From Hirundichthys speculiger (Eukaryota; Chordata; Actinopteri; Beloniformes; Exocoetidae), in NCBI GenBank assembly GCA_018398805.1, contig JAGFBZ010000724.1, positions 1 through 64,000 of the forward strand: DNA of 64,000 nt, given 5' to 3'. The notes below the pieces were generated by a model, which was not told the origin of the DNA, searched no databases, and saw only the letters and a list, made by a program, of their open reading frames with translations. Both the position numbers and the translations under genes were made by a program. Shown piece after piece: positions 1 through 64,000 of this stretch; positions within the stretch are counted from its first letter, which is position 1, and each line of letters opens with the position of its first letter.

Positions 1-1700
1 AAAAAGCTGGCAACTGCTCATTATGTCTTTAGCTGTGTTTTTACTTAATTAATTGTCACATTTTAATTTTGAAAGTTGGCAGCTTATGTTGTTTAATAAG
101 CGAAACTGAGATGAAAGCAGAAACCTCTTCTGCAGTCGTTGCAATAAACTTAGAGAGAAGCTTTAGTTAAAAAACCACAGAGATCCAGAGTGGAAACAAC
201 CAGTTCACCCATGTTCTGACAGCTCTGATCACAGCAGCAGGAATCTGACCGTTCCTTCCACATCTGAATCTGATGAATAGACATGGCCTCAAACACTGAA
301 CAAGCCACACCGAGAGATTTTTTTTTCTCTTTCTATACACTTGGTGTCACATTTATCAAATACTTATCATCAGGCATCTGAAAAAACCGGACCAGAAGAT
401 GAACCAGACTTGTGAAGGTCAGTGATTCTCTACCTGATGTCTTCATTGATTTTCTTTTGATCGTCCCGTGATGTCTCACAAGGCAGCGGTGTGTTGGAGG
501 TGAACCTTTTAGAAATACAGATGCGCCTCCAGTTGATGTCCGTCAGCCTACCAGAAGCTTCTGAAGCTAAAGCTCAGTTCTCCAAGCTGTTTAAGGTCAC
601 GGTCCGCTCAGCGTATGGAAACATCTGACCTTGAAGGAACTGAAAAAAATATCTAAAATACTCATTCTTTCATTGTTCTTACATTTTATGAAATAAGGAC
701 AATAGGTCATCCTGACTGGTCTTTATTTTAAACTTTGACCAACTTCACTGTCTGACATGGATAAAATTATTTATGCATGTTACTTCTGGTTACATGTGTA
801 GCTGCTGCAGACGCAGAATCTGTTGGCAACAGAAGTGGTTTTAATCTAAATATATCTGGTTTCCATTAATAGACCATTTATAAACCTGCTGAGGCCAGTA
901 CAGGAAGAATACATAAGATCCTTTATGTAGCTTTATAGTTTTAGTTTTTTTTTAATTGTGTTACATATTAAATCTGTTTTGGGGATTCTTGGATAACGGA
1001 CATCATTATCAAATTTCTATGAGTCTTTACCAACCGATGAAAACTGTATTTGCTGTTGCCACGGTTGTCCGTATCAAACATATTATTGCAGGCCTTTTAG
1101 TTTTGTCACATTCAAATTCCACGACATGTTGATGTCGACAACTGATAGCAGCGTTATTTGTTGGAGTCACTCAGAGATCTGGCCTCACATCTCCTACGGT
1201 CTTTAGAAATGAGAGAACGTTGTTCGTTCAAGTTTCCATTTTGGAGTCAAGAGTGGGATGAGAGATGAGAATCAGCACCTCCGAATCTGGGACCGTGGTT
1301 TTCATTTGGAAAAGGGTCGGATGCCATCTTCAGGTTTGGGATGAGGCGCCGCCTCAGGTGGAGGAGTTTCTCTGGGTCTTGTTCATGAGTGAGGGAAGTG
1401 ATTGGGGAAGTGTCTCTCTAAACCGGTCTTTTGTGGTGAAGACTCTCTGTTAACTGGTAGATTTAAATTTCATAACCTCAGCTATGGTCATGAACTGTTG
1501 GTAGTGACCGGAATAATGTCGCTGGACTCACCCTTAGGGCTCCTACACACTCTGCAGTCATATAAGTTTATAAGATCTCACACTGTATGATTTTCATTTG
1601 CTTGAACTTGGATATGACATCAAGAGCTGTATATGCAGACTGCATGTTGACGAACCCTCCAGTCATAGACTACGGCTGATACGGCAATGTGGGCGGATAA
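1..1700. other. No gene seen
   Basis: AT-rich sequence without a convincing coding frame; the short open frames at 1265-1590 overlap in different frames and have no recognisable motif. No terminal repeats or tandem array were seen. Confidence 0.6.
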
Positions 1701-2131
1701 AGAGCTGAGCAATTTTATCAATTTTGCGATATATCGATATTATATCGAGTATCGATTTTTTTCAGCCGCGGGTATTGATATTTTAAGCTTCTTTCAAAAC
1801 CCCCGTCACCCACCTTTAAAAGCTTGCAAGCAACAATTTGCACTGTTTAAATAAATAAAACTATCTTTATCAACAAATCTTTTATTCATTTTGTCCAGCA
1901 TTTGCAAGCTGCCTGTCAGCCATATAATGTGTAATTGATGCTTTCAGTTCAATTAATTCAAACAAAGTCATTGGAACACTCACAAGATGTCACCAAAATC
2001 ACTTTGTCCCTTTAAAACCTTTCAGAAAATGATGTAAATGTATTGTAAGATGAATATCGACATATATCGTATCGTAAGCCGAATATCGTGTATCGTATCG
2101 TATTGCGAGATTAGTGTATGGCTACAGCCCT
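1701..2131. mobile_element. Non-autonomous hAT-like element rich in TATCGATA motifs
   Basis: The left end reads AGAGCTGAGC and the right end, reversed, AGGGCTGTAGCC, an imperfect terminal inverted repeat. Next to both ends lie dense ATATCGATAT/CGTATCGTAT motifs, a pattern common in teleost hAT MITEs. No convincing 8-bp target duplication is visible, so the element is old or its limits are slightly off. No coding capacity. Confidence 0.5.
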
Positions 2132-3591
2132 AGTCATCAGTATGCGCTGACAGTAAACGAGCAACATGTGAAAATAAACCAGTCTGTTGCAGTGTTTATA
2201 TGCACTGAAATGCTTCAAAAAAGATGGAGAAAAAGAGAAGAATGTGTTCCCGGTCATAGTTAGGGAGGAGAGGCCAATTTGGGATTCTGATTTTTCTTTG
2301 GAACGGCATCAGGTGACATTAATACGTCATTTCAAGTTGCATTTATGTTGGCTAGTAGGTAGACGGAGTTGTAGGATTTCTGACATTTGCCACTGCAAGG
2401 CCGGTGAGATGGTTGTCATCAAACTGCTCACATTGAAGGATGTAGGACAGCTGACTTTGACCAAAGACGAAGAACATACCCAAGATTCTTTCACAACAAC
2501 AATCTTTATTGTTGTTGGTTTTGCGCCCCCATAAACTCATGCAGTTTATGGGGGCGTTTAGAGGTAGGGGGAGGGGTTCTGCCATTTAGGAGAGTTTCAG
2601 AGTAGAGTCTCTGCTCTTCTGCACTGAGTGGAGCCAGTTGAGGTGGTTCAGGGATCTGGTTAGGATGCCTCCAGGACATTTCCCCTGGTAGGAGTGTCGG
2701 GCTTTTCCAACTAGGAAGACACAGGACATGCTGGAGGGATTACATCTCTCGACTGGCTTTGAACGACTTAGTATTTCAGAGAAATGAGGTCTGGGCCTCG
2801 TTGCTCAGGCTGCTTCCCCGGTAACCTAAACTCTGGTAAGCAAAAGTTGATGGATGGTTGACGGAAGTTTTTGCAAAGTCATCGAGTGTATGGTTGCCAT
2901 TACTCATTACTGTGTTTGCAGAGGGATTCTTAGATGGCGAGATATTTGAGGGATGATTGTCGCTTCCCCCAGAAGAGATGACAGGATTCGCGATAACTCT
3001 GGAAAAAGCGCAAGCAAATGACACCTTCTCACACATTATCTTTTCCAATCCGGCGGAGTTTCAGATGCATCTCAATATTTATGCACGCGGCGATCAATGC
3101 ATCACGTAGAACTGCGGACTGAATCGTGAAACGACAGCGGACGAGTCCCTGAAGTGGCGACGGCGCAGCTGTCAGCCTGCAGGTCTGCGGGACAGCTGCG
3201 AGCTGACAAGAGGAGAGAAAATGCGAGAGGAAATAATGAGGAGGATGAAGGTGCTGGCAAGAATGGATGTGTGAGTGAGAGAACCGGCGAAGCAGCATGT
3301 GTGATGTGTTCGTGACGGAGAAGGAGGTGCCACAGGGAGGTGAGAGATAGCCAGCCTGTGAATAAGAGCGTGCATCAGAGAGCGCCGTGCAATATCATCT
3401 CCTCTGGAAACACGGCTTTAGTTGTGTTGCAGGCAGGGCTGTTCTTGGTTTAGCAGTGATGAGAGAAAAACTCGTGAAAATAAGATTTCTCCTCAAGTTT
3501 TAACTTTTAACCATTTGGCTCGGGGTTGGTCTCCTTCTGTTAGGATAAACGATGCATCTGAAGGCAAAAAAATAAAAAAAAATAATAATAC
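2132..3591. other. Intergenic; CpG-rich stretch at about 3050-3420
   Basis: No recognisable coding sequence. Positions 3050-3420 are richer in G+C and CpG than the surroundings and could be a promoter or 5' UTR remnant, but no TATA box or clear first exon accompanies them. The overlapping short minus-strand frames there show no domain. Confidence 0.35.
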
Positions 3592-4610
3592 TAGGGGTGC
3601 ACAATAACTAATGGGCCGATAACTATCGGGCCGATAACAGGAAATTATGATGTCATCCCGATAACATATATATTTCTGCCAACACAGCAGTGCCTCGCTC
3701 CCTCTAAGCCTTGAATGACCAGGAGTGAATGCTATGTTCAAGTAACGTCAGCATAATCAGAAAAACGATTACTCAATCAGGAAAATCAAGAATACCCTCT
3801 CATGCCAGAAAACAACTCGTTAACTCAGTCATAATTTTAGTAGTTGCGGACTTGAATTGATATTCGCAGTATTCTCCCACGTTACACATAAAAATAGAAA
3901 AAAATAGAAAAGGCTGAAATAACGACTAGCAAACGAGGAAACATCGGAATGTACGTTACACCTTGAATGCAGCATGCGTTGTGCTGATCACAACAAACAT
4001 GGCGGCGTGGAACTTCGTTAAAGTTTCAGAAGAAGATAGTTTGGTGGTTATTTGTGACGAATCCTCCGAGCGAATTCTACGAGGAGGGAAGCACAAGCTT
4101 TAATACGTAAAACCTGATCAGCCACCTACAACATAACAATCGCTTCCATGGAGTTTTGAAATAGCGCTAACGGAAGCTAATGCTAAGCTTCCATGAAATT
4201 AAAAAATAAAAACTACTGAACCTCATTTACTTTAATTAAAGGTATTAATTTAAATGGAACCACAAGCCAAAATACTTTCAAATGTAAATCCTTTAAATGT
4301 TAATCTTGTTAGAGTTTGTAATTCTGATGCATGTATTTCCATCAGTTTAAGGAGCCTTTATTTTTTTTATATCAGTCAGTAATGAACCTTTTTTAAGTTA
4401 ATGTGAGATATCAAATAGGTTTGTTTGATAGCTTTACGAAAATGTTTGAGAGCCTTGCCAATAGTATAATAAAATAATAAAATAAATATCTGTTCATTTA
4501 AAAAGTCGGAACTATTATTGATTTTGTTCATAGTATTGATGTCATGATCTTAGGTATATGTGTATGTTATCGGTTATCGGTATCGGTTTTACAGTTATCG
4601 TGCATCCCTA
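3592..4610. mobile_element. hAT-type non-autonomous transposon, 1019 bp
   Basis: Left end TAGGGGTGCACAATAACT and right end, reversed, TAGGGATGCACGATAACT form a terminal inverted repeat. It is flanked by a perfect 8-bp direct repeat, AATAATAC (3584-3591 and 4611-4618), the hAT target-duplication length. Subterminal GATAAC/TTATCGG motifs recur at both ends. No transposase frame. A fragment of the same family lies at 14578-14660. Confidence 0.85.
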
Positions 4611-5045
4611 AATAATACAGGCACAAGCTCACACAGCATGTCAAATCAAGAACAGGTAGTAGCGTACAACTTCTCAGGTACTGAAACTCATCATATTCTC
4701 GACTGGATTTTGCACCAGCAATTCATAAATATATGTTACAATTTAATTATTAGATCCTTCTTAAGTCCTTCATAATAGCTACTCCGACAAGAGATCATTT
4801 TTGTGCTTAAGCACATTAACGGTGAGCTTAAGCTGATAGCGCACAAACAATTATAATTTCTTTTGTCTTCACTGAACAAGCCCATTAAATATTCAGAGTG
4901 CTGAGGATAAGAGTAAGTGAGCCCTCGGTGGTAAAACATGCCTGGTTGAACTCCCGAGAAGCATTTCAGTCGCTCTGGAACAGGAACTTTTCGACTGTTC
5001 CTCTGCTTGAACCTGCTCCGTCTCAGACACATTTGTAGCATGTCC
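4611..5045. other. No gene seen
   Basis: Intergenic sequence between the hAT element and a Tc1 fossil. Overlapping minus-strand frames at 4736-5075 have no recognisable motif. Confidence 0.5.
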
Positions 5046-5345
5046 TAAAAGTGGATTTTCTCTTTCTAAAGCCATTTTGTATTGGGTTTTCTTCAGCGCT
5101 TAGAGCCATTTTCCTGCTGCATCACCTGACTCCAGCTACGCTTCAGCGACGCTTCACGTTATCCTGCAGGATATATTGGTTAACTAGGGACTTCAGTTTA
5201 GTGATCCAGGCCAAGAAGCAACCCCAAATCATAATTCTCCCTCCACCATGCTTCACCACTACGACGATGATTTAATGTTGACTGGCTGTTTCCAGTTTTT
5301 GTGCTTTGTGTATTCTTGTTTCATCAGTCCAGAAAATGATACGGT
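5046..5345 (-). pseudogene. Fossil Tc1-like transposase fragment
   Basis: Read on the minus strand, short shifted frames spell the Tc1 landmarks WTDETR (around the first catalytic Asp) and, after a gap, KHGGGRIMIWGCF. Stops and frameshifts interrupt every frame, so it is inactive. Neither terminal repeat was found. The family assignment rests on these two motifs in the right order. Confidence 0.6.
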
Positions 5346-5394
5346 TTTGTATCCATACAACAAACTCAACAAGACTAAAAAAAGGGACGGCATA

Positions 5395-5690
5395 AAGGTG
5401 GATGTGGTTCATCTGAGAACAAAGCCTTCAGACCAATCGCCTTAACATTGGTTGAGGCAAAAAGTTGACACGATACTTGGACTTTCTGTTAAAGCTGACA
5501 TAAATCCACTCCTGGACGCCTTCCAGTATGAATACAGACACGAGATCAGTACTGATGATGCTGTAAGCAGCGTCATTCATCTATTTCTTAAGCACTTGGA
5601 AGAACCACAAAGCATGTCTGCTTTTTATTGATTTCAGCTCAGCTTTGAACAAAAGACAATCTTATCTCCTCTTTCAAAAAGTCCAGCAGT
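5395..5690 (+). pseudogene. LINE reverse-transcriptase relic (L2/Rex1-like)
   Basis: On the plus strand a degenerate frame contains the LINE reverse-transcriptase motif series: a region like RPIALT, then LLDAFQYEYRHEISTDDAV, a helix ending HLEEP, and, after a frameshift near 5620, LFIDFSSALN. This corresponds to the part of the polymerase domain ahead of the catalytic YxDD box, which is absent. It is a short, broken, non-functional copy. L2 versus Rex1 cannot be settled from this fragment. Confidence 0.7.
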
Positions 5691-6060
5691 AAAGAGTATT
5701 AACCCTTTTATGAATCATCAAGTTGGAATCACTAACTTTGCATTGTGAATGAAATAAAGATTGCTTTTGATTCAAAAGCAATAGGTGAATATTGCGTGAT
5801 AAATTTTCGGACCAAACAGGTATTAACAGTATCTGAAAATGAAGTTTGATGTCATATCCAACCACCATGGGTTTCACATTGGTCCCATGAGCTTGCAGTG
5901 GTTCTGCTTGGATACGTGGGTGATGAACGAGCATGGGGCTGAAAAGGATGTCTCATCTGCAATGTCCTTGGTGGGCAATTTGCAATATTTTTCAGTCTGC
6001 TTAGATCTCAGATAGGCCCAACATGTCCTGGCTGGGAAGAGTCAGTTTTGAGCTGGATTA
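5691..6060. other. No gene seen
   Basis: Intergenic; no recognised repeat or coding frame. Confidence 0.5.
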
Positions 6061-6178
6061 ATGAGAAGGGCTGTGACTGAAAGGGCATCCGACATAAAAC
6101 CTATTCCGAAATCAATATGCAGAACACGAAGATCTGGTGTGGCGACCCCAAAAAAAGAAAAGCCGAAAAAAGATTCAC
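6061..6178 (+). repeat. SINE-like 3' module
   Basis: Contains GGGCATCCGACATAAAACC, then TGTGGCGACCCC and an A-rich tail with AAAAGCCGAAAAAAG. This order is typical of the 3' part of common teleost SINE-type repeats. Head region and target duplication are not evident, so it is probably truncated. Confidence 0.5.
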
Positions 6179-6924
6179 CCATAACATGATCACTTTGCAA
6201 ACTCATGCTGACAGCCGGTGCTTCAGACTTCAGCAGTGATAAGACTTCTTGAGACTTGAGACAGCTCAGTAAATGATACAGGTGTGGTAAAGGGATTTAT
6301 CTGTACACTCCAAATCCAAACTACCAGGAACATTGACCCCCTCCCCCAAATAACTTATAAGCAGTCTTAAAATGAGAACAGAGAATTTAAGGTGACCCAA
6401 CTAATGTACTTCACCTTGAGTATGAGGATTTATTGTCAGGCAGGAGATAGGGTTCCTAAGTTTAGACTTAATTAGCACTAATTCCTTTAATAGGAACCAG
6501 TTATGACAGAGTCTTTATGAAGCAGGTGCAATCTTATTTATAATACACTCTCTCTAGTCCTTATTTATTGGCTACTGTGTCAATAAATCAAAATAAAACC
6601 AGCCTTATATTTAACAATTGCTGTTGACCCAGTTGGTTTTTTTTAATTGACTCATATACAGAATGCCCTTTGTTACTGATTATGATGTATTTTGCTGTTG
6701 ACAGTGTTTAATAGATTGATTTATTAATGTTTGCAGACCATTGAGCCCAAGATGATTTTCCCTAAGCGACAAAGTAAAGTATACCCTTTCCCATTCACCG
6801 TTAATATAACATAAAAAGTTAGAAAAGAATCATCATCATCATCATCATGTATTAATGAGTAAGAATGTTTTTAGTGTTTGGGAAGCATATTTTAGTGTAT
6901 ATAATATACATAGGCCTTTTAAAA
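6179..6924. other. No gene seen; short ATC microsatellite
   Basis: Intergenic. A short (ATC)n tract lies near 6829-6847. Nothing else recognised. Confidence 0.5.
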
Positions 6925-7002
6925 CTGCGTCAATAATTCGTGGATTTTTGGGATTCGCAGAGGGAGGAAGGAAGGTAACCCCCACGAATAATAAGGGTAT
7001 AC
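6925..7002 (-). mobile_element. Terminal fragment of a Tigger/MER2-like element
   Basis: Reversed, the right end reads TACAGTATACCCTTATTATT followed by a CGTGGGGGTTACC stretch, resembling the MER2/Tigger terminal repeat (CAGT-n-CCCT). Only this end is visible. Confidence 0.45.
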
Positions 7003-7827
7003 TGTACTATATATATTGTACCATATTGTATCAAAGTCAATTTTCCAAGAAGTATTGCAAATTGCTTAGATTGTCTTTTGCAAACTTCAGGCAGGCAGCA
7101 ATGGATTTTGGGGTGGAGCATCATCCCCCATGGCGATCTCTCACGGACAATCTGTCTGGTCAATGACTTATTGTGGTGGTAAAATTTATCGTGTCTGTTT
7201 TAGCCTCTAAAAGATGTAGGATTCTGAGTAAGATCAACAATTAATCTTCAATAACAAGAGTTAGCAATGGCTGGATTTTCACTGAATTTATTCCCCATTT
7301 GCATACAAAAGGGGTCTGATCTGCATCTAGGACTCCTGCCCAGAACCCATGATGGCGTCACACAGGAGAAACCCAGTTAGACAGAAGGCTATATCAGAAA
7401 TGATGTCCATACTTGCTCTGGACAAACAGGTCCTTGTGACCTCTAGACCTCAAAGCGCCAATTTGACCATAACACTCACGACGAGTAGAGTCATGAACAC
7501 AAATGTTTGCCTATTCTAATGATGACTTCAAGCCTTTATCTGTTTCTCATGGCTTCTTCTTTCCCTCTCTGAAGATTCTGTGTTGTGGCTTTAGGAGTCA
7601 GCAGAGCTACAGTTTCAATGAAGAGTAGCCACACTACAAAACTGTCTCCATTTACAGTTTGTCTAACCACAGATTTATGGATTGTTAAACACTATGGGAT
7701 CACTTTGTATCCCCGTCCAGCTTATGCTGATCAACTGCTCTCGATCGTAAGTCTTCATGTCGTTCTGTGTCAAAGATGCTACGTCCAAGTGCTTTTTCAG
7801 GCTGTTGAAAAAGCATGTGATGTTGCT
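7003..7827. other. No gene seen
   Basis: Intergenic; the frame at 7585-7884 runs into the adjacent repeat and shows no domain. Confidence 0.5.
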
Positions 7828-8244
7828 ACCTCCACCAAGGAGGTTATGTTTTTGTCGCCGTTTATCTGTCTGTGTTCAAGATAACTCAAAAAGATATGGA
7901 TGGATTTTGATGAAATTTTCAGGAGTTGTCAAAAATGTGAAAAGGAAGAACTGATTTCATTTTGGGTGTGATCTGGAAGAAATCCTGGATTCTGGATCAC
8001 TTTCAAATTTTCGATAACGTTGCGGTCAGTGGGGCCGAAAATTTTGTTTCTCAATATCTCCATTAATTATTGCCCAAAACTCATTAAATTTGACTCAGGG
8101 ATTGACAATGGAAACCTCTATCAAATTTCAAAGGCTGATCCGGATCTGATCCAGAACGCCGATTTTATTGCAATCTGTAAATCGCTATATGGGGGAATTG
8201 TTGCACTTGGCGGAGGTCTGCGCTCTCCGAGTGCTGTTCTAGTT
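7828..8244 (+). mobile_element. Helitron-like non-autonomous repeat, copy 1
   Basis: A 417-bp repeat beginning ACCTCCACCAAGGAGG and ending GCACTTGG...CCGAGTGC then CTAGTT. A reverse copy lies at 28251-28672 and a shortened copy at 61491-61570, so limits are set by comparison. The ends are not inverted repeats of each other. A 3' hairpin just before CTAG is the Helitron signature, but the 5' end lacks a clear TC start, so the class is an inference. Confidence 0.7.
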
Positions 8245-11208
8245 TTGGAATGACACTCGCTGAATTTTCAGTCACAGCTGACTGGAAACAGGATATAATG
8301 GTCAGCCCCTGATGGAGTGGCTGGTGTGTAAATATGTACATCTAATACAGCATTCACTTGAAACGAGTAGCTGTTAAGCTTTATTTAGACTTTTACGATG
8401 AACCAACAACCTTTGTCAGCTGGGGACTATGACCTCTGCCACAGCCTGACCTGCACCTCCCCAGAAACGACCACAGCAAATGTGGATGGTCTACTTGGTG
8501 CCGTTGCATTTCTTGCTTCCTGTTCTTCTGCACCAGTAAGCCGGACAGAATTTTAGATTTGTGCAACGTCAGTAAAAATGAGTGCTGCCCAACATTTAAT
8601 AGCTCCAAAACACATGAGATATGCTTCTTTTTCTTCACTACAGCACTGCAGAAATGAACCCACACCGCCACCTATCGTCTGGTGGTATTATTACAGAGCA
8701 ACAGGAACAACAACGGAGAAGCATAAAAAGCAGCTACGATGTAGGCCGATGCATGCAGGCTATGTAGCACTCAAAAACTCAAACTCTTGGACCGCTTTAA
8801 GGAGGTGGAATTAGCAGTTCAACTCTTGTCCACCCATTTTTCTGAAGGATGTGTCTCTTCTGAAACTGTTACAGCCTTCTTCTACTCACTTCAGAGAAAC
8901 AGCAAATGTAGCTGGGTGAAAATAAAGGTCGGGAAATTCTTCTCAAACTTAGCTGGTGCCAAACAACATAACAAGGTTGTGATTTCTCAAAGTTTTTGCG
9001 TTGGTAGGCACTTCATGCACCAAATTATATGGCTTCAGACACATTTTTTTTCATAATATGACCCCTTTTAAAATTAAAGAACAATCATTGCATCATAAAT
9101 TTTACATCAAATACAGTGTGTAATGTGTATTGAATCATAGGAAACATCTACAGTACCGTTCCATAAAGAGAAGTGGCCCATTAAAGGAAAGTCTGTAAAT
9201 TTTGGAACTGATGCTAGCTGTAAATTTACAGTTTGGAAATGAAGGCAAGACTGAAGAAAGTCTTCTGTGTCTGACCCTCCAGTTTGTTCATCATTACCGC
9301 TCTGTGTAAACAAGAATGGACTGTGGGCTTGAACTGTGGAAATCCATCATCCACAAGGGTTTTGAACTCCGCCATCAACCCTCGGGGCACAACCCGTCCA
9401 CTTCGCCATCGTTCCGTTTTTACTCCAGAGGAGAGCAGCCTCCATTTCTTTCCCCCCAAAACTGAGCCGAATCTATTTGCAGAAGCAAAAGGGCCTCCAG
9501 GACTCTAAAAGATATTAACCAGCGTTTTTGTTTTTAAAGTAAGATAGTTGGAGACCGCAGGTGAACATATCTGAGAGCTTTGCTGTGATAAATTACAGGT
9601 TTTCCGCCATTAAGCACAACAATTGTGCCCTAAAACAATGAACGAGAACAAACAATAAAAACACCAAGTTATAAAGCTAAACGAAGCTGCAGGATCTATA
9701 TGAAATTGTATGCTTCTGTGCTCAATGTGCACTTGCACATCCCATAATAATACATATCACACATTATACTGTATGTCATTAACATACATTATTTTAATAT
9801 ATTCCAGCTGTACTTCTCAACCCCCTGTTCGTCTTCGTCTACACTGTAGTCAGATTTGCTGCAATGACCCAGTTTCCTTGCACAGATCATTAAAGTTTCA
9901 TATGAATCCAGAGTGAAATAAGAGGAGTGGAATAAAATGTATTAAAGCTTTAGCATCTAATAGCGCATTGGTGGACATATGATAAAACGACACAAAACAT
10001 TCGTCTTGTTCACGTTTATAAATCAAAGGCAACAAACAGACAAAAGTGAATCGCAGAGGAGGCGGTAGGTGTTTCCATGAGAACAAAGGTGGGCTGAACT
10101 GGGGTGTAGAAATTTAATAATGATCTGGAAGAAACCTGCATGAACGGTGCCATAAATGAGACAAACAATTATACCTGTATCGTCCTGGGAAGAAATGTTA
10201 TTTTAACAAGGGTTTTACTGACTGTTTTCGGTTGCTGTTTGGTTAAAGTTTGGAAACGACACCACTTCATCAGGTTTGGGTTTAAATTGTTGGCTTGAGC
10301 AACCTGAAAAGACCAGAAAATGAGCAACAGCAACAACAAAATAAAAATAAATAACAGTCACAGTCTACTTGTGTCAATGAAATTAACCTAAAAGTACATT
10401 TTTACAATAGTGACTGCGTCATCATCACTTTCCAAGGAGGGACTTAAGATAAAGATACCCAAGGAGAGAACCTTTGCTTTCCATGATGCACTATATGACA
10501 CTATTAAACCATAAAACAAGGACTTAACAGTTTCTTATTTTTTCCACATATTTCTGCCAGACCCGGATGTTCAGCTTTCCATAAAAAGAGGAAGTTGAAC
10601 AATGTGCAGTTCCTTGAACAACCACTAGGTGCTGGTGGGAAAAGGGGAAATAAAAGAGCAAGAAGGTTTGGAAGGTTTGGTCTCCATGGCTTGAATTCAC
10701 ATCAATCACAACTCTAAATCCACAGATTTATGCAAAATTAAAGGCATGGATTTTGAGCCACAGCTACATTACAGTCTCTATGGTGTTAACAGCTAGCTTT
10801 CATCACATCAGCCACTTAGCATTTTCAGTGAATTTGACATCTGAGCTACAAATTAAGACTGAAGAGAGGAGAATCCCTCTCATTTTAAATATAAGATGGC
10901 ATGTTGTGCTTTTAACTGTACTAACAGCTCTTGGAGGAGCCGAAGTGGCGAGTGAATGGGAGTGACTGATGACGACTCGCTGGCCCGTGGCCAGGAAACG
11001 AATCGGCAGCTACCTCCTCCACTCGAACCATCTTTGCCGGTACACCATTCGGGACAAACTTGGGAGGTCCAGGGGCCGCGGTGCAGCCCAACCACTGCTG
11101 CCGTCAGCTTTTGCGTCTGAACCATCTAGCTGGGCTGAGGTTAGACTGGTGACGGATGGCTGCAGTAGCTCTGGCAGAGCTTGGACGTCCTCATTTTGGC
11201 TCCAGCAG
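8245..11208. other. No convincing gene; relic repeats possible
   Basis: Long stretch without a recognisable gene. A CCGCCACC-TCTGGTGG motif near 8665-8685 is of a kind common at ends of fish repeats. A G+C-richer block at 10920-11200 is open in both orientations but matches nothing I know. Confidence 0.4.
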
Positions 11209-11985
11209 TAGAGGTCTTCAGGGGTCCACTTTCATGGAGCCGAACCTGAATGGACCCGTAAAAATTCGACCCGAAACCGACCCGACCCGCGCTATTATCA
11301 TAAGTCCGGGAGTCTGAACCCGAATGGACCCAAAATATTTGGACCCGGAACCGACCCGACCCGAGTCTTTAGTTTTTCGATCACGACAATTACCCGAATT
11401 GAACCGAGACAATCCAGCCCATAGTTGCTCATGTTAAAAGTTGTCTAGCGTTGAATAAAACTTGATTTTCTTACCTAAAGTTGTCTTCTTCTACCCGGTT
11501 CAGTTGCTACATAGGCTATGTAATGTAAACAACAATAAATCCAAGTCATTATTTTCTTTGTGAATACAGATGCTATTGGTAGCAACTGCTAACGCTAATA
11601 GGCTACACCGGTCAGGACATGTCGTAAATATGTTCTCTCATCCAACGTTGTCATGTTGGCGATCCATAGTGCTTTACAGCTGCCGGGCAAACCGGTAATA
11701 ACACGCTACGGCAACACGATTGATTTATGACAAACACGCCACATTAATGAATAATTAATTAAACTGCCCCGAGTCCTGACATTAGCTGCCACCGCCAATA
11801 TCTTAACCTCTCTCTCAAGTAAACGCGGACCCAGCCTGTCAGAGAGCACTGACCGGACCCGAGACTAACTGTAACGATTCCGACCCGAACCCGGAGTCAC
11901 GTCTTTTGAATGGACCCAAGACCCGATTCTGGTCGGGTCAGGACCTCGGGTTTTCGGGTTGTCGGGGTAGTTCCGAAGACCTCTA
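11209..11985. mobile_element. hAT-type non-autonomous transposon, 777 bp
   Basis: Terminal inverted repeats TAGAGGTCTTCAGGGG (left) and, reversed, TAGAGGTCTTCGGAAC (right), flanked by a perfect 8-bp target duplication TCCAGCAG (11201-11208 and 11986-11993). Internal CGACCCGACCCG motifs lie near both ends, in opposite orientations. No transposase. Confidence 0.88.
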
Positions 11986-12146
11986 TCCAGCAGTACTTGT
12001 TTCAGATGTTGTTTTGGTAGTTAGACATATTCAATCAGAATGAACGTATAGCTAAATTAGTCAGTATCACAGATTAACATGTGCTAAACTGAACTAAAAT
12101 GGGCAGCTTGTGGTAACTGAGTTAAGGTGGGCATGTTCCATCTGAC

Positions 12147-13345
12147 CAGTGTTGGGCAAGTTTGCTTTCTATACGAACTAGTTAAGTTCATAGTTAATAG
12201 AAATTAAAATGAACTAGTTCAGTTCACCATTTCATCAATGAACTAAATAGTTCATTTTTAGTTCTTTTTTTTTTAATTCTTCTTTAATGTTGCTGCGAGC
12301 AAATATTCGTCAAAATGATTACCAGTGCCCATATACTACACCACCACAAAACGGCAATTATTTTATCCATTTTATCTGTTGAAAACTATTGGTCCAATTT
12401 GGAATGCTTAACCAACCAGGGTTCATATTAGCATTGAAGGGACAGCCCATGTAAAACTGTCATTTCCGTTTCAGCTTCTCTCTACAGCAGCCATTCCCAA
12501 ACTTATGCCAAGGCCCAATTTGAAATGTGAAAATCTCCGCAGCCCACTGAAACCTTTTAATCACAACTGTGATCAACATACAGGACAAGGAACCATGATC
12601 CGATATTAATGTAAGGGCTCAACAAATAAGGTGACACTTGTCATATTAAGTTAAGATGACAGTAGAATAACACTTAACTGGTTTGTTTTATTACTTCTTA
12701 ATGTTTTCTTTAATGATGTCATGAATATTTTACAGTATTTAAAAAAGATCAAGGATTTAAAACACATTTGTTTAATTTTAATGACCTCTCACTGCCCACC
12801 TGCAGTTCCACGACGGCCCAGCAGGGGGACGCGGCCCACACTTTGGGAATCACTGCTCTATAGTATGTTAAAAATATGAGGAAAAACTTGCTACCAAATG
12901 GTCTTTATTATAAGACAAAAACAGGTACTTAAGGTGCAAATGTTTTTTTCCCCCATTTCAATATTTCAATCCCCCCCCAGGAGTCGGGGCGCTCCTCCAG
13001 CTCTGGGTAACTGCTGCTTTCATCTTCCTCCATGCTTGTTTTAAACGTTTGATGACGCAATTGTTAGCGTGACAGAAGCGACAGCCCAGGTTGCCATGTT
13101 TGATTACTTTCCGAAGATACATTTTAGGCTTGTTTGTGGTGTATTTTAAATGGGATTCACTGGAAACCTGGCACGGTTTTGACGGTGCGTGAACTCTGAA
13201 AGAGCGTCGTTCACAACTGCCCAAATGAACTCCTTCACGCCACACGCTAGTGAAGGGGAATGAGAGCACGTTCAGTTCACGTTCACACAAAATATGAACT
13301 AGTTCGTGAACTTTCGTTCAATGAACACGTTCAGGTACAATACTG
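12147..13345 (-). mobile_element. hAT-type element, copy A of a two-copy family, with nested hAT
   Basis: The left end is CAGTGTTGGGCAAG and the right end reads TACAATACTG (reversed CAGTATTGTA), flanked by the perfect 8-bp duplication CATCTGAC (12139-12146 and 13346-13353). A second copy at 35675-36909 lies in the opposite orientation. Minus-strand frame 12958-13290 contains the peptide GCRFCHANNCVIK, also readable in copy B, so it is a conserved remnant of coding sequence of unknown function. Removing the nested element at 12488-12855 and its 8-bp duplication leaves about 823 bp, close to the 819-bp core of copy B. Confidence 0.88.
12488..12855. mobile_element. Nested hAT MITE, 368 bp
   Basis: The ends are CAGCCATTCCCAAACT and, reversed, CAGTGATTCCCAAAGTGTGG, typical hAT terminal repeats. 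Flanks are CTCTACAG (12480-12487) and CTCTATAG (12856-12863), matching at 7 of 8 positions. Copy B of the host hAT (about 36570-36580, reversed) keeps the uninterrupted CTCTACAG site, confirming the limits. Confidence 0.88.
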
Positions 13346-13353
13346 CATCTGAC

Positions 13354-14334
13354 TCCCTGGTTTGTTTATTCCGCCATTTGCTCATTTTTGAGTTTAGTTG
13401 GATGGGGCTTGGGTCAGTTTCTTCTAGCACGGTGTCTATCATAGCATCTTCAGAAAGGTGATGTTAGAGAGTTTGTCCAGTTTTCTTTCCTTTAGTTCTC
13501 TTCTCATACAGTCAATGATTCACTTTAGATTCTGCCTTTGATTTATTGCTCCCCCATTCAGCCGAGTCACTCCGATGGGGGTGAGGGTTATATGAAGAGC
13601 TCCTAGCTACAGTCTTTGTACTGCAATATCTTTGTCAAATTACAGTCACACTCCAGTTGAACAGGCTCCGAGTGGTGTATAAACAGCAGGAAATTGTGCT
13701 GATAACTGGGTTCTGGCCCTTATTTCCCTCTTGACTGGTCTGCGTTGAGTGCTTTGACATCACAGAGCAGTCGACTCAAGTGTTTGTGTTTGATAGCCCG
13801 ACATTCACCCGACTACCTTCATCAGCAGGACAAACCAGAGCTTTTATAACCAATATCCTCAGAATGCTCTTCCACGGTACATCAGCGACTATAGAAATAT
13901 ACGTATTTAGCATACACAAATTCAAACTGATTTGTGAACTCTGCGCACAATAAAAGGTGTCAGAACTGACTTAAATTTTCTTGAATCACACCAAAAGATG
14001 CTGTCCATCCGAGCTTGCAAATGCACATTAATAATTCAGCTGCAGTTTTGTCGAGTTGCACGCTGTGAGGTACAACCAGCTGCTGCTCCCGTCTCCTTTC
14101 ACACACGGCTCCAAAGAATTTATGTCCAGCGCAACAATCACATTCATGTATTCACGAGGATCAAGGCAGCTTGAACGTAAATAAAAAAGAGGAATTTTGC
14201 ATGTGTTTCATGTCAGCATTTTCAGTTGTGCACTCCATCTATAAACCATCTCCTCAAGCCAAAATTGAAAATTTATCTGACTTCACTCTTCAAGAAAGAA
14301 GGTTTGGAGTTTTTTACTGTTATTTGTTGTTGTC
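13354..14334. other. No gene seen
   Basis: Intergenic; no recognised repeat or coding sequence. Confidence 0.5.
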
Positions 14335-14577
14335 CATCCATCCGTCTATCCTCTTCGACTTATCTGGGTTTGGGTCACAGCGGCAGCAGCTAAGGCACAG
14401 AGGCCCAGACCTGCCAGGTCAGAGGAGAAATATAATCTCTCCAATCTGTCCAGAGTTCACTTTCAGGCCTCCTTCTGGTTGGACATGCCCAAAATATCTC
14501 TAAAGATAGGCTCCCAGGAGTCATCCTTACCAGACGCCCAAAGCCCCTCAACTGGCTCTTCCAGATGTGGGAGAGCA
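14335..14577 (-). pseudogene. LINE ORF2 C-terminal fragment
   Basis: Minus-strand translation gives SQLRGFGRLVRMTPGSL, then ACPTRRRP and WTDWRDYISPLTWQVW, the C-terminal pattern (WFGHxxRM ... GRPxxxWRDxxxxLxWE) found after the polymerase domain in several teleost LINE ORF2 proteins. It is followed by CATCCATCC-type sequence at the other edge. It is a 5'-truncated relic of about 240 bp lacking the reverse transcriptase. Confidence 0.65.
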
Positions 14578-14674
14578 AACCCGATCAGCCACCTGAAACA
14601 TAACCATCACTTCCAAGGAGTTTTGAAATCACGCTAACGTGAGCTAACGTGAGCTAATGTGAGCTAACGTGAGC
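14578..14674 (+). repeat. hAT family fragment with a 10-bp tandem repeat
   Basis: CCGATCAGCCACCTGAAACA and the following CTTCCAAGGAGTTTTGAAAT match the interior of the hAT at 3592-4610 (near 4118-4165). It runs into about four copies of GAGCTAACGT (14633-14674). Only an internal piece of the element is present. Confidence 0.6.
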
Positions 14675-15374
14675 AAGGCAGGAGCAAGTCTTCGTTGTTC
14701 CTGAGGTCCGTTGTTATCAGACGTAAGCTGGACTCAGCTACGTCTCAGTGTACCAGAGACCACAAATACAAGATCCCATCTGAGATTCCCCACAGACCTT
14801 TCACTTTTCTACTTTACTCTCACTTGCAAATGATTAGGGTTGAATTTGTATGCAGTTAGGTTAACAAATTTCAAAATACATGGCTTTGGTTAGGAGTTAC
14901 ATGTTTGACCACCACACAGAATTAGAAGCTGAGACTTTTAACCATGGATCGTAACGCTGACAGTTTTATCTGACATGTGGACAAACATACCTTTTAAATC
15001 TTTTCTTGTGAGGCTGCGCTGGATATTTGTAAGAAAATATGCAGATTGTGTTTGAACATTAAAGTCTAACCAATCCACACAACTGTTATTTTCCTCTGCC
15101 ACTTCCCTTGCTTCCTTTTAGAAATGTAAGTCATGCAGCTCAAGACTAGTCACAGAAATAGTCTCCAATTAGTTTTTATCGATGCATTAACTGTTCCTCC
15201 AAGGCCGAGCCTACAAACATTTTTTGCAATAATTCAGTTCCCCCCCCCCCCCCCCCCTCAATCCCTGACTTTTCCAAGCCAAAAAAAGAAATTGAAAATA
15301 ATCATAAAAACAAGCCCTGCAGGTTATTTCAAAAGCAACAGCGTTATAGTGAGCCAGTTACATCACTGAGGGTG
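14675..15374. other. No gene seen; poly-C tract
   Basis: Intergenic. An unbroken run of about 18 C lies at 15240-15257. Confidence 0.5.
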
Positions 15375-15545
15375 GTGGTGGGAGAGGACCCAAACGCAAA
15401 AACTCACAGGAGGCAGCTGGATGAAGATCAAAGATAAACTTTAATAACTTAGAGATAAAAAAAAAACACAAAAAACAACTCACAACACTTCAAGGCAGGA
15501 ACACCAGAGTAATAAGTCTACAAAGTAATAGCCGAAGTCAACAAG
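15375..15545 (-). repeat. LTR-like fragment
   Basis: On the minus strand this resembles the 3' part of the sequence at 19790-20215: a TTATTAAAG polyadenylation-type region followed by sequence ending in TTTGGGTCCTC. It lacks a clear start and target duplication. Confidence 0.35.
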
Positions 15546-16189
15546 ATGGACTGGGAGTACAACGAAACTGGTGGTGAAGCATTTTCTAGAAAGGCACATC
15601 ACTGGTGGCAGCCTGATGCAGCAGCTCTGGCCATGTTGCCTGAACTTCTTTTTTTCCCCATTAAAACACACATTTTTGAGGCATTTTTTTCCTATGCTGG
15701 TTGGGATGCTGTGCTGTTTAAAGTGTATCTGGTGGTAATTCCGGCACTTTTGAGTATCAATCACGAGAAGTAACCATCATAATAAAAAAGCTGTTTACAC
15801 ATGGGGGAAGCAGCCGACTGAGCTTTTTTATTGGCAATTTGAAGAGAGTAGGAGGAAACTGAGTTTTTTGCAAAAGTTTTATCTAAAAATGAGCTTGTTG
15901 GTACAATAAATAAATAAATAAAACAAAATGCTGACGGAACATAATTTGGGCTAAACATCTCGCCTGCTTTCACACGGTGAGAAAGAGAACACAAACCAGA
16001 GCAGGAAGGATGAAAGGAGGAGGATTATGGAGCTTGTTGCAACAGTTACTGTTAAGGAACATCTCTGCACCCCAATATTTAAAAGCTGGCTATGAGTTTC
16101 CAACCCGAATTCACCTGTGGTACCTGCTGACGTTGCATGTGACATCATCATGTGACATCATCAGATCAGCTGCTGCCAGACAACACATA
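15546..16189. other. No gene seen
   Basis: The frame at 15546-15773 shows no domain. Short A/T-rich tracts only. Confidence 0.45.
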
Positions 16190-16440
16190 ATTCCATCCAT
16201 CCATTTTCGACACCTGCTTCATCCTGTTCAACGGCGACAACAAGTGATGGACAACATGGACTCACAGACACCAATAACGCCAACAGCCATACGCACTCAG
16301 AGTCACTCTTGTGGTGATCCTACTTTCACCAATCGACCCAACAGTCATGTTTTTGGACTGCGAGAGCTAGCAGCTAACGGAGATAACCGGATCATGGCCT
16401 CTCACTCTGACAGCAGCCAGCTCCTACAGCTCACTTGACT
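16190..16440 (+). repeat. Unclassified teleost interspersed repeat fragment
   Basis: Begins CCATCCATCCATTTTCGACA and contains CATGTTTTTGGACTGCGAGA, phrases typical of an abundant teleost repeat. The frame across it (15977-16438) is therefore not taken as a gene. Confidence 0.45.
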
Positions 16441-16844
16441 AAATGGAGACCTAGCCCGGCTTTGGCTTGGTACCTTTGCTCTGAACTGCCGGGGTCTCAG
16501 CTGAGGACTCAGCAGAGGGTCGACTCTTGGCTACCCCAGTGAAGGAGGGTCCCAAGAGAGTTCGGTCAAAGGTCCAGCAGCCCCCTTTTATTCTGAAAGC
16601 ACTCATTTTGTTTCGATGTTGGTGGCATTTGAAAGGAGGATGAATGGACAGATGAATGTACGTTAACAATAGTCAGCATCATTGGTTAGCATGCTCATCG
16701 AAGCAAAAATACCTGCAGTAACTTGTGGTGACTGAAGTTTGGTGGGCGTGATCCAACCGGTCGTTCATTCTGACCATGTGCTGTGGTTTCAAAAGCACTC
16801 TTTATAAAACCTGTGGGTGACATCACAGAGGGTTTTTCCAGTTC

Positions 16845-16955
16845 TCTTTATACAGTCTGTGTATACTCCATATAGAAAGGCCTTATCCAGGATTTGAACC
16901 AGGAACCGTCTAGCTGTGATGCAGCAGTGCTAACCACGAAGCAAGCATGTTCTCC
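16845..16955 (+). repeat. tRNA-like interspersed repeat fragment
   Basis: Contains AGAAAGGCCTTATCCAGGAT then TTGAACCAGGAACC and CAGCAGTGCTAACCAC. The GGATTTGAACC phrase resembles a reversed tRNA B-box, but no clover-leaf tRNA can be folded. It is probably the tail of the same class of repeat as at 16190. Confidence 0.4.
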
Positions 16956-17324
16956 CACAACAATCCCAACAGACAAAAATCCCCCCCAAACAAACGACTA
17001 AAACCCCTGATCATGACAAATGAACCCCATGTTTCAGTCTTCTGATGTAATGAATTCAACAGTTCTCAGTGCATCAATCATTTTTTGCCCTTTAACATGA
17101 AAGTTTACATATTTATTCCACTGCTTGAAGGAAAATCAAATACATCAATAACATACTGAACTAAAAAAAATCTCAATGATGCAACATTATTGGATCTCTT
17201 TCATATTTCTAATTACGTTGCCTGAATTTCCATTGCCTTGTAAGACTGATTTAAAATCGTGACACTTGTCCCCATCTCTCTTTTTTTAATTTAAACGAAA
17301 AGACTGGTTCGGTTTTCTCTGCAG
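16956..17324. other. No gene seen
   Basis: AT-rich intergenic or intronic sequence. Confidence 0.45.
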
Positions 17325-17534
17325 ACACCACGCGCTGCTGAAACAAATGGCTCCTTTTTCAACAAAAATGAGTTGTCAGGTGCGGTTCCACCGAGAGCAC
17401 AAGCGTGGCCTCAGACGACCACACACAACCTCAGCGTATGGCCCGAGTCCAGATTCAGCAGCATCTTGTCAACAGAAATGAATGGGCTATTAGTCCAGTT
17501 CAACGTCCTCACCTCCCATCTGCTGCTGTTATGA
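17325..17534 (+). CDS. Possible exon, unidentified (weak)
   Basis: A pyrimidine-rich TTCGGTTTTCTCTGCAG forms a good splice acceptor, followed by 69 open codons to a TGA at 17532-17534. The translation begins TPRAAETNGSFFNKNELSG. Within it, TCAG|GTGCGG at 17379/17380 could be a donor, making a 55-nt internal exon. I recognise no domain and no neighbouring exon in the same gene. A chance open frame behind a chance acceptor is quite possible. Confidence 0.2.
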   Translation, partial: TPRAAETNGSFFNKNELSGAVPPRAQAWPQTTTHNLSVWPESRFSSILSTEMNGLLVQFNVLTSHLLLL

Positions 17535-19036
17535 GAAAGTCTCGAGAAGCTAATCCCGACTCACCCGAGGTGCGTGGACTTCCAGGCACCGCTTTACCTT
17601 AGGTCTCTAAAGATGAACCTCATATCAGAGGCACTGCTGCAGACTGCACGACTATTGAAAATAACTTTTTTTTTTTGACCATCACAGCATGAATCAGATC
17701 AAACAGGCCTTTTTATTTTTCTTCAGTTTTCCAACCATGATTCTCATCTTTGTGCATTAACAGTCACAAGTTAATACAACATGACTGAAGCTTTGAGAAA
17801 TATACCTTATTAATATTCTGTACCCTGCTAACGAAAGAAAAACAAACAAAAAAAATACAAGAAAGAAACTAAGATGTGAAATAAAAAATGCTAAAGAAAT
17901 CAAATCCTAAGATTTTGATTTATGGATTTGTTTGATCTCTTCTAGTCATTTTCAGAATTTTTTTCCCTCCTCTGGCTCAGCGTGAAAACCTATTCTCCCC
18001 TCTCTCTATTTTTTATTTTTTTTATTGGTGATTTCAGAATCACATCAAAGAGTTTTTACTGCCTGAAGAGGGAAAGTAGACGAGCGCAAGTTCTTAACCG
18101 CATAAACAAACACATCCCAATATGCAACAAGTAGCGCCAGCTGTCATTTCAAGGGGAATATTCACTTACTTTATAATTCATGGTTTTTCTAGATGGTAAG
18201 TGTCTTTTATTAAATTATATTTTCTCTCAACGTGCACACTGCTGGGAGTATACAGCAGGAGTCTCTGGACTTCTTTGTCTTTGTTCTTCAAGGCGTTTCA
18301 CTTTCCGCCCAGAAGGCTTAGTTAATTGGATCGTCAGCTGAATTGACAAAGTCTTTTAGGTGGAAGGTGAAACATTTTGAGTGTGGCTGCTGCAAACGCC
18401 TCGTTTCCATTTGCTGTCCATAAAGCCACAAAATGTCCCTAGTGATCAAAGCGAGGAAGTGCAGCTATAAACGGATGGCTCAAAAACATCACAATAAGAG
18501 CAATAATCTCTACAACTGCCTACTTTTGCGGGCTGAGCAGTTTCATAACATAGTTTCACACATTGCATGTTTTGTCACAGAAATAGCCTGCTCGTGATTT
18601 GGTTTTTCCCATGTGAGCAAGCACAGCGAATATATTTCCTCAAATCCACTGTACAAATTCAAATTTTTCAGTGCAGACAAAACCACCAGAGATTACAGAG
18701 GTTCCCACAGGAATGAATAGACCTCCAGATGAATGAGTGAGCGCACACAGTGTTGCAGTTTAGGTAGTAAAGCACAGCTAAGTTAGCTATATGCTAACTG
18801 ACAGTGCAATACTCCAGAACATGACATGTCAATTTATGATTTATGCTTCTGCGTAGCAGCTATGCACGTAGCCCCAGGCCGTCATTGGCATTTTTACTTT
18901 GTGTTGCTCTGTAATCCCACCACCGACCACTAGACAGCAGTGTGGGTTCTTTTTCTGCAGTGCTGAAGCTTACAGTGTGGTTTCCTTTTGTTTACTTCCT
19001 TTATCTCGGTCAGCCATAGCAACAGAGCAAATAAAG
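17535..19036. other. No gene seen
   Basis: AT-rich sequence. A repeat-like CAGTGTGGGTTCTTTTTCTG lies near 18939. No coding signal. Confidence 0.5.
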
Positions 19037-19038
19037 TA

Positions 19039-19733
19039 CCGTATTGGGCCGAATATAGGACGACTCTGATTATAAGACGACCCCTATTTTTCAAATATAA
19101 TTTTGGGAAAATGAAAATATGATGAAGACAATAAGGTTATTCATAGAACAACTTTTTATTGTACAATTACTATAGAAAAAAAACTTACACAGAGATAACA
19201 TTCTGCTGTATTGTTAAACATTTTAATGATTTCATCTTTTTTAGGAAGTATGATACCATACCTAAGGGAAGGTACTTGTCAAGTTTCCATGTTATTTAAG
19301 ATCAAGGTATAGTACTAGTTAATAAACTTTATTCTCTTAACATCTGAGACTATGACTCAGTGAATAAGCAACAACCATGTAGTTCAGTAACTGCATTAAT
19401 GATGTCAATAACTGCAGAACCATCAAAGTCGAGTTGTATTCGGTTTCAAGAACAACATTAACAATTCAGTGGGTAAAAAACAAATTCTGAACTGCAACAA
19501 AACTTTTCCCTTTGCTTGAGACAGTCACGTCATTCCTCCATTTTACATCAGATCCTGCTGGCATGAACTCACTGTGACGCTCCATTCTTACTGGTTACTT
19601 TGGTGCGGCTCCATCTAGTGGCGCAGATGTGTAATTACAATAGAAAAGTCCAGACCTCGATTATAAGACGACCCCAAATTTTGAGAATATGATTTCTAGA
19701 ATAAAATATTTTCCTATATTCGGGCCAATACGG
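19039..19733. mobile_element. TA-flanked TIR element (CCGTATTGGCCCGAATATAG type), 695 bp
   Basis: Left end CCGTATTGGGCCGAATATAG and, reversed, right end CCGTATTGGCCCGAATATAG form near-perfect inverted repeats, flanked by TA on both sides (19037-19038, 19734-19735; GTAC on each side also fits). Subterminal TTATAAGACGACCCC occurs at both ends in inverted orientation. No coding frame. The target site suggests Tc1/mariner-type mobilisation, an inference. Ends resemble those of the 28201-29947 element. Confidence 0.82.
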
Positions 19734-19789
19734 TACATTTTAGAGAAGTTGGAGCTGATTAATATTGAACGTCATGTTATACTTTTGTA

Positions 19790-20215
19790 GTATGGAGGAC
19801 CCAAAAATGCAGGAGAGTCAGGAGGTTTACAACCAAACGTCCTTTAATAATAGTCGCAAGAAATAAATCTCACACAGAGTAGTCCATGGATTGAGACAGC
19901 ACTGCAGGAACAGGGTACAAAACCGAGCCAGGATCAAACAGGGAAACCCACAGACGAAAACAGGATGAAAATCTACAGTACGATCTGGCCAACCAAAAGG
20001 GAAAGACAAGACTTAAATACACAAGAGGACAAACACGAGGCAGGTGCAAACAATCAGGGAAATAGATGGAAGGAAGTAAAGGAGAAGACTATGAAGACAA
20101 GACAGACCTTCAAAGTAAAACAGGAAACAAGGTTGACTAACAACAAGAGAGATGAAAAACACTAACTAAACCCCAAAAACATGCCATGCCCAACCCACAC
20201 CATAACACATCGGTC
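19790..20215 (-). mobile_element. Probable solo LTR or LTR fragment
   Basis: Read on the minus strand it begins TGTTATGGTGTGGGTTGGGC, has a CTTGTGTATTTAAGTC core-promoter-like stretch, then TTATTAAAGG and ends near GGGTCCTCCATACTACA. A TG...CA frame with a TATA-like box followed by a polyadenylation-like site is LTR-like. No matching 4-6 bp target duplication was seen, and no internal retroelement genes. Confidence 0.42.
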
Positions 20216-20460
20216 ATTTTTAGAGACAGTGCAACAAACTACCATTCTAAGTGACTTGAAGACTTGAAGTTGATAAAGAAGTAGCTGCGGAAAATATGAA
20301 TATGAAGTACAAATCTATGAACCAGATCAATCATCAGTAGCATAGCTACTGTGTCGCTTTGAAGCAGAAGTATAAATCAGCCTTAAGGTGGCAGCAGACG
20401 CACTCATCTAGGAATTTGCAGACCTGAGCCTTTCCGGTCTTCCCATGCTAGTGGCTTCCT

Positions 20461-20664
20461 TCAGTTACTCCAGGCAAAGTCGAGAGAATCACCACTCGTG
20501 TAGCCATCAGTGTTGATCTTTTCCCTGTCAAAGTGATGGCAACATAGCCTGGAATTTCTTGTGAGATTCAGCACGTCGACATTCTTCCCCGTCTTGTCGT
20601 TCTCATGCCAAATCAGTGCCTTCCACCTTCTCTGCGCAGAGAGATGTTCCGGCCACTTTCCCAA
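20461..20664 (-). pseudogene. THAP-domain relic
   Basis: The minus-strand frame reads WPEHLSAQRRWKALIW, then NLTRNSRLCCHHFD. The pattern of basic residues with a Trp, followed by SRxCxxHF, matches the second half of the THAP C2CH zinc finger, found in P-element-type transposases and THAP proteins. The N-terminal CxxxC half is missing, and no following transposase domain is visible. A P-element relic or a host THAP exon fragment are both possible. Confidence 0.5.
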
Positions 20665-22117
20665 ATCACATCAGTCAGGAAGGGATAGATGTGTAGCTTC
20701 TTTGTTCTAGAGCTCCACAGCATCACAGTAGTGCACCACGGTCATTTGAAACTAGAAAATGACATGAAAATTTATGGCTTGTTTTTTGGGTTGTTGCTTT
20801 CTTTACCAGAAGTGGTCATGTCTGCAAAAAGACCCAAATGCAATGCGTTACGACGACTGGTGCTGCCACCTAGTGGACAAAAAAATAGCAGCACCTTCGT
20901 GGTACTCTGTGCGTTCACACTGTGGCCCTCCTTCCAGGCTAGTTTGTTGGTTCACAGTCATTTAATCACTGGAGATAAAATACAAATGAGAGAGCAGTGT
21001 GGCAGTAACTGTTGTATACAGTATATGTTGAGTAGAAATGGCATGCAAGTATTCTGCACAATTTATATCAACTTTGAGTTGTAATTCATATAAAAAAAAT
21101 TATTTTGACTTGACACCACACATTTGATAGCGTATAGTCTCATTAAAACTCACTTGTAACCTCAGTGTTACTTAAGACTATTATCTGTATCCGTATTCAA
21201 AAGACATGAGGTTTCAGCCTTCAATCTTTAATGTCCGTCCAGTTCATGGTTTTTAATGGATAAGAAACTGCAAAATTCATTGTAGCCTAAAGATGGGCTT
21301 GATCATAAAGGATGGCGTCAAGAACTTGATAAAATCTGAAGATAAAATATAATGAAGCTTAAGCTCACATTCTTGTTAATGCCCTGACTAAATTATGTGT
21401 TTTATGCATCCTGTTATAGGTTAGAGGTGCTCCTCTGCATTTGGCTTTTAACCTGCCATTCCTACTTAAGGATAATTTTTAATCCTTCACTTGAGCCTTA
21501 AATCCGACTCACATGGCCTTATCTCTTGTGGGATTGACTCCATCACTTTAAAAGCACCTGTTTTTAGCCGAAGCTTGCAACGTCACTAGTCTGATGTTTG
21601 GGAAAGCGAGTGTTTAGCTTCTGTAGACTAATCCAAAAAATCAAGCTTAAAATGCTTATTTGGGTATTAGTGTATTATTCTCTATGAAAAGCATAAAATA
21701 ACAATCTGCACTGCAGGCAAATGTTCCCCGTGGGTGAAAGGTTTTAATATGTTCAGAGCTGATAAGATCAATGGTGTACAGTAAAACCACCTGTCTAAAA
21801 TTGTGCAGTTGCTCTCCGTCTCAAAAAAGCTATGACCATTTGAGAAAAGAACCCCAACACATCTCGTCACGTGTCCTTGATGTCGGATCAGATCAGATGG
21901 ATTAGACATGTTTTACAGCACATCCCTCAGACGCTTGATCAGATTGAGATGCACGTCCACAAACCACTCGTCTATGCCCACTGTTACACCTGGTTGTAAA
22001 GTAATAAACCCTGCAAAGCCTGCTGGGAATTCAAGTCATTTTGATGGTTTCTTTGTCTTAAACCATGTGCTCAGACTTTGATGCTGATGTCAGGCCTCGC
22101 TCCGTGTCAACACATGG
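20665..22117. other. No gene seen
   Basis: Open frame 20689-21084 has no recognisable domain and covers a repeat-like CTGCCACCTAGTGGAC (near 20863). No terminal-repeat element identified. Confidence 0.45.
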
Positions 22118-22119
22118 TA

Positions 22120-23688
22120 CAGCGGGGAAAATAAGTATTGAACACGTCAACATTTCTCTCAAAAAACATATTTCTAATCGAGCTATTGACATGAAATTTT
22201 CACCAGATGTCGGCATCAACCCAAGTAATGCACACATACAAAGAAATCCAAACATTTATGTCCATAAATTAAGTTATGTGTAATAAAGTGAAATGGTACA
22301 GGGAATAAGTATTGAACACGCTTACTGAAATTTATTTAATACTTAGTGCAAAAACCTTTGTTGGTGATTACAGCCTCAAGACGCCTCCTGTATGGAGAAA
22401 CCAGTCGAATACATTGCTCAGGTGTGATTTTGGCCCATTCATCCACACAAACTGCCTTCAAATCTTCAAGGTTCCGGGTGTCTCTTCTGTGAACCCGGAT
22501 CTTCAGTTCTTTCCAAAGATTTTCAATTGGATTCAAGTCTGGTGATTGACTGGGCCATTCTAGCAGCTTTATTTTCTTTTTCTTCAACCAGTTGAGTGTT
22601 ACCTTGGCTGTGTGCTTGGGATCGTTGTCTTGCTGAAAGATCCACCCTCTTTTCATCTTCAGCAGCCTGGCAGATGACAGCAGATTCTGATCAAGAACCA
22701 GTACCACATGCTGAAAAACAGCCCCACGCCATGATGCTCCCACCTCCAAACTTGACTGTTGCTATGGTGTTTTGGGGGTGATGTGCGGTGCCATTTTTCC
22801 TCCAAACATGTTGTGTCTTATGACATCTGAAGAGTTCAATTTTGGTCTCATCTGACCAGAGTATGTTCTCCCAGAATGTCATGGGTTTATCCAAATGTTG
22901 TGTCGCAAACTCCAAACGTGTTTCAACATGCTTCTTCTTCAAAAATGGAGTCTTGGTTGGTGTGCGTGCATGGAGGCCATGGCGGTTGAGTGCATTACTT
23001 ATTGTTTTCTTTGAAACAACGGTACCTGCTGATTCCAGGTCTTTCTGAAGCTCTCCACGAGTGGTCCTGGGCTGTTGGAGAACCCTTGTGATGATTGTTT
23101 TGACTCCTCTGTCTGAAATCTTGCGAGGAGCACCTGGCCGTGGCTGATTTAAGGTAATGCCGTGTTCTTTCCACTTCCAGATGATGGCCCCAATGGTACT
23201 CACTGGAATTTTCAGAAGTTTAGAAATGCGCCTGTAACCAATGCCTTCAGTGTGTTTTGCAACAATAAGGTTGCGTAGGTCTTTGGACAGCTCTTTGCTT
23301 TTACCCATCATGCAATGCTTCTTGTCTAACACCTTGCTGGTGAGAAACCTTTTTAAAAAGGCACCAATCAGGACTAAACCAGCTGATATTACTTTGCATT
23401 AATAGGGGACAAGTTAACTTTCTAAATACTGACAAACTCCAGCTGCTTTCTTGGCTTTCCAGACCTTTTTACCCCTCCTTTTCTCCATGTGTTCAATACT
23501 TATTCCCTGTGCCATTCCACTTTAATACACATAACTTAATTTATGGACATAAATGTTTGGATTTCTTTGTATGTGTGTATTACTTGGGTTGATGCCGACA
23601 TCTGGTGAAAATTTCATGTCAATAGCTCGATTAGAAATATGTTTTTTGAGAGAAATGTTGACGTGTTCAATAATTATTTTCCCCGCTG
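22120..23688 (-). mobile_element. Tc1-like transposon with long inverted repeats, 1569 bp
   Basis: Inverted repeats of about 200 bp start CAGCGGGGAAAATAAGTATT (left), and the right end, reversed, is CAGCGGGGAAAATAATTATT. Each contains a second inner GAATAAGTATTGAACAC motif (about 22303 and, reversed, 23485), the IR/DR layout of fish Tc1 elements. TA dinucleotides flank both ends (22118-22119, 23689-23690). The transposase is on the minus strand and damaged once. Confidence 0.95.
22336..23332 (-). pseudogene. Tc1 transposase, frameshifted
   Basis: A DDE transposase that would bind the element's inverted repeats and cut and paste it at TA sites. The N-terminal part (213 codons from the first ATG, 23332-22691) has the paired-like helix-turn-helix region, the RPGAPRKISDRG linker and the first catalytic Asp in WSDETKIELF. 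The C-terminal part (in frame from within 22749-22336) has [10 protein letters not shown] with the second Asp and PIENLWKEL with the Glu, 34 residues apart (DD34E). After [17 protein letters not shown] a frame change and a short loss precede [14 protein letters not shown] near 22690-22720. This single lesion should inactivate it; the ending TKY is typical of the family. Confidence 0.92.
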
Positions 23689-23852
23689 TATGTGACCCAT
23701 GTGGGTCCTCACCTGGATCCTCAGTGTCCTGCCATGTTCCTAACTTTATATTTTCTGCTGTGAGTGTGCATGTGTGTGAGGTTTATGTGTGTGCATGGAA
23801 TTATATGTGGGGGAGAGAGGGTTGTGCTCCTGTTTTATGATTTATTCTATGA

Positions 23853-23917
23853 AGCACTTTGTGTTGCATTTTACACGTATGAAAAGTGCTGTATAAATAA
23901 AGTTTTGATTGATTGAA
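23853..23917 (+). repeat. L2/CR1-type LINE 3' tail
   Basis: GAAGCACTTTGTGTTGCATT then GAAAAGTGCTGTATAAATAA and a short (TTGA)n. This matches the usual 3' end of L2-type LINEs with their tandem short repeats. The LINE body is absent. Confidence 0.5.
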
Positions 23918-24009
23918 CAATTGAGTCCCTTGTGGATCCCCCTTTAGCAGCATTAAACTAAAGTAGTTGTTTCCTGTGCATTTTTTTTCAGTCTCTGAAA
24001 TGATTGTCG

Positions 24010-24795
24010 AGGACTTTTGGTCCATTCTTCTTTACACTATTGCTTCGGTTAAGGCTCCCTTGAGGTGCTGCTATGATCTTTCCGTTGGGTGAAGATCTGT
24101 AGTCTTCTATAACTAGACCGTTCCAAAGCCTTGATGTAGATTTGTAAATTAGAGCTGGTATGCTTCGTATCTTTGTCCTATTGCATCACCCAGTTTTTAC
24201 CAAGCTTTGGCTAATGGATAGATGGCCTCATATTTGTTTCTAGGATACCCTGGTATACTGGGAGTTCATGATTGCAAGGTTCCCAAGGCCTGACTGAAAA
24301 AACAACCTCAACTCATCAACTCTCCACTGTTATGTTTGTTAGCTGGGATGAGATGTTTCCAGTGAAGTCTCATGGTTTGTTCAGATACATTTCTGTGATC
24401 CTGTTGAGTTTCTTTAAGACGCTTTCTCAAGGTACCCCTTTCAAACATATTGTACGTGCTCAGAATCCTTCAGTCTAATTGTAATGTCATGGACTTTAAT
24501 ATTAAAGTTCAGTCAGGCCTGTCGGATCTGAAATGTAGCTCACGGGAGCTTTTTTGTATTTGGCTGAACATTGCATGGTCTGACCTCTGGATAAAATTGG
24601 TGGGATGTCCACTTCTGGGAGGACTGGCAGCCCTCCCGAATGCTCTCTGCTTGTGAATAATATTTCTCACTGTAAAATGCTGAACTCCAGAATGTTTGGA
24701 AGTTGTTTTATAAGCCTTTATATATAAATGTGCAGCAACACTGGCTTCTAAGACTATTGCTTATGTCTTTTCCACCTGGTATTGTGTTGATCTAC
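24010..24795 (-). pseudogene. Fossil Tc1-like transposase
   Basis: On the minus strand, from about 24795, degenerate frames read PGGKDISNSLRS (N-terminus), then KTTSKHSGVQHFTVRNIIHK and, further on, PPRSGHPTNFIQRSDHAM. These match the helix-turn-helix and linker of another Tc1 group. Many stops and frame changes follow, and the DDE domain is hardly recognisable. No inverted repeats were found. Confidence 0.6.
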
Positions 24796-25189
24796 AACTG
24801 CATGATACAGATCAGCAAATTGGCTAAACACATCCATTTTAACAGAGGTCTGCATATCTGCTGATGATCAGTTTATCAAGGGCTGGTTATTAGCATCTTG
24901 TATACGAAGCCCAACTGAGATTTAAATGGGCTGAAAAATGGGCCACATATGGGATTGTTCATGGGTTCCATGTCAGCTCCATTCCCAACGCTGGCAGTGA
25001 TCATGCTCAGTACATAGGTGATGAATGGGCATGGGCCGAATATGGGTCTCTTATCTGGATCCTACTTGGGCCAACCACATAAGTGAACCCAAGAGGGTGA
25101 TTTACACAGAACCAGCGGACAATCCCATATGGGACCACATTTACCTGTCAGATGGGCTCTACGTACAGATGTTGGCTGGGAACTTTGGC
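24796..25189. repeat. Diverged ATATGGG-rich sequence
   Basis: Recurrent phrases such as GGGCCACATATGGGATTG and CCATATGGGACCACA suggest a decayed tandem or interspersed repeat. No gene seen. Confidence 0.3.
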
Positions 25190-25965
25190 CCTGATTGTAC
25201 CCTTCCCCTTAACCGTTACCACCCTCAAATTGCATGTACAGTAACGTTCGCTAACCGCTAATGCAATCTTCTGCCCGCTATAGCCGCTACACATTTTGCC
25301 GATTCTCTTACTCACTTTGTAAGTGTGGCAACGGGCGTGTCTTTGGCCCTTTGCTCAAACTCAGTATCGTACCAGTGCAGGTTTAGGAAAAAGCATTTCG
25401 GGCAGTCCGACCACCTGCAACCCATGTCGGCTCGTACAAGAGCGTGACCAAATGGCGACAATGCACGTCCACCTGGTCACATGTGGACGTGCACAAATGG
25501 CTCTACCTCTCGAATTAACTCTTGTATAAAAAGCGTGATTTGGCCTCAATTGAACCCCTGAGAAAATAGAGATAATCTTAAACGGCTTGCTCACCAGTTA
25601 AACCATAGACGACTGGAGCGTGTTTACTGGGAGCGCACCGACTATCTGGGACTTTCAGGTAGCTGATAGGAATTGCCTGTGTAAAAAATATTTATATGTA
25701 TATATCAGGAGGAAGGAAGAGGAGGAAGCTCTCGATCTGGATGAAAAGACGCTACATAGCGGTTTGCGGGTAGCGCAACCTGCTCTTAAAGGCAATGGCT
25801 ACTGACGCACTGACTGGTTTAATAGGTGGAACGCTCTAACCACTCCCATGCATAATGTAGCGGGTAGCACAGGTGGGATGGTGGGTTTAGGAAGGTGGAA
25901 GACTGCATTCTTTGCGCTATCCCTAAATAGCGGTTTTAGCAGATCTGGCCGAAGATTAGGCCCTT
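25190..25965. mobile_element. Possible PIF/Harbinger-like MITE
   Basis: The left end GGCCCTGATTGTACCC and, reversed, the right end GGGCCTAATCTTCGGCC are similar but imperfect, and the interior has dispersed TAGCGG/CCGCTA motifs pointing inward. No clear 3-bp target duplication and no coding frame. Confidence 0.35.
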
Positions 25966-27448
25966 AGCTTCATAAACTCCATGGAAGGAGTAAAGGAGTA
26001 CTTAGTATCACCCACATGACCTTGCTTAATAAAAATTTAAGCCAAAAAAATAAAGCCATGATGAAAGAAGTTACATGTTGTCGCAACCTGTCTGAGACTG
26101 TATTTGCTTCATACCAAGACCCACAATGACCAGATTTATAAAAAAAAAAGTGTTTTTTACACAAAAACCATATAATTTAAAAAGGAGGAACTAACATCTC
26201 CATCTAAGTGTATCTGCCATATTAAACATCTACACGCTTGCTTTGACTGGTCTGTGGCTGTGTAGCCCACCGCATGCAAGCTGCTATGTTTTTTTTTTTT
26301 TTTCTGCTACAATCAACCCCCAAAGTGCCACTTTTTGATGTGCAGGCCATTTTCCAGCTGCTGACCTCAGTGGAGGGAAATGTATCACCATGGCAACACC
26401 AAAAATGTTAGGTTTTATGGTGTTAAAATGTTTGTTAAATGATTACAGTGGTGTTGCTCAAAAAAAATAGGAGGAGGAGATATTGAGAAACGAAAGAAAC
26501 CTGAAAGAAGAGCTTAAACAACTGTCCCACAGCTGTTCCTGGACTCCTCTCACCAGCACCGGGCTGCTCGTCGATTAACAACTCCAGTAGGATGGATTTT
26601 AGCATTCCCAGTCAGTGTTTAATGGTGCCATCTGGTGCGTCTTTTACGGACAGAGTAGCTGGCAGGCTGCAGCTGCAGAGCTGTTCTCCGTAAACCGACG
26701 CAGACTGAACGCTGGTCTGGGATCAGTTCGGGGTAAGACAGTGTTGCTACAAAAGCTTTTCTATGGGATCAAACATTAGAACCGTCCTTTGCTCCCTGTG
26801 AGAATCAGTAAACCCCCAGGGACCCTTCCTTGGACCACTTTTGGGTGCCATCGTCCTCCTCAAGAGCTATTATGGGTTTTTTTTTTTCTCTCCTTCCTCC
26901 AAACCATCACCTTCAGGAACAAACTGTTCTCTTGCTGCCTGAAACATCCCACTACCCGACGTGTTATAATGAAATTATTCGGTTCACGTCTGCGGTTTTA
27001 GTGCTTTGGCTGAGCAGGGTAATTTGCTCTTGAAATAGTTAGGGGCTTTGTTAAATAGGCGGGGTTGTCACGGACCTCAAAAAAAAATAAAAAATCCTCT
27101 GGGGAAATACCAGCTTCTCCAAATTTCACCGATAGACCGCCCGCTTTGTTTCCACTCCCTGGTGTCGGACTTCGGTTTGAGTGGTTCGACTTAAAAGCTG
27201 AGACGTAATGAAGAGGAAAGCAAGACAGAAAAAGAACAACTAAGTTGTCATCGAGCTGAAGCTGATGAGGACTTTTACTGCCCCCTGCTGGACGTATCAG
27301 GATCTTTTACAATCAAACACAAGGAAAAAGAGCAAGACCTTTCTGGGGGAAAAGAAAAGAATATCGGGTTTACATTTCATCTTGCGTTTCCACAAAATGG
27401 GAAACACTCTTATCTGAACAACACTGATCACATGGCTCAGAGAAATAC
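25966..27448. other. No gene seen
   Basis: AT-rich, with a poly-T tract near 26288-26303. No recognised mobile-element end or coding region. Confidence 0.45.
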
Positions 27449-27649
27449 CTGCTTGAGGCATGCATTAATAGGTTTTCCTCCGTATTCCTCCACCTCCAAC
27501 ATGATCTTCACACATAAGCTGAAAAAGTAGGGCTCTGGAACATCGCACAGTATCTGAGGACCTTTAGGCACTACAGTGTTGTCTCCTAGCAACCGACTAA
27601 AAGGGAGTGAGGTAACACCATCCCGAACCGCTCCATAATTCCCTCTCAT
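27449..27649 (-). CDS. Candidate host-gene exon, 67 codons, unidentified
   Basis: On the minus strand CCACTACACAG|ATGAG provides an acceptor and CTCAAGCAG|GTATTT a good donor. Between them lie 201 nt, exactly 67 open codons. The translation has normal amino-acid composition with a run PQILCDVPEPYFFSLCVKIM and then LEVEEYGGKP. It is not repetitive and overlaps no recognised transposon. The first codon is ATG but could equally be an internal Met. I cannot name the protein. If real, it means a minus-strand gene crosses this window with long repeat-filled introns. The acceptor's pyrimidine tract is only moderate. Confidence 0.45.
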
Positions 27650-28198
27650 CTGTGTAGTGGAGCTCTAGGTTTCAGTGCAGATACAAGGGAGGTGTCTGAT
27701 GGAATTATTCAGTTCAATTTGTTTAGCATCAGCTGACAGCAAAGTCATCTCCGGGCACGTTGCACAGAGAAAACAAACAAGTTCAATATAGAATCAGTTT
27801 ATAGTTCAAGCAATGCCAGTTCTTTATAATCTAGAAACCAGTTCAATTAAATTCAAATTCATATAAAAGGGAGTTCATTAAAAAAAAGAGAGAGAGAGAG
27901 AGAGCTCAGTTAAGGCATGCAAGAGATCAAAGCTTCAATTCAAAATCTATCTCCCGTTCAGAGGATACATGAGGAAAGAAACTGTTCCTAACAGGAAAAA
28001 ACCTCCACCAGACAGGTGGCTATTGGTCCAGGGATTTTTTTGCTATGACAAAATAAATATGTGCATACATGAAGAGGAAGAAGAGCAGAATGAGGAAGGT
28101 GCCCACACAATGGTATTATGATGTAACCCTGGGTGTGTGATGTCTTTTAAGTTGTTTTTGTTCTTTTTCTTGTTGTTTTAAAGACTGTTTGTTTCTAT
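27650..28198. other. No gene seen; AG microsatellite
   Basis: Short (AG)n tract at about 27887-27903. Otherwise AT-rich non-coding DNA. Confidence 0.5.
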
Positions 28199-28250
28199 TA
28201 CTGTCTTTCCCAGACTATAAGTCGCACCAGAGTATTAGTCGCATCTGTCA

Positions 28251-28672
28251 AACTAGAAAAGCACTCGTAGAGTGCAGACCTCCGCCAAGCACAACAATTC
28301 CCCCATATAGTTATTTACAGATTGCTATAAAATCCACCTTCTGGATCAGATCCAGATCAGCCTTAGAAATTTGATAGAGTTTCCCATTGTCAATCCCTGA
28401 GTCAAATTTCATGAGTTTTGGGTAATAATTAACAGAGATATTGAGAAACAACATTTTCGGCCCCATTGACCGCAATGTTATCGAAAATTTGAAAGTGATC
28501 CAGAATCCAGGATTTCTCCCAGATCACACCCAAAATGAAATCAGTTGTTCCTTTTCACATTTCTGACAACTCCTGAAAATTTCATCAATATCCATCCATA
28601 ACTTTTTGAGTTATCTTGAACACAGACAGACAGATAAACGCCAGCAAAAAACATAACCTCCTTGGCGGAGGT
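28251..28672 (-). mobile_element. Helitron-like non-autonomous repeat, copy 2
   Basis: Full-length reverse-orientation relative of 7828-8244, starting AACTAGAAAAGCACTCG and ending CTTGGCGGAGGT. The shared interior, such as CCAGAATCCAGGATTTCTCC, is well conserved between the copies. Confidence 0.75.
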
Positions 28673-28706
28673 AAAAATACATTGTGAAGAGAAAAAAATA
28701 TATACA

Positions 28707-29423
28707 CAGTGGTATCTCTACTTACGAAATTAATTGGTTCTGGAAGTAGTTTCATAACCTGAAAATCCTATAAGTAGAGATGTGTTTTCCATGTAAATGC
28801 TCTAATCCATTCCAAGCCCCCCAAAATTCTGACATACATTTTTTTATAAATCATAAACATGCATCAAAACATGTAACAAATACATGTTACAATTAGATTA
28901 CTGCACAATAAACATAAAATGAGAGTTGTGCATACTAAAAAAAACAAAGAATAAAGGTAAAGAATAAAAATTATGTTAATTTACCTTTTAACTGCTATCG
29001 TCGTCACCTTTTCTCTCTCAGCAGTGGTTTTTGCCTGACGTTTTGTAAAGAGCCGATCCAAGGACGTTTGCTTTTGTTGGCTTTTAACAATCCTTCGAAA
29101 ATGTGCAAGGCAAACATCAACATAATAAGTGATAGCCCGACTAGTGAACACTTTTTCTGGGTGATTCTTTTCAACAAATTCCAAGATTCAGAGAATTCAG
29201 AGAGAGATGCCTGGAAGATGCTAGCCGATAGCTAATGGGAGAACAGCTACAAGTATGTTTACGTTCTGTAAACTCTGGGAGCTGCGAGTAGCAGCGCGTA
29301 CTGTATTTTTGCCTTTCGTATCCTGAAATTTCTTTCGTAACAAGAGGCAATATTTTCCCATTGAGGCGTTTCGTAACTTGAAAGTTCCGTATGTAGAGAC
29401 GTTCGTAAGTAGAGGTACCGCTG
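28707..29423 (-). mobile_element. Tigger/pogo-like element, copy 1
   Basis: Left end CAGTGGTATCTCTACTTACG and, reversed, right end CAGCGGTACCTCTACTTACG, with inner inverted CTACTTACGAA/TTCGTAAGTAG motifs. TA follows the right end. Related copies lie at 55978-56690 and 61164-61726. It carries a degenerate minus-strand transposase tail (28981-29184). Confidence 0.8.
28981..29184 (-). pseudogene. Tigger/pogo transposase C-terminal remnant
   Basis: A 67-codon frame reading FVEKNHPEKVFTSRAI ... HFRRIVKSQQKQTSLDRLF. The phrase QxSLDRF preceded by a region on the number of animals and helices (EKxHPEK) is typical of the very C-terminus of pogo/Tigger transposases. The catalytic DDE domain and CENP-B-type DNA-binding domain are absent, so this is a fragment retained in a non-autonomous element. 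The copy at 55978-56690 has the same region with a frameshift (plus strand, 56216-56360). Confidence 0.6.
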
Positions 29424-29950
29424 TATATTCAAGTCGCATCGGGCCATAAGACCGAGTAATAATTGCACCATTGATAAGCCCCTTCCAGCAGCACACTCTT
29501 CAAGGACCCATATGTGGATTTGTTCCTCCACCTCTGGTCATCGCCAGTTAGCCTTCTTTGATTTTTTTCTTTTTTATTTGAAGCTGTGACCACTGGAGGA
29601 CTATAACGTCTGTATATGGGTCACCTGCCCACATGCAGAGCTGTTTTTCTTCAGTCCCTAACGAGTTTCTCACTCCCTCCAAACATTCAGCTCCTCCATT
29701 ACTGTTTTCAGGCTGCATGTTTTATCATCTTCAGTTTAAACTCCGCGCTATGTTTTTTTTCTTTTTGGTGGCACGTTTGTGTTCTCTCAGTCTTTATGGT
29801 TTATTCTTATAATTTTTTCAGTGTCAGTTGTCACAAGTGTAGACAATGACCTGTAGTCATGGATGGCATGGTGTATATTTTTGACATATAAGTCGCTTCG
29901 AATTATAAGTCGCAGGACTAGCCAAGCGACTTGTCCGGAAAATACGGCAC

Positions 29951-30015
29951 GTAAAGCACTTTGTGATACGTTGGTATGAAAAGGGCTTTATAAATAAGTT
30001 TGATTCGATTTGATT
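29951..30015 (+). repeat. L2/CR1-type LINE 3' tail
   Basis: GTAAAGCACTTTGTGATACG then GAAAAGGGCTTTATAAATAA and a TTTGATTCGATTTGATT tail, similar to 23853-23917. Confidence 0.5.
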
Positions 30016-31387
30016 ACCTTTTCTGGAGTCACAAAAAGATACAAAAAGGCTCAAATAATCCACATTTTACACAATGAGATAAAGATAAAACCACTGACTA
30101 ATTCGCTACCTTGACAACTTTTAATGGCGGAGCGTTATCGTTTTGTTAATCAAGTCTTTGAATTATTCTAACATTTTGGAGCCTGAGATTTTAATTTTAC
30201 ACCGTACAGCTGCCCAAATATTTATGCAAACACCGTCCATTGTCCTTGTTTTCTCTTTCCACCAGGAGTTACTTGTGCAGCAGTGGGGATGCAGAACATG
30301 CATCAAGGTAAATGCTTGCCTGCGGTGAATTATGTACGTGCAACGCCAAGGAAACCGGGGTTGGAGGAAGAATATTTATTAAGAACAACAGCAATCATAT
30401 TCCGCCTGAGGAATGCCATTAATAATGGACCGGCCCCTGTTGGTGCAGAGAGCCGGGCGTCTGCAGGAGTGGAGGAGGGTGATGCATTCGCTGCGAGATC
30501 CACTAAAAAAGGTCATCATGAAAATTGATTTCAAAAGCAAATGATCTAAAATGCCTTCAGATTCATTTTGTGTACGTTATGCTAGTCACATGAATGATCA
30601 CATGCACATTTATGTCTTTACCAATTCAGTTCTTCTGAGCAGGTACGGCTTTTTTCATTATTTTAGCTTTTTTGGACTCAAGCTACTAAAAGGACTTGTT
30701 GTTCTAATTAAGAGAAGTATGTTGCCCTTATTTCACCGTGATCATTGTTACTGTGGTTTTAACTCTGCTGGAGTTACGAGCTCGCCATGTGAGGTGTTGT
30801 GTTGAACAAGGGCAGCAATCACCAACGTACAAGTCATCAAACCTCATGGAGGACATATGTAAACACTATTGGCGTTTCACGTCGTCAGTTTCCCAAATCA
30901 GTAAAACGAGAGAAACAATCTCCTGTTCCGATGGCATTGAACCAGCTTTTGGGGGGGCCCGGCTTGCTAACAGTTGAGAACCCCTGGTCTAACATATCAT
31001 CTGTAATTATGTTTTCCCTGCTGTGACTGCAACAAAAACATAATAAAATGACTTCGTCTTCGTGCCGCCTTCTTGGATACAATTTCATTTTTAACTCTTG
31101 GTCTGTATTCTGCCCCCAACCAGAGACCTCCGGTATCACATGCAGTGACAGCGTCGTACTGAAGCAGGAAACTTTCACAATGCAGCTGGTTGTGCATGTG
31201 AACCGATGTTAACGCTTGTTCAAAGTGCAGTTATAACCCAGGCCTAATACGGAGTTGATTGCACTGGTTTATAATCGGTATTGTGGAACCAACAGCTCAG
31301 GTTTAGTTGATGCAGGTTTCAGAAAACCAGTGATAACCTCAGGGTTTGTTAAACATCATTTCTGGAATACCTACCTGATTCTAACTT
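30016..31387. other. No convincing gene; hAT terminal fragment at about 30950-30990
   Basis: Reversed, the sequence ending at about 30988 reads CAGGGGTTCTCAACTGTTAG, a hAT-type terminal repeat whose partner end was not found. The rest holds no recognisable gene apart from the weak exon candidate at 30266-30307. Confidence 0.4.
30266..30307 (+). CDS. Possible 42-nt microexon (weak)
   Basis: A long pyrimidine tract, TTTTCTCTTTCCACCAG, is a strong acceptor, and CATCAAG|GTAAATGC a strong donor 42 nt (14 codons) later. All that supports it is the quality and spacing of the two splice sites. No neighbouring exon could be linked and the reading frame is unknown. Confidence 0.25.
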
Positions 31388-31395
31388 GGGTATGG

Positions 31396-32057
31396 CAGTC
31401 CTTCTCAAATAGTGGGGTGTGTCCCCTTGTGTGTGTGTGGGGTGGGGTGGGGGGGGGGTGCATATGACCCCAGGAGGGAACATGTTAACATGATTTTTTT
31501 TTTTTTTTTTTACTGTACTGAAATAAAGTGTAATTGCACCTATATTACAGTAGGGGGCAGTGCCGCTCTCATTGCTCATTGTCAGGGAGTATTAGCTACA
31601 TGGTGTCTGGTTTTTTTTTTTTTGGTTTTTGTTTTTTTTTGACGGACATGCGAGCATGCAGCACACAGCAGGAGATATGAAGTGAACAAACCCTCAAGAG
31701 ACACCACGGAAAAAATATTTACCAAGGATGAAAAAAAAAGGAGGAGAGAGACGGAGATAATGAGACAAACGAAAGTCACCAGGAGGAAATATGACGATGC
31801 TGATGTAGCGCTTAGCTTCACTGTGACTGCGGTGGGATTGATGCACTTTAAATCTTTATGGACTAAAAAACAATTTTAATAAAGTTATTCTTTGTTATAA
31901 GTTGATGTATATTTCTTTCCTTTTTGTTTCTCTTAATGTTAATAGGGATAAAATGTTATGCAGAGGTGGACTTATAACAATTTTATAGACAAATTATACT
32001 ATTTATAGTCACGGTGGAGGGTGGGGGGGCGCAGCAGAAAATAACTGAGAAGCACTT
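31396..32057. mobile_element. hAT non-autonomous transposon, 662 bp
   Basis: Left end CAGTCCTTCTCAAATAGTGG; right end reversed, AAGTGCTTCTCAGTTATTTT. Flanks GGGTATGG (31388-31395) and GGTTAAGG (32058-32065) match at 6 of 8 positions, an aged 8-bp duplication. It is the uninterrupted relative, in opposite orientation, of the element at 47375-53715, and so defines the length of that element before its 5.7-kb gain. Confidence 0.82.
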
Positions 32058-32065
32058 GGTTAAGG

Positions 32066-32597
32066 TATGTGTTATATGGGCCAGATGTGGTCCTAATATC
32101 ATGAGCTGGCTTTGACATGGTGTAGTAATCTCCAGCCACTAAGGGTTCATTCAGTAAGTAGAACTGACAAGATTTATTTAAACCCTTCTACAAAGTAGTG
32201 CTGTTGTCAACTCGTCAACACAGGCAGTGGCTAGTCTTCTCTCCTTAGTTCCCAGCATGCTCCTGCATATATAGAAAGAGGGCTAATTAGTTGAATGGTT
32301 GCAGCTGAGCTAATCAGTCCCTCCTGGCACTGTTCCCTGAACCACCGCCTCCGTCTACAGCTGAGGCTGGCTACAAAGTAGATGACTTAGGCCCAATTTA
32401 GAGCCTGATTTGCTCCCTGCAGCGATATTGGGAAAGCTTGTTGTAGCTGATCATTTGTCAAAATGAATCTTTAAGTGTTTGGTGTGAACGAGATTAGTTG
32501 ACTGCTCCGAATCAAGTTGGCGCCTAAAAAAAGCCTTCAAGTGAACACCCTAGCAGACTGGGTAGTCTCAACTACCTGGACTGAGTTGAATGATATT
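32066..32597. other. No gene seen
   Basis: Intergenic; the frame 32517-32969 starts here but runs into a hAT end and is not taken as a gene. Confidence 0.5.
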
Positions 32598-32605
32598 GTT
32601 ACGGC

Positions 32606-34265
32606 CAGTGATGGTGAGATGAAGCCTTATGAGGCATCGAACCATTTGAGCCAATTGGTTCAAAAAAGGGTTCATCTCTCGAAGCTTCATCTGCACACGA
32701 CACCACCTACTGGCCGGGTGGAAAATGACAGGCAGCTGTATCTCAACCACAGCTGGTTGTGGCGCATTGACTATTTGTCTGTCATGGCCCTTGAGAATGA
32801 TTATCAATTACAAAGAATGTACGACCAAATAAATTCTCTACATACATTATCGCATATTTGTATAATAAAATGTGTGTCACGAATGTATCTTGTGTGTGTA
32901 AAGTTTCCCAGTATGGAAGTATCATATGATATGGCAGGTTGTGTAATAATGTTTTTCCTGTCACTTTAGGAGAATGACATGGGCCTGAGCAGGAAGAGGG
33001 CACTCAATACACTTGTGTAATTTAGGACAAATTCCAATTCCTCCCTTAACCCTCAATCTCAACCCTCGCCCTTAACCCTCAGCCCTCAATCTTGGCCCTC
33101 AAAAGTAAGTATAAGGGCTATCTCTTGACTAAGAAATGGGACACCCTTTAAATGCAGTTACGTCTTCAGACTGTGGGGAGCGGCCTTATGCTAAAGCTAC
33201 GTCCAATCTGTCACGAAACATGACGACGAAGAAGAGGGAGAAGAAGACGTAGAAGAAGAATAAGATAATATAAATATATATAACGAAGACAATAAGAGTT
33301 AAGAGAGATAAGTTTCGTAACATTTATATCTTTATTAACTACGAAAATACTTACATTTAAAGCTCGCTTTTTTCGGCGCCATCCTTTTCGAAGACGTTTT
33401 GGCAAAAATATGCAATGCCTTCTGGGTAGCCCTTACTTCCAAGGGTGGTGCCGGAGAATCTCAATATTGAGGGCGATACAGCCCTCAAACTTGTCCCTCA
33501 ACTTGACTTTCTAAGAATCGGGACAGCACTTGCACTTCACGGGAGCGCGCATTTTTGAGATTGAGGGTTAAGGGAGGAATTGGAATTCACCCCTAGACAA
33601 TGATGTACAGAACATGGGAGATTTTATTCATTATTATTCAGGAATAAGAGTCTCTCAACAGTGTTTGGTTTTAAGCGATTCCTTCTTTTTGACATAACGT
33701 CTCCTGCCTTTAAAACAACCTTTCATATGGTATAGAAGATGATGATGTGCACAAAAATGCAAGAATAAGATTATACCGTAAATAGAGGTACTGTCATTTT
33801 AGCCTCTCTCGGTATTCCGGAGAGTTACTAGGATTTATCAATTCAAAATGTTCCCACACAAGGGAACCGTCCTCTTCCAAGCTGGCTCCATCATCTTACC
33901 CATCCTTCTCTCATGACTCTCCTAAATCTTCTCTCTCTAAACTATTTCCAGACTATACAACTGCTATCCAAACTCCAGTATTCAAACTATCAAATCTCTA
34001 TCCAAACTTTGAACTGACTGCAACTCTCTACCAACAACCCACATCTTGAATGGAGCCTGAGGGGTTTGTATCGCTGTTGAACCTCGCAGCAAGGTCTGAA
34101 CCACTTCCTGGAGGAGTCACATGATACAGCCGGGCAGCGAAACTTCGGACGTCATCGTTTTTGGCTCCTCCCCTAATGAAGCAAGCCTCGATACGCGCTG
34201 CATGGAAACGCCCCCTCCATTACTGTATAGGCCTCGAAACCTCGACACATCTCGTAACACCGCTA
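32606..34265. mobile_element. hAT element with nested MITE, 1660 bp
   Basis: Left end CAGTGATGGTGAGATGAAGC and, reversed, right end TAGCGGTGTTACGAGATGTG are an imperfect terminal inverted repeat. Flanks GTTACGGC (32598-32605) and GTTATGGC (34266-34273) match at 7 of 8 positions. Internal sequence near the ends is rich in TCGAA/CCTCGA. It contains a 569-bp MITE at 33025-33593. No transposase frame. Confidence 0.75.
33025..33593. mobile_element. Nested TIR MITE (CCTCCCTTAACCCTCAATCT type), 569 bp
   Basis: The left end includes AATTCCAATTCCTCCCTTAA then CCCTCAATCTCAA, and the right end is its almost perfect reverse complement over more than 30 bp. TA flanks both sides (33023-33024 and 33594-33595). 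Variants of TTAACCCTCA are repeated inside the left end. No coding capacity. Confidence 0.82.
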
Positions 34266-34273
34266 GTTATGGC

Positions 34274-35666
34274 GTAAATTACTTAAGAGAAAATAAAAGA
34301 AAGTAAATCAAAAAATCAGATCAAATTAAATAAGCATGAGGTGAGAAACCAGGATCGAAGAGGTGGTTGAAATCTCCAGTAATCATCAATCAATGAATTG
34401 AAGTGTTGACAGCATGGATGGAAACCCAGTCAACACTTGAACATCTGGGGTGCAGAGGTGCTCCTTCACAGTTTCGTGTCCAGAATCTATTGATGCACTG
34501 GGAGTACTCCTGTCCCATTTCCTTTAACCTGGTGTAACCCAGTGATAGAAAATGGGTAAAAAAAAGTAATTAAATGCTGATCTAAATGTACTATTTTTAT
34601 GCTGAGAGAGTGAGAGATGACAGGCCAGTCAGAACGCAGTTGGTTAAGCCCCGCCTCTGGCTGAACTTGATTGACAAATCACGACATATCCCCGTGATCA
34701 GGTGTATGTGTGTGGAGAGAAGATGGAGACGAACTCATAGCGATCCGAGCATTGAGAGAAGTGTAAGGAATTTTCAAGAAGTTAATAGTGGCTAAAACAC
34801 ATTATGCACACCAGTGAGTCACTATAGAACACCGGTGAAATACCTGGAGACGGTCCAGTGTGGAAAGTCCCGTATTTTTTTTGTTCTTTCCTTGATTGAT
34901 CCCGGTAAGAAAGCAGTGTTATGCTAATGTTGCTAACTGTGTATACTGTGTCAAGCAGCCGGCCACAATTGAGTTGGTTGATGCTCGCGGCCTAAGTATT
35001 AATATCAGGCTAACTGCTTATATTAATGTTGCCTATTAGCCAGCTAAACAGTATTAAATGATAAGAGGGTATTGAAGTACCATAATATGTTCATTTTAAT
35101 GTGCTATACTTTTGAAGATGTAAATGTTTATACAGTTATTGTTAAGAGCTGTGAGTTAACTCAGAAAATTTGTGTTATTTAAACATATTTTGATTTTTTA
35201 CTTAAGAGTGGACATTGCAAATGTTAGCAGAGCCATATGTGTCAGGTTTACAGCTATTATCTTTACAGTTAAATACAGTAATGTGTGCTGATGGTATAAT
35301 GCTACTGTGCTATGATCCAAATATTGACTGAGATATAGAGTTATTGAACTGAAGCCTAGTGAAAAACGTAATGACTGAGTATTATACTGTATGTTATGCT
35401 TAGTGTTATATTATTATGCTTTAGAGTTATAGTTGTACAACAAGTGGATTAAAAGAAATGTTGAATTTCTGTTTCTGAAATAAAACAGGTCAGGTCTTAT
35501 GGACAGAGTCGGATATTCTTCAGCAGACCCATTCAACTGGATGGTGAGCTGCCCAGTGTGATTTTGCTTAGAACTGAGAACCTGAACCTCGATACTCCAC
35601 TTGGTGGTAGGAGAGTGTCAGCCGCCAGGACTGTCACACACATATTCACATACACTGATACTCCAC
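34274..35666. other. No gene seen; possible unclassified repeat end
   Basis: AT-rich. An AATAAA at about 35480 precedes a stretch (35590-35640) with CACTTGGTGGTAGGAGAGTG that looks like the edge of a repetitive element; I could not define its limits. Confidence 0.35.
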
Positions 35667-35674
35667 AACATTGA

Positions 35675-36909
35675 CAGTGTTGTACCTGAACGCGTTCACT
35701 GAATGAAAGTTCACGAACTAGTTCATATTTTGTGTGAACGTGAACTGAGCGCGCTCTCTTTCTCCTTGACGAGCGTCGGCTGTGAACGAGTTCATTTGGG
35801 CAATTGTGAACAACGCTCTCTCAAAGTTCACGCACGGTCAAAACCGTGCCAGGTTTCCAGCTAAAACCCATTTAAAATACACCACAAACGAGCTTAATAT
35901 GTATCTGCAGAAAGTAATCAAACATAACAACACGGGCTGTCGCTTCTGTCACGCTAACAATTGCGTCATCAAATATTTAAAACAAGCATGAAGGAAGATG
36001 AAAGCTGCAGTCGCCCAGAGCTGGAGGAGACCCCGACTCCCGGGGGGGATTAAAATATTGAAATGGGGAAAAAAACATTTGCACATTAAAGGTGGGGTAG
36101 GTGTTTTTTTAAATAACGGTTCCAGCAATCCAACTCAAGTGAGATTTTGAAAATATACACTCCCTCCCTCCTCCCAAAGGCTCCGCCTCCTACTCTTCAG
36201 CTCACCCCTCGAAACCACGCCTTCACACGATTCACCACTACATGAATCGCAGGGAGGGAGGGAGGGAGGGGTGGGTGGGAGTGCATTGATATTTGATGGA
36301 TGTATTAGGCAGCCAATGAATGTAATGATGATCACTATTTTGATTGGTCAGAGTTTTTCTCTGATTATACCCTCTAGACCGGACCAAAACATTTCATTTT
36401 TTTTTGCAAACATTATATTTCAGTGGGTGCAATGGGAATGTGAAAAGGTTTTCAGGCAATATTGTAACACGTGCTGCAAAAAAACAACACCTACCCCACC
36501 TTTAAGGACCTTTTTTTGTCTCATAATAAAGACCATTTGGCAGCAAGGTTTTCCTCATATTTTTAACAAACTGTAGAGAGAAGCTGAAAGGGAAATTACA
36601 GTTTTACATGGGCTGTCCCTTCAATGCTAATGTGAACCCTGGTTAGTTAAGGATTCAGAATTGGACACAGTTTTTGACAGATAAAATGGATAAAATAATT
36701 TCTATTTGTGGTGGTGTAGTATATGGACAGTGGCAATCATTTTGACAAATAATTGCTCACAGGAACATTAAAAAAGAATTTGAAAAAAAAGAACAAAAAA
36801 TTAACAATTTAGTTCATTTTTTGAATCAGTGAACTGAACTAGTTCATTTTAACTTCTGTGAACTATGAACTTAACTAGTTGGTGTAGAAAGTGAACTTGC
36901 CCAACACTG
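35675..36909 (+). mobile_element. hAT-type element, copy B, with nested TTAA MITE
   Basis: Opposite-orientation relative of 12147-13345. Left end CAGTGTTGTACCTGAACGCG, right end reversed CAGTGTTGGGCAAGTTCAC. Perfect 8-bp duplication AACATTGA (35667-35674 and 36910-36917). The plus-strand frame 35782-35991 includes HLKYTTN and GCRFCHANNCVIK, shared with copy A. Without the nested element the length is 819 bp. Confidence 0.9.
36090..36501. mobile_element. Nested TTAA-target MITE, 412 bp
   Basis: Perfect 16-bp terminal inverted repeats, AGGTGGGGTAGGTGTT and AACACCTACCCCACCT, flanked by TTAA (36086-36089, 36502-36505). Copy A of the host hAT has a single TTAA at the same place (GCACCTTAAGTACC, reversed), an empty site proving the insertion and its duplication. 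TTAA duplication is characteristic of piggyBac and Kolobok-type elements. GC-rich, GGGA-repeated interior at 36250-36280; no transposase. Confidence 0.92.
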
Positions 36910-36917
36910 AACATTGA

Positions 36918-38915
36918 ACACTGGACACTTAAATTAGAAATCCCATTCAACGGATTATTTTACTGTGACAGCGATCACAGCAAAGACACAGACTTTATTG
37001 ACTTTTGACAGACAAGACTTGTTTTGTTTCTTTCTTAATTTAAAGGCCCCATTTTTATTTCATTGTAACTCATTTGTATTTCATATTGTTAATTATAACC
37101 TGCAAGTTCACTTCACTAAAAGAACAGTTGCAATTCAACCTATCTTGCCGTGTGTGCTTACTTGTGTGGTTTTAGCGGTTTTCCCCTTAGCTCTTGAAAA
37201 ACCTAAACTATCTGTGTACCTACCAGTGGTGCGTTATACTGGCCAAAGCCTTTAGTCCACCGGTATCATCGGAAATCCATGTTCCTGCAGCCACATCTTT
37301 AAAAATGTGATACTTCTGCTGCCTCCTTTCAGTACTACATGCTCATCCATCCCAACTCCAAGAGATCTCCCACTCCATGTGATGATTTAAGCCAATTCTA
37401 GAAACAGGTCTCTGGGGTTAAAAGACATGTGCCTTTATAACGTGTAATGCAAGATTTACTATAACAGGGGGATATTTAACAGAAGAAAACTGCAGATACG
37501 GGCCCTGTGTGGGCTGGCAGTTATTTTATCCACAGGAGCGGCTCAGTGATGTAACATTTTACCATGCTAGGTGAAGAATAAAAAAAAAAAATGTTTATGT
37601 ATCTCAGGACCAGATAATAACTGATGTCTTCCAAAGATAATGATCGAGCTTTGTCCTAGAACAGAACTCCTTAAACCCGTATGAGCTTTTACCCTGAAGC
37701 TCCACCAGATATATCTGCCGCCTGACATTCAAGAAAAAATAGGTACATATGAACAAATATTTGTACACTCAAGCAGCTGAAGTGATATTTCATACCAGCC
37801 TCATCGCTGGCGAGCTGCAGGGAATCTGAGTGAAGTGTTTCCAGTTTCACTGCGCCAGGACTGTAGCGCTCCCACATTCCTGGTCTGCCCTGTGAAAAGG
37901 ATGAGTTTGTGTTGTAATGCAGCGGCGTAGACGAGGAAACGGTGCAACTCTGCAGGGGGCCCAGAGTCCAGCTTTATCTGGGATTTTCCTTCCACTCAGC
38001 ATGACTCAGCAGTTCTTAGACCGTATGCTGTGCTCTGTCAGTCACTTTCTGATCTAAGGATCACAAGCCTTCAACGTGGCCTTTTCTTGTGCATTACAAG
38101 TGTTTTTTTTGTTTTGTTTTGTTTTTTTTTTTTGGTAATAATCACTGAGGTTGCAGCAGCTCTGCTGATATTTCAAGCCTTTTTTGTTGAATGGCGAATT
38201 AGAAAACAGCCAAAAGTGCAAACATTAAAAAATTCCCAGCATGTGGCCAACTCCAAAAAAATAGAAGCCTTGAAAAAAGCTACTTACTAGATTGTTTCTT
38301 TCTTTCTTTTTCTTTTTTTTTTTTCCATATTTGGGCCACTTACCAGATTGATACTAGATAGCAGTATTTTATCATCATACTGGAGGTAAAGCTTTTAATG
38401 TTTTTCTGCGCAATGCAGAGAAAAGCAAAAAAGCCAGGCTGCTGTGCACAACTGTTGAACTATTGAGTCAACATTGGCTGGTGAATATTGCATATTGGGT
38501 TTGCATTTAGAGAAAACTAGAAGCAACACATATCCTCTGGCTTTTAAACTCTTTTTTCCATGTAACAAACTTTCATAGTTACCAGTGAACTCTACAGTGC
38601 CTGAAGCTCTGGGTAATAGTTATACAACTGTTCAGTTCACTCTTTTAGTGTAAAGGCCTTCACCTTCACTGTTTGTGTGTTTTTTTTCTTCCTCGGTCTT
38701 ATTGCTCTTTTCAGCTGTGCTTGCAGCATGTACTCACAACAGAGAGTACAAAAATTACAAGACAGGAATCGGCTTTCACCAGAATCTATGGAAATGAATA
38801 TTGATTCCCGTTCATCAGGTCACCAAAGACACATCTCAGATCAATGTGATGCTCATTAGTATTTTTAAAGGGATTAAAACGTCTTGGTTTATGGAGTTTT
38901 AGTTGATACCACTTC
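36918..38915. other. No confirmed gene
   Basis: AT-rich with T-rich tracts at 38102-38133 and 38285-38325. Apart from a weak minus-strand exon candidate (37796-37889) no coding signal or mobile element was recognised. Confidence 0.45.
37796..37889 (-). CDS. Possible minus-strand exon, 94 nt (weak)
   Basis: ACTCATCCTTTTCACAG|GGCAG is a good acceptor, and GAGGCTG|GTATGA a plausible donor, on the minus strand, the same strand as the 27449-27649 exon. One frame is open throughout, with PGMWERYSPGAVKLETLHSD and then SLQLASDEAG; the other two have stops. It would end in phase 1, which does not join directly to the 27.6-kb exon. Unidentified; could be chance. Confidence 0.27.
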
Positions 38916-39264
38916 TTAGGGCCTGATTTACTAAAGGTTTGCGTGCGTAAAAACGTGTGCAAACTTGACACCACCCGCAAACCAATGCGCAAGCTGATTT
39001 ACTAACCGCGTGCAAAGAGGACTGCGCCTCTCAAATGAGCAAAATAGCACACGCTGTTCACTTAGCACTTTTGCCCTGATGAATAAACAATATGGGGCGT
39101 ACCCGCCAGAAAGCGCTAAATACTGGGAGGGGAAAATGCAAATAGGTTCATTTACCACACGCAATGAGATTTACCAACCCTGAAAGTAATTGCGGGGATT
39201 GTGATTGCGTCTGTATTTAGTACGTTCGAAAGGAAGGTGCTAATCTCCCCAGCATTACGCACCG

Positions 39265-39430
39265 ATGGCTGCTGTTATTGTGGCAAGGAGGCGACATCGC
39301 CAAAATCAAAGAATACGCAGAGAGAGAGTCTTTCGGACTCGTGTAAATTTGTTTGGAATGAATGAAAACCAGATAGTTGAAACTTAAGGGCTGATTTGGA
39401 GCCGGTCACAAGCACATGCAAAAGGAGAAA
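39265..39430 (+). pseudogene. HARBI1-type transposase, 5' remnant
   Basis: The ATG at 39265 opens 40 codons to a stop at 39385-39387: MAAVIVARRRHRQNQRIRRE and then VFRTRVNLFGMNEN, resembling the basic N-terminus of teleost HARBI1-like nucleases. Just beyond, in another frame, LRADLEPVTS resembles a downstream part of the same protein, so an internal deletion removed the middle. The DDE catalytic domain is gone, so the element cannot cut DNA itself. Confidence 0.62.
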
Positions 39431-39461
39431 TATTTTATTTGAATGTTAAATCGAGTATTAT

Positions 39462-39968
39462 TCAGCAAAAGGTTGCCACAGGAGGCACATTCATTTTTTT
39501 ATTTGTGTTAATAAATAAATCACGTGTTTTCATGGAGAAAAAAGTGTTTCTTATTGTGCGCGTACCTTGTTCTGCAGTTGGCTCTAGCGTGTCATACCCC
39601 AGTATCATCTGCTCCTCGCAGAAGGTGAGCTGCACCTGCTGCGCAATCCTGGTTAGAGGCATCTCTTCCGCCGGCCCCCCACCTGTCTTGTTTGCCGAAG
39701 TTTTATTAAAGGCCACTTTTTCTTTAGTTCTTCGCCTTATATCTTGCCACCTTCTTTTAACCCCATCTGCCGTTCTTTTTGTCTTACCAACTGCATTTAT
39801 TCTATCGCAGATTTTCTCCCATATTGCGTTTCTTTTGGTGATGTTTAAATGTCTTTGCTGTAGTTCATGAATGTGTTTATTTGCCTCTTCCACTAATATC
39901 TCTAACTCCAACTCGTCAAATTTCATTTTGCGCTTGCGTCTATCCTGCTTTCCATCCAGACTCTCCAT
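39462..39968 (-). CDS. Harbinger Myb/SANT-like DNA-binding protein, intact ORF
   Basis: A 168-aa uninterrupted minus-strand frame starting MESLDGKQDRRKRKMKFD. Residues about 15-85 have the Myb/SANT-like trihelix pattern of Harbinger second proteins and NAIF1-type proteins, including AIWEKICDRINAVGKTKR and VKRRWQDIRRRTKEK. This is followed by the family-typical TGGGPAEE stretch. In this superfamily the Myb-like partner binds terminal repeats and helps import the nuclease into the nucleus. The start lies close to the right terminal repeat. Its neighbour, the nuclease, is destroyed, so the intact frame is either young or accidental; host use is not shown. Confidence 0.82.
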   Translation of the reverse strand: MESLDGKQDRRKRKMKFDELELEILVEEANKHIHELQQRHLNITKRNAIWEKICDRINAVGKTKRTADGVKRRWQDIRRRTKEKVAFNKTSANKTGGGPAEEMPLTRIAQQVQLTFCEEQMILGYDTLEPTAEQGTRTIRNTFFSMKTRDLFINTNKKMNVPPVATFC

Positions 39969-40271
39969 GGCGCAAACCGTAAGACACGCAACACCTCATT
40001 TAAATACTGCGGTTTGCACCCGTTATCAATTGCGCGAGCATTCTTAGTTGATCACCCGCAAAACACACAACAACAGCACGCGCAAACTTTTTCAGTGCAC
40101 ACGCAATTTAGTACTCTTTATTTAGGATCTTAGTAAATCAGGCCCTTAGTGTTTACCTTGTATTTTTCAAAAATAGATTTTTGTCATATTCTTTATGTAT
40201 TATTTTGCAGAATTGTAAAGATGCAGTATTATAATTGTATTTCTATAAAGCTTCAGTTAAATGCATATATA

Positions 40272-41499
40272 CACTTTATTTCCAAAAGTATTTTCTCAAC
40301 CATCTAAATGATCAGATCGGGTGTTCCAGTCACTTCCATGTCCACAGGTGTATAAAATCAAGCACCTAGACATGCAGACTGTTTCTACAAACATTAGTGA
40401 AAGAATGGGTCTCTCTCAGGAGCTCAGTGAATTCCAGCGTGGAACTGTGATAGGATGACACCTGTGAAACAAATCCAGTGGAGAAATTTCCTCTCTCCTA
40501 AATATTCCACAGTCAACTGTCAGCTGGATTATAAGGAAATGGAAGTGTTTGGGAACGACAGCAACTCAGCCATGAAGTGGTAGGACAGGTAAACTGAGGG
40601 GGCGGGGTCAGAGGATGATGAAGAACATAGTGTGAAGAGGTCACTGACTTAATGCAGAGTCAATCACTACAGACCTCCAAACTTCATGTGGCCTTCAGAT
40701 CAGCTCAACAACAGAGCAGAGAGCTTCATGAATGGGTTTCCATGGTGACGCAGCTCCATCCAAGCCAGACATCACCAAGAACAATGGAAAGAGTCAGATG
40801 CAGTGGAGTAAAGCAGCCACCACTGGACTCTAGAGCAGTGGAGGAACGTTCTCTGGAGGGAAGAATCACACTTCTCCATCTGGTAATCTGATGGAAGAGT
40901 CTGGGTTTGGTGGTTTCCAGGAGAACGGTACTGGTCTGACTGCATTGTGCCAAGTGTAAAGTTTGGTGGAGGGTTATGGTGTGGGGTTGTTTTTCAGGCG
41001 CTGGGCTTGGCCCCTTAGTTCCAGTGAAAGGAACTCTGAATGCCTCAGCAGACCAAGACATTTTGGACAATTCCATCCTCCCAACTTTGTGAGACCAGTT
41101 TGGAGCTGGTCCCTTCCTCTTCCAACATGACTGGGCACCAGTGCACAAAGCAAGATCCATAAAGACACGGATGGAAGAGTCTGGTGTGGATGAACTTGAC
41201 TGGCCTGCACTGAGTCCTGACCTCAACCTGATAGAAGACCTTTGGGATGAATTAGAGCAGAGACTGAGAACCAGACCTTCTGGTCCAACATCAGTGTTTG
41301 ACCTCACAAATGTTCTTCTGGAAGAATGGACAAAAATCCCCATAAACACACTCCTAAACCTTGTGGACAGCCTTCCCAGAAGAGTTGAAGCTGTTCTAGC
41401 TGCAAAGGGTGGAGCCACGTCATATTGATTAGGAATGAGATGAACTAAAGCTCATATGTGAGTCAAGGCAGGTGAGAGAATGCTTTTGGCAGTATAGTG
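40272..41499 (+). mobile_element. Tc1-like transposon, second family, 1228 bp
   Basis: Ends CACTTTATTTCCAAAAGTAT and, reversed, CACTATACTGCCAAAAGCAT, a short (about 30 bp) diverged inverted repeat flanked by TA (40270-40271 and 41500-41501). The length of 1.2 kb is near full length for this Tc1 group. A broken plus-strand transposase fills the interior. Confidence 0.92.
40405..41428 (+). pseudogene. Tc1-like transposase, multiply broken
   Basis: The ATG at 40405 reads MGLSQELSEFQRGTVIG before a stop, typical of the N-terminus of one teleost Tc1 group. Several frameshifts follow. At the first catalytic position the usual W-S-D-E is changed (TGGAGGGAAGAA, around 40854), so the Asp is lost. The second Asp (CAACATGAC, Gln-His-Asp, near 41125) and the Glu in DLNLIEDLWDELEQR are retained in the last frame, 41141-41428, which ends normally at TSY. 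It is dead but nearly full length. Confidence 0.88.
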
Positions 41500-41501
41500 T
41501 A

Positions 41502-43484
41502 ATTATAAAACAGTTCCTGGTATCATTTATATTACTGAATGTCGGCATCCAGTTTGTTGTTCATGGCTGTTGTGCCGCTGTGGTAGTACTGCAAATGCAT
41601 ATTTAGAAGACTGCATTTGACTCGTCATCACATGAGGCACGTCGTCTTCCTTTTGACAGCCAAAAGTGTACGGCGGCATTCCCGCGCAGCTGACGTCCAT
41701 GGCCACCAGTGAGTGAACGCGCTGTCTGCTTGTTTTGCCAGATCTTAAACAGGGCAAGATCGTACTATTTTATTATTTCCACATTTTAGCAAAGAAATAA
41801 AATTAATAAGCTGCTTACAAATATATTTGGGATTTGGGAAATTGGGGAAAGGCAAACGAAAAAAGAGAACTGGAAACCAAATGTCCACCTTCCAAATAAA
41901 TATCCGGATTTATGAATATTTGGTCTATTCTAATGTTAATCCTTTTCACTGGATTTCCATATTTCATTTTTGACTCCTGTTCATTTCATTTTTGAGTGCA
42001 CTCTGCTTGGTTTTGCTTCCTGTCTGCGCTTCACATATCGGTTCTGCTACTCGCTACTTTCATGCAACGGTCAAGTCGTAATATGGCCGGTCAAGCCTCC
42101 AACCACTGTGGTCTTCTCTGCGGCATCTTTAGGTTGCTTGTCATTTGAGCTGTGTCCTTTCCGTAGTGACACTCTTGAAGTCTTATGGTTGGTCGTTATG
42201 ACAACTGGCCATCTCTCACTGTCCCGCTGACGTGCTGATCAATTTCATCCACTGTGTAGAGATGGCAGTCATCCTCCAGCAAGGTTAACCCACATTACGA
42301 CACATGTTATGTCTCGCCCATCATGCATTCGTCATGTACTCATCATGATTTCACACATTGCTCCTTTCACCCTGTTGCTACCTCCTATAGTGGAACTGCA
42401 GTGCAATGATGTGATGTGGAATAAAGGTGCTATCGGGGTGAAAGGAACCGGAGGTGCCCATGGAGCAGTTGACTGACAGTTTTGGATGTTTTCAGTTTCT
42501 GCCGTACATAATCCAAACCTCTGTCTTTGTTTGGGTATTTATTTCCACTTTTTTGGGTTGGGGCATGGTAGTGGTGTTACCTGCCTCACCAGCACCTCCA
42601 CCTAACTTTTTATTTTGTTGGTGAGTCAAGAAAGTTGTTTTATTTAACACCAACCTTACTCAGCCTGTGAGCCTACATCTTAGTCATTCTTCACCTACTA
42701 CATCAGTCAAATGTGTTTCAGTGTTGTGTCCATACCTTTTTCTCCTAAAAGAAAAAGCCAATAAATGAGTAAATAAATACTCCTGGACCTTATTAAAAAG
42801 GCCTTTTTGAAACTTCGGCCTCAAACTAGTTCTCTCATCACATAAAGGAGACCCCTTAGAGATGTAAATGGTCCAAACTGTGAGTGTACACTGATTGTTT
42901 CAGCGCTGGCAGTTACACATTTCTTGTGTGAAACACTGGTAAAGCATCATCTGGAGGGAACAGCTGTTGCAGTTCCACTGAATAAGTTTTAAGACAGTCT
43001 ACTGTCAAAAATGTATCAATTTATTCATTTTCCACACCTGCTTCTGTTCAGGGTCACAGCTGGGTTGTAGTCGATCCCAGCTTTCATTGGAACACCTTGT
43101 CCAGGTGTTATTGTCAGAAATTAAATGTAATATTTAGAACTGTGTCAGTTAGAATGGTTATGTTTTATGGTATTTGAGTATTCTATCTTGTTGGAGATGT
43201 GTAAATGAAAGAAGGCCCACAAAGGTGTTAGATCTCAGATACCATCAGGTTTGACCATGTTGAACCAACTTTTCCAGATCTTTCCATCTTTTGAGTAGCA
43301 TTTTAACTTTCCTTTAGTGTGATCTCAATGTCTTTCAAGGACTAGAGTGCACAAATCACAGTGCTGACTTGTCCCTTTCAAAACTAATGTTGACGGTCAG
43401 CAACAGTTGCATTTGTGAATGATTTTTGCCAGGCTACAATGGCTCTATTTACTTATCTTTTTAAATTTTTGAATGCAGTAGTTA
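41502..43484. other. No gene seen; one diverged repeat piece
   Basis: Around 43020-43105 TTCATTTTCCACACCTGCTT then GTCGATCCCAGC resemble a common teleost interspersed repeat. Nothing else was recognised; the frame at 41970-42230 has no domain. Confidence 0.45.
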
Positions 43485-43492
43485 CATTAGAC

Positions 43493-43716
43493 CAGGGGTG
43501 GCCAACCCTGGTCCTCGAGAGCTGCAACCCTCCATGTCTTAGATCTTTCCCTGCTTCAGCGCACCTGGTTCTAATGAATGGATCACCATCAACATGTCAT
43601 CCAGGTCTGCACAAGTCTGCTAACAACCCATTCATGTGAATCAGGTGCGCTGAAGCAGGGAAACATCTAAGACATGCAGAGTTGCGCCTCTTGAGGACCA
43701 GGGTTGGCGACTCCTG
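43493..43716. mobile_element. hAT MITE with long inverted repeats, 224 bp
   Basis: Left end CAGGGGTGGCCAACCCTGGT; right end reversed CAGGAGTCGCCAACCCTGGT, continuing as a GGTCCTC(A/G)AGA arm. Imperfect 8-bp flanks CATTAGAC and CAGTAGAT match at 6 of 8. Further inner halves (TCAGCGCACCTG / CAGGTGCGCTGA) make it an almost full-length palindrome. Confidence 0.75.
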
Positions 43717-43833
43717 CAGTAGATTCACACAGCAGCGTGGTGCCAGTGCACCAGGGGTCGATGTGTCTTCGTCATACAAAAAAACAACCACTCCAAATTT
43801 TCTTCCTGCTCGCGCCACAAATCACCCTCCTCT

Positions 43834-44027
43834 GTGTACAATTTCATGGCTAGTCCTAGCTGTGTAACTGAAATTCGATTGGCTGATGAATCCGTTGAAG
43901 TTGAGTATCTCCCAACTTTTGATGGACCCAACGCTATCGAAGGAACTTACGATTTAGATTGGCGAGGGATGACATCACCCTTCAAAGTCTATGGAGACGG
44001 ATGCATACGACGCCTCCAACAGGTACG
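43834..44027 (+). CDS. Open frame with strong splice donor, unidentified
   Basis: Frame containing MASPSCVTEIRLADESVEVE (ATG at 43846) and YLPTFDGPNAIEGTYDLDW, ending at CTCCAACAG|GTACGTGTGA, a near-ideal donor at 44027/44028. It may be the first exon of a gene or of a mobile-element gene. I recognise no domain. No TATA box or acceptor could be fixed upstream. Chance association remains possible. Confidence 0.3.
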
Positions 44028-46329
44028 TGTGACTCCACCGTTAGTCAGACTGGTTGGAATCTCTTTGTGCCATCAAATTTGTTTTGCACTTCGGTCAATG
44101 ACCGTACTGCAGAGAGACACAGATGTGACGTAACAATGGCGGTGGCAGTGCTTTGGCTCGTCACAGTAATCCCTTGCCCCTGATGTGACCGGGGTTTTGC
44201 CACTAGCCCAGCAGAGGTCTGGGGCAAGAGTGGCCCAAGTTTTCCTGGTTCTGGACCTGCCATTTCTTTGCAGTTGATTTGTATTTCAGCAATCGTAGTG
44301 ACTTGGTTAGATGCTGGCGCTTGTCATGGACTGTTCTAGGGTTTCTGTTGTTTCTGGCTTTTCTGTGCTTTTCTTTATGACCTTTATGATCAGTTTTATG
44401 TCCTCCAGAAGAAGGAGTTTATTTTAGGATTATTGAGGCTCCCGTAGGAATGAAAGGACTAAAGGACATATCACTTGAGAACACAGAAACAAACTCAAAC
44501 AAGTGTAAAGTACTTCTTGTTATTTTTGTCTCCCTCACGTCCTCCTGCGTCTCGTGTCCAGTTCCCACAACCTTGACACCACTTTGGTAGAAAATGTCTC
44601 AGAGAGGCTCCTCAGTCCCGTGGGAGTCACAGGGGATACCAAGAACTGTCAGGTCGTATGAGACCCCAAACCCCCAGACTCTTACAGTTTGTTGCGGTGG
44701 CGAAAGAGTCTTGCTTAATTTCTGAACTGCAAACACAAAAATAAAAAGATCATTAGTGTTTCCCAACATGTCAACATGTCTAACCATTTCAATCTGAAGC
44801 TCTATCTTTACAGCTTTTGTGACTGAAAAGACTTTATGACTTTTGGAAGAAACTTTGATGTCTCTGTGACACGAAAATGACAGAAAGCCAGAAGTGTTAT
44901 TCTGTTTGAACTGCCATCGTATGAATTATGATTGGGGTGTGTCACGGGTTATTAAATATGCATTGGTATTTCAAATAAATTGTCAGGTTTTGTGCACAGC
45001 TAAAACTGTTGAAGTCTCACATTTTTCTTTAAATGATGGGTACATTACATTTCCGCACAATGAAAGCTTAAATCTCCTGAAAACCTGTGAGGGTATTTTC
45101 CACCACATCTATAGAGCACAAACAATCCCTCAATGCTGCAGAAATCACACAGCCACAAAATGGAGAGAGAGAAACAACAACAACACACATTTCCACCACC
45201 TCTTGCCCCTAATGTGACATGCATATTTTATAGACAACCTTTCACTCCAATCACAGTCCTGAACCTGAGGGGGCGTTCTGGTCACAAGTTATATCGACGA
45301 GACAAACATTTTCCCGACGGCTGTCAGGGACTAAACAGGAGCTGCCGTCATTTTTAATCTAGCGCGTTCACCGGGTTAATCAAGATGTATGTGCATGCAG
45401 CGTCCCTCACAAGCAATACTGGCATCATCAATCACGTTTTAATTGTAATTTACGTTGAATCAATGAGCGATCACCCAACAGTCCCGAGGCCAGTGAAGTC
45501 TAATGTGGGTTGGAGTATGTGGACCATCCATCCAACATCCATCCATCCATCCATCCATACAAGTCAAATTACAAACTAATTACATTCCAATTGAGTCAAA
45601 TTTGCTGTAGCTCATTAATGATTCAGTTCAATTCAAAGTCATACACTGCCAATTTATACAAACAAAACAAACACCTCACTAAGGAACCAAGCATGTTGCC
45701 GCCGTTCACACAGCCGGCTGGTTCCACCTTTATTTGGCTCTTTTGTCAAACCTGTGTGAATGGCACAGGAGGTAAAAAGGTTTTTGGGGGTAGTAACAAA
45801 ACTGTGATGTTGGCGAAATCAGTGCTACATAAATTGTTGTTGTGGAAAAGTGTTACAAGATTTCCGATTTCCACAGGAGATGGGATCAGTCCGTCACGGT
45901 GATGGTGAGATATTAGCTGGCGGACTGTCTGCCAGCAGCGTTTAGGCCAAAAAGAAAAAGATGCAATGAATTAAAAATGAAACAGTAAGACATTGACAGT
46001 GGTTGGAGAACCAGCTGGACAGGCTGTATTATGGGGGTTTGTCATTCGACTTGGAGCACTTGCTACTCTGCAAACCCTGCTCCCGTGCTTAGAAACCTGG
46101 AGGAGTTTCCACCAGCTGAAGCCCGGACAGCTCCTCCCTCTTTTTTTTACTAACATATTATCAGCATCAGTTGAGCAAAGCGGTCAGTGACCAAAAAAGT
46201 CAGGAACTTATTGTTGAATGTGGACTGCAAAGTAGAGGAAAGGGAAGGGTGTTTAACGCAGTCACACTGGGGAGACAATATTGCGCCTTCTTGGGATCAC
46301 TGTGAATGCACACCTGGAGAGAGGAGGCA
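44028..46329. other. No gene seen; ATCC microsatellite
   Basis: (ATCC)n tract at about 45525-45559. The open frames here show no recognised domain. Confidence 0.45.
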
Positions 46330-46337
46330 GAATGAAC

Positions 46338-47263
46338 CAAGGTTATTATCGTTAACGAAAACGAATGAAATCAATTTTTCGTTAACTGAAATAAAATAAA
46401 AATGACAGTTTAAAAAAAACTATAACCAACTGAAACGGTATTATGTGTTTATAAAACGATCTAAAATTAACTATAATAATATCAAGAACGTACTTTGTTT
46501 TCTTATTTGTAATTTTTTTTCATGTAAACGTTTTGGGATTTACATTAAATCTATTGACTTCACTGTTCCGTACAACAAAAAACACCTAGAGTGATCAGTG
46601 ATAGCTGCTGCAAAAGTTGGGAGAAAGCAGCACAGTCTTATTTGGGATTTCTTTGACTATGACTGTGTTAACGATAAAAGTAAGAGCCTTGTTGTAGAAG
46701 CAGGTGATACAATGTGTGGAATACTTCTCAAGAGGAAAAAAACCCACAAATCTGAAAGTCCATTTGAAAAGCTCACACCAGAAGGCTAACCAAGACTACC
46801 TGGATAAGCTAGCCTAAGCTAACCCTCTGGAAAGAGAAGCTACAGCTGCAGGCCAGTCAGCGTTGGGAAGGAACGGGAGAAAACAGCAACTATAATGGAC
46901 TGTTTCCACGGCGACCAGATAGCTGCTGGTCATTAAATACGCAGGAACACCACAAGCGGGAAGATGCATTGATAAATATGTTTATTGAGACCAGAATGTA
47001 AACATGACTATGTGATTCGATAGCCTTCAAAAGGTTCAGTGCTTCATTCGAACCAAAATTACAACCCTAATTTAAAAAATAAAACTAAAACTAACACTGA
47101 AACTAATAAAAACTAAACAAAAACTAAGTATTTCAAAAAAATAAAAACAAATAAAAACTAGACTGCTCTAAAAAGTAATTAAAACTAACTGAATTGGAAA
47201 AACTAAACTAAAAACTAAATAAAAACTAAAACTAATGTAAAATCCAAAACTTTTATAACCCTG
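46338..47263 (+). mobile_element. hAT element with BED-finger relic, 926 bp
   Basis: Left end CAAGGTTATTATCGTTAACG, right end reversed CAGGGTTATAAAAGTTTTGG, flanked by a perfect 8-bp duplication GAATGAAC (46330-46337, 47264-47271). The plus-strand frame 46598-46789 reads KVGRKQHSLIWDFFDYD and later DTMCGILLKRKKTHKSES, the outline of a BED zinc finger (aromatic WDFF then Cys); the family's His residues are not all retained. A further transposase remnant with AFKRF-like sequence lies near 47023-47045. Confidence 0.88.
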
Positions 47264-47271
47264 GAATGAAC

Positions 47272-47366
47272 AGCGGCCCGCCACGTCCTTTTATGTGGCC
47301 CCCGAGAGCTTTTGCATTATTGGCTTAAATTTTAAACCAATATTTATTTTAAATTTTAAACCAATG
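47272..47366 (+). repeat. Left flank of the composite hAT: older repeat
   Basis: CGGCCCGCCACGTCC then TTTATGTGGCCCCCGAGAGC resembles a common teleost element; together with the right flank (53724-53966) it may be the transposon into which the 47375-53715 element jumped. TTTTAAACCAAT is repeated in this flank. Confidence 0.35.
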
Positions 47367-47869
47367 TTTTAAACCAGTGCTTCTCAATTATTTTCTGCTG
47401 CAACCCCCCTAGGAAGAAGAAAACATTTCGCGCCCCCCCACCACGACTATAAATAGTATAATTTGTCTATAAAATTATTGTAAGTACACCTCTGGATAAC
47501 AGCTTATCCTTATTAACATTAAGGGAAACAAAAAAAAAGAAATATAGATCAACTTATAATGAAGATTAACTTTATGAAAATAGTTTTTTAGTCTGTAAAG
47601 ATTTAAAGTGCATCAATCCCACTGTAGTCACAGTGAAGCCAAGCGCTACATCAGCATCGTCATATTTCCTCGTCTTAATTTTCTGGTGACTTTCGTTTGT
47701 CTCATTATCTCCGTCTCTCTCCGTCTTTGTTTTCATCCCTGTTAAATATTTTTCCTTCGTGTCTCTTGATCGGTGTCACTTCATATTTCCTGCTCTGTGC
47801 TGCGTGCCCACATGTCCGTGCAAAAAACCTGACACAATATAGCTAATACTCCCTGAACCCACTGTGACA

Positions 47870-50209
47870 ATGAGAGCGCCACTGCCACCTACTGGAGTAT
47901 GTGTGCAATTACACTTTATTCCAGTACGGCAGAAAAACAAAAAAAAAAACATGTTCTATGGGGGATTGACAAACTCACAACCACAAGAGGTCTCTGAGGA
48001 CAAGGAGACCAGTGAAGATGAGGTGGTCCCCAAACCAGGAGAAGTCTCTCTACTGGTGGAGGCCAATGAAACTGAACTGGTCTCCAAACCAGAAGAAGTC
48101 TCTCTACTGGTGGAGGCCAATGAAATTGAACTGGTCTCCAAACCAGAAGAAGTCTCTCAACTGGTGGAGGCCAATGAAACTGAACTGGTCTCCAAACCAG
48201 GAGAAGTCTCTCAACTGGTGGAGGCCAATGAAACTGAACTGGTCTCCAAACCAGGAGAAGTCTCTCAACTGGTGGAGGCCAATGAAACTGAACTGGTCTC
48301 CAAACCAGAAGAAGTCTCTCTACTGGTGGAGGCCAATGAAATTGAACTGGTCTCCAAACCAGAAGAAGTCTCTCAACTGGTGGAGGCCAATGAAACTGAA
48401 CTGGTCTCCAAACCAGAAGAAGTCTCTCAACTGGTGGAGACCAAAGAAATTGAACTGGTCTCCAAACCAATAGAAGTCTCTCAACTGGTGGAGGCCAAAG
48501 AAATTGAACTGGTCTCCAAACCAATAGAAGTCTCTCAACTGGTGGAGGCCAATGAAACTGAACTGGTCTCCAAACCAGAAGAAGTCTCTCAACTGGTGGA
48601 GGCCAATGAAACTGAACTGGTCTCCAAACCAGAAGAAGTCTCTCAACTGGTGGAGGCCAATGAAACTGAACTGGTCTCCAAACCAGGAGAAGTCTCTCTA
48701 CTGGTGGAGGCCAATGAAATTGAACTGGTCTCCAAACCAGTAGAAGTCTCTCAACTGGTGGAGGCCAATGAAATTGAACTGGTCTCCAAACCAGTAGAAG
48801 TCTCTCAACTGGTGGAGGCCAATGAAATTGAACTGGTCTCCAAACCAATAGAAGTCTCTCAACTGGTGGAGGCCAATGAAACTGAACTGGTCTCCAAACC
48901 AGGAGAAGTCTCTCAACTGGTGGAGGCCAATGAAACTGAACTGGTCTCCAAACCAGGAGAAGTCTCTCTACTGGTGGAGGCCAATGAAATTGAACTGGTC
49001 TCCAAACCAGTAGAAGTCTCTCAACTGGTGGAGGCCAATGAAACTGAACTGGTCTCCAAACCAGAAGAAGTCTCTCAACTGGTGGAGACCAAAGAAATTG
49101 AGCTGGTCTCCAAACCAGAAGAAGTCTCTCAATTGGTGGAGGCCAATGAAACTGAACTGGTCTCCAAACCAGAAGAAGTCTCTCAACTGGTGGAGGCCAA
49201 TGAAATTGAACTGGTCTCCAAACCAGTAGAAGTCTCTCAACTGGTGGAGGCCAATGAAATTGAACTGGTCTCCAAACCAGTAGAAGTCTCTCAACTGGTG
49301 GAGGCCAATGAAACTGAACTGGTCTCCAAACCAGAAGAAGTCTCTCAACTGGTAGAGGCCAATGAAATTGAACTGGTCTCCAAACCAGAAGAAGTCTCTC
49401 AACTGGTGGAGACCAAAGAAATTGAACTGGTCTCCAAACCAGAAGAAGTCTCTCAACTGGTGGAGGCCAATGAAACTGAACTGGTCTCCAAACCAGAAGA
49501 AGTCTCTCAACTGGTGGAGGCCAATGAAACTGAACTGGTCTCCAAACCAGGAGAAGTCTCTCTACTGGTGGAGGCCAATGAAATTGAACTGGTCTCCAAA
49601 CCAGTAGAAGTTTCTCAACTGGTGGAGGCCAATGAAATTGAACTGGTCTCCAAACCAGAAGAAGTCTCTCAACTGGTGGAGACCAAAGAAATTGAACTGG
49701 TCTCCAAACCAGAAGAAGTCTCTCAACTGGTGGAGGCCAGTGAAATTGAACTGGTCTCCAAACCAGAAGAAGTCTCTCAACTGGTGGAGATCAATGAAAT
49801 TGAACTGATCAATGAACAGGAAGGACTTCCTCACTGCCAAAGACAAGAGAAGCCTTCTTTTTGGAGGAGAGTCAAGAAATTCATGACCCTATCATGTCTG
49901 CGGCAGAACAAACATGAGAGAAATGAAGATTATTATTTTACTCCTCATGAATTGGCTGAATCAACAGAAGTGTCACCATCAGAAGAAAGTTCTGAGATGG
50001 TGGCTGAAACTGAAGTCTTGGAACCAGAAGAAGACGTCTCTGAACTGGTGGAGGCCAATGAAAAAGAAGTGGTCTCCAAACAGCAAGAAATATCAGAAGA
50101 AAAACCAAAACCAGAGAAGGTTTCCTTGTTGAGGCGCTTTAAGAAATCCATGACGCCATCGTGGAGGCGCCAGTACAAGGACAAGAAGAAGAACCAAGAC
50201 CAGATGTAA
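47870..50209 (+). CDS. Tandem-repeat protein (33 x 18 residues), possible chimeric gene
   Basis: Frame open from 47864; the first ATG is at 47870 (779 aa) and another at 47951 (752 aa), both inside hAT-derived sequence, so the true 5' end may instead be a spliced upstream exon. Numbering from 47864, residues 41-58 are a degenerate repeat, 59-652 are 33 tandem 18-residue units of the form EVSQLVEANETELVSKP plus one variable residue (E, G, V or I), and 653-781 a unique tail. The tail has two basic segments, SFWRRVKKFMTLSCLR (about 665-680) and SLLRRFKKSMTPSWRRQYKD (754-773), with one more degenerate repeat (EDVSELVEANEKEVVSKQ) between. Repeats are acidic and probably helical or disordered; no enzyme domain, signal peptide or membrane segment. 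AATAAA at 50365 fits a 3' UTR of about 160 nt. Function unknown; the conserved tail and intact frame over 33 units favour a real protein, at moderate confidence. Confidence 0.6.
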   Translation: MRAPLPPTGVCVQLHFIPVRQKNKKKNMFYGGLTNSQPQEVSEDKETSEDEVVPKPGEVSLLVEANETELVSKPEEVSLLVEANEIELVSKPEEVSQLVEANETELVSKPGEVSQLVEANETELVSKPGEVSQLVEANETELVSKPEEVSLLVEANEIELVSKPEEVSQLVEANETELVSKPEEVSQLVETKEIELVSKPIEVSQLVEAKEIELVSKPIEVSQLVEANETELVSKPEEVSQLVEANETELVSKPEEVSQLVEANETELVSKPGEVSLLVEANEIELVSKPVEVSQLVEANEIELVSKPVEVSQLVEANEIELVSKPIEVSQLVEANETELVSKPGEVSQLVEANETELVSKPGEVSLLVEANEIELVSKPVEVSQLVEANETELVSKPEEVSQLVETKEIELVSKPEEVSQLVEANETELVSKPEEVSQLVEANEIELVSKPVEVSQLVEANEIELVSKPVEVSQLVEANETELVSKPEEVSQLVEANEIELVSKPEEVSQLVETKEIELVSKPEEVSQLVEANETELVSKPEEVSQLVEANETELVSKPGEVSLLVEANEIELVSKPVEVSQLVEANEIELVSKPEEVSQLVETKEIELVSKPEEVSQLVEASEIELVSKPEEVSQLVEINEIELINEQEGLPHCQRQEKPSFWRRVKKFMTLSCLRQNKHERNEDYYFTPHELAESTEVSPSEESSEMVAETEVLEPEEDVSELVEANEKEVVSKQQEISEEKPKPEKVSLLRRFKKSMTPSWRRQYKDKKKNQDQM
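48038..49819 (+). repeat. 54-bp coding minisatellite, 33 units
   Basis: Unit such as GAAGTCTCTCAACTGGTGGA followed by GGCCAATGAAACTGAACTGG and TCTCCAAACCAG(A/G)A. Units are nearly identical at the DNA level. Variants (Leu/Gln at position 5, ANET/ANEI/TKEI, and the variable residue) recur in the same order in blocks, e.g. units 11-14 equal units 27-30, so multi-unit blocks were duplicated. A length of 54 bp keeps several frames open on both strands; those antisense frames are by-products. Confidence 0.97.
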
Positions 50210-50364
50210 GAAGATAAAAGAAAAGAAAAAACAGGCACCACAGACTCTGTGGTGGTGGGTTTTCTCCAGGTGCTCTGATTTCCCCCACTTGTATGGTTTC
50301 TTCATCAATTTACTCCACTTTTTTTCAACTTTCAGGAGAATTTGAAACACTTGTACCAAATTTG

Positions 50365-50370
50365 AATAAA
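50365..50370 (+). terminator. Polyadenylation signal AATAAA
   Basis: AATAAA about 156 nt after the stop codon of the repeat-protein frame, in TTTGAATAAAGAATTATTAA. It is correctly placed for the 3' end of that transcript. Confidence 0.55.
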
Positions 50371-50467
50371 GAATTATTAAAATACAAACCAAATCTACAT
50401 GTTTTGTATCCAGACTTTTCTCTGAAAGGAACTGTGTTTGTGTCATCCATATGAACATGGATGTTAC

Positions 50468-51515
50468 ATGGAGCTAACATTTCTGTGGTTAGGATGTAGC
50501 TAACTAAGCTTCATTTACAATGCTGCATACTTAGTTGTGGTTAGCATGTGGCTAACTTAGCTTAATTTGCAATGCTGCGTACACAGCTGTGGTTAGCATG
50601 TAGCTAAATTAGCCTCATTTACAATGCTCCATGCTTAGCTGTGGTTAGTATGTGGCTGTTTGCTTCATATACAATGCTGCTGACTCAGCTGTGGTTAGCA
50701 TGTAGCTAAGTTAGCCTCATTTGCAATGCTTCATACTTAGCTGTGGTTAGCATGTAGCTATGTTAGCCTTATTAATAATGCTGAATACTTACCTGTGGTT
50801 AGCATGTAGCTATGGCAGCATTATTAATGAGGCTAACATAGCTACATGCTAACATAGCTGCATACTTAGCTGTGGTTAGCATGTAGCTATGTTAGCCTCA
50901 TTAATAATGCTGCATACTTAGCTGTGGTTAAGATTTGGGTAAGTTAGCCTCATTTACAATGTTGCATATGCAGCTGTGGTTAGCATGTAGCTAAGTTAGC
51001 CTCATTTACAATGCTGCATTCTCAGCTGTGGTTAGCATGTAGCTGAGTTAGCCTCATTTACAATGTTGTTACTCAGCTGTGTTTAGCATGTAGGTAAGTT
51101 AGCCTCATTTACAATGCTGCATACTCAGCTGTGGTTAGCATGTAGCTAAGTTGGCCTCATTCACAATGCTGCATACTCCGCTGTGTTTAGCATGTAGGTA
51201 AGTTAGCCTCATTTACAATGCTGCATACTCAGCTGTGGTTAGTATGTAGCTAAGTTGGCCTCATTCACAATGCTGCATACTCAGCTGTGGTTAGCATGTA
51301 GCTATGTTAGCCTCATTAATAATGCTGCATACTTAGCTGTGGTTAGCATGTGGCTAACTTAGCCTCATTTAGAATGCAGCTTACTCAGCTATGGTTAGCA
51401 ACATGCTAACCATAGCTTACTCAGCTATGATTAGCATGTTGCTAAGTTGGCCTCATTTATAATGCTGCATACTCACTGTGGTAAGCACATAGCTAAGTTA
51501 GCCACATTTACAATG
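50468..51515. repeat. 52-bp noncoding minisatellite, about 20 units, with hairpins
   Basis: Unit about GTGGTTAGCATGTAGCTAAG then TTAGCCTCATTTACAATGCT and GCATACTCAGCT (52 bp). Units vary by substitutions and small indels. Two places contain inverted pieces: 50798-50814 pairs perfectly with 50837-50853 (17-bp stem, 22-nt loop), and 51387-51400 with 51404-51417 (14-bp stem, 3-nt loop). No open frame crosses the array. Confidence 0.93.
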
Positions 51516-51717
51516 CGTTTCAGGCGTTGGCTCACGAATTAATTTGAATGTTGAATTTTGTTCTTGCAGCATTTCAATATTATCTTTTGTAAAAAAAAAA
51601 AAAAAAAAGCTTTTATTCAACATACAACCTGAATTCTGAAAAAGTTGGGATGTCTTTTTTTTTAAATTTGAATAAAATTAAAACTATAGGAATAATAAAT
51701 AAACTCAAAGATAAATG
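51516..51717. repeat. Edge of a teleost DNA element plus poly-A
   Basis: After an A18-type run near 51591-51608, ACAACCTGAATTCTGAAAAA then GTTGGGATGTC and AATTTGAATAAAA resemble the end of a very common fish DNA element. Only this tip is present, cut by the TTAA element. Confidence 0.4.
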
Positions 51718-51936
51718 TTAAAGGAGCAATAAGTGGAAATCCATTATTTAAGACTGAAGGAATTAAAAAATCGCTACATGGAGAACGAGAGGTGTAATTT
51801 CATCTGGAGTATAGGATGACATCACACACCCGCTCTCTGTGTTTATCTCCAGCCTTATGTTTACAAGCCGGTCCGGCCGCGCGTTCATGTGCGTTCATGT
51901 GAAACTCCGCCTCCTCCCTCCTCCCCCCTCCCTCTC

Positions 51937-51943
51937 TATAAAA
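51937..51943 (+). promoter_or_regulatory. TATA box ahead of the 51990 frame
   Basis: TATAAAA in CCTCTCTATAAAATGCGACA, downstream of pyrimidine-rich and CCGCCTCC-type sequence and about 47 bp before the ATG at 51990. Spacing allows a transcription start near 51968 and a very short leader. Confidence 0.5.
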
Positions 51944-51989
51944 TGCGACAGCCAGTGAGTAGTGACGGCGGCAGCATTTTAGAACTCAA

Positions 51990-52208
51990 ATGGCAGACAG
52001 CGGAACAAAACCTTCCAATGAAGACGCGCAGGAGCAGACAAAAAAAAAACGGTCATTGACAAAGAAATGGTCCGATAAAGAAAGAGATAAAACGAGAATT
52101 AACATTGGCCTGGCGTTTCCGAGGTGGAGGGAGCTACGAGAGCTAAAGGGGCTACAGTCGGACTCGGAGCTGGCTCTTCTTCTCCTTGACAGGCAAGTAA
52201 CACCATAA
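51990..52208 (+). CDS. Possible first exon within the TTAA element
   Basis: ATG in AACTCAAATGGCAGAC opens 72 codons: MADSGTKPSNEDAQEQTKKK, then KWSDKERDKTRINIGLAFPR and WRELRELKGLQSDSELALLL. CTTGACAG|GCAAGT at 52191/52192 matches the consensus for a GC-AG splice donor, giving an exon of about 67 codons; otherwise a stop follows at 52206-52208. The Lys/Arg-rich start and F-x-RW-x-L-x-SDSELA-x-LLD pattern resembles N-termini of some teleost transposon-associated proteins with which I cannot pair a function. Confidence 0.45.
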   Translation: MADSGTKPSNEDAQEQTKKKRSLTKKWSDKERDKTRINIGLAFPRWRELRELKGLQSDSELALLLLDRQVTP

Positions 52209-52879
52209 AGTCAAATGTCTGTTTTATTGTCTGTGTTACAGTAACTTTACACACTTGCCGCTATATTGCATGAGTATGTAGCATGGGTTAATGTCCGGAG
52301 CTGGAGTTATTACCGGTAATTTACCGGTAGATTGTATTTGCAGGAAAGCTATTCACTGCCGTCATATTGTTACTAACGTTGAACTGTCTGCTAACGCAAT
52401 TAGCGGCGAATAGATAACGTTTGATGCTAATGGTGACTCACTAAATTAGTGACATAAAGATTAATTTACGGACAAACCAGTATAAACATTATAATGTTAT
52501 AAATGACTCGCCATGGTGATGTTTTGCTCGGTGTAGGTAGATCTTCGAAGCGAGCGGGGGTGTAGTGGGGGAGTGTGTGGAGGGGAGGGGGGGGGGGGGG
52601 GGGGGGGGGGTTGGTGGCGAGCAGAGGCAGAGGGAGGTGTGGCTAATGGCACACTTTGTTTTGGTCTACAGGCAGTGCTCAACAGCAAACCTAGCGGTGA
52701 AATGATTTCGCTTTTTGCTCCTTTAAAATTGAGAAATTCGACACTTTTATGCACAAAATGAGCTCATTTCAAATCAGATGCCTGTTCCAGGTGTAAATAG
52801 TTGGAGAGGGGCATGTTCACCTGGTGGAGCATCTCCACCTCCAGCTCTGGTGGACATTCCTGCACTCAGCGGGTCAGTT

Positions 52880-53200
52880 ACACGCTCCCTCAAAGCCTGC
52901 AGCATCTGTGGCTTTGTGCTGTGATAAAACTAAACATTTCAGAGTGTCTTTTATTGTGGCCAGTCTAAGGCCCGCCTACGCAACGATCCTGCTGTCTAAT
53001 CAGCATCTAGATATGCAACACCTGTGAGGTAGATGGATCATCTTGGTGAAGGAGAAGCGCTCACTAACACACATTTAGACAGATTTGTGAACAATATTTC
53101 AGAGAAATAGGCCTTTGGTGTACATAGAAAAAGTCTTGGATCTTTGAGTTCAGCTCATGAAAAATGGGGCCAAAAACAGTCATGTTGTGTTCATATTTTT
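52880..53200. mobile_element. Fragment of a widespread vertebrate DNA transposon (IS3EU-like?)
   Basis: Contains CTAATCAGCATCTAGATATG, GAGAAGCGCTCACTAACACA and GATCTTTGAGTTCAGCTCAT, phrases from the terminal part of a very widespread vertebrate DNA element. Its outermost terminal repeat is not evident. Class is uncertain. Confidence 0.45.
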
Positions 53201-53319
53201 CTTCAGCTGCTTCCTGAAACCTTCGGGCCAAACCCAGAGCCAGACGCGAGTTTGTTAGTACAATTAACAACCCAACAACCACAAAAAAGGCATATTATCT
53301 TTAAGATGAGAATCATTAT

Positions 53320-53561
53320 ACTCTGTTAGGACAACTGTCTATAGACTCTCATCAGCCACTTCATCAGGTCCACCCTGCTGGTACCAGGTTGGACCCCCAT
53401 CGATCCAACAAGGTCCTGGAAACATTCCTCAGAGAGTTTGGTCCATATTGACATGACAGCATCTCCAGCTGCTGCTCATCCATGATGAGAATTTCCCGTT
53501 CCACCACATCCCAAAGCTGCTCTACTGGACTGAGATCTGGAGACTGTGGAGGACTTTTGAG
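53320..53561 (-). pseudogene. Tc1-like transposase C-terminal fragment
   Basis: Minus-strand frame (53558 down to 53364) reads SPPQSPDLSPVEQLWDVVER, containing the last catalytic Glu, then QYGPNSLRNVSRTLLDRWGS. This is the C-terminal end of a Tc1 group different from those at 22.1 and 40.3 kb. It abuts exactly the duplicated hAT segment at 53563. Confidence 0.78.
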
Positions 53562-53847
53562 TCCACTGCCACCTACTGGAGTATGTGTGCAATTACACTT
53601 TATTCCAGTACGGCAAAAAAAAAAAAAAACATGTTCTCTGGGGTCACACGCGCCCCCCCCTGGCATCGCACAGCCCCCCCCCAAGGGGTCCCACCCCACT
53701 ATTTGAGAAGGACTGTTTTAAACCAATGTTTATTGTCAATGTGCGCTTTAAAGTGCACATTGACAATAAACTACATCTCCCACAATGCCTTTCGGAAGCT
53801 AGTTTCATGAACGATGGGAAAATGAATGCAAGTTTGTATCTCAAGGT

Positions 53848-53966
53848 GAAAAACCATCTGTCTTTTGTGTTATGAAGCGGCGTCAGTCGTGAAAGAGTTT
53901 AGTCTACATCGGCATTTTGACAACAAACACAGAGCTAAGTATGCTAAATTTAGCCCGCAAGAATAA
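53848..53966 (+). pseudogene. BED-type zinc-finger relic of a hAT transposase
   Basis: After a frameshift, LCYEAASVVKEF then SLHRHFDNKHRAKYAKFSPQ resembles the BED/ZBED finger (Cys pair then H-x5-H) found in hAT-derived proteins such as the GTF2IRD2/ZBED5 type. One Cys of the pair is lost to the frameshift. It lies in the flank of the composite element and is older than it. Confidence 0.55.
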
Positions 53967-55599
53967 CAAAGAACCATTTCCGCTTCTGAGAGTAGGTTTA
54001 TGACCACAGTCTAATATAATTGTGAGTTAACTATTTGAAATTTTAATACATAATAAATACAGAAACTGTTTTTTAAAAATATAATAAGGTGTAGTTTAGT
54101 TTATATTGATTTTCATTGCATTTTGTTACATTCATGCTGTCAGTCTGGCCCTTCAAAATAAAGCGTAAAACAACAAGTAGGAGCCATAAAGTTGTCTGTA
54201 TTGTTTTCATTTGATTCAATAATTTAATTTGCCTTCTTTTTTAATTTATTTCCAGCACATTACCTTTCAGTTTCAAGCTGCCTGAGGCCTTTTTTTTAAT
54301 CTTTTTTCATCACGTCCAGGCAAATAGGCATTGCACTGTGTCCTTGCAGGTGGGAATCGTGTACTTGCTTATTTGAACTATAGCACAAAGGGGAGAGATT
54401 CCGCCACAGGTCCAGATGTACGTGGAGACACATCAATGTGCACTTGTTATCGGGTCACTCAGAACAGATGTTAATACTAGACCTGAACAGGGCCTTAGAT
54501 AAGAAAGAGCTCGGCTCTTAAGGTCTTTATACATGAGAAGAATTTTTAATTCTCTCTTGGGTTTCATAGGAATCAAAGGAAGAGGAGCTAAGACTGGAAG
54601 AATATGGGTAGTATTTTCCATTCAACGTTTTCATTTCTTTTTGTTGCTCAAGTCTGGGAGACAACTGACCCTTAGTCGAAACAAACGTGCGAACATCGGC
54701 CCGCGAAGCCGGCGTGGCTCGACCAGTGTCTCTGAAGTTTAACAAGGTTCGAGCCTGCAACACAGCAGCTCTTCAGGGAGAAACAACAGGCTACACGTGA
54801 CGTCAGCTGAGGCTCATAATGAGGCTGGATGTTGCTGTAAAAGCCCCGAAGGTGGGTTGCCAGGAAGAAAAACATATCGCGCGCTGGGGAATATCACCCC
54901 ATTAGGAGTCACATGGCTGTATTTTGAAATTCACAAACACTCCCAAAGGCACGAAGTGTCAACTGCAAAAAGCTCAGAATATTTCAAATGAGATAGCTGA
55001 AGTGTTTTAAGGGAGAAGTATAACGCTTGTGTTGGGCAAAATGCATGTTCCTTCCTTCTAAAGTAGGAGCAAAAACAAACCCATATGTTCATGTAATATA
55101 CCATTTGGAGGATGTTTGTATCTTTGTTTGCTAGCTGCTGGAGAATGATTTGGATTATTGGATTACAAACTTAAGCCTTTTTCAGATGTGCAGCTCTGAA
55201 AATCTGTCCTCACAAGAGCCTATTATGTGACAACTAACACGATTATCACGGGATATCGTTATCATCCAATCACTCTGATCAAATTCGTCTGTTAGTCCTC
55301 ATTTTAGATGTTGCTAACTAGACGACGTCTGAAACGAGGACCGTCCGAGGACTGCTACGGTTTCATCTCTGGCAGTTTTAGATGTTATTCTGATGGATGG
55401 ATGGATCGATCTTACAGAATGAATGTAAAGTCACTTTGAATCATCTCATCTCCAATCATCAAAAGATTCCAAGAATCTGGAGAAATCTCTGTGCGCTTGG
55501 GAACAAGACCAGAATTTAATACAGGCCTTCAGAGGCCTAAGCAGGCATGATGATACTCCAACTCCTAGTTTGTCTTTGTTTTCATGTCACATCACTAAC
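53967..55599. other. No gene seen
   Basis: AT-rich intergenic sequence with no recognised mobile-element ends. A short (GATG)n lies near 55395-55408. Confidence 0.45.
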
Positions 55600-55604
55600 T
55601 CTCC

Positions 55605-55955
55605 TGTCATTTCAGATCTCAGCCCGTGCATTCTGCCAATTACCTGCACCTGGTTTTCCTCGCCCATCTCCGCACCTGTGGCTCATCCTCCCATTCTTCA
55701 GTGTATATATAGACCAGTCCATTTTCCCCAGTCCTCTGCCAGGTTGCCATATTTCCTGACAAGCTATCCAGCGTCTGTTTTGTGTGATTCCTGATTTTTG
55801 ACCTGCCTGACCTGGATTCCCTACCTTCCCCTTGTCAGATTTGTTTGCTTGCTGTCTTGGTTTTCTGACCGTGCCTTAACGTTTGAGTAAAGGAACTGTG
55901 CCTGCATAATAACTGTCTCCGTTGTTGTGCATTTGGGTTCAAATCTACACTGCTG
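55605..55955 (+). mobile_element. LTR-like fragment
   Basis: Contains CAGTGTATATATAGACCAGT (TATA-like), a C/T-rich stretch, GAGTAAAGGAACTG and GTGCATTTGGGTTC, an order like fish LTRs (promoter, then a polyadenylation-type region, then GGGTT/GGGTCC end). No paired LTR or target duplication found. Confidence 0.38.
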
Positions 55956-55977
55956 ATCCTCTCGTACTCATACAATA

Positions 55978-56690
55978 CAGTGGTACCTCTACTTACGAAC
56001 GTCTCTACATACGGAATTTTCAGGTTACGAAACGTCTCAACGGGAAAATATTGCCTCTTGTTACGAAAGAAATTTTAAGGCAAAAATACAGTACGTGCTG
56101 CTACTCGCAGCTCCCAGAGTTTACCGAACGTAAACATACTTGTACGGCTATTCCATTGGCTATCAGCTAGCATCTTCCTGGCATCCCTTTGACATTTTAG
56201 GAAAATTCCATGAAGTTTGGGAATTTGTTGGAAAGAATCACCCAGAAAAAGTGTTCACTAGCGGGCTATCGCTCATTATGATGATGTTTGCCTTGCACAT
56301 TTTCGAAGGATTGTTAAAAGCCGACAAAAGCAAACGTCCTTGGATCTGTTCTTTATAAAACGTCAGGTAACAACCACTGCTGAGAGAGAAAAGGTGACGA
56401 CGATAGCAGTTAAAAGGTAAATGAACATTATTTTTATTCTTTACTTTATTCTTTGTTTTTTATTATGTGGAACTCTCCTTTTATCTTTATTGTGCAGTAA
56501 TCTAATGGTAACATGTATTTGTTACATGTTTTGATGCATTTCTATGATTTATAAAAAAAAATTTTTGTCAGAATTTTGGGGGGTTGGAACGGATTAGAGC
56601 ATTTACATGGACAACGTGTCAATTTACGGAATTTTCAGGTTACGAAACTACTTCCAGAACCAATTAATTTCGTAAATAGAGGTACTACTG
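55978..56690 (+). mobile_element. Tigger/pogo-like element, copy 2
   Basis: Left end CAGTGGTACCTCTACTTACG; right end reversed CAGTAGTACCTCTATTTACG. TA flanks on both sides (55976-55977, 56691-56692); 713 bp. The interior carries the same transposase-tail region as 28981-29184, here FVGKNHPEKVFTSG followed by a frameshift. Confidence 0.85.
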
Positions 56691-56692
56691 TA

Positions 56693-58577
56693 TATAAATA
56701 TTTATATAATATCTTGGCATATTCTCCCATCCAGGCAACTTTTTTTCCCCAGGGAAGGATTTGCATATTTCAGCAAGACAATCTTAAACTGCATGCTTTG
56801 AACTTTGAACCCGCAACGTTTACTAACCAAACATATTTAAAGCGTCACGAAAGGAAAACAGTGTCAAAGACGAGCCAAAACTGGTACAGTTCCCAGACAT
56901 GTGGACCGTTAAAAGAAGAAGAGGCGATGTTACATCATGATAAAAACTTCCCATGTGTTGCTGCCATCAAATTCAAAAGTTGGATTGTTTTTCTGTTTAC
57001 TTATTTCATTCTTTTTAATTTCCATTTTAAAATAGTGTACCAACTTGTTTTCTAATTTTGGTTGCAATAAATCATTTCAAAAACAGGCTTTTCTAATTTT
57101 CTGGGCCAAATCTGTCACACAAGCTATACTTTGCACTCTTGCAAAATCCATAGGAGGATAGCTTAAGAGAACATTGTTATAGTTTGCCAAGGAAACAAAA
57201 AAAGAAAAAAACACTCCTTTTAACTCGCGCTGGGTTTGTTGAGCTTTCGACATTTTCCTTGTGCACGGCAGACAAAATGTTACATGGCATCCAGACTGCG
57301 GATGACAATCATCTTCATCTTATGCAAAAGATGACTCACATTCAAATTCAGGAAAAACTCCTGAGAGCGCCAACTGCTCTGATTCTCCTGACAGGAACTC
57401 ATCAAATCAGTGTTCCCAGCGGAGCAGAGGTGCTTTTATGTTCCTATAGCTCCATGTTTTAGGAAGATTCCATTAGGCGTAGAAAAAGAGGGGGTCTGGA
57501 GGACATCTGGGTGCAGCCAACCTGCTGTGAGAGAAATTAAATGCACCTTCGTCAGGAAATCAATACTCCACTGGGTGGAGATGATGGAGGTTGTCAGGGT
57601 TAGAAAAAGTGTCCGTCTCTAATGACGTCCTCAGAGCTCCCTTTCTACTTCTGTTAACTTTAAATGTTCATTGGTTAAATCTGTTCCACCTCTGACTGAT
57701 CTATGATCAATTAATTAATGAGTTGGGTTTTTTTTTTTTTTCATGAGCTAACACATTTATTGATTGTCCCTAGGAGGGGGAAAAAGGTTTGACTAAATGT
57801 GTAGTAATGAAGGAGATGTTCTCGTGCAGCCTGCAGGTTTTCCATCATGAGTTTTCTTTTCACGCCCCTCTTCAATCCATTCTGAAGAGGATTTAAAAAT
57901 GTCAGGCCATTCTGGACCGCTGGCGCACTTCCTCACTGGAAATACTACAGTGGATAGTTTCTTTTTTTATTCTATGCATAATCATAAAAACTCTACACCT
58001 TAAATGACATCAAACAACAGCTGACATTAAAACACACCGAAGATGCAGCCTGATTTTAAAAAGTGGACAAAATGGCTCATTTGTCATAAAAAGGTGCAAA
58101 AACTCAGCGTGAAAAAAAAAAAAATCACCAGTTTCTTTCCATCAAGTCAGAGCGGTTATGCAACACGGCCTCTGAGCGACATTGCAGATAATCAGGATGC
58201 CCTGACTGTGGAAGAACAAGGACAAAACAAAAAAAGAAACAGGCAATAATAGAGGAAGTCCAAAAAGGCTGCAATGACAGAGAAACTGAATGCAATAAAC
58301 AATAAAACACCACTTTCTCATGAACCAATTAAACGATCTACAGAGTCAGAGGAATTAAAAATTATAAAATTAAAGATAAATTAGAAATATCTCCTTGATT
58401 ATATTCAAGTTTTAGATGATTCCATGTTACTTGACGCAAATAGGAGCAGAAAATAACAGTTTGCATGTCAAAAACATGACCAGCGTGCTTCACATTAGGG
58501 GTGTGTGTTTATCCCTTATAAGACAATATGATGTTTACAGATACATGAGGCATGAAGCAAAGCAGATCAATTTGATC
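56693..58577. other. No gene seen
   Basis: Open frame 56576-57055 begins inside the preceding element and has no recognised domain. The rest is AT-rich, with a T run near 57729-57741. Confidence 0.45.
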
Positions 58578-58579
58578 TA

Positions 58580-59984
58580 CAGTGATCCCTTGTCAATTCA
58601 CGCTTCAAGGTCTGCGGTTTTAGTTATTTGCTGATTTTTCAGAAATATATGATATAATAAAAAATCAAGAAGAATCACGGAAATTCCGCGAAAATCCACC
58701 CCACAGCAGACGAGAGGCCGCAGCTGCCAGCGAAACATCAATCGATGACTCACAGCCTCCTGTAAGCAACAGGAGAAACGCAGACGACCCAGAACTCTAG
58801 AATCTGTGCGCTGGTTGGCCGAGACGCATCACAGGATGTTGTGCACGTTCTCTCACAGCAAAGAAATGTTGTGAGCCAGCCTGGTACCTTTAAGAAGGTG
58901 GCCTTATGGGTAATGGTGTGGCCTTATGGGTAATGGAGTGTGTGTGTCGTGGGACGGCAGAAGAAAACGATGAAAAGTTAGATGAAAAGTGTAGTGAGCA
59001 TCAACAGCAGCCCAGCGTGTATAGATTTACATTCTCTGTTAACCGACAGGAGCCCAACAATACAACCTGTGTGATGTTACAAGTTCCTGCAGTGCCAGAA
59101 TAAAGTGCTCGTTCCATGCAGAGAAAACCGGACTTTTTCTTTTGTTGTTGTTAGCGTGTTAGCCGCTAATTACGAGCCAAATATAGCACAATACCAGCAG
59201 TTTCTTTACTGCGGTTCAGAGACCAGAGGCTGTGAAGGTAACAGAAAGACCACAGTTGAGCCTTTGTCTTGTTTCACTGCAGTGCCTCGCTACTTTTTTT
59301 TGCCGTTTTCAAACATATTTTAAACACATTATTTAGGCTCGGGGGGCTCCGGCTCCAGTTCGCGGATTTTGAATATCAACATTTTGTTAAACACAGATCT
59401 GCTGTCTTGACTAAAGAGACACTGAGAATACTAGTCTGAATGGTGACTGTCTTGTACACTTTGTTGTGTTCTGGTCTCACACCGGTAGCTAACACATTAA
59501 CGTTCTTTTGATATCTGTCCCTGTTTGGTCCGGAGTGGTATAGTTATGTCCCGGGTAGCATGGTTCTCAAATGGTTTCACTATTATGTGCCTTCAATCAG
59601 AACCTTATGTGGGCCATATTTATGACCACCATCAGGGACACAAGTGGGCTAACTTTAAAACGGCGCTAAATCACTGAAATAAGCAACAGATATTCGGAAC
59701 TGACAAACGGAAACACCAAGTGTAGCAGCGTTAAACTCGGCTTTGTCTCACAAGAGCAAGAGATGGGAGATGCGGGGACGCGTGTCAGCCAATCAGCGTA
59801 CAGACCACCGATGGCACAGTAATGCCCGTCGTAGCAGCCAATCACAGGCCTCGATTTTCGTTCATGGGGCATCCCGTGTAGGCTCTTGTTGCTTTCTGAG
59901 ACTTGTTCTTGATGTGATGTGTTTCGCTTCAGCCTTGCGCACTTCGTTTGAATTTTTATGAATTAATTTTTTTTTAATTTTTTT

Positions 59985-60020
<36 letters not shown>

Positions 60021-60096
60021 GATGAACATTTTTTTTAAACCTCCGCGATGTACTAAGACCGCGATTGCTGAGACCGCTAACTGCGAGGGTTTACTG
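58580..60096. mobile_element. MER2/Tigger-like element, 1517 bp
   Basis: Left end CAGTGATCCCTTGTCAATTC; right end reversed CAGTAAACCCTCGCAGTTAG. Flanked by TA (58578-58579 and 60097-60098). The CAGT-n-CCCT start, with nearby GCGGTTT and AACCTCCGCG stretches, is the MER2/Tigger terminal-repeat style. The interior has a direct repeat GTGGCCTTATGGGTAATG (about 58899 and 58919) and a T run of over 40 (59975-60019). No long transposase frame. Confidence 0.72.
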
Positions 60097-60098
60097 TA

Positions 60099-61163
60099 TT
60101 ACCTCTGACCTTGTCGACCTGTGGCAAAATTTTAGTTGAAAATTTTCATGTGTTTGCATCTTTGTGTGTTGTTGCTGTTGTTTGAGCTATAAAAGCTATA
60201 AGAGAGCTATAAGATATATAAGAGCTATAAGATGGGATTTTCAGTTCAGTCTGTTGCCCTACCTCTGTAGTAAATTAATGTTGTACACTGGACATTCGTC
60301 CGATGTCTCTTCCTTCTGTTAAAAATCAATGATTTAGCGATGATAAATTTGATGTTACATTGTAATCAACGGCGTTAAGCACACGCTCTGCTGTCAAAGC
60401 CTCGTCTGAGTGGGATGTTTGGCAGATTAGCAGTTTAAAAGCTCTGCTGATTGGATGCACTGCCGCATTCATGGCGTAAACCCACGGGGCACAGGGGTAA
60501 CTCCATTACACGTGGGTTGTGATTCATGTGGGTTAATCTCTATCGCTCTTAATTCACATTTACAGGATGTCGGAGGTTAAATAATTACAGAATTATTCAG
60601 CATGACTAGCCTGTATTGCAGATAAACTCAAATAAGGGAAATATAAGCAGCCAGAGCACAAGTCCGTCAATAAAATTGTACTGTTTTCAGTTAATGAAAT
60701 CTTTGGAGACTGTGTGAAACCAGGGTAGTGATGACCTTTAATTAAAATTTGATTTTCTTACACACAGTCTGAATTAAAGGCATGCAAAAAAACAAAAACA
60801 AAATTAACACATATCTCTGAGGACTCATGAACCCTGTGGAGTGTGTGGCGGTGTATTTCTCTGCAGGGACACCCCCTCTGCCGTATTTTATTTTTTTCTC
60901 GTATATTGGTTTGTGTAGGACATTTCTGGGGGCAGATTGCTTGCGTAGACACCAGTAGGCACCAGCCGGTGGCAGTTTCTAGGTCAGGACTATAAAACTA
61001 TAACCATTGGTTCAAAACTGGAATCTCCTTCTTCTTCGCTGCTTTGTCTGTGTAAACTCTAGTACGCGTTCAATTTCTGTCAACAGCGACAGGAGTTAAA
61101 AACTGTACTTAGAAGGACATGGAATCAGTTTCCCACATGGCTGTAAGAGGGTTTTTATACATG
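60099..61163. other. No gene seen
   Basis: A small tandem array of AGAGCTATAAG-like units lies near 60187-60231. No gene or mobile-element ends otherwise. Confidence 0.45.
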
Positions 61164-61726
61164 CAGTGGTACCTCTACTTACAAACGTCTCTACATACGA
61201 AATTTTCAGGTTACGAAACGCCTCAACGGGAAAATATTGCCTCTTATTATTTAAGAAATTTCAGGATACAAAAGGCAAAAATACAGTACGCGCTGCTACT
61301 CGCAGCTCCCAGAGTTTACCGAACGTAAACATACTTGTTGGCTCTGTATTATAGTTTGAAAGCGGTGCGTCCGAGCTGCTCTAGCATTGGCTATCGCTTA
61401 GCATCTTTCTGGCATCCCATTGGCTAGGAGGGCCCCTTGTCTGTATGAGCGTAACCTAGCAACCCAGGTAAACGAACAATTTTCACCAAATTCTGGATCA
61501 ATTTTTAAATTTTCGATAATTGTTGCGCTTGGTGGAGGTCTGCGCTCTCTGAGTGCTTTTCCAGTTCTAACATGTATTTCTTATAATTTATTTAAAAAAA
61601 AAATTATGTTCGAATTTTGGGGGCATTTTAATAGGGCATATTAGGGCATTTACATGGAAAACACATCTCTACTTACGAAATTTTCAGGTTACGAAACTAC
61701 TTCCAGAACCAATTAATTTTGCACTG
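61164..61726 (+). mobile_element. Tigger/pogo-like element, copy 3, with repeat inserted
   Basis: Left end CAGTGGTACCTCTACTTACA; the right end is AATTAATTTTGCACTG (reversed CAGTGCAAAATTAATTGG), followed by TA. 563 bp. Its middle is partly replaced by sequence including a shortened Helitron-like repeat (61491-61570); the transposase-tail region is absent. Confidence 0.78.
61491..61570 (+). mobile_element. Helitron-like repeat, copy 3, internally deleted
   Basis: Retains CTGGATCA...TTTTCGATAA and the 3' end GGTGGAGGTCTGCGCTCTCT then GAGTGCTTTTCCAGTT, matching the 3' part of 7828-8244. Confidence 0.65.
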
Positions 61727-61728
61727 TA

Positions 61729-64000
61729 CTTTGCAAGTTAAAGCCACTCCATACCACTGTTGACCACATGGGGCAGCATACCACGAGAAAATTAATGTGT
61801 CGGCCACTGGCGTAAGACGCCACGTCATGGACCGCCAAAGTGATATTACAAGACATACTGGACCATCCCCACTCATTAGTACAGAACTATCAGTGGCTCT
61901 TTTGACAACATCGCAGATATTTGCCCCCGTGTGGTCAGTTGTGGTATTGCTACATAGTGACTTTAACATGAAAAAACATCAATTTTCCAGGGAAGTGTAG
62001 TCTGTACTCCTCACAAAATGTTGTTAGTTTTTAAAAAGTTTGCCTTGTTTGATGGGATTTTTAAAAAGCTACGATGTCAGTTTTTCAGTTGAGATGTATT
62101 TTTTCTGTGATATTCTGATAAACATCAGAATTTTGAGGCATATGTCTATTTGTGGTTGGCAAAAAATATACTTTTGTTTTTTTGTTTTTTTTTATGTAAA
62201 AAAACCAACACAGCAGTTGTGTGTTATGTTTGTGTGGGTGGAGTTGCATGTGTGTGCACGTGTTCTGGTGTTCTGAGTGGGTGTAGGGGCACCGCTGGGG
62301 TCTTTGCTTTCTCTCACTGCTCTTTCTTCCAGCCTTTTTAGCATCTCATTGCCAAACCGTCTATAAGTTTCTCCGTGCAACACTCAGGCACTCATGTTCA
62401 CTGTCTTATCTTTCTTCTCCTCTAACTGTTGTTTCTAATATCGTTAATTGTAACCAACGGGGCTTACCCTCCTCTGCGCAGGTGAAATGACAGAATCTAA
62501 TTCTGTCATTTCAAACAACCAGCTCTGAATGCATCCACCAGCCCTCAAGATGTATACTTTTTCTCTGTGACGGCCACATTTGGAAATATAACAGCCCTGC
62601 CAAGTGGCAATCTGAAGTTCCAAATCTAAATAATTTCTGAGGAAGGGAAAACATCAGCGGCCATATCAAGCTATCAAATTCCTCTCCAAATTTGTTATGG
62701 AATGAAAAGAGCCATTTTAGTATTCAGCTTTGTGTTGTAGCCCTCTTTTGCTCATTTTAATACTGCAAATAAAGAAACAGAAGCTCCACAGTGAGTCTCT
62801 GCTGCCCCCTGCAGGAAAAACAGATTTCACTTCTTTGACAAAAGAGAGGCTTCATACTCTGCTTAGGAAATATTGAGAACAGATGCAGACTCATAATATA
62901 TTTTAAATTATTGTCCTCTTTGTTTCTCTGCTCTGGTATTTGGCTTAGAAAAGATGTTCCAATTCAGACACAAAAGAAAAGCAAAAGGCTTGTTTCCCCC
63001 ACATATTTTAATGTGTGGGGTTTCCATCATGCCAGACAAATACAATTACACTAGTAAAATATTCATTATAGAATTTATAACAGATATTAAGTTACAAATT
63101 GTATTCTGTAATTCATTTTTATAATCATATAATTTCAACAAGTGAAATTGGCAGAGCTGGGAGGAGGATGTGCTGTCTATTCTCACATAGATCTACATTG
63201 CCATCTGGTGGCAGGAGGTAGGAAAAGCTACTCGAGCAAAGTCAATGAGCACTGCAGCAGGAATTACAGCTGGCATCACTGTTGAACATAGCAGGAGATG
63301 AAATACTGTACTATTTGTGTTTGAATATTACAAAAATGATCGTGCTGCCACGAACCACTTTAGATTATAGCCTGTAGCAGCTGTGGCGTTTATTATCGTG
63401 CTGGCGAGCAGCACCGAGCCGCCTGGTCTGTGGCTTTGCCTGAGGCATGCGATGCTGTTGGCCGTGAGCTGTCCTCGGGCAGTCCTAATGTCTCTGTTTG
63501 TATCCGGCGTGGTGTCGGACCGGCCGAAAAACCTGATGATTACACAGGCTATCACGAACCACCACAATGAACCTTTTAGTTTTAATAGAAAGGACAGAGA
63601 ATCACGACAGCTTGGTGGCATAGTGTCATTTAACTGTTTGGTTTTTACTATTTGGCCTCATGAGGAAACTTCCCATATTTTTTTTTTTTTACTTGAGGTG
63701 CAAACGGGGCGTCATCTAAGCCATTTGAGAATCACACATCAATATTTAAGCAGCATAGAATCAGTAAGGGGCATAAATTAGCGTTTTCAAATACCGGATG
63801 AAAATTAAGCATTAACTCCATCCGTGTCAGACTCTGCTTCATCCTGGGCCTCATTGTCATTGGCTGGTTATTTTATTTTTTTTTTTTTCACTTTCTCAAC
63901 CAGCTTTGTTCTCAGCTTTCCTGCTACTCCCTGGACTCTATCTACGATGGTGAAGATGGTGTTTCTCTACAAACTGATGCGAACAGACCATTTCTGGTCA
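61729..64000. other. No confirmed gene
   Basis: AT-rich DNA. Minus-strand frame 62192-62383 has a protein-like stretch (ETYRRFGNEMLKRLEERA) but no acceptor. A CpG-rich block at 63370-63545 is open on both strands without any recognised domain and may be an old repeat. Confidence 0.4.

Follow-up and report, generated by a model that had tools for sequence, protein, structure and literature searches.

Filler DNA between hAT ends is known from plant Ds elements, where it is left by abortive gap repair, that is, by repair that is interrupted after excision. In animals, host sequence within TIR transposons is the subject of the Pack-TIR survey by Tan et al. (2021, PMC8277862), which counts 370 cases, 208 of them hAT, and only four that are multicopy; a hAT case from a frog carries 291 bp of 5'UTR. 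That survey sought inserts of 100–5,000 bp and tried 10,000 bp in humans only; the largest human case measures 3,585 bp, and the two breakpoints lie a median of 4.6% of the element apart. The window analysed here is the whole 64,000-nucleotide stretch of Hirundichthys speculiger DNA. Its element at 47375–53715 is very probably a member of a multicopy, gene-carrying, non-autonomous hAT family (Pack-hAT) that moved as a unit. Searches of open-access papers listed no description of this element.

The underlying short hAT family is about 670 bp long and present in high copy number in the source genome (40 scored matches among 2,776 first-look candidates). Shared short terminal inverted repeats and 8-bp target-site duplications place it in the hAT superfamily as a non-autonomous family. 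The sequence CAGTGCTTCTCAA opens the window element, five complete chimeras described below and 22 of 26 fetched short copies. The duplications of these 26 copies match at 8/8 positions in 10, at 7/8 in four and at fewer in 12, most of which have a right end that was mis-set or lost. The window element and the ten short copies with 8/8 duplications have TA at duplication positions 4–5 in common.

The earlier note had assigned hAT terminal repeats and an identical 8-bp duplication to both outer ends, and both are present. CAGTGCTTCTCAA stands at 47375 and its imperfect complement ends at 53715; TTTTAAAC occupies 47367–47374 and, with an 8/8 match, 53716–53723. Further copies of TTTTAAAC at 47330 and 47354 form a local repeat to the left, and removing the element together with one TTTTAAAC leaves an uninterrupted run of this repeat. 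Exact 8-mer matches between the two 500-bp flanks occur at a rate of 1.2e-4. The left hAT part (47375–47963, plus strand) starts with CAGTGCTTCTC and covers family positions 1 to about 590; the right part (53563–53715, plus strand) runs from about position 505 to the end and repeats 85 bp of the left part. The relative at 31396–32057 (minus strand), said to equal the two outer parts joined, indeed aligns over its full length. It is an older copy without cargo, 82% identical in the main aligned piece, for which an exact 8-bp duplication was not seen by eye. As a yardstick of family divergence this value is misleading, because other family copies are much closer.

The duplicated hAT sequence bounding the cargo is likewise real, with 85 bp at 94% identity. 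Apart from gaps around a poly-A run, BLAST gave a single mismatch, and after realignment 4 of 80 sites differ. A majority sequence built from 16 other copies of the family matches each duplicated piece equally well, so their likeness is not evidence for one parent hAT copy. We rejected their near-identity as proof of a single parent on the same ground, the whole family being alike in this region. The proposed cargo of about 5.7 kb needs two corrections: 5.6 kb do lie between the hAT parts, but 1,001 bp of these are a later insertion, and the window copy lacks about 1.3 kb that belonged to the original cargo side.

A chimeric open frame of 752 codons (47951–50209, plus strand) starts at an ATG in hAT sequence and continues as the 3' part of a dispersed gene. 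Homology to other gene copies begins at 47970, after about 6 bp at the deletion joint (47964–47969, plus strand) that match neither hAT nor those copies. Ten loci were viewed, and all seven gene copies readable at the frame start continue upstream as gene, not as hAT. The window copy is an internally deleted descendant and not the original capture, and the frame it carries is what remains, on the 3' side, of a longer one. The frame contains 33 in-frame 54-bp repeats of 18 amino acids, KPEEVSQLVEANEIELVS-like (48032–49813, plus strand). On contig C2475, which holds a twin of the element, five units were counted by eye in translation; the frame is unbroken at both lengths. An AATAAA (50365–50370, plus strand), read by eye, lies 3' of the stop codon. 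The 52-bp minisatellite downstream (50483–51516) also occurs near gene copies without hAT (C775 and C934). The 1,001-bp element (51722–52722) has inverted ends (arms 51714–51738 and 52706–52730) and TTAA on both sides. It landed after capture: the twin has an empty site with a single TTAA, and six other copies (L048–L053) are contiguous there. Finally, a Tc1-like transposase relic (53364–53562, minus strand) is cut at the right joint. Its DDE_3 match has an E value of 0.0026, below the Pfam cut-off, and its match to Sleeping Beauty an E value of 0.14.

Protein searches returned P0001, P0006 and P0007, three anonymous proteins related to the gene. Pfam gave no family for it beyond one repeat-driven and one non-significant match, and pattern scans of viral and bacterial collections gave no match. 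The frame is open in C1350, C914, the window and C2475, and broken in C955, C1932, C990, C19 and C2475b. The 33 repeats show 17 distinct changes, of which 5 are silent where 25% would be expected to be. Nine copies were compared over the C-terminal 396 bp, namely eight that have hAT parts and C2475b, whose frame is disturbed in this region; two distinct silent changes stand here against 32 non-silent ones (P 0.005 with a simple expectation weighted for transitions). The four open-frame copies give 1 silent and 15 changing (P 0.07), and the set with two hAT-free copies added gives 9 and 43 (P 0.15). Coding constraint was therefore rejected as a reading of these counts, neither the repeat nor the C-terminal substitutions carrying a purifying signal. 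The excess of amino-acid-changing C-terminal sites is only a hint. Between window and twin, 2 of 393 C-terminal sites differ as against 3.77% overall, but 28 of 709 windows of the same size are equally low. It is rather doubtful that these copies represent an active gene shuttle in a vertebrate, in which a hAT element would spread a complete, putatively expressed gene with in-frame repeat-length changes and mostly amino-acid-changing C-terminal substitutions, the window copy being a new fusion gene read from the hAT ATG.

The earlier note had called for other 6-kb copies with different 8-bp duplications, and five full-size chimeras of 5.4–6.3 kb were found with both ends and their own duplications, four at 8/8 and one at 7/8. 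These are C955 (5,412 bp, GTTTAAAG/GTTTAAAG), C1932 (5,762 bp, GTTTAACA/GTTTAACA), C990 (5,421 bp, GTCTAATG/GTCTAATG), C1350 (5,853 bp, GTCTAGTA/GTCTAGTA) and C19 (6,272 bp, GTCTAAAT/GTCTAATT, 7/8). Together with the window element, they occupy six distinct insertion sites. The twin on C2475 is 3.8% divergent and has the hAT ends, the cargo and TTTTAAAC/TTTTAAAC all as in the window. It is the only homologous contig found; no example of the cargo lacking hAT ends turned up at this place.

The joints of the chimeras recur across the genome. Among the 40 best-scored candidates for each joint, which makes the counts lower bounds, the right-joint query (616 bp) is intact at at least seven places and the left-joint query (651 bp) at at least five. 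In the right-joint query, hAT copies begin at 464–465. Six hAT-free places (C123, C2245, C835, C934, C2559 and C585) end at 469, at most 6 bp from the joint, and two end earlier (C2587 at 425 and C1350:2800105 at 289). In the left-joint query, hAT copies end at 141–155, and the hAT-free gene loci C934, C2559, C835 and C1350:2795546 begin at 156; others begin further in. The bases shared at the right joint are CCA with C934 and C123 and CA with C835. At the left joint, where microhomology was compared against the window's own right hAT part, they amount to AC at most, plus a small irregular duplication. The hAT overlap at the joints is about 115–120 bp in full-size copies and 85 bp in the window.

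A locus with the cargo but without hAT was also found. C934:147694–153366 spans the cargo unit from one boundary to the other (5,673 bp); no hAT match occurs in 7.9 kb, and beyond each joint its sequence is unlike hAT. C123 and C835 likewise continue through the right joint. C2587 (7.4 kb) and C775 (6.8 kb) also gave no hAT match. Host-derived sequence stands between two parts of one TIR element, and donor-type copies without a flanking transposon exist (C934, C2587 and C775). The hAT-free copies that were checked are not intact: the C934 gene lies in two frames and C2587 is without the N-terminal side. Chimeras differ from one another by 1.7–3.1% and from C934 and C2587 by 6.6–7.8%, and the three hAT-free loci cluster in the tree with a support of 0.96. 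A gene copy without hAT ends at C2475:32.2–36 kb is 3.8–4.8% from the five chimeras and thus nearer than C934; it could represent either the donor side or a chimera that has decayed. This copy aside, a donor closer than C934 was not identified in the source genome. For Pack-TIRs, a donor is defined as a unique best one at 90% or more.

C914 has an interrupted left hAT part and no right end within the stretch read. In the tree it is nearest to the hAT-free loci (support 0.97). These features of C914 tell against the main explanation, as do the nearer C2475 copy, the lack of a closer donor and the broken state of the hAT-free copies.

Capture of a gene by a short non-autonomous hAT, as first proposed, is supported by the same joints being found at several loci with their own duplications, and by the hAT-free cargo locus. 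From the recurring joints and the C934 unit it therefore follows that a host unit of about 5.67 kb entered a hAT element of about 670 bp, which then transposed whole. We propose that repair of a break inside one hAT copy could have copied hAT sequence from either side until the two tracts ran past one another, which would leave the overlap of about 115–120 bp. Repair would then have switched at 2–3-bp microhomologies into the gene unit, which served as filler. We infer template switching because it fits both the short microhomologies and the overlap; insertion of a fragment into a staggered break by end-joining would give an outcome much like that of gap repair. Transposase from another hAT element may have moved the entire 5.4–6.3-kb unit to at least six sites. 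The copy from which both the window element and its twin descend would have lost about 1.3 kb, reaching from within the left hAT part to coding sequence, and the hAT ATG therefore now opens the remaining frame. The TTAA-type element would then have inserted in the window copy.

Fusion of two nearby hAT copies, the other capture route that had been suggested, may also apply. The likeness of the duplicated pieces is compatible with two copies, but fusion would not lead one to expect inner ends cut at microhomologies. Composite transposition is unlikely. In that scenario the gene once lay between two complete hAT copies whose outer ends carried the entire segment to a new place, and the inner ends were lost later. 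The hAT pieces, which overlap by 85–120 bp, resemble each other no more closely than other family members do, so they need not derive from one copy. However, none of the five complete chimeras has inner hAT ends, as two complete elements would. Moreover, each joint falls within hAT sequence, with a short microhomology to the host unit at the right one, and two extra deletions would be needed before the first jump.

It is very improbable that the cargo gene is native to the hAT family, as part of a large autonomous or helper element of which the short copies are deletions, even though the long frame of the chimera is open in some copies. The Pfam scan, which covered the window's 3' part of the gene and its homologue P0001, gave no transposase match. 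The gene is also present at loci without hAT, the right joint cuts Tc1-like sequence that continues in C934, C123 and C835, and overlapping hAT pieces are not expected from simple deletion. The local repetition of TTTTAAAC makes a chance match easier here than elsewhere, as would be needed if gene and flank were ancestral at this site and separate truncated hAT insertions mimicked one element, but the recurrence of both joints at five further places, each with its own matched duplication, leaves this reading almost no standing. An assembly artefact that wrongly joined repeats can be set aside with near certainty, both joints lying in repeats but recurring in independent contigs, with the same structure on the 3.8%-divergent twin contig.

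Capture by a hAT element followed by transposition makes this a Pack-hAT, which is a known kind of element among the Pack-TIRs; what is unusual is the large gene-bearing cargo. One genome holds the stages, namely the short hAT, the hAT-free unit, chimera joints resolved to the base, jumped copies with their own duplications and a later deletion derivative. Together they make it possible to test directly, in a vertebrate, whether capture preceded transposition. At 5,673 bp, the C934 unit falls outside the insert range of 100–5,000 bp, which was a limit of the search as described in the survey and not of the mechanism (PMC8277862). Because that survey looked above 5 kb in humans only, the present case suggests that size limits may have hidden larger captures elsewhere.

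Like plant Ds elements, this family has filler DNA between hAT ends, although the hAT element here may have broken without excision. With the animal Pack-TIRs, as the survey characterizes them, it shares host sequence within one TIR transposon, target duplications, breakpoint microhomology and transposon-free donor copies; it differs from the surveyed cases in its unit of about 5.67 kb, its long gene-like frame, its multiple copies and the hAT sequence duplicated at the joints (PMC8277862). Ssk-FB4 of Drosophila, as presented there, is a similar case of a near-complete gene captured and found at several sites with different duplications. It belongs to another transposon type, and expression, protein and selection were examined there, whereas the present case has simple substitution counts only (PMC8277862). 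The hAT element of Pseudocercospora and relatives also captured and multiplied a host gene, histone H3; by the account used here, that element is fungal, occurs in hundreds of copies and is inactivated by RIP, whereas the family described here has few copies, resides in a fish and retains some open frames (PMC6710886).

The element in the window is a hAT transposon that carries a gene-bearing host cargo. We confirmed the hAT ends described in the earlier note, at 47375 and 53715, its target duplication, present as a pair of TTTTAAAC on both flanks, and its internal hAT duplication, which measures 85 bp. The local repeat is clean again once the element and one TTTTAAAC are removed, and 8-mer matches between the two 500-bp flanks occur at a rate of 1.2e-4. 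A near-perfect palindrome with 22-nt arms (53728-53771) lies directly right of the insertion site. The hAT family is high-copy in the source genome (G000; 1.04 Gb, 3,002 contigs), with 2,776 first-look candidates, 40 of which were scored. Sixteen of 26 fetched short copies were taken as complete (663-686 bp); the other ten, with a right end that was either missing or wrongly placed, were left out. Target duplications match at 8/8 positions in 10 of the 26 copies and at 7/8 in four. All ten 8/8 duplications contain TA at positions 4-5, a pattern with which TTTTAAAC agrees.

The cargo is not confined to the window. Bases 1-642 or more of a 683-bp gene-end query were covered at 18 other places among 40 scored candidates (85-98% identity). 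Ten gene loci were fetched, including the window and its twin on contig C2475; the stretch fetched for C19 stopped short of the position that corresponds to the window's left joint, where the cargo meets the left hAT part. At all seven other readable loci, the gene continues upstream past this joint and not into hAT. On C955, the same right joint as in the window is followed by GTTTAAAG, and 5.4 kb upstream of this joint GTTTAAAG recurs, followed by a hAT left end. C1932, C990, C1350, and C19 are arranged likewise, each with its own duplication (7/8 in C19). Hence, the copies with different duplications that the earlier note had suggested looking for do exist. On C914, the left hAT part is interrupted, and the stretch read contains no right end.

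The joints bear on how the cargo was acquired. A 616-bp query across the right joint matched over its full length at 7 of the 40 places scored, namely the window, C2475, and the five complete chimeras (C955, C1932, C990, C1350, and C19). Matches stop at base 469 in six hAT-free places (C123, C2245, C835, C934, C2559, and C585) and earlier at C2587 (425) and C1350:2800105 (289), while those of hAT copies start at 464-465. A 651-bp left-joint query was whole at 5 of 40 scored places, the five chimeras; here, matches of hAT copies stop at 141-155, and those of the hAT-free gene loci C934, C2559, C835, and C1350:2795546 start at 156, others further in. Bases in common at the right joint are CCA with C934 and C123, and CA with C835; at the left joint they are AC at most, in a comparison obscured by a small irregular duplication. 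C934 is the kind of locus that the earlier note had named as a check, with a 5,673-bp cargo unit and no hAT match within 7.9 kb. Since a Tc1-like sequence that is cut at the right joint continues in C934, C123, and C835, the direction of transfer was from host to hAT. The gene family is dispersed (C934 is locus L069, C2587 locus L068). At C934, Tc1-like flanks stand on either side of the gene, as if the units had once been tandem.

Distances on concatenated unique segments are 1.7-3.1% among the five complete chimeras, 3.1-4.1% between these and the window, 1.9% between the window and C2475, and 6.6-7.8% between the chimeras and hAT-free C934 and C2587. C934, C2587, and C775 group with a support of 0.96, and C914 joins at 0.97. 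C724, the window's contig, and C2475 are colinear for more than 90 kb (window 1-64000 against about 43,800-100,000), share hAT ends, target duplication, and cargo, and are the only long matches to a 1-kb window flank among 10 scored. Their divergence is 3.77% (2,888 differences in 76,701 sites of aligned blocks longer than 300 bp and above 90%); insertion/deletion differences are numerous. The twin may be either the second haplotype or a duplication. About 50 kb from it, C2475:32200-36000 holds a gene copy without hAT ends, 3.8-4.8% from the five chimeras, which may be a decayed chimera or lie near the donor.

The window holds a derived copy, in which 13 bp stand in place of the about 1.3 kb that C1350 has between hAT CATGTTC and coding CAAACTC. 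In C1350, an uninterrupted frame spans 839 codons, or 828 when counted from the first ATG, the inferred start, and the N-terminal part of the full gene resembles that of an anonymous homologue, P0001. The window frame retains only the C-terminal side; its 752 codons begin at an ATG in hAT sequence and include a coding array of 33 54-bp units (48032-49813). The array of the C2475 copy has five units, with the frame kept and open. The window copy may be a working fusion gene. Frames are open in four of nine copies examined and broken in five. Among hAT-free copies, those read are defective as well: the C934 gene lies in two frames, and C2587 lacks the N-terminal side. Open frames in C1350, C914, and the homologue P0001 suggest that the donor may have been a working host gene. 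Most changes among gene copies alter amino acids and therefore provide nothing in favor of constraint. The simplest view is that the gene is a passenger multiplied by the transposon.

Other repeats surround or interrupt the element. A TTAA-flanked, 1,001-bp element with inverted ends (51722-52722) contains an exon-like frame (51993-52205) and is matched by four anonymous proteins (P0002-P0005, best 96% identical); C2475 has a single TTAA at this position. By eye, Tc1-like transposon sequence occupies 40280-41500, and two related stretches (55980-56700 and 61165-61720), both starting with GTGGTACCTCTACTTACRAACGTCTCTACATACG, are apparently copies of one repeat.

By the definition of Tan et al. 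(PMC8277862), the window element counts as a hAT-type Pack-TIR. Their survey lists 370 Pack-TIRs, 208 of them hAT and four multicopy, with an insert limit of 5 kb apart from a human trial. In fungi, histone H3 has been multiplied by a hAT element (PMC6710886). Pack-TIRs of hAT type are already known, and the present element adds to them one whose cargo is unusually large, gene-bearing, and multicopy.
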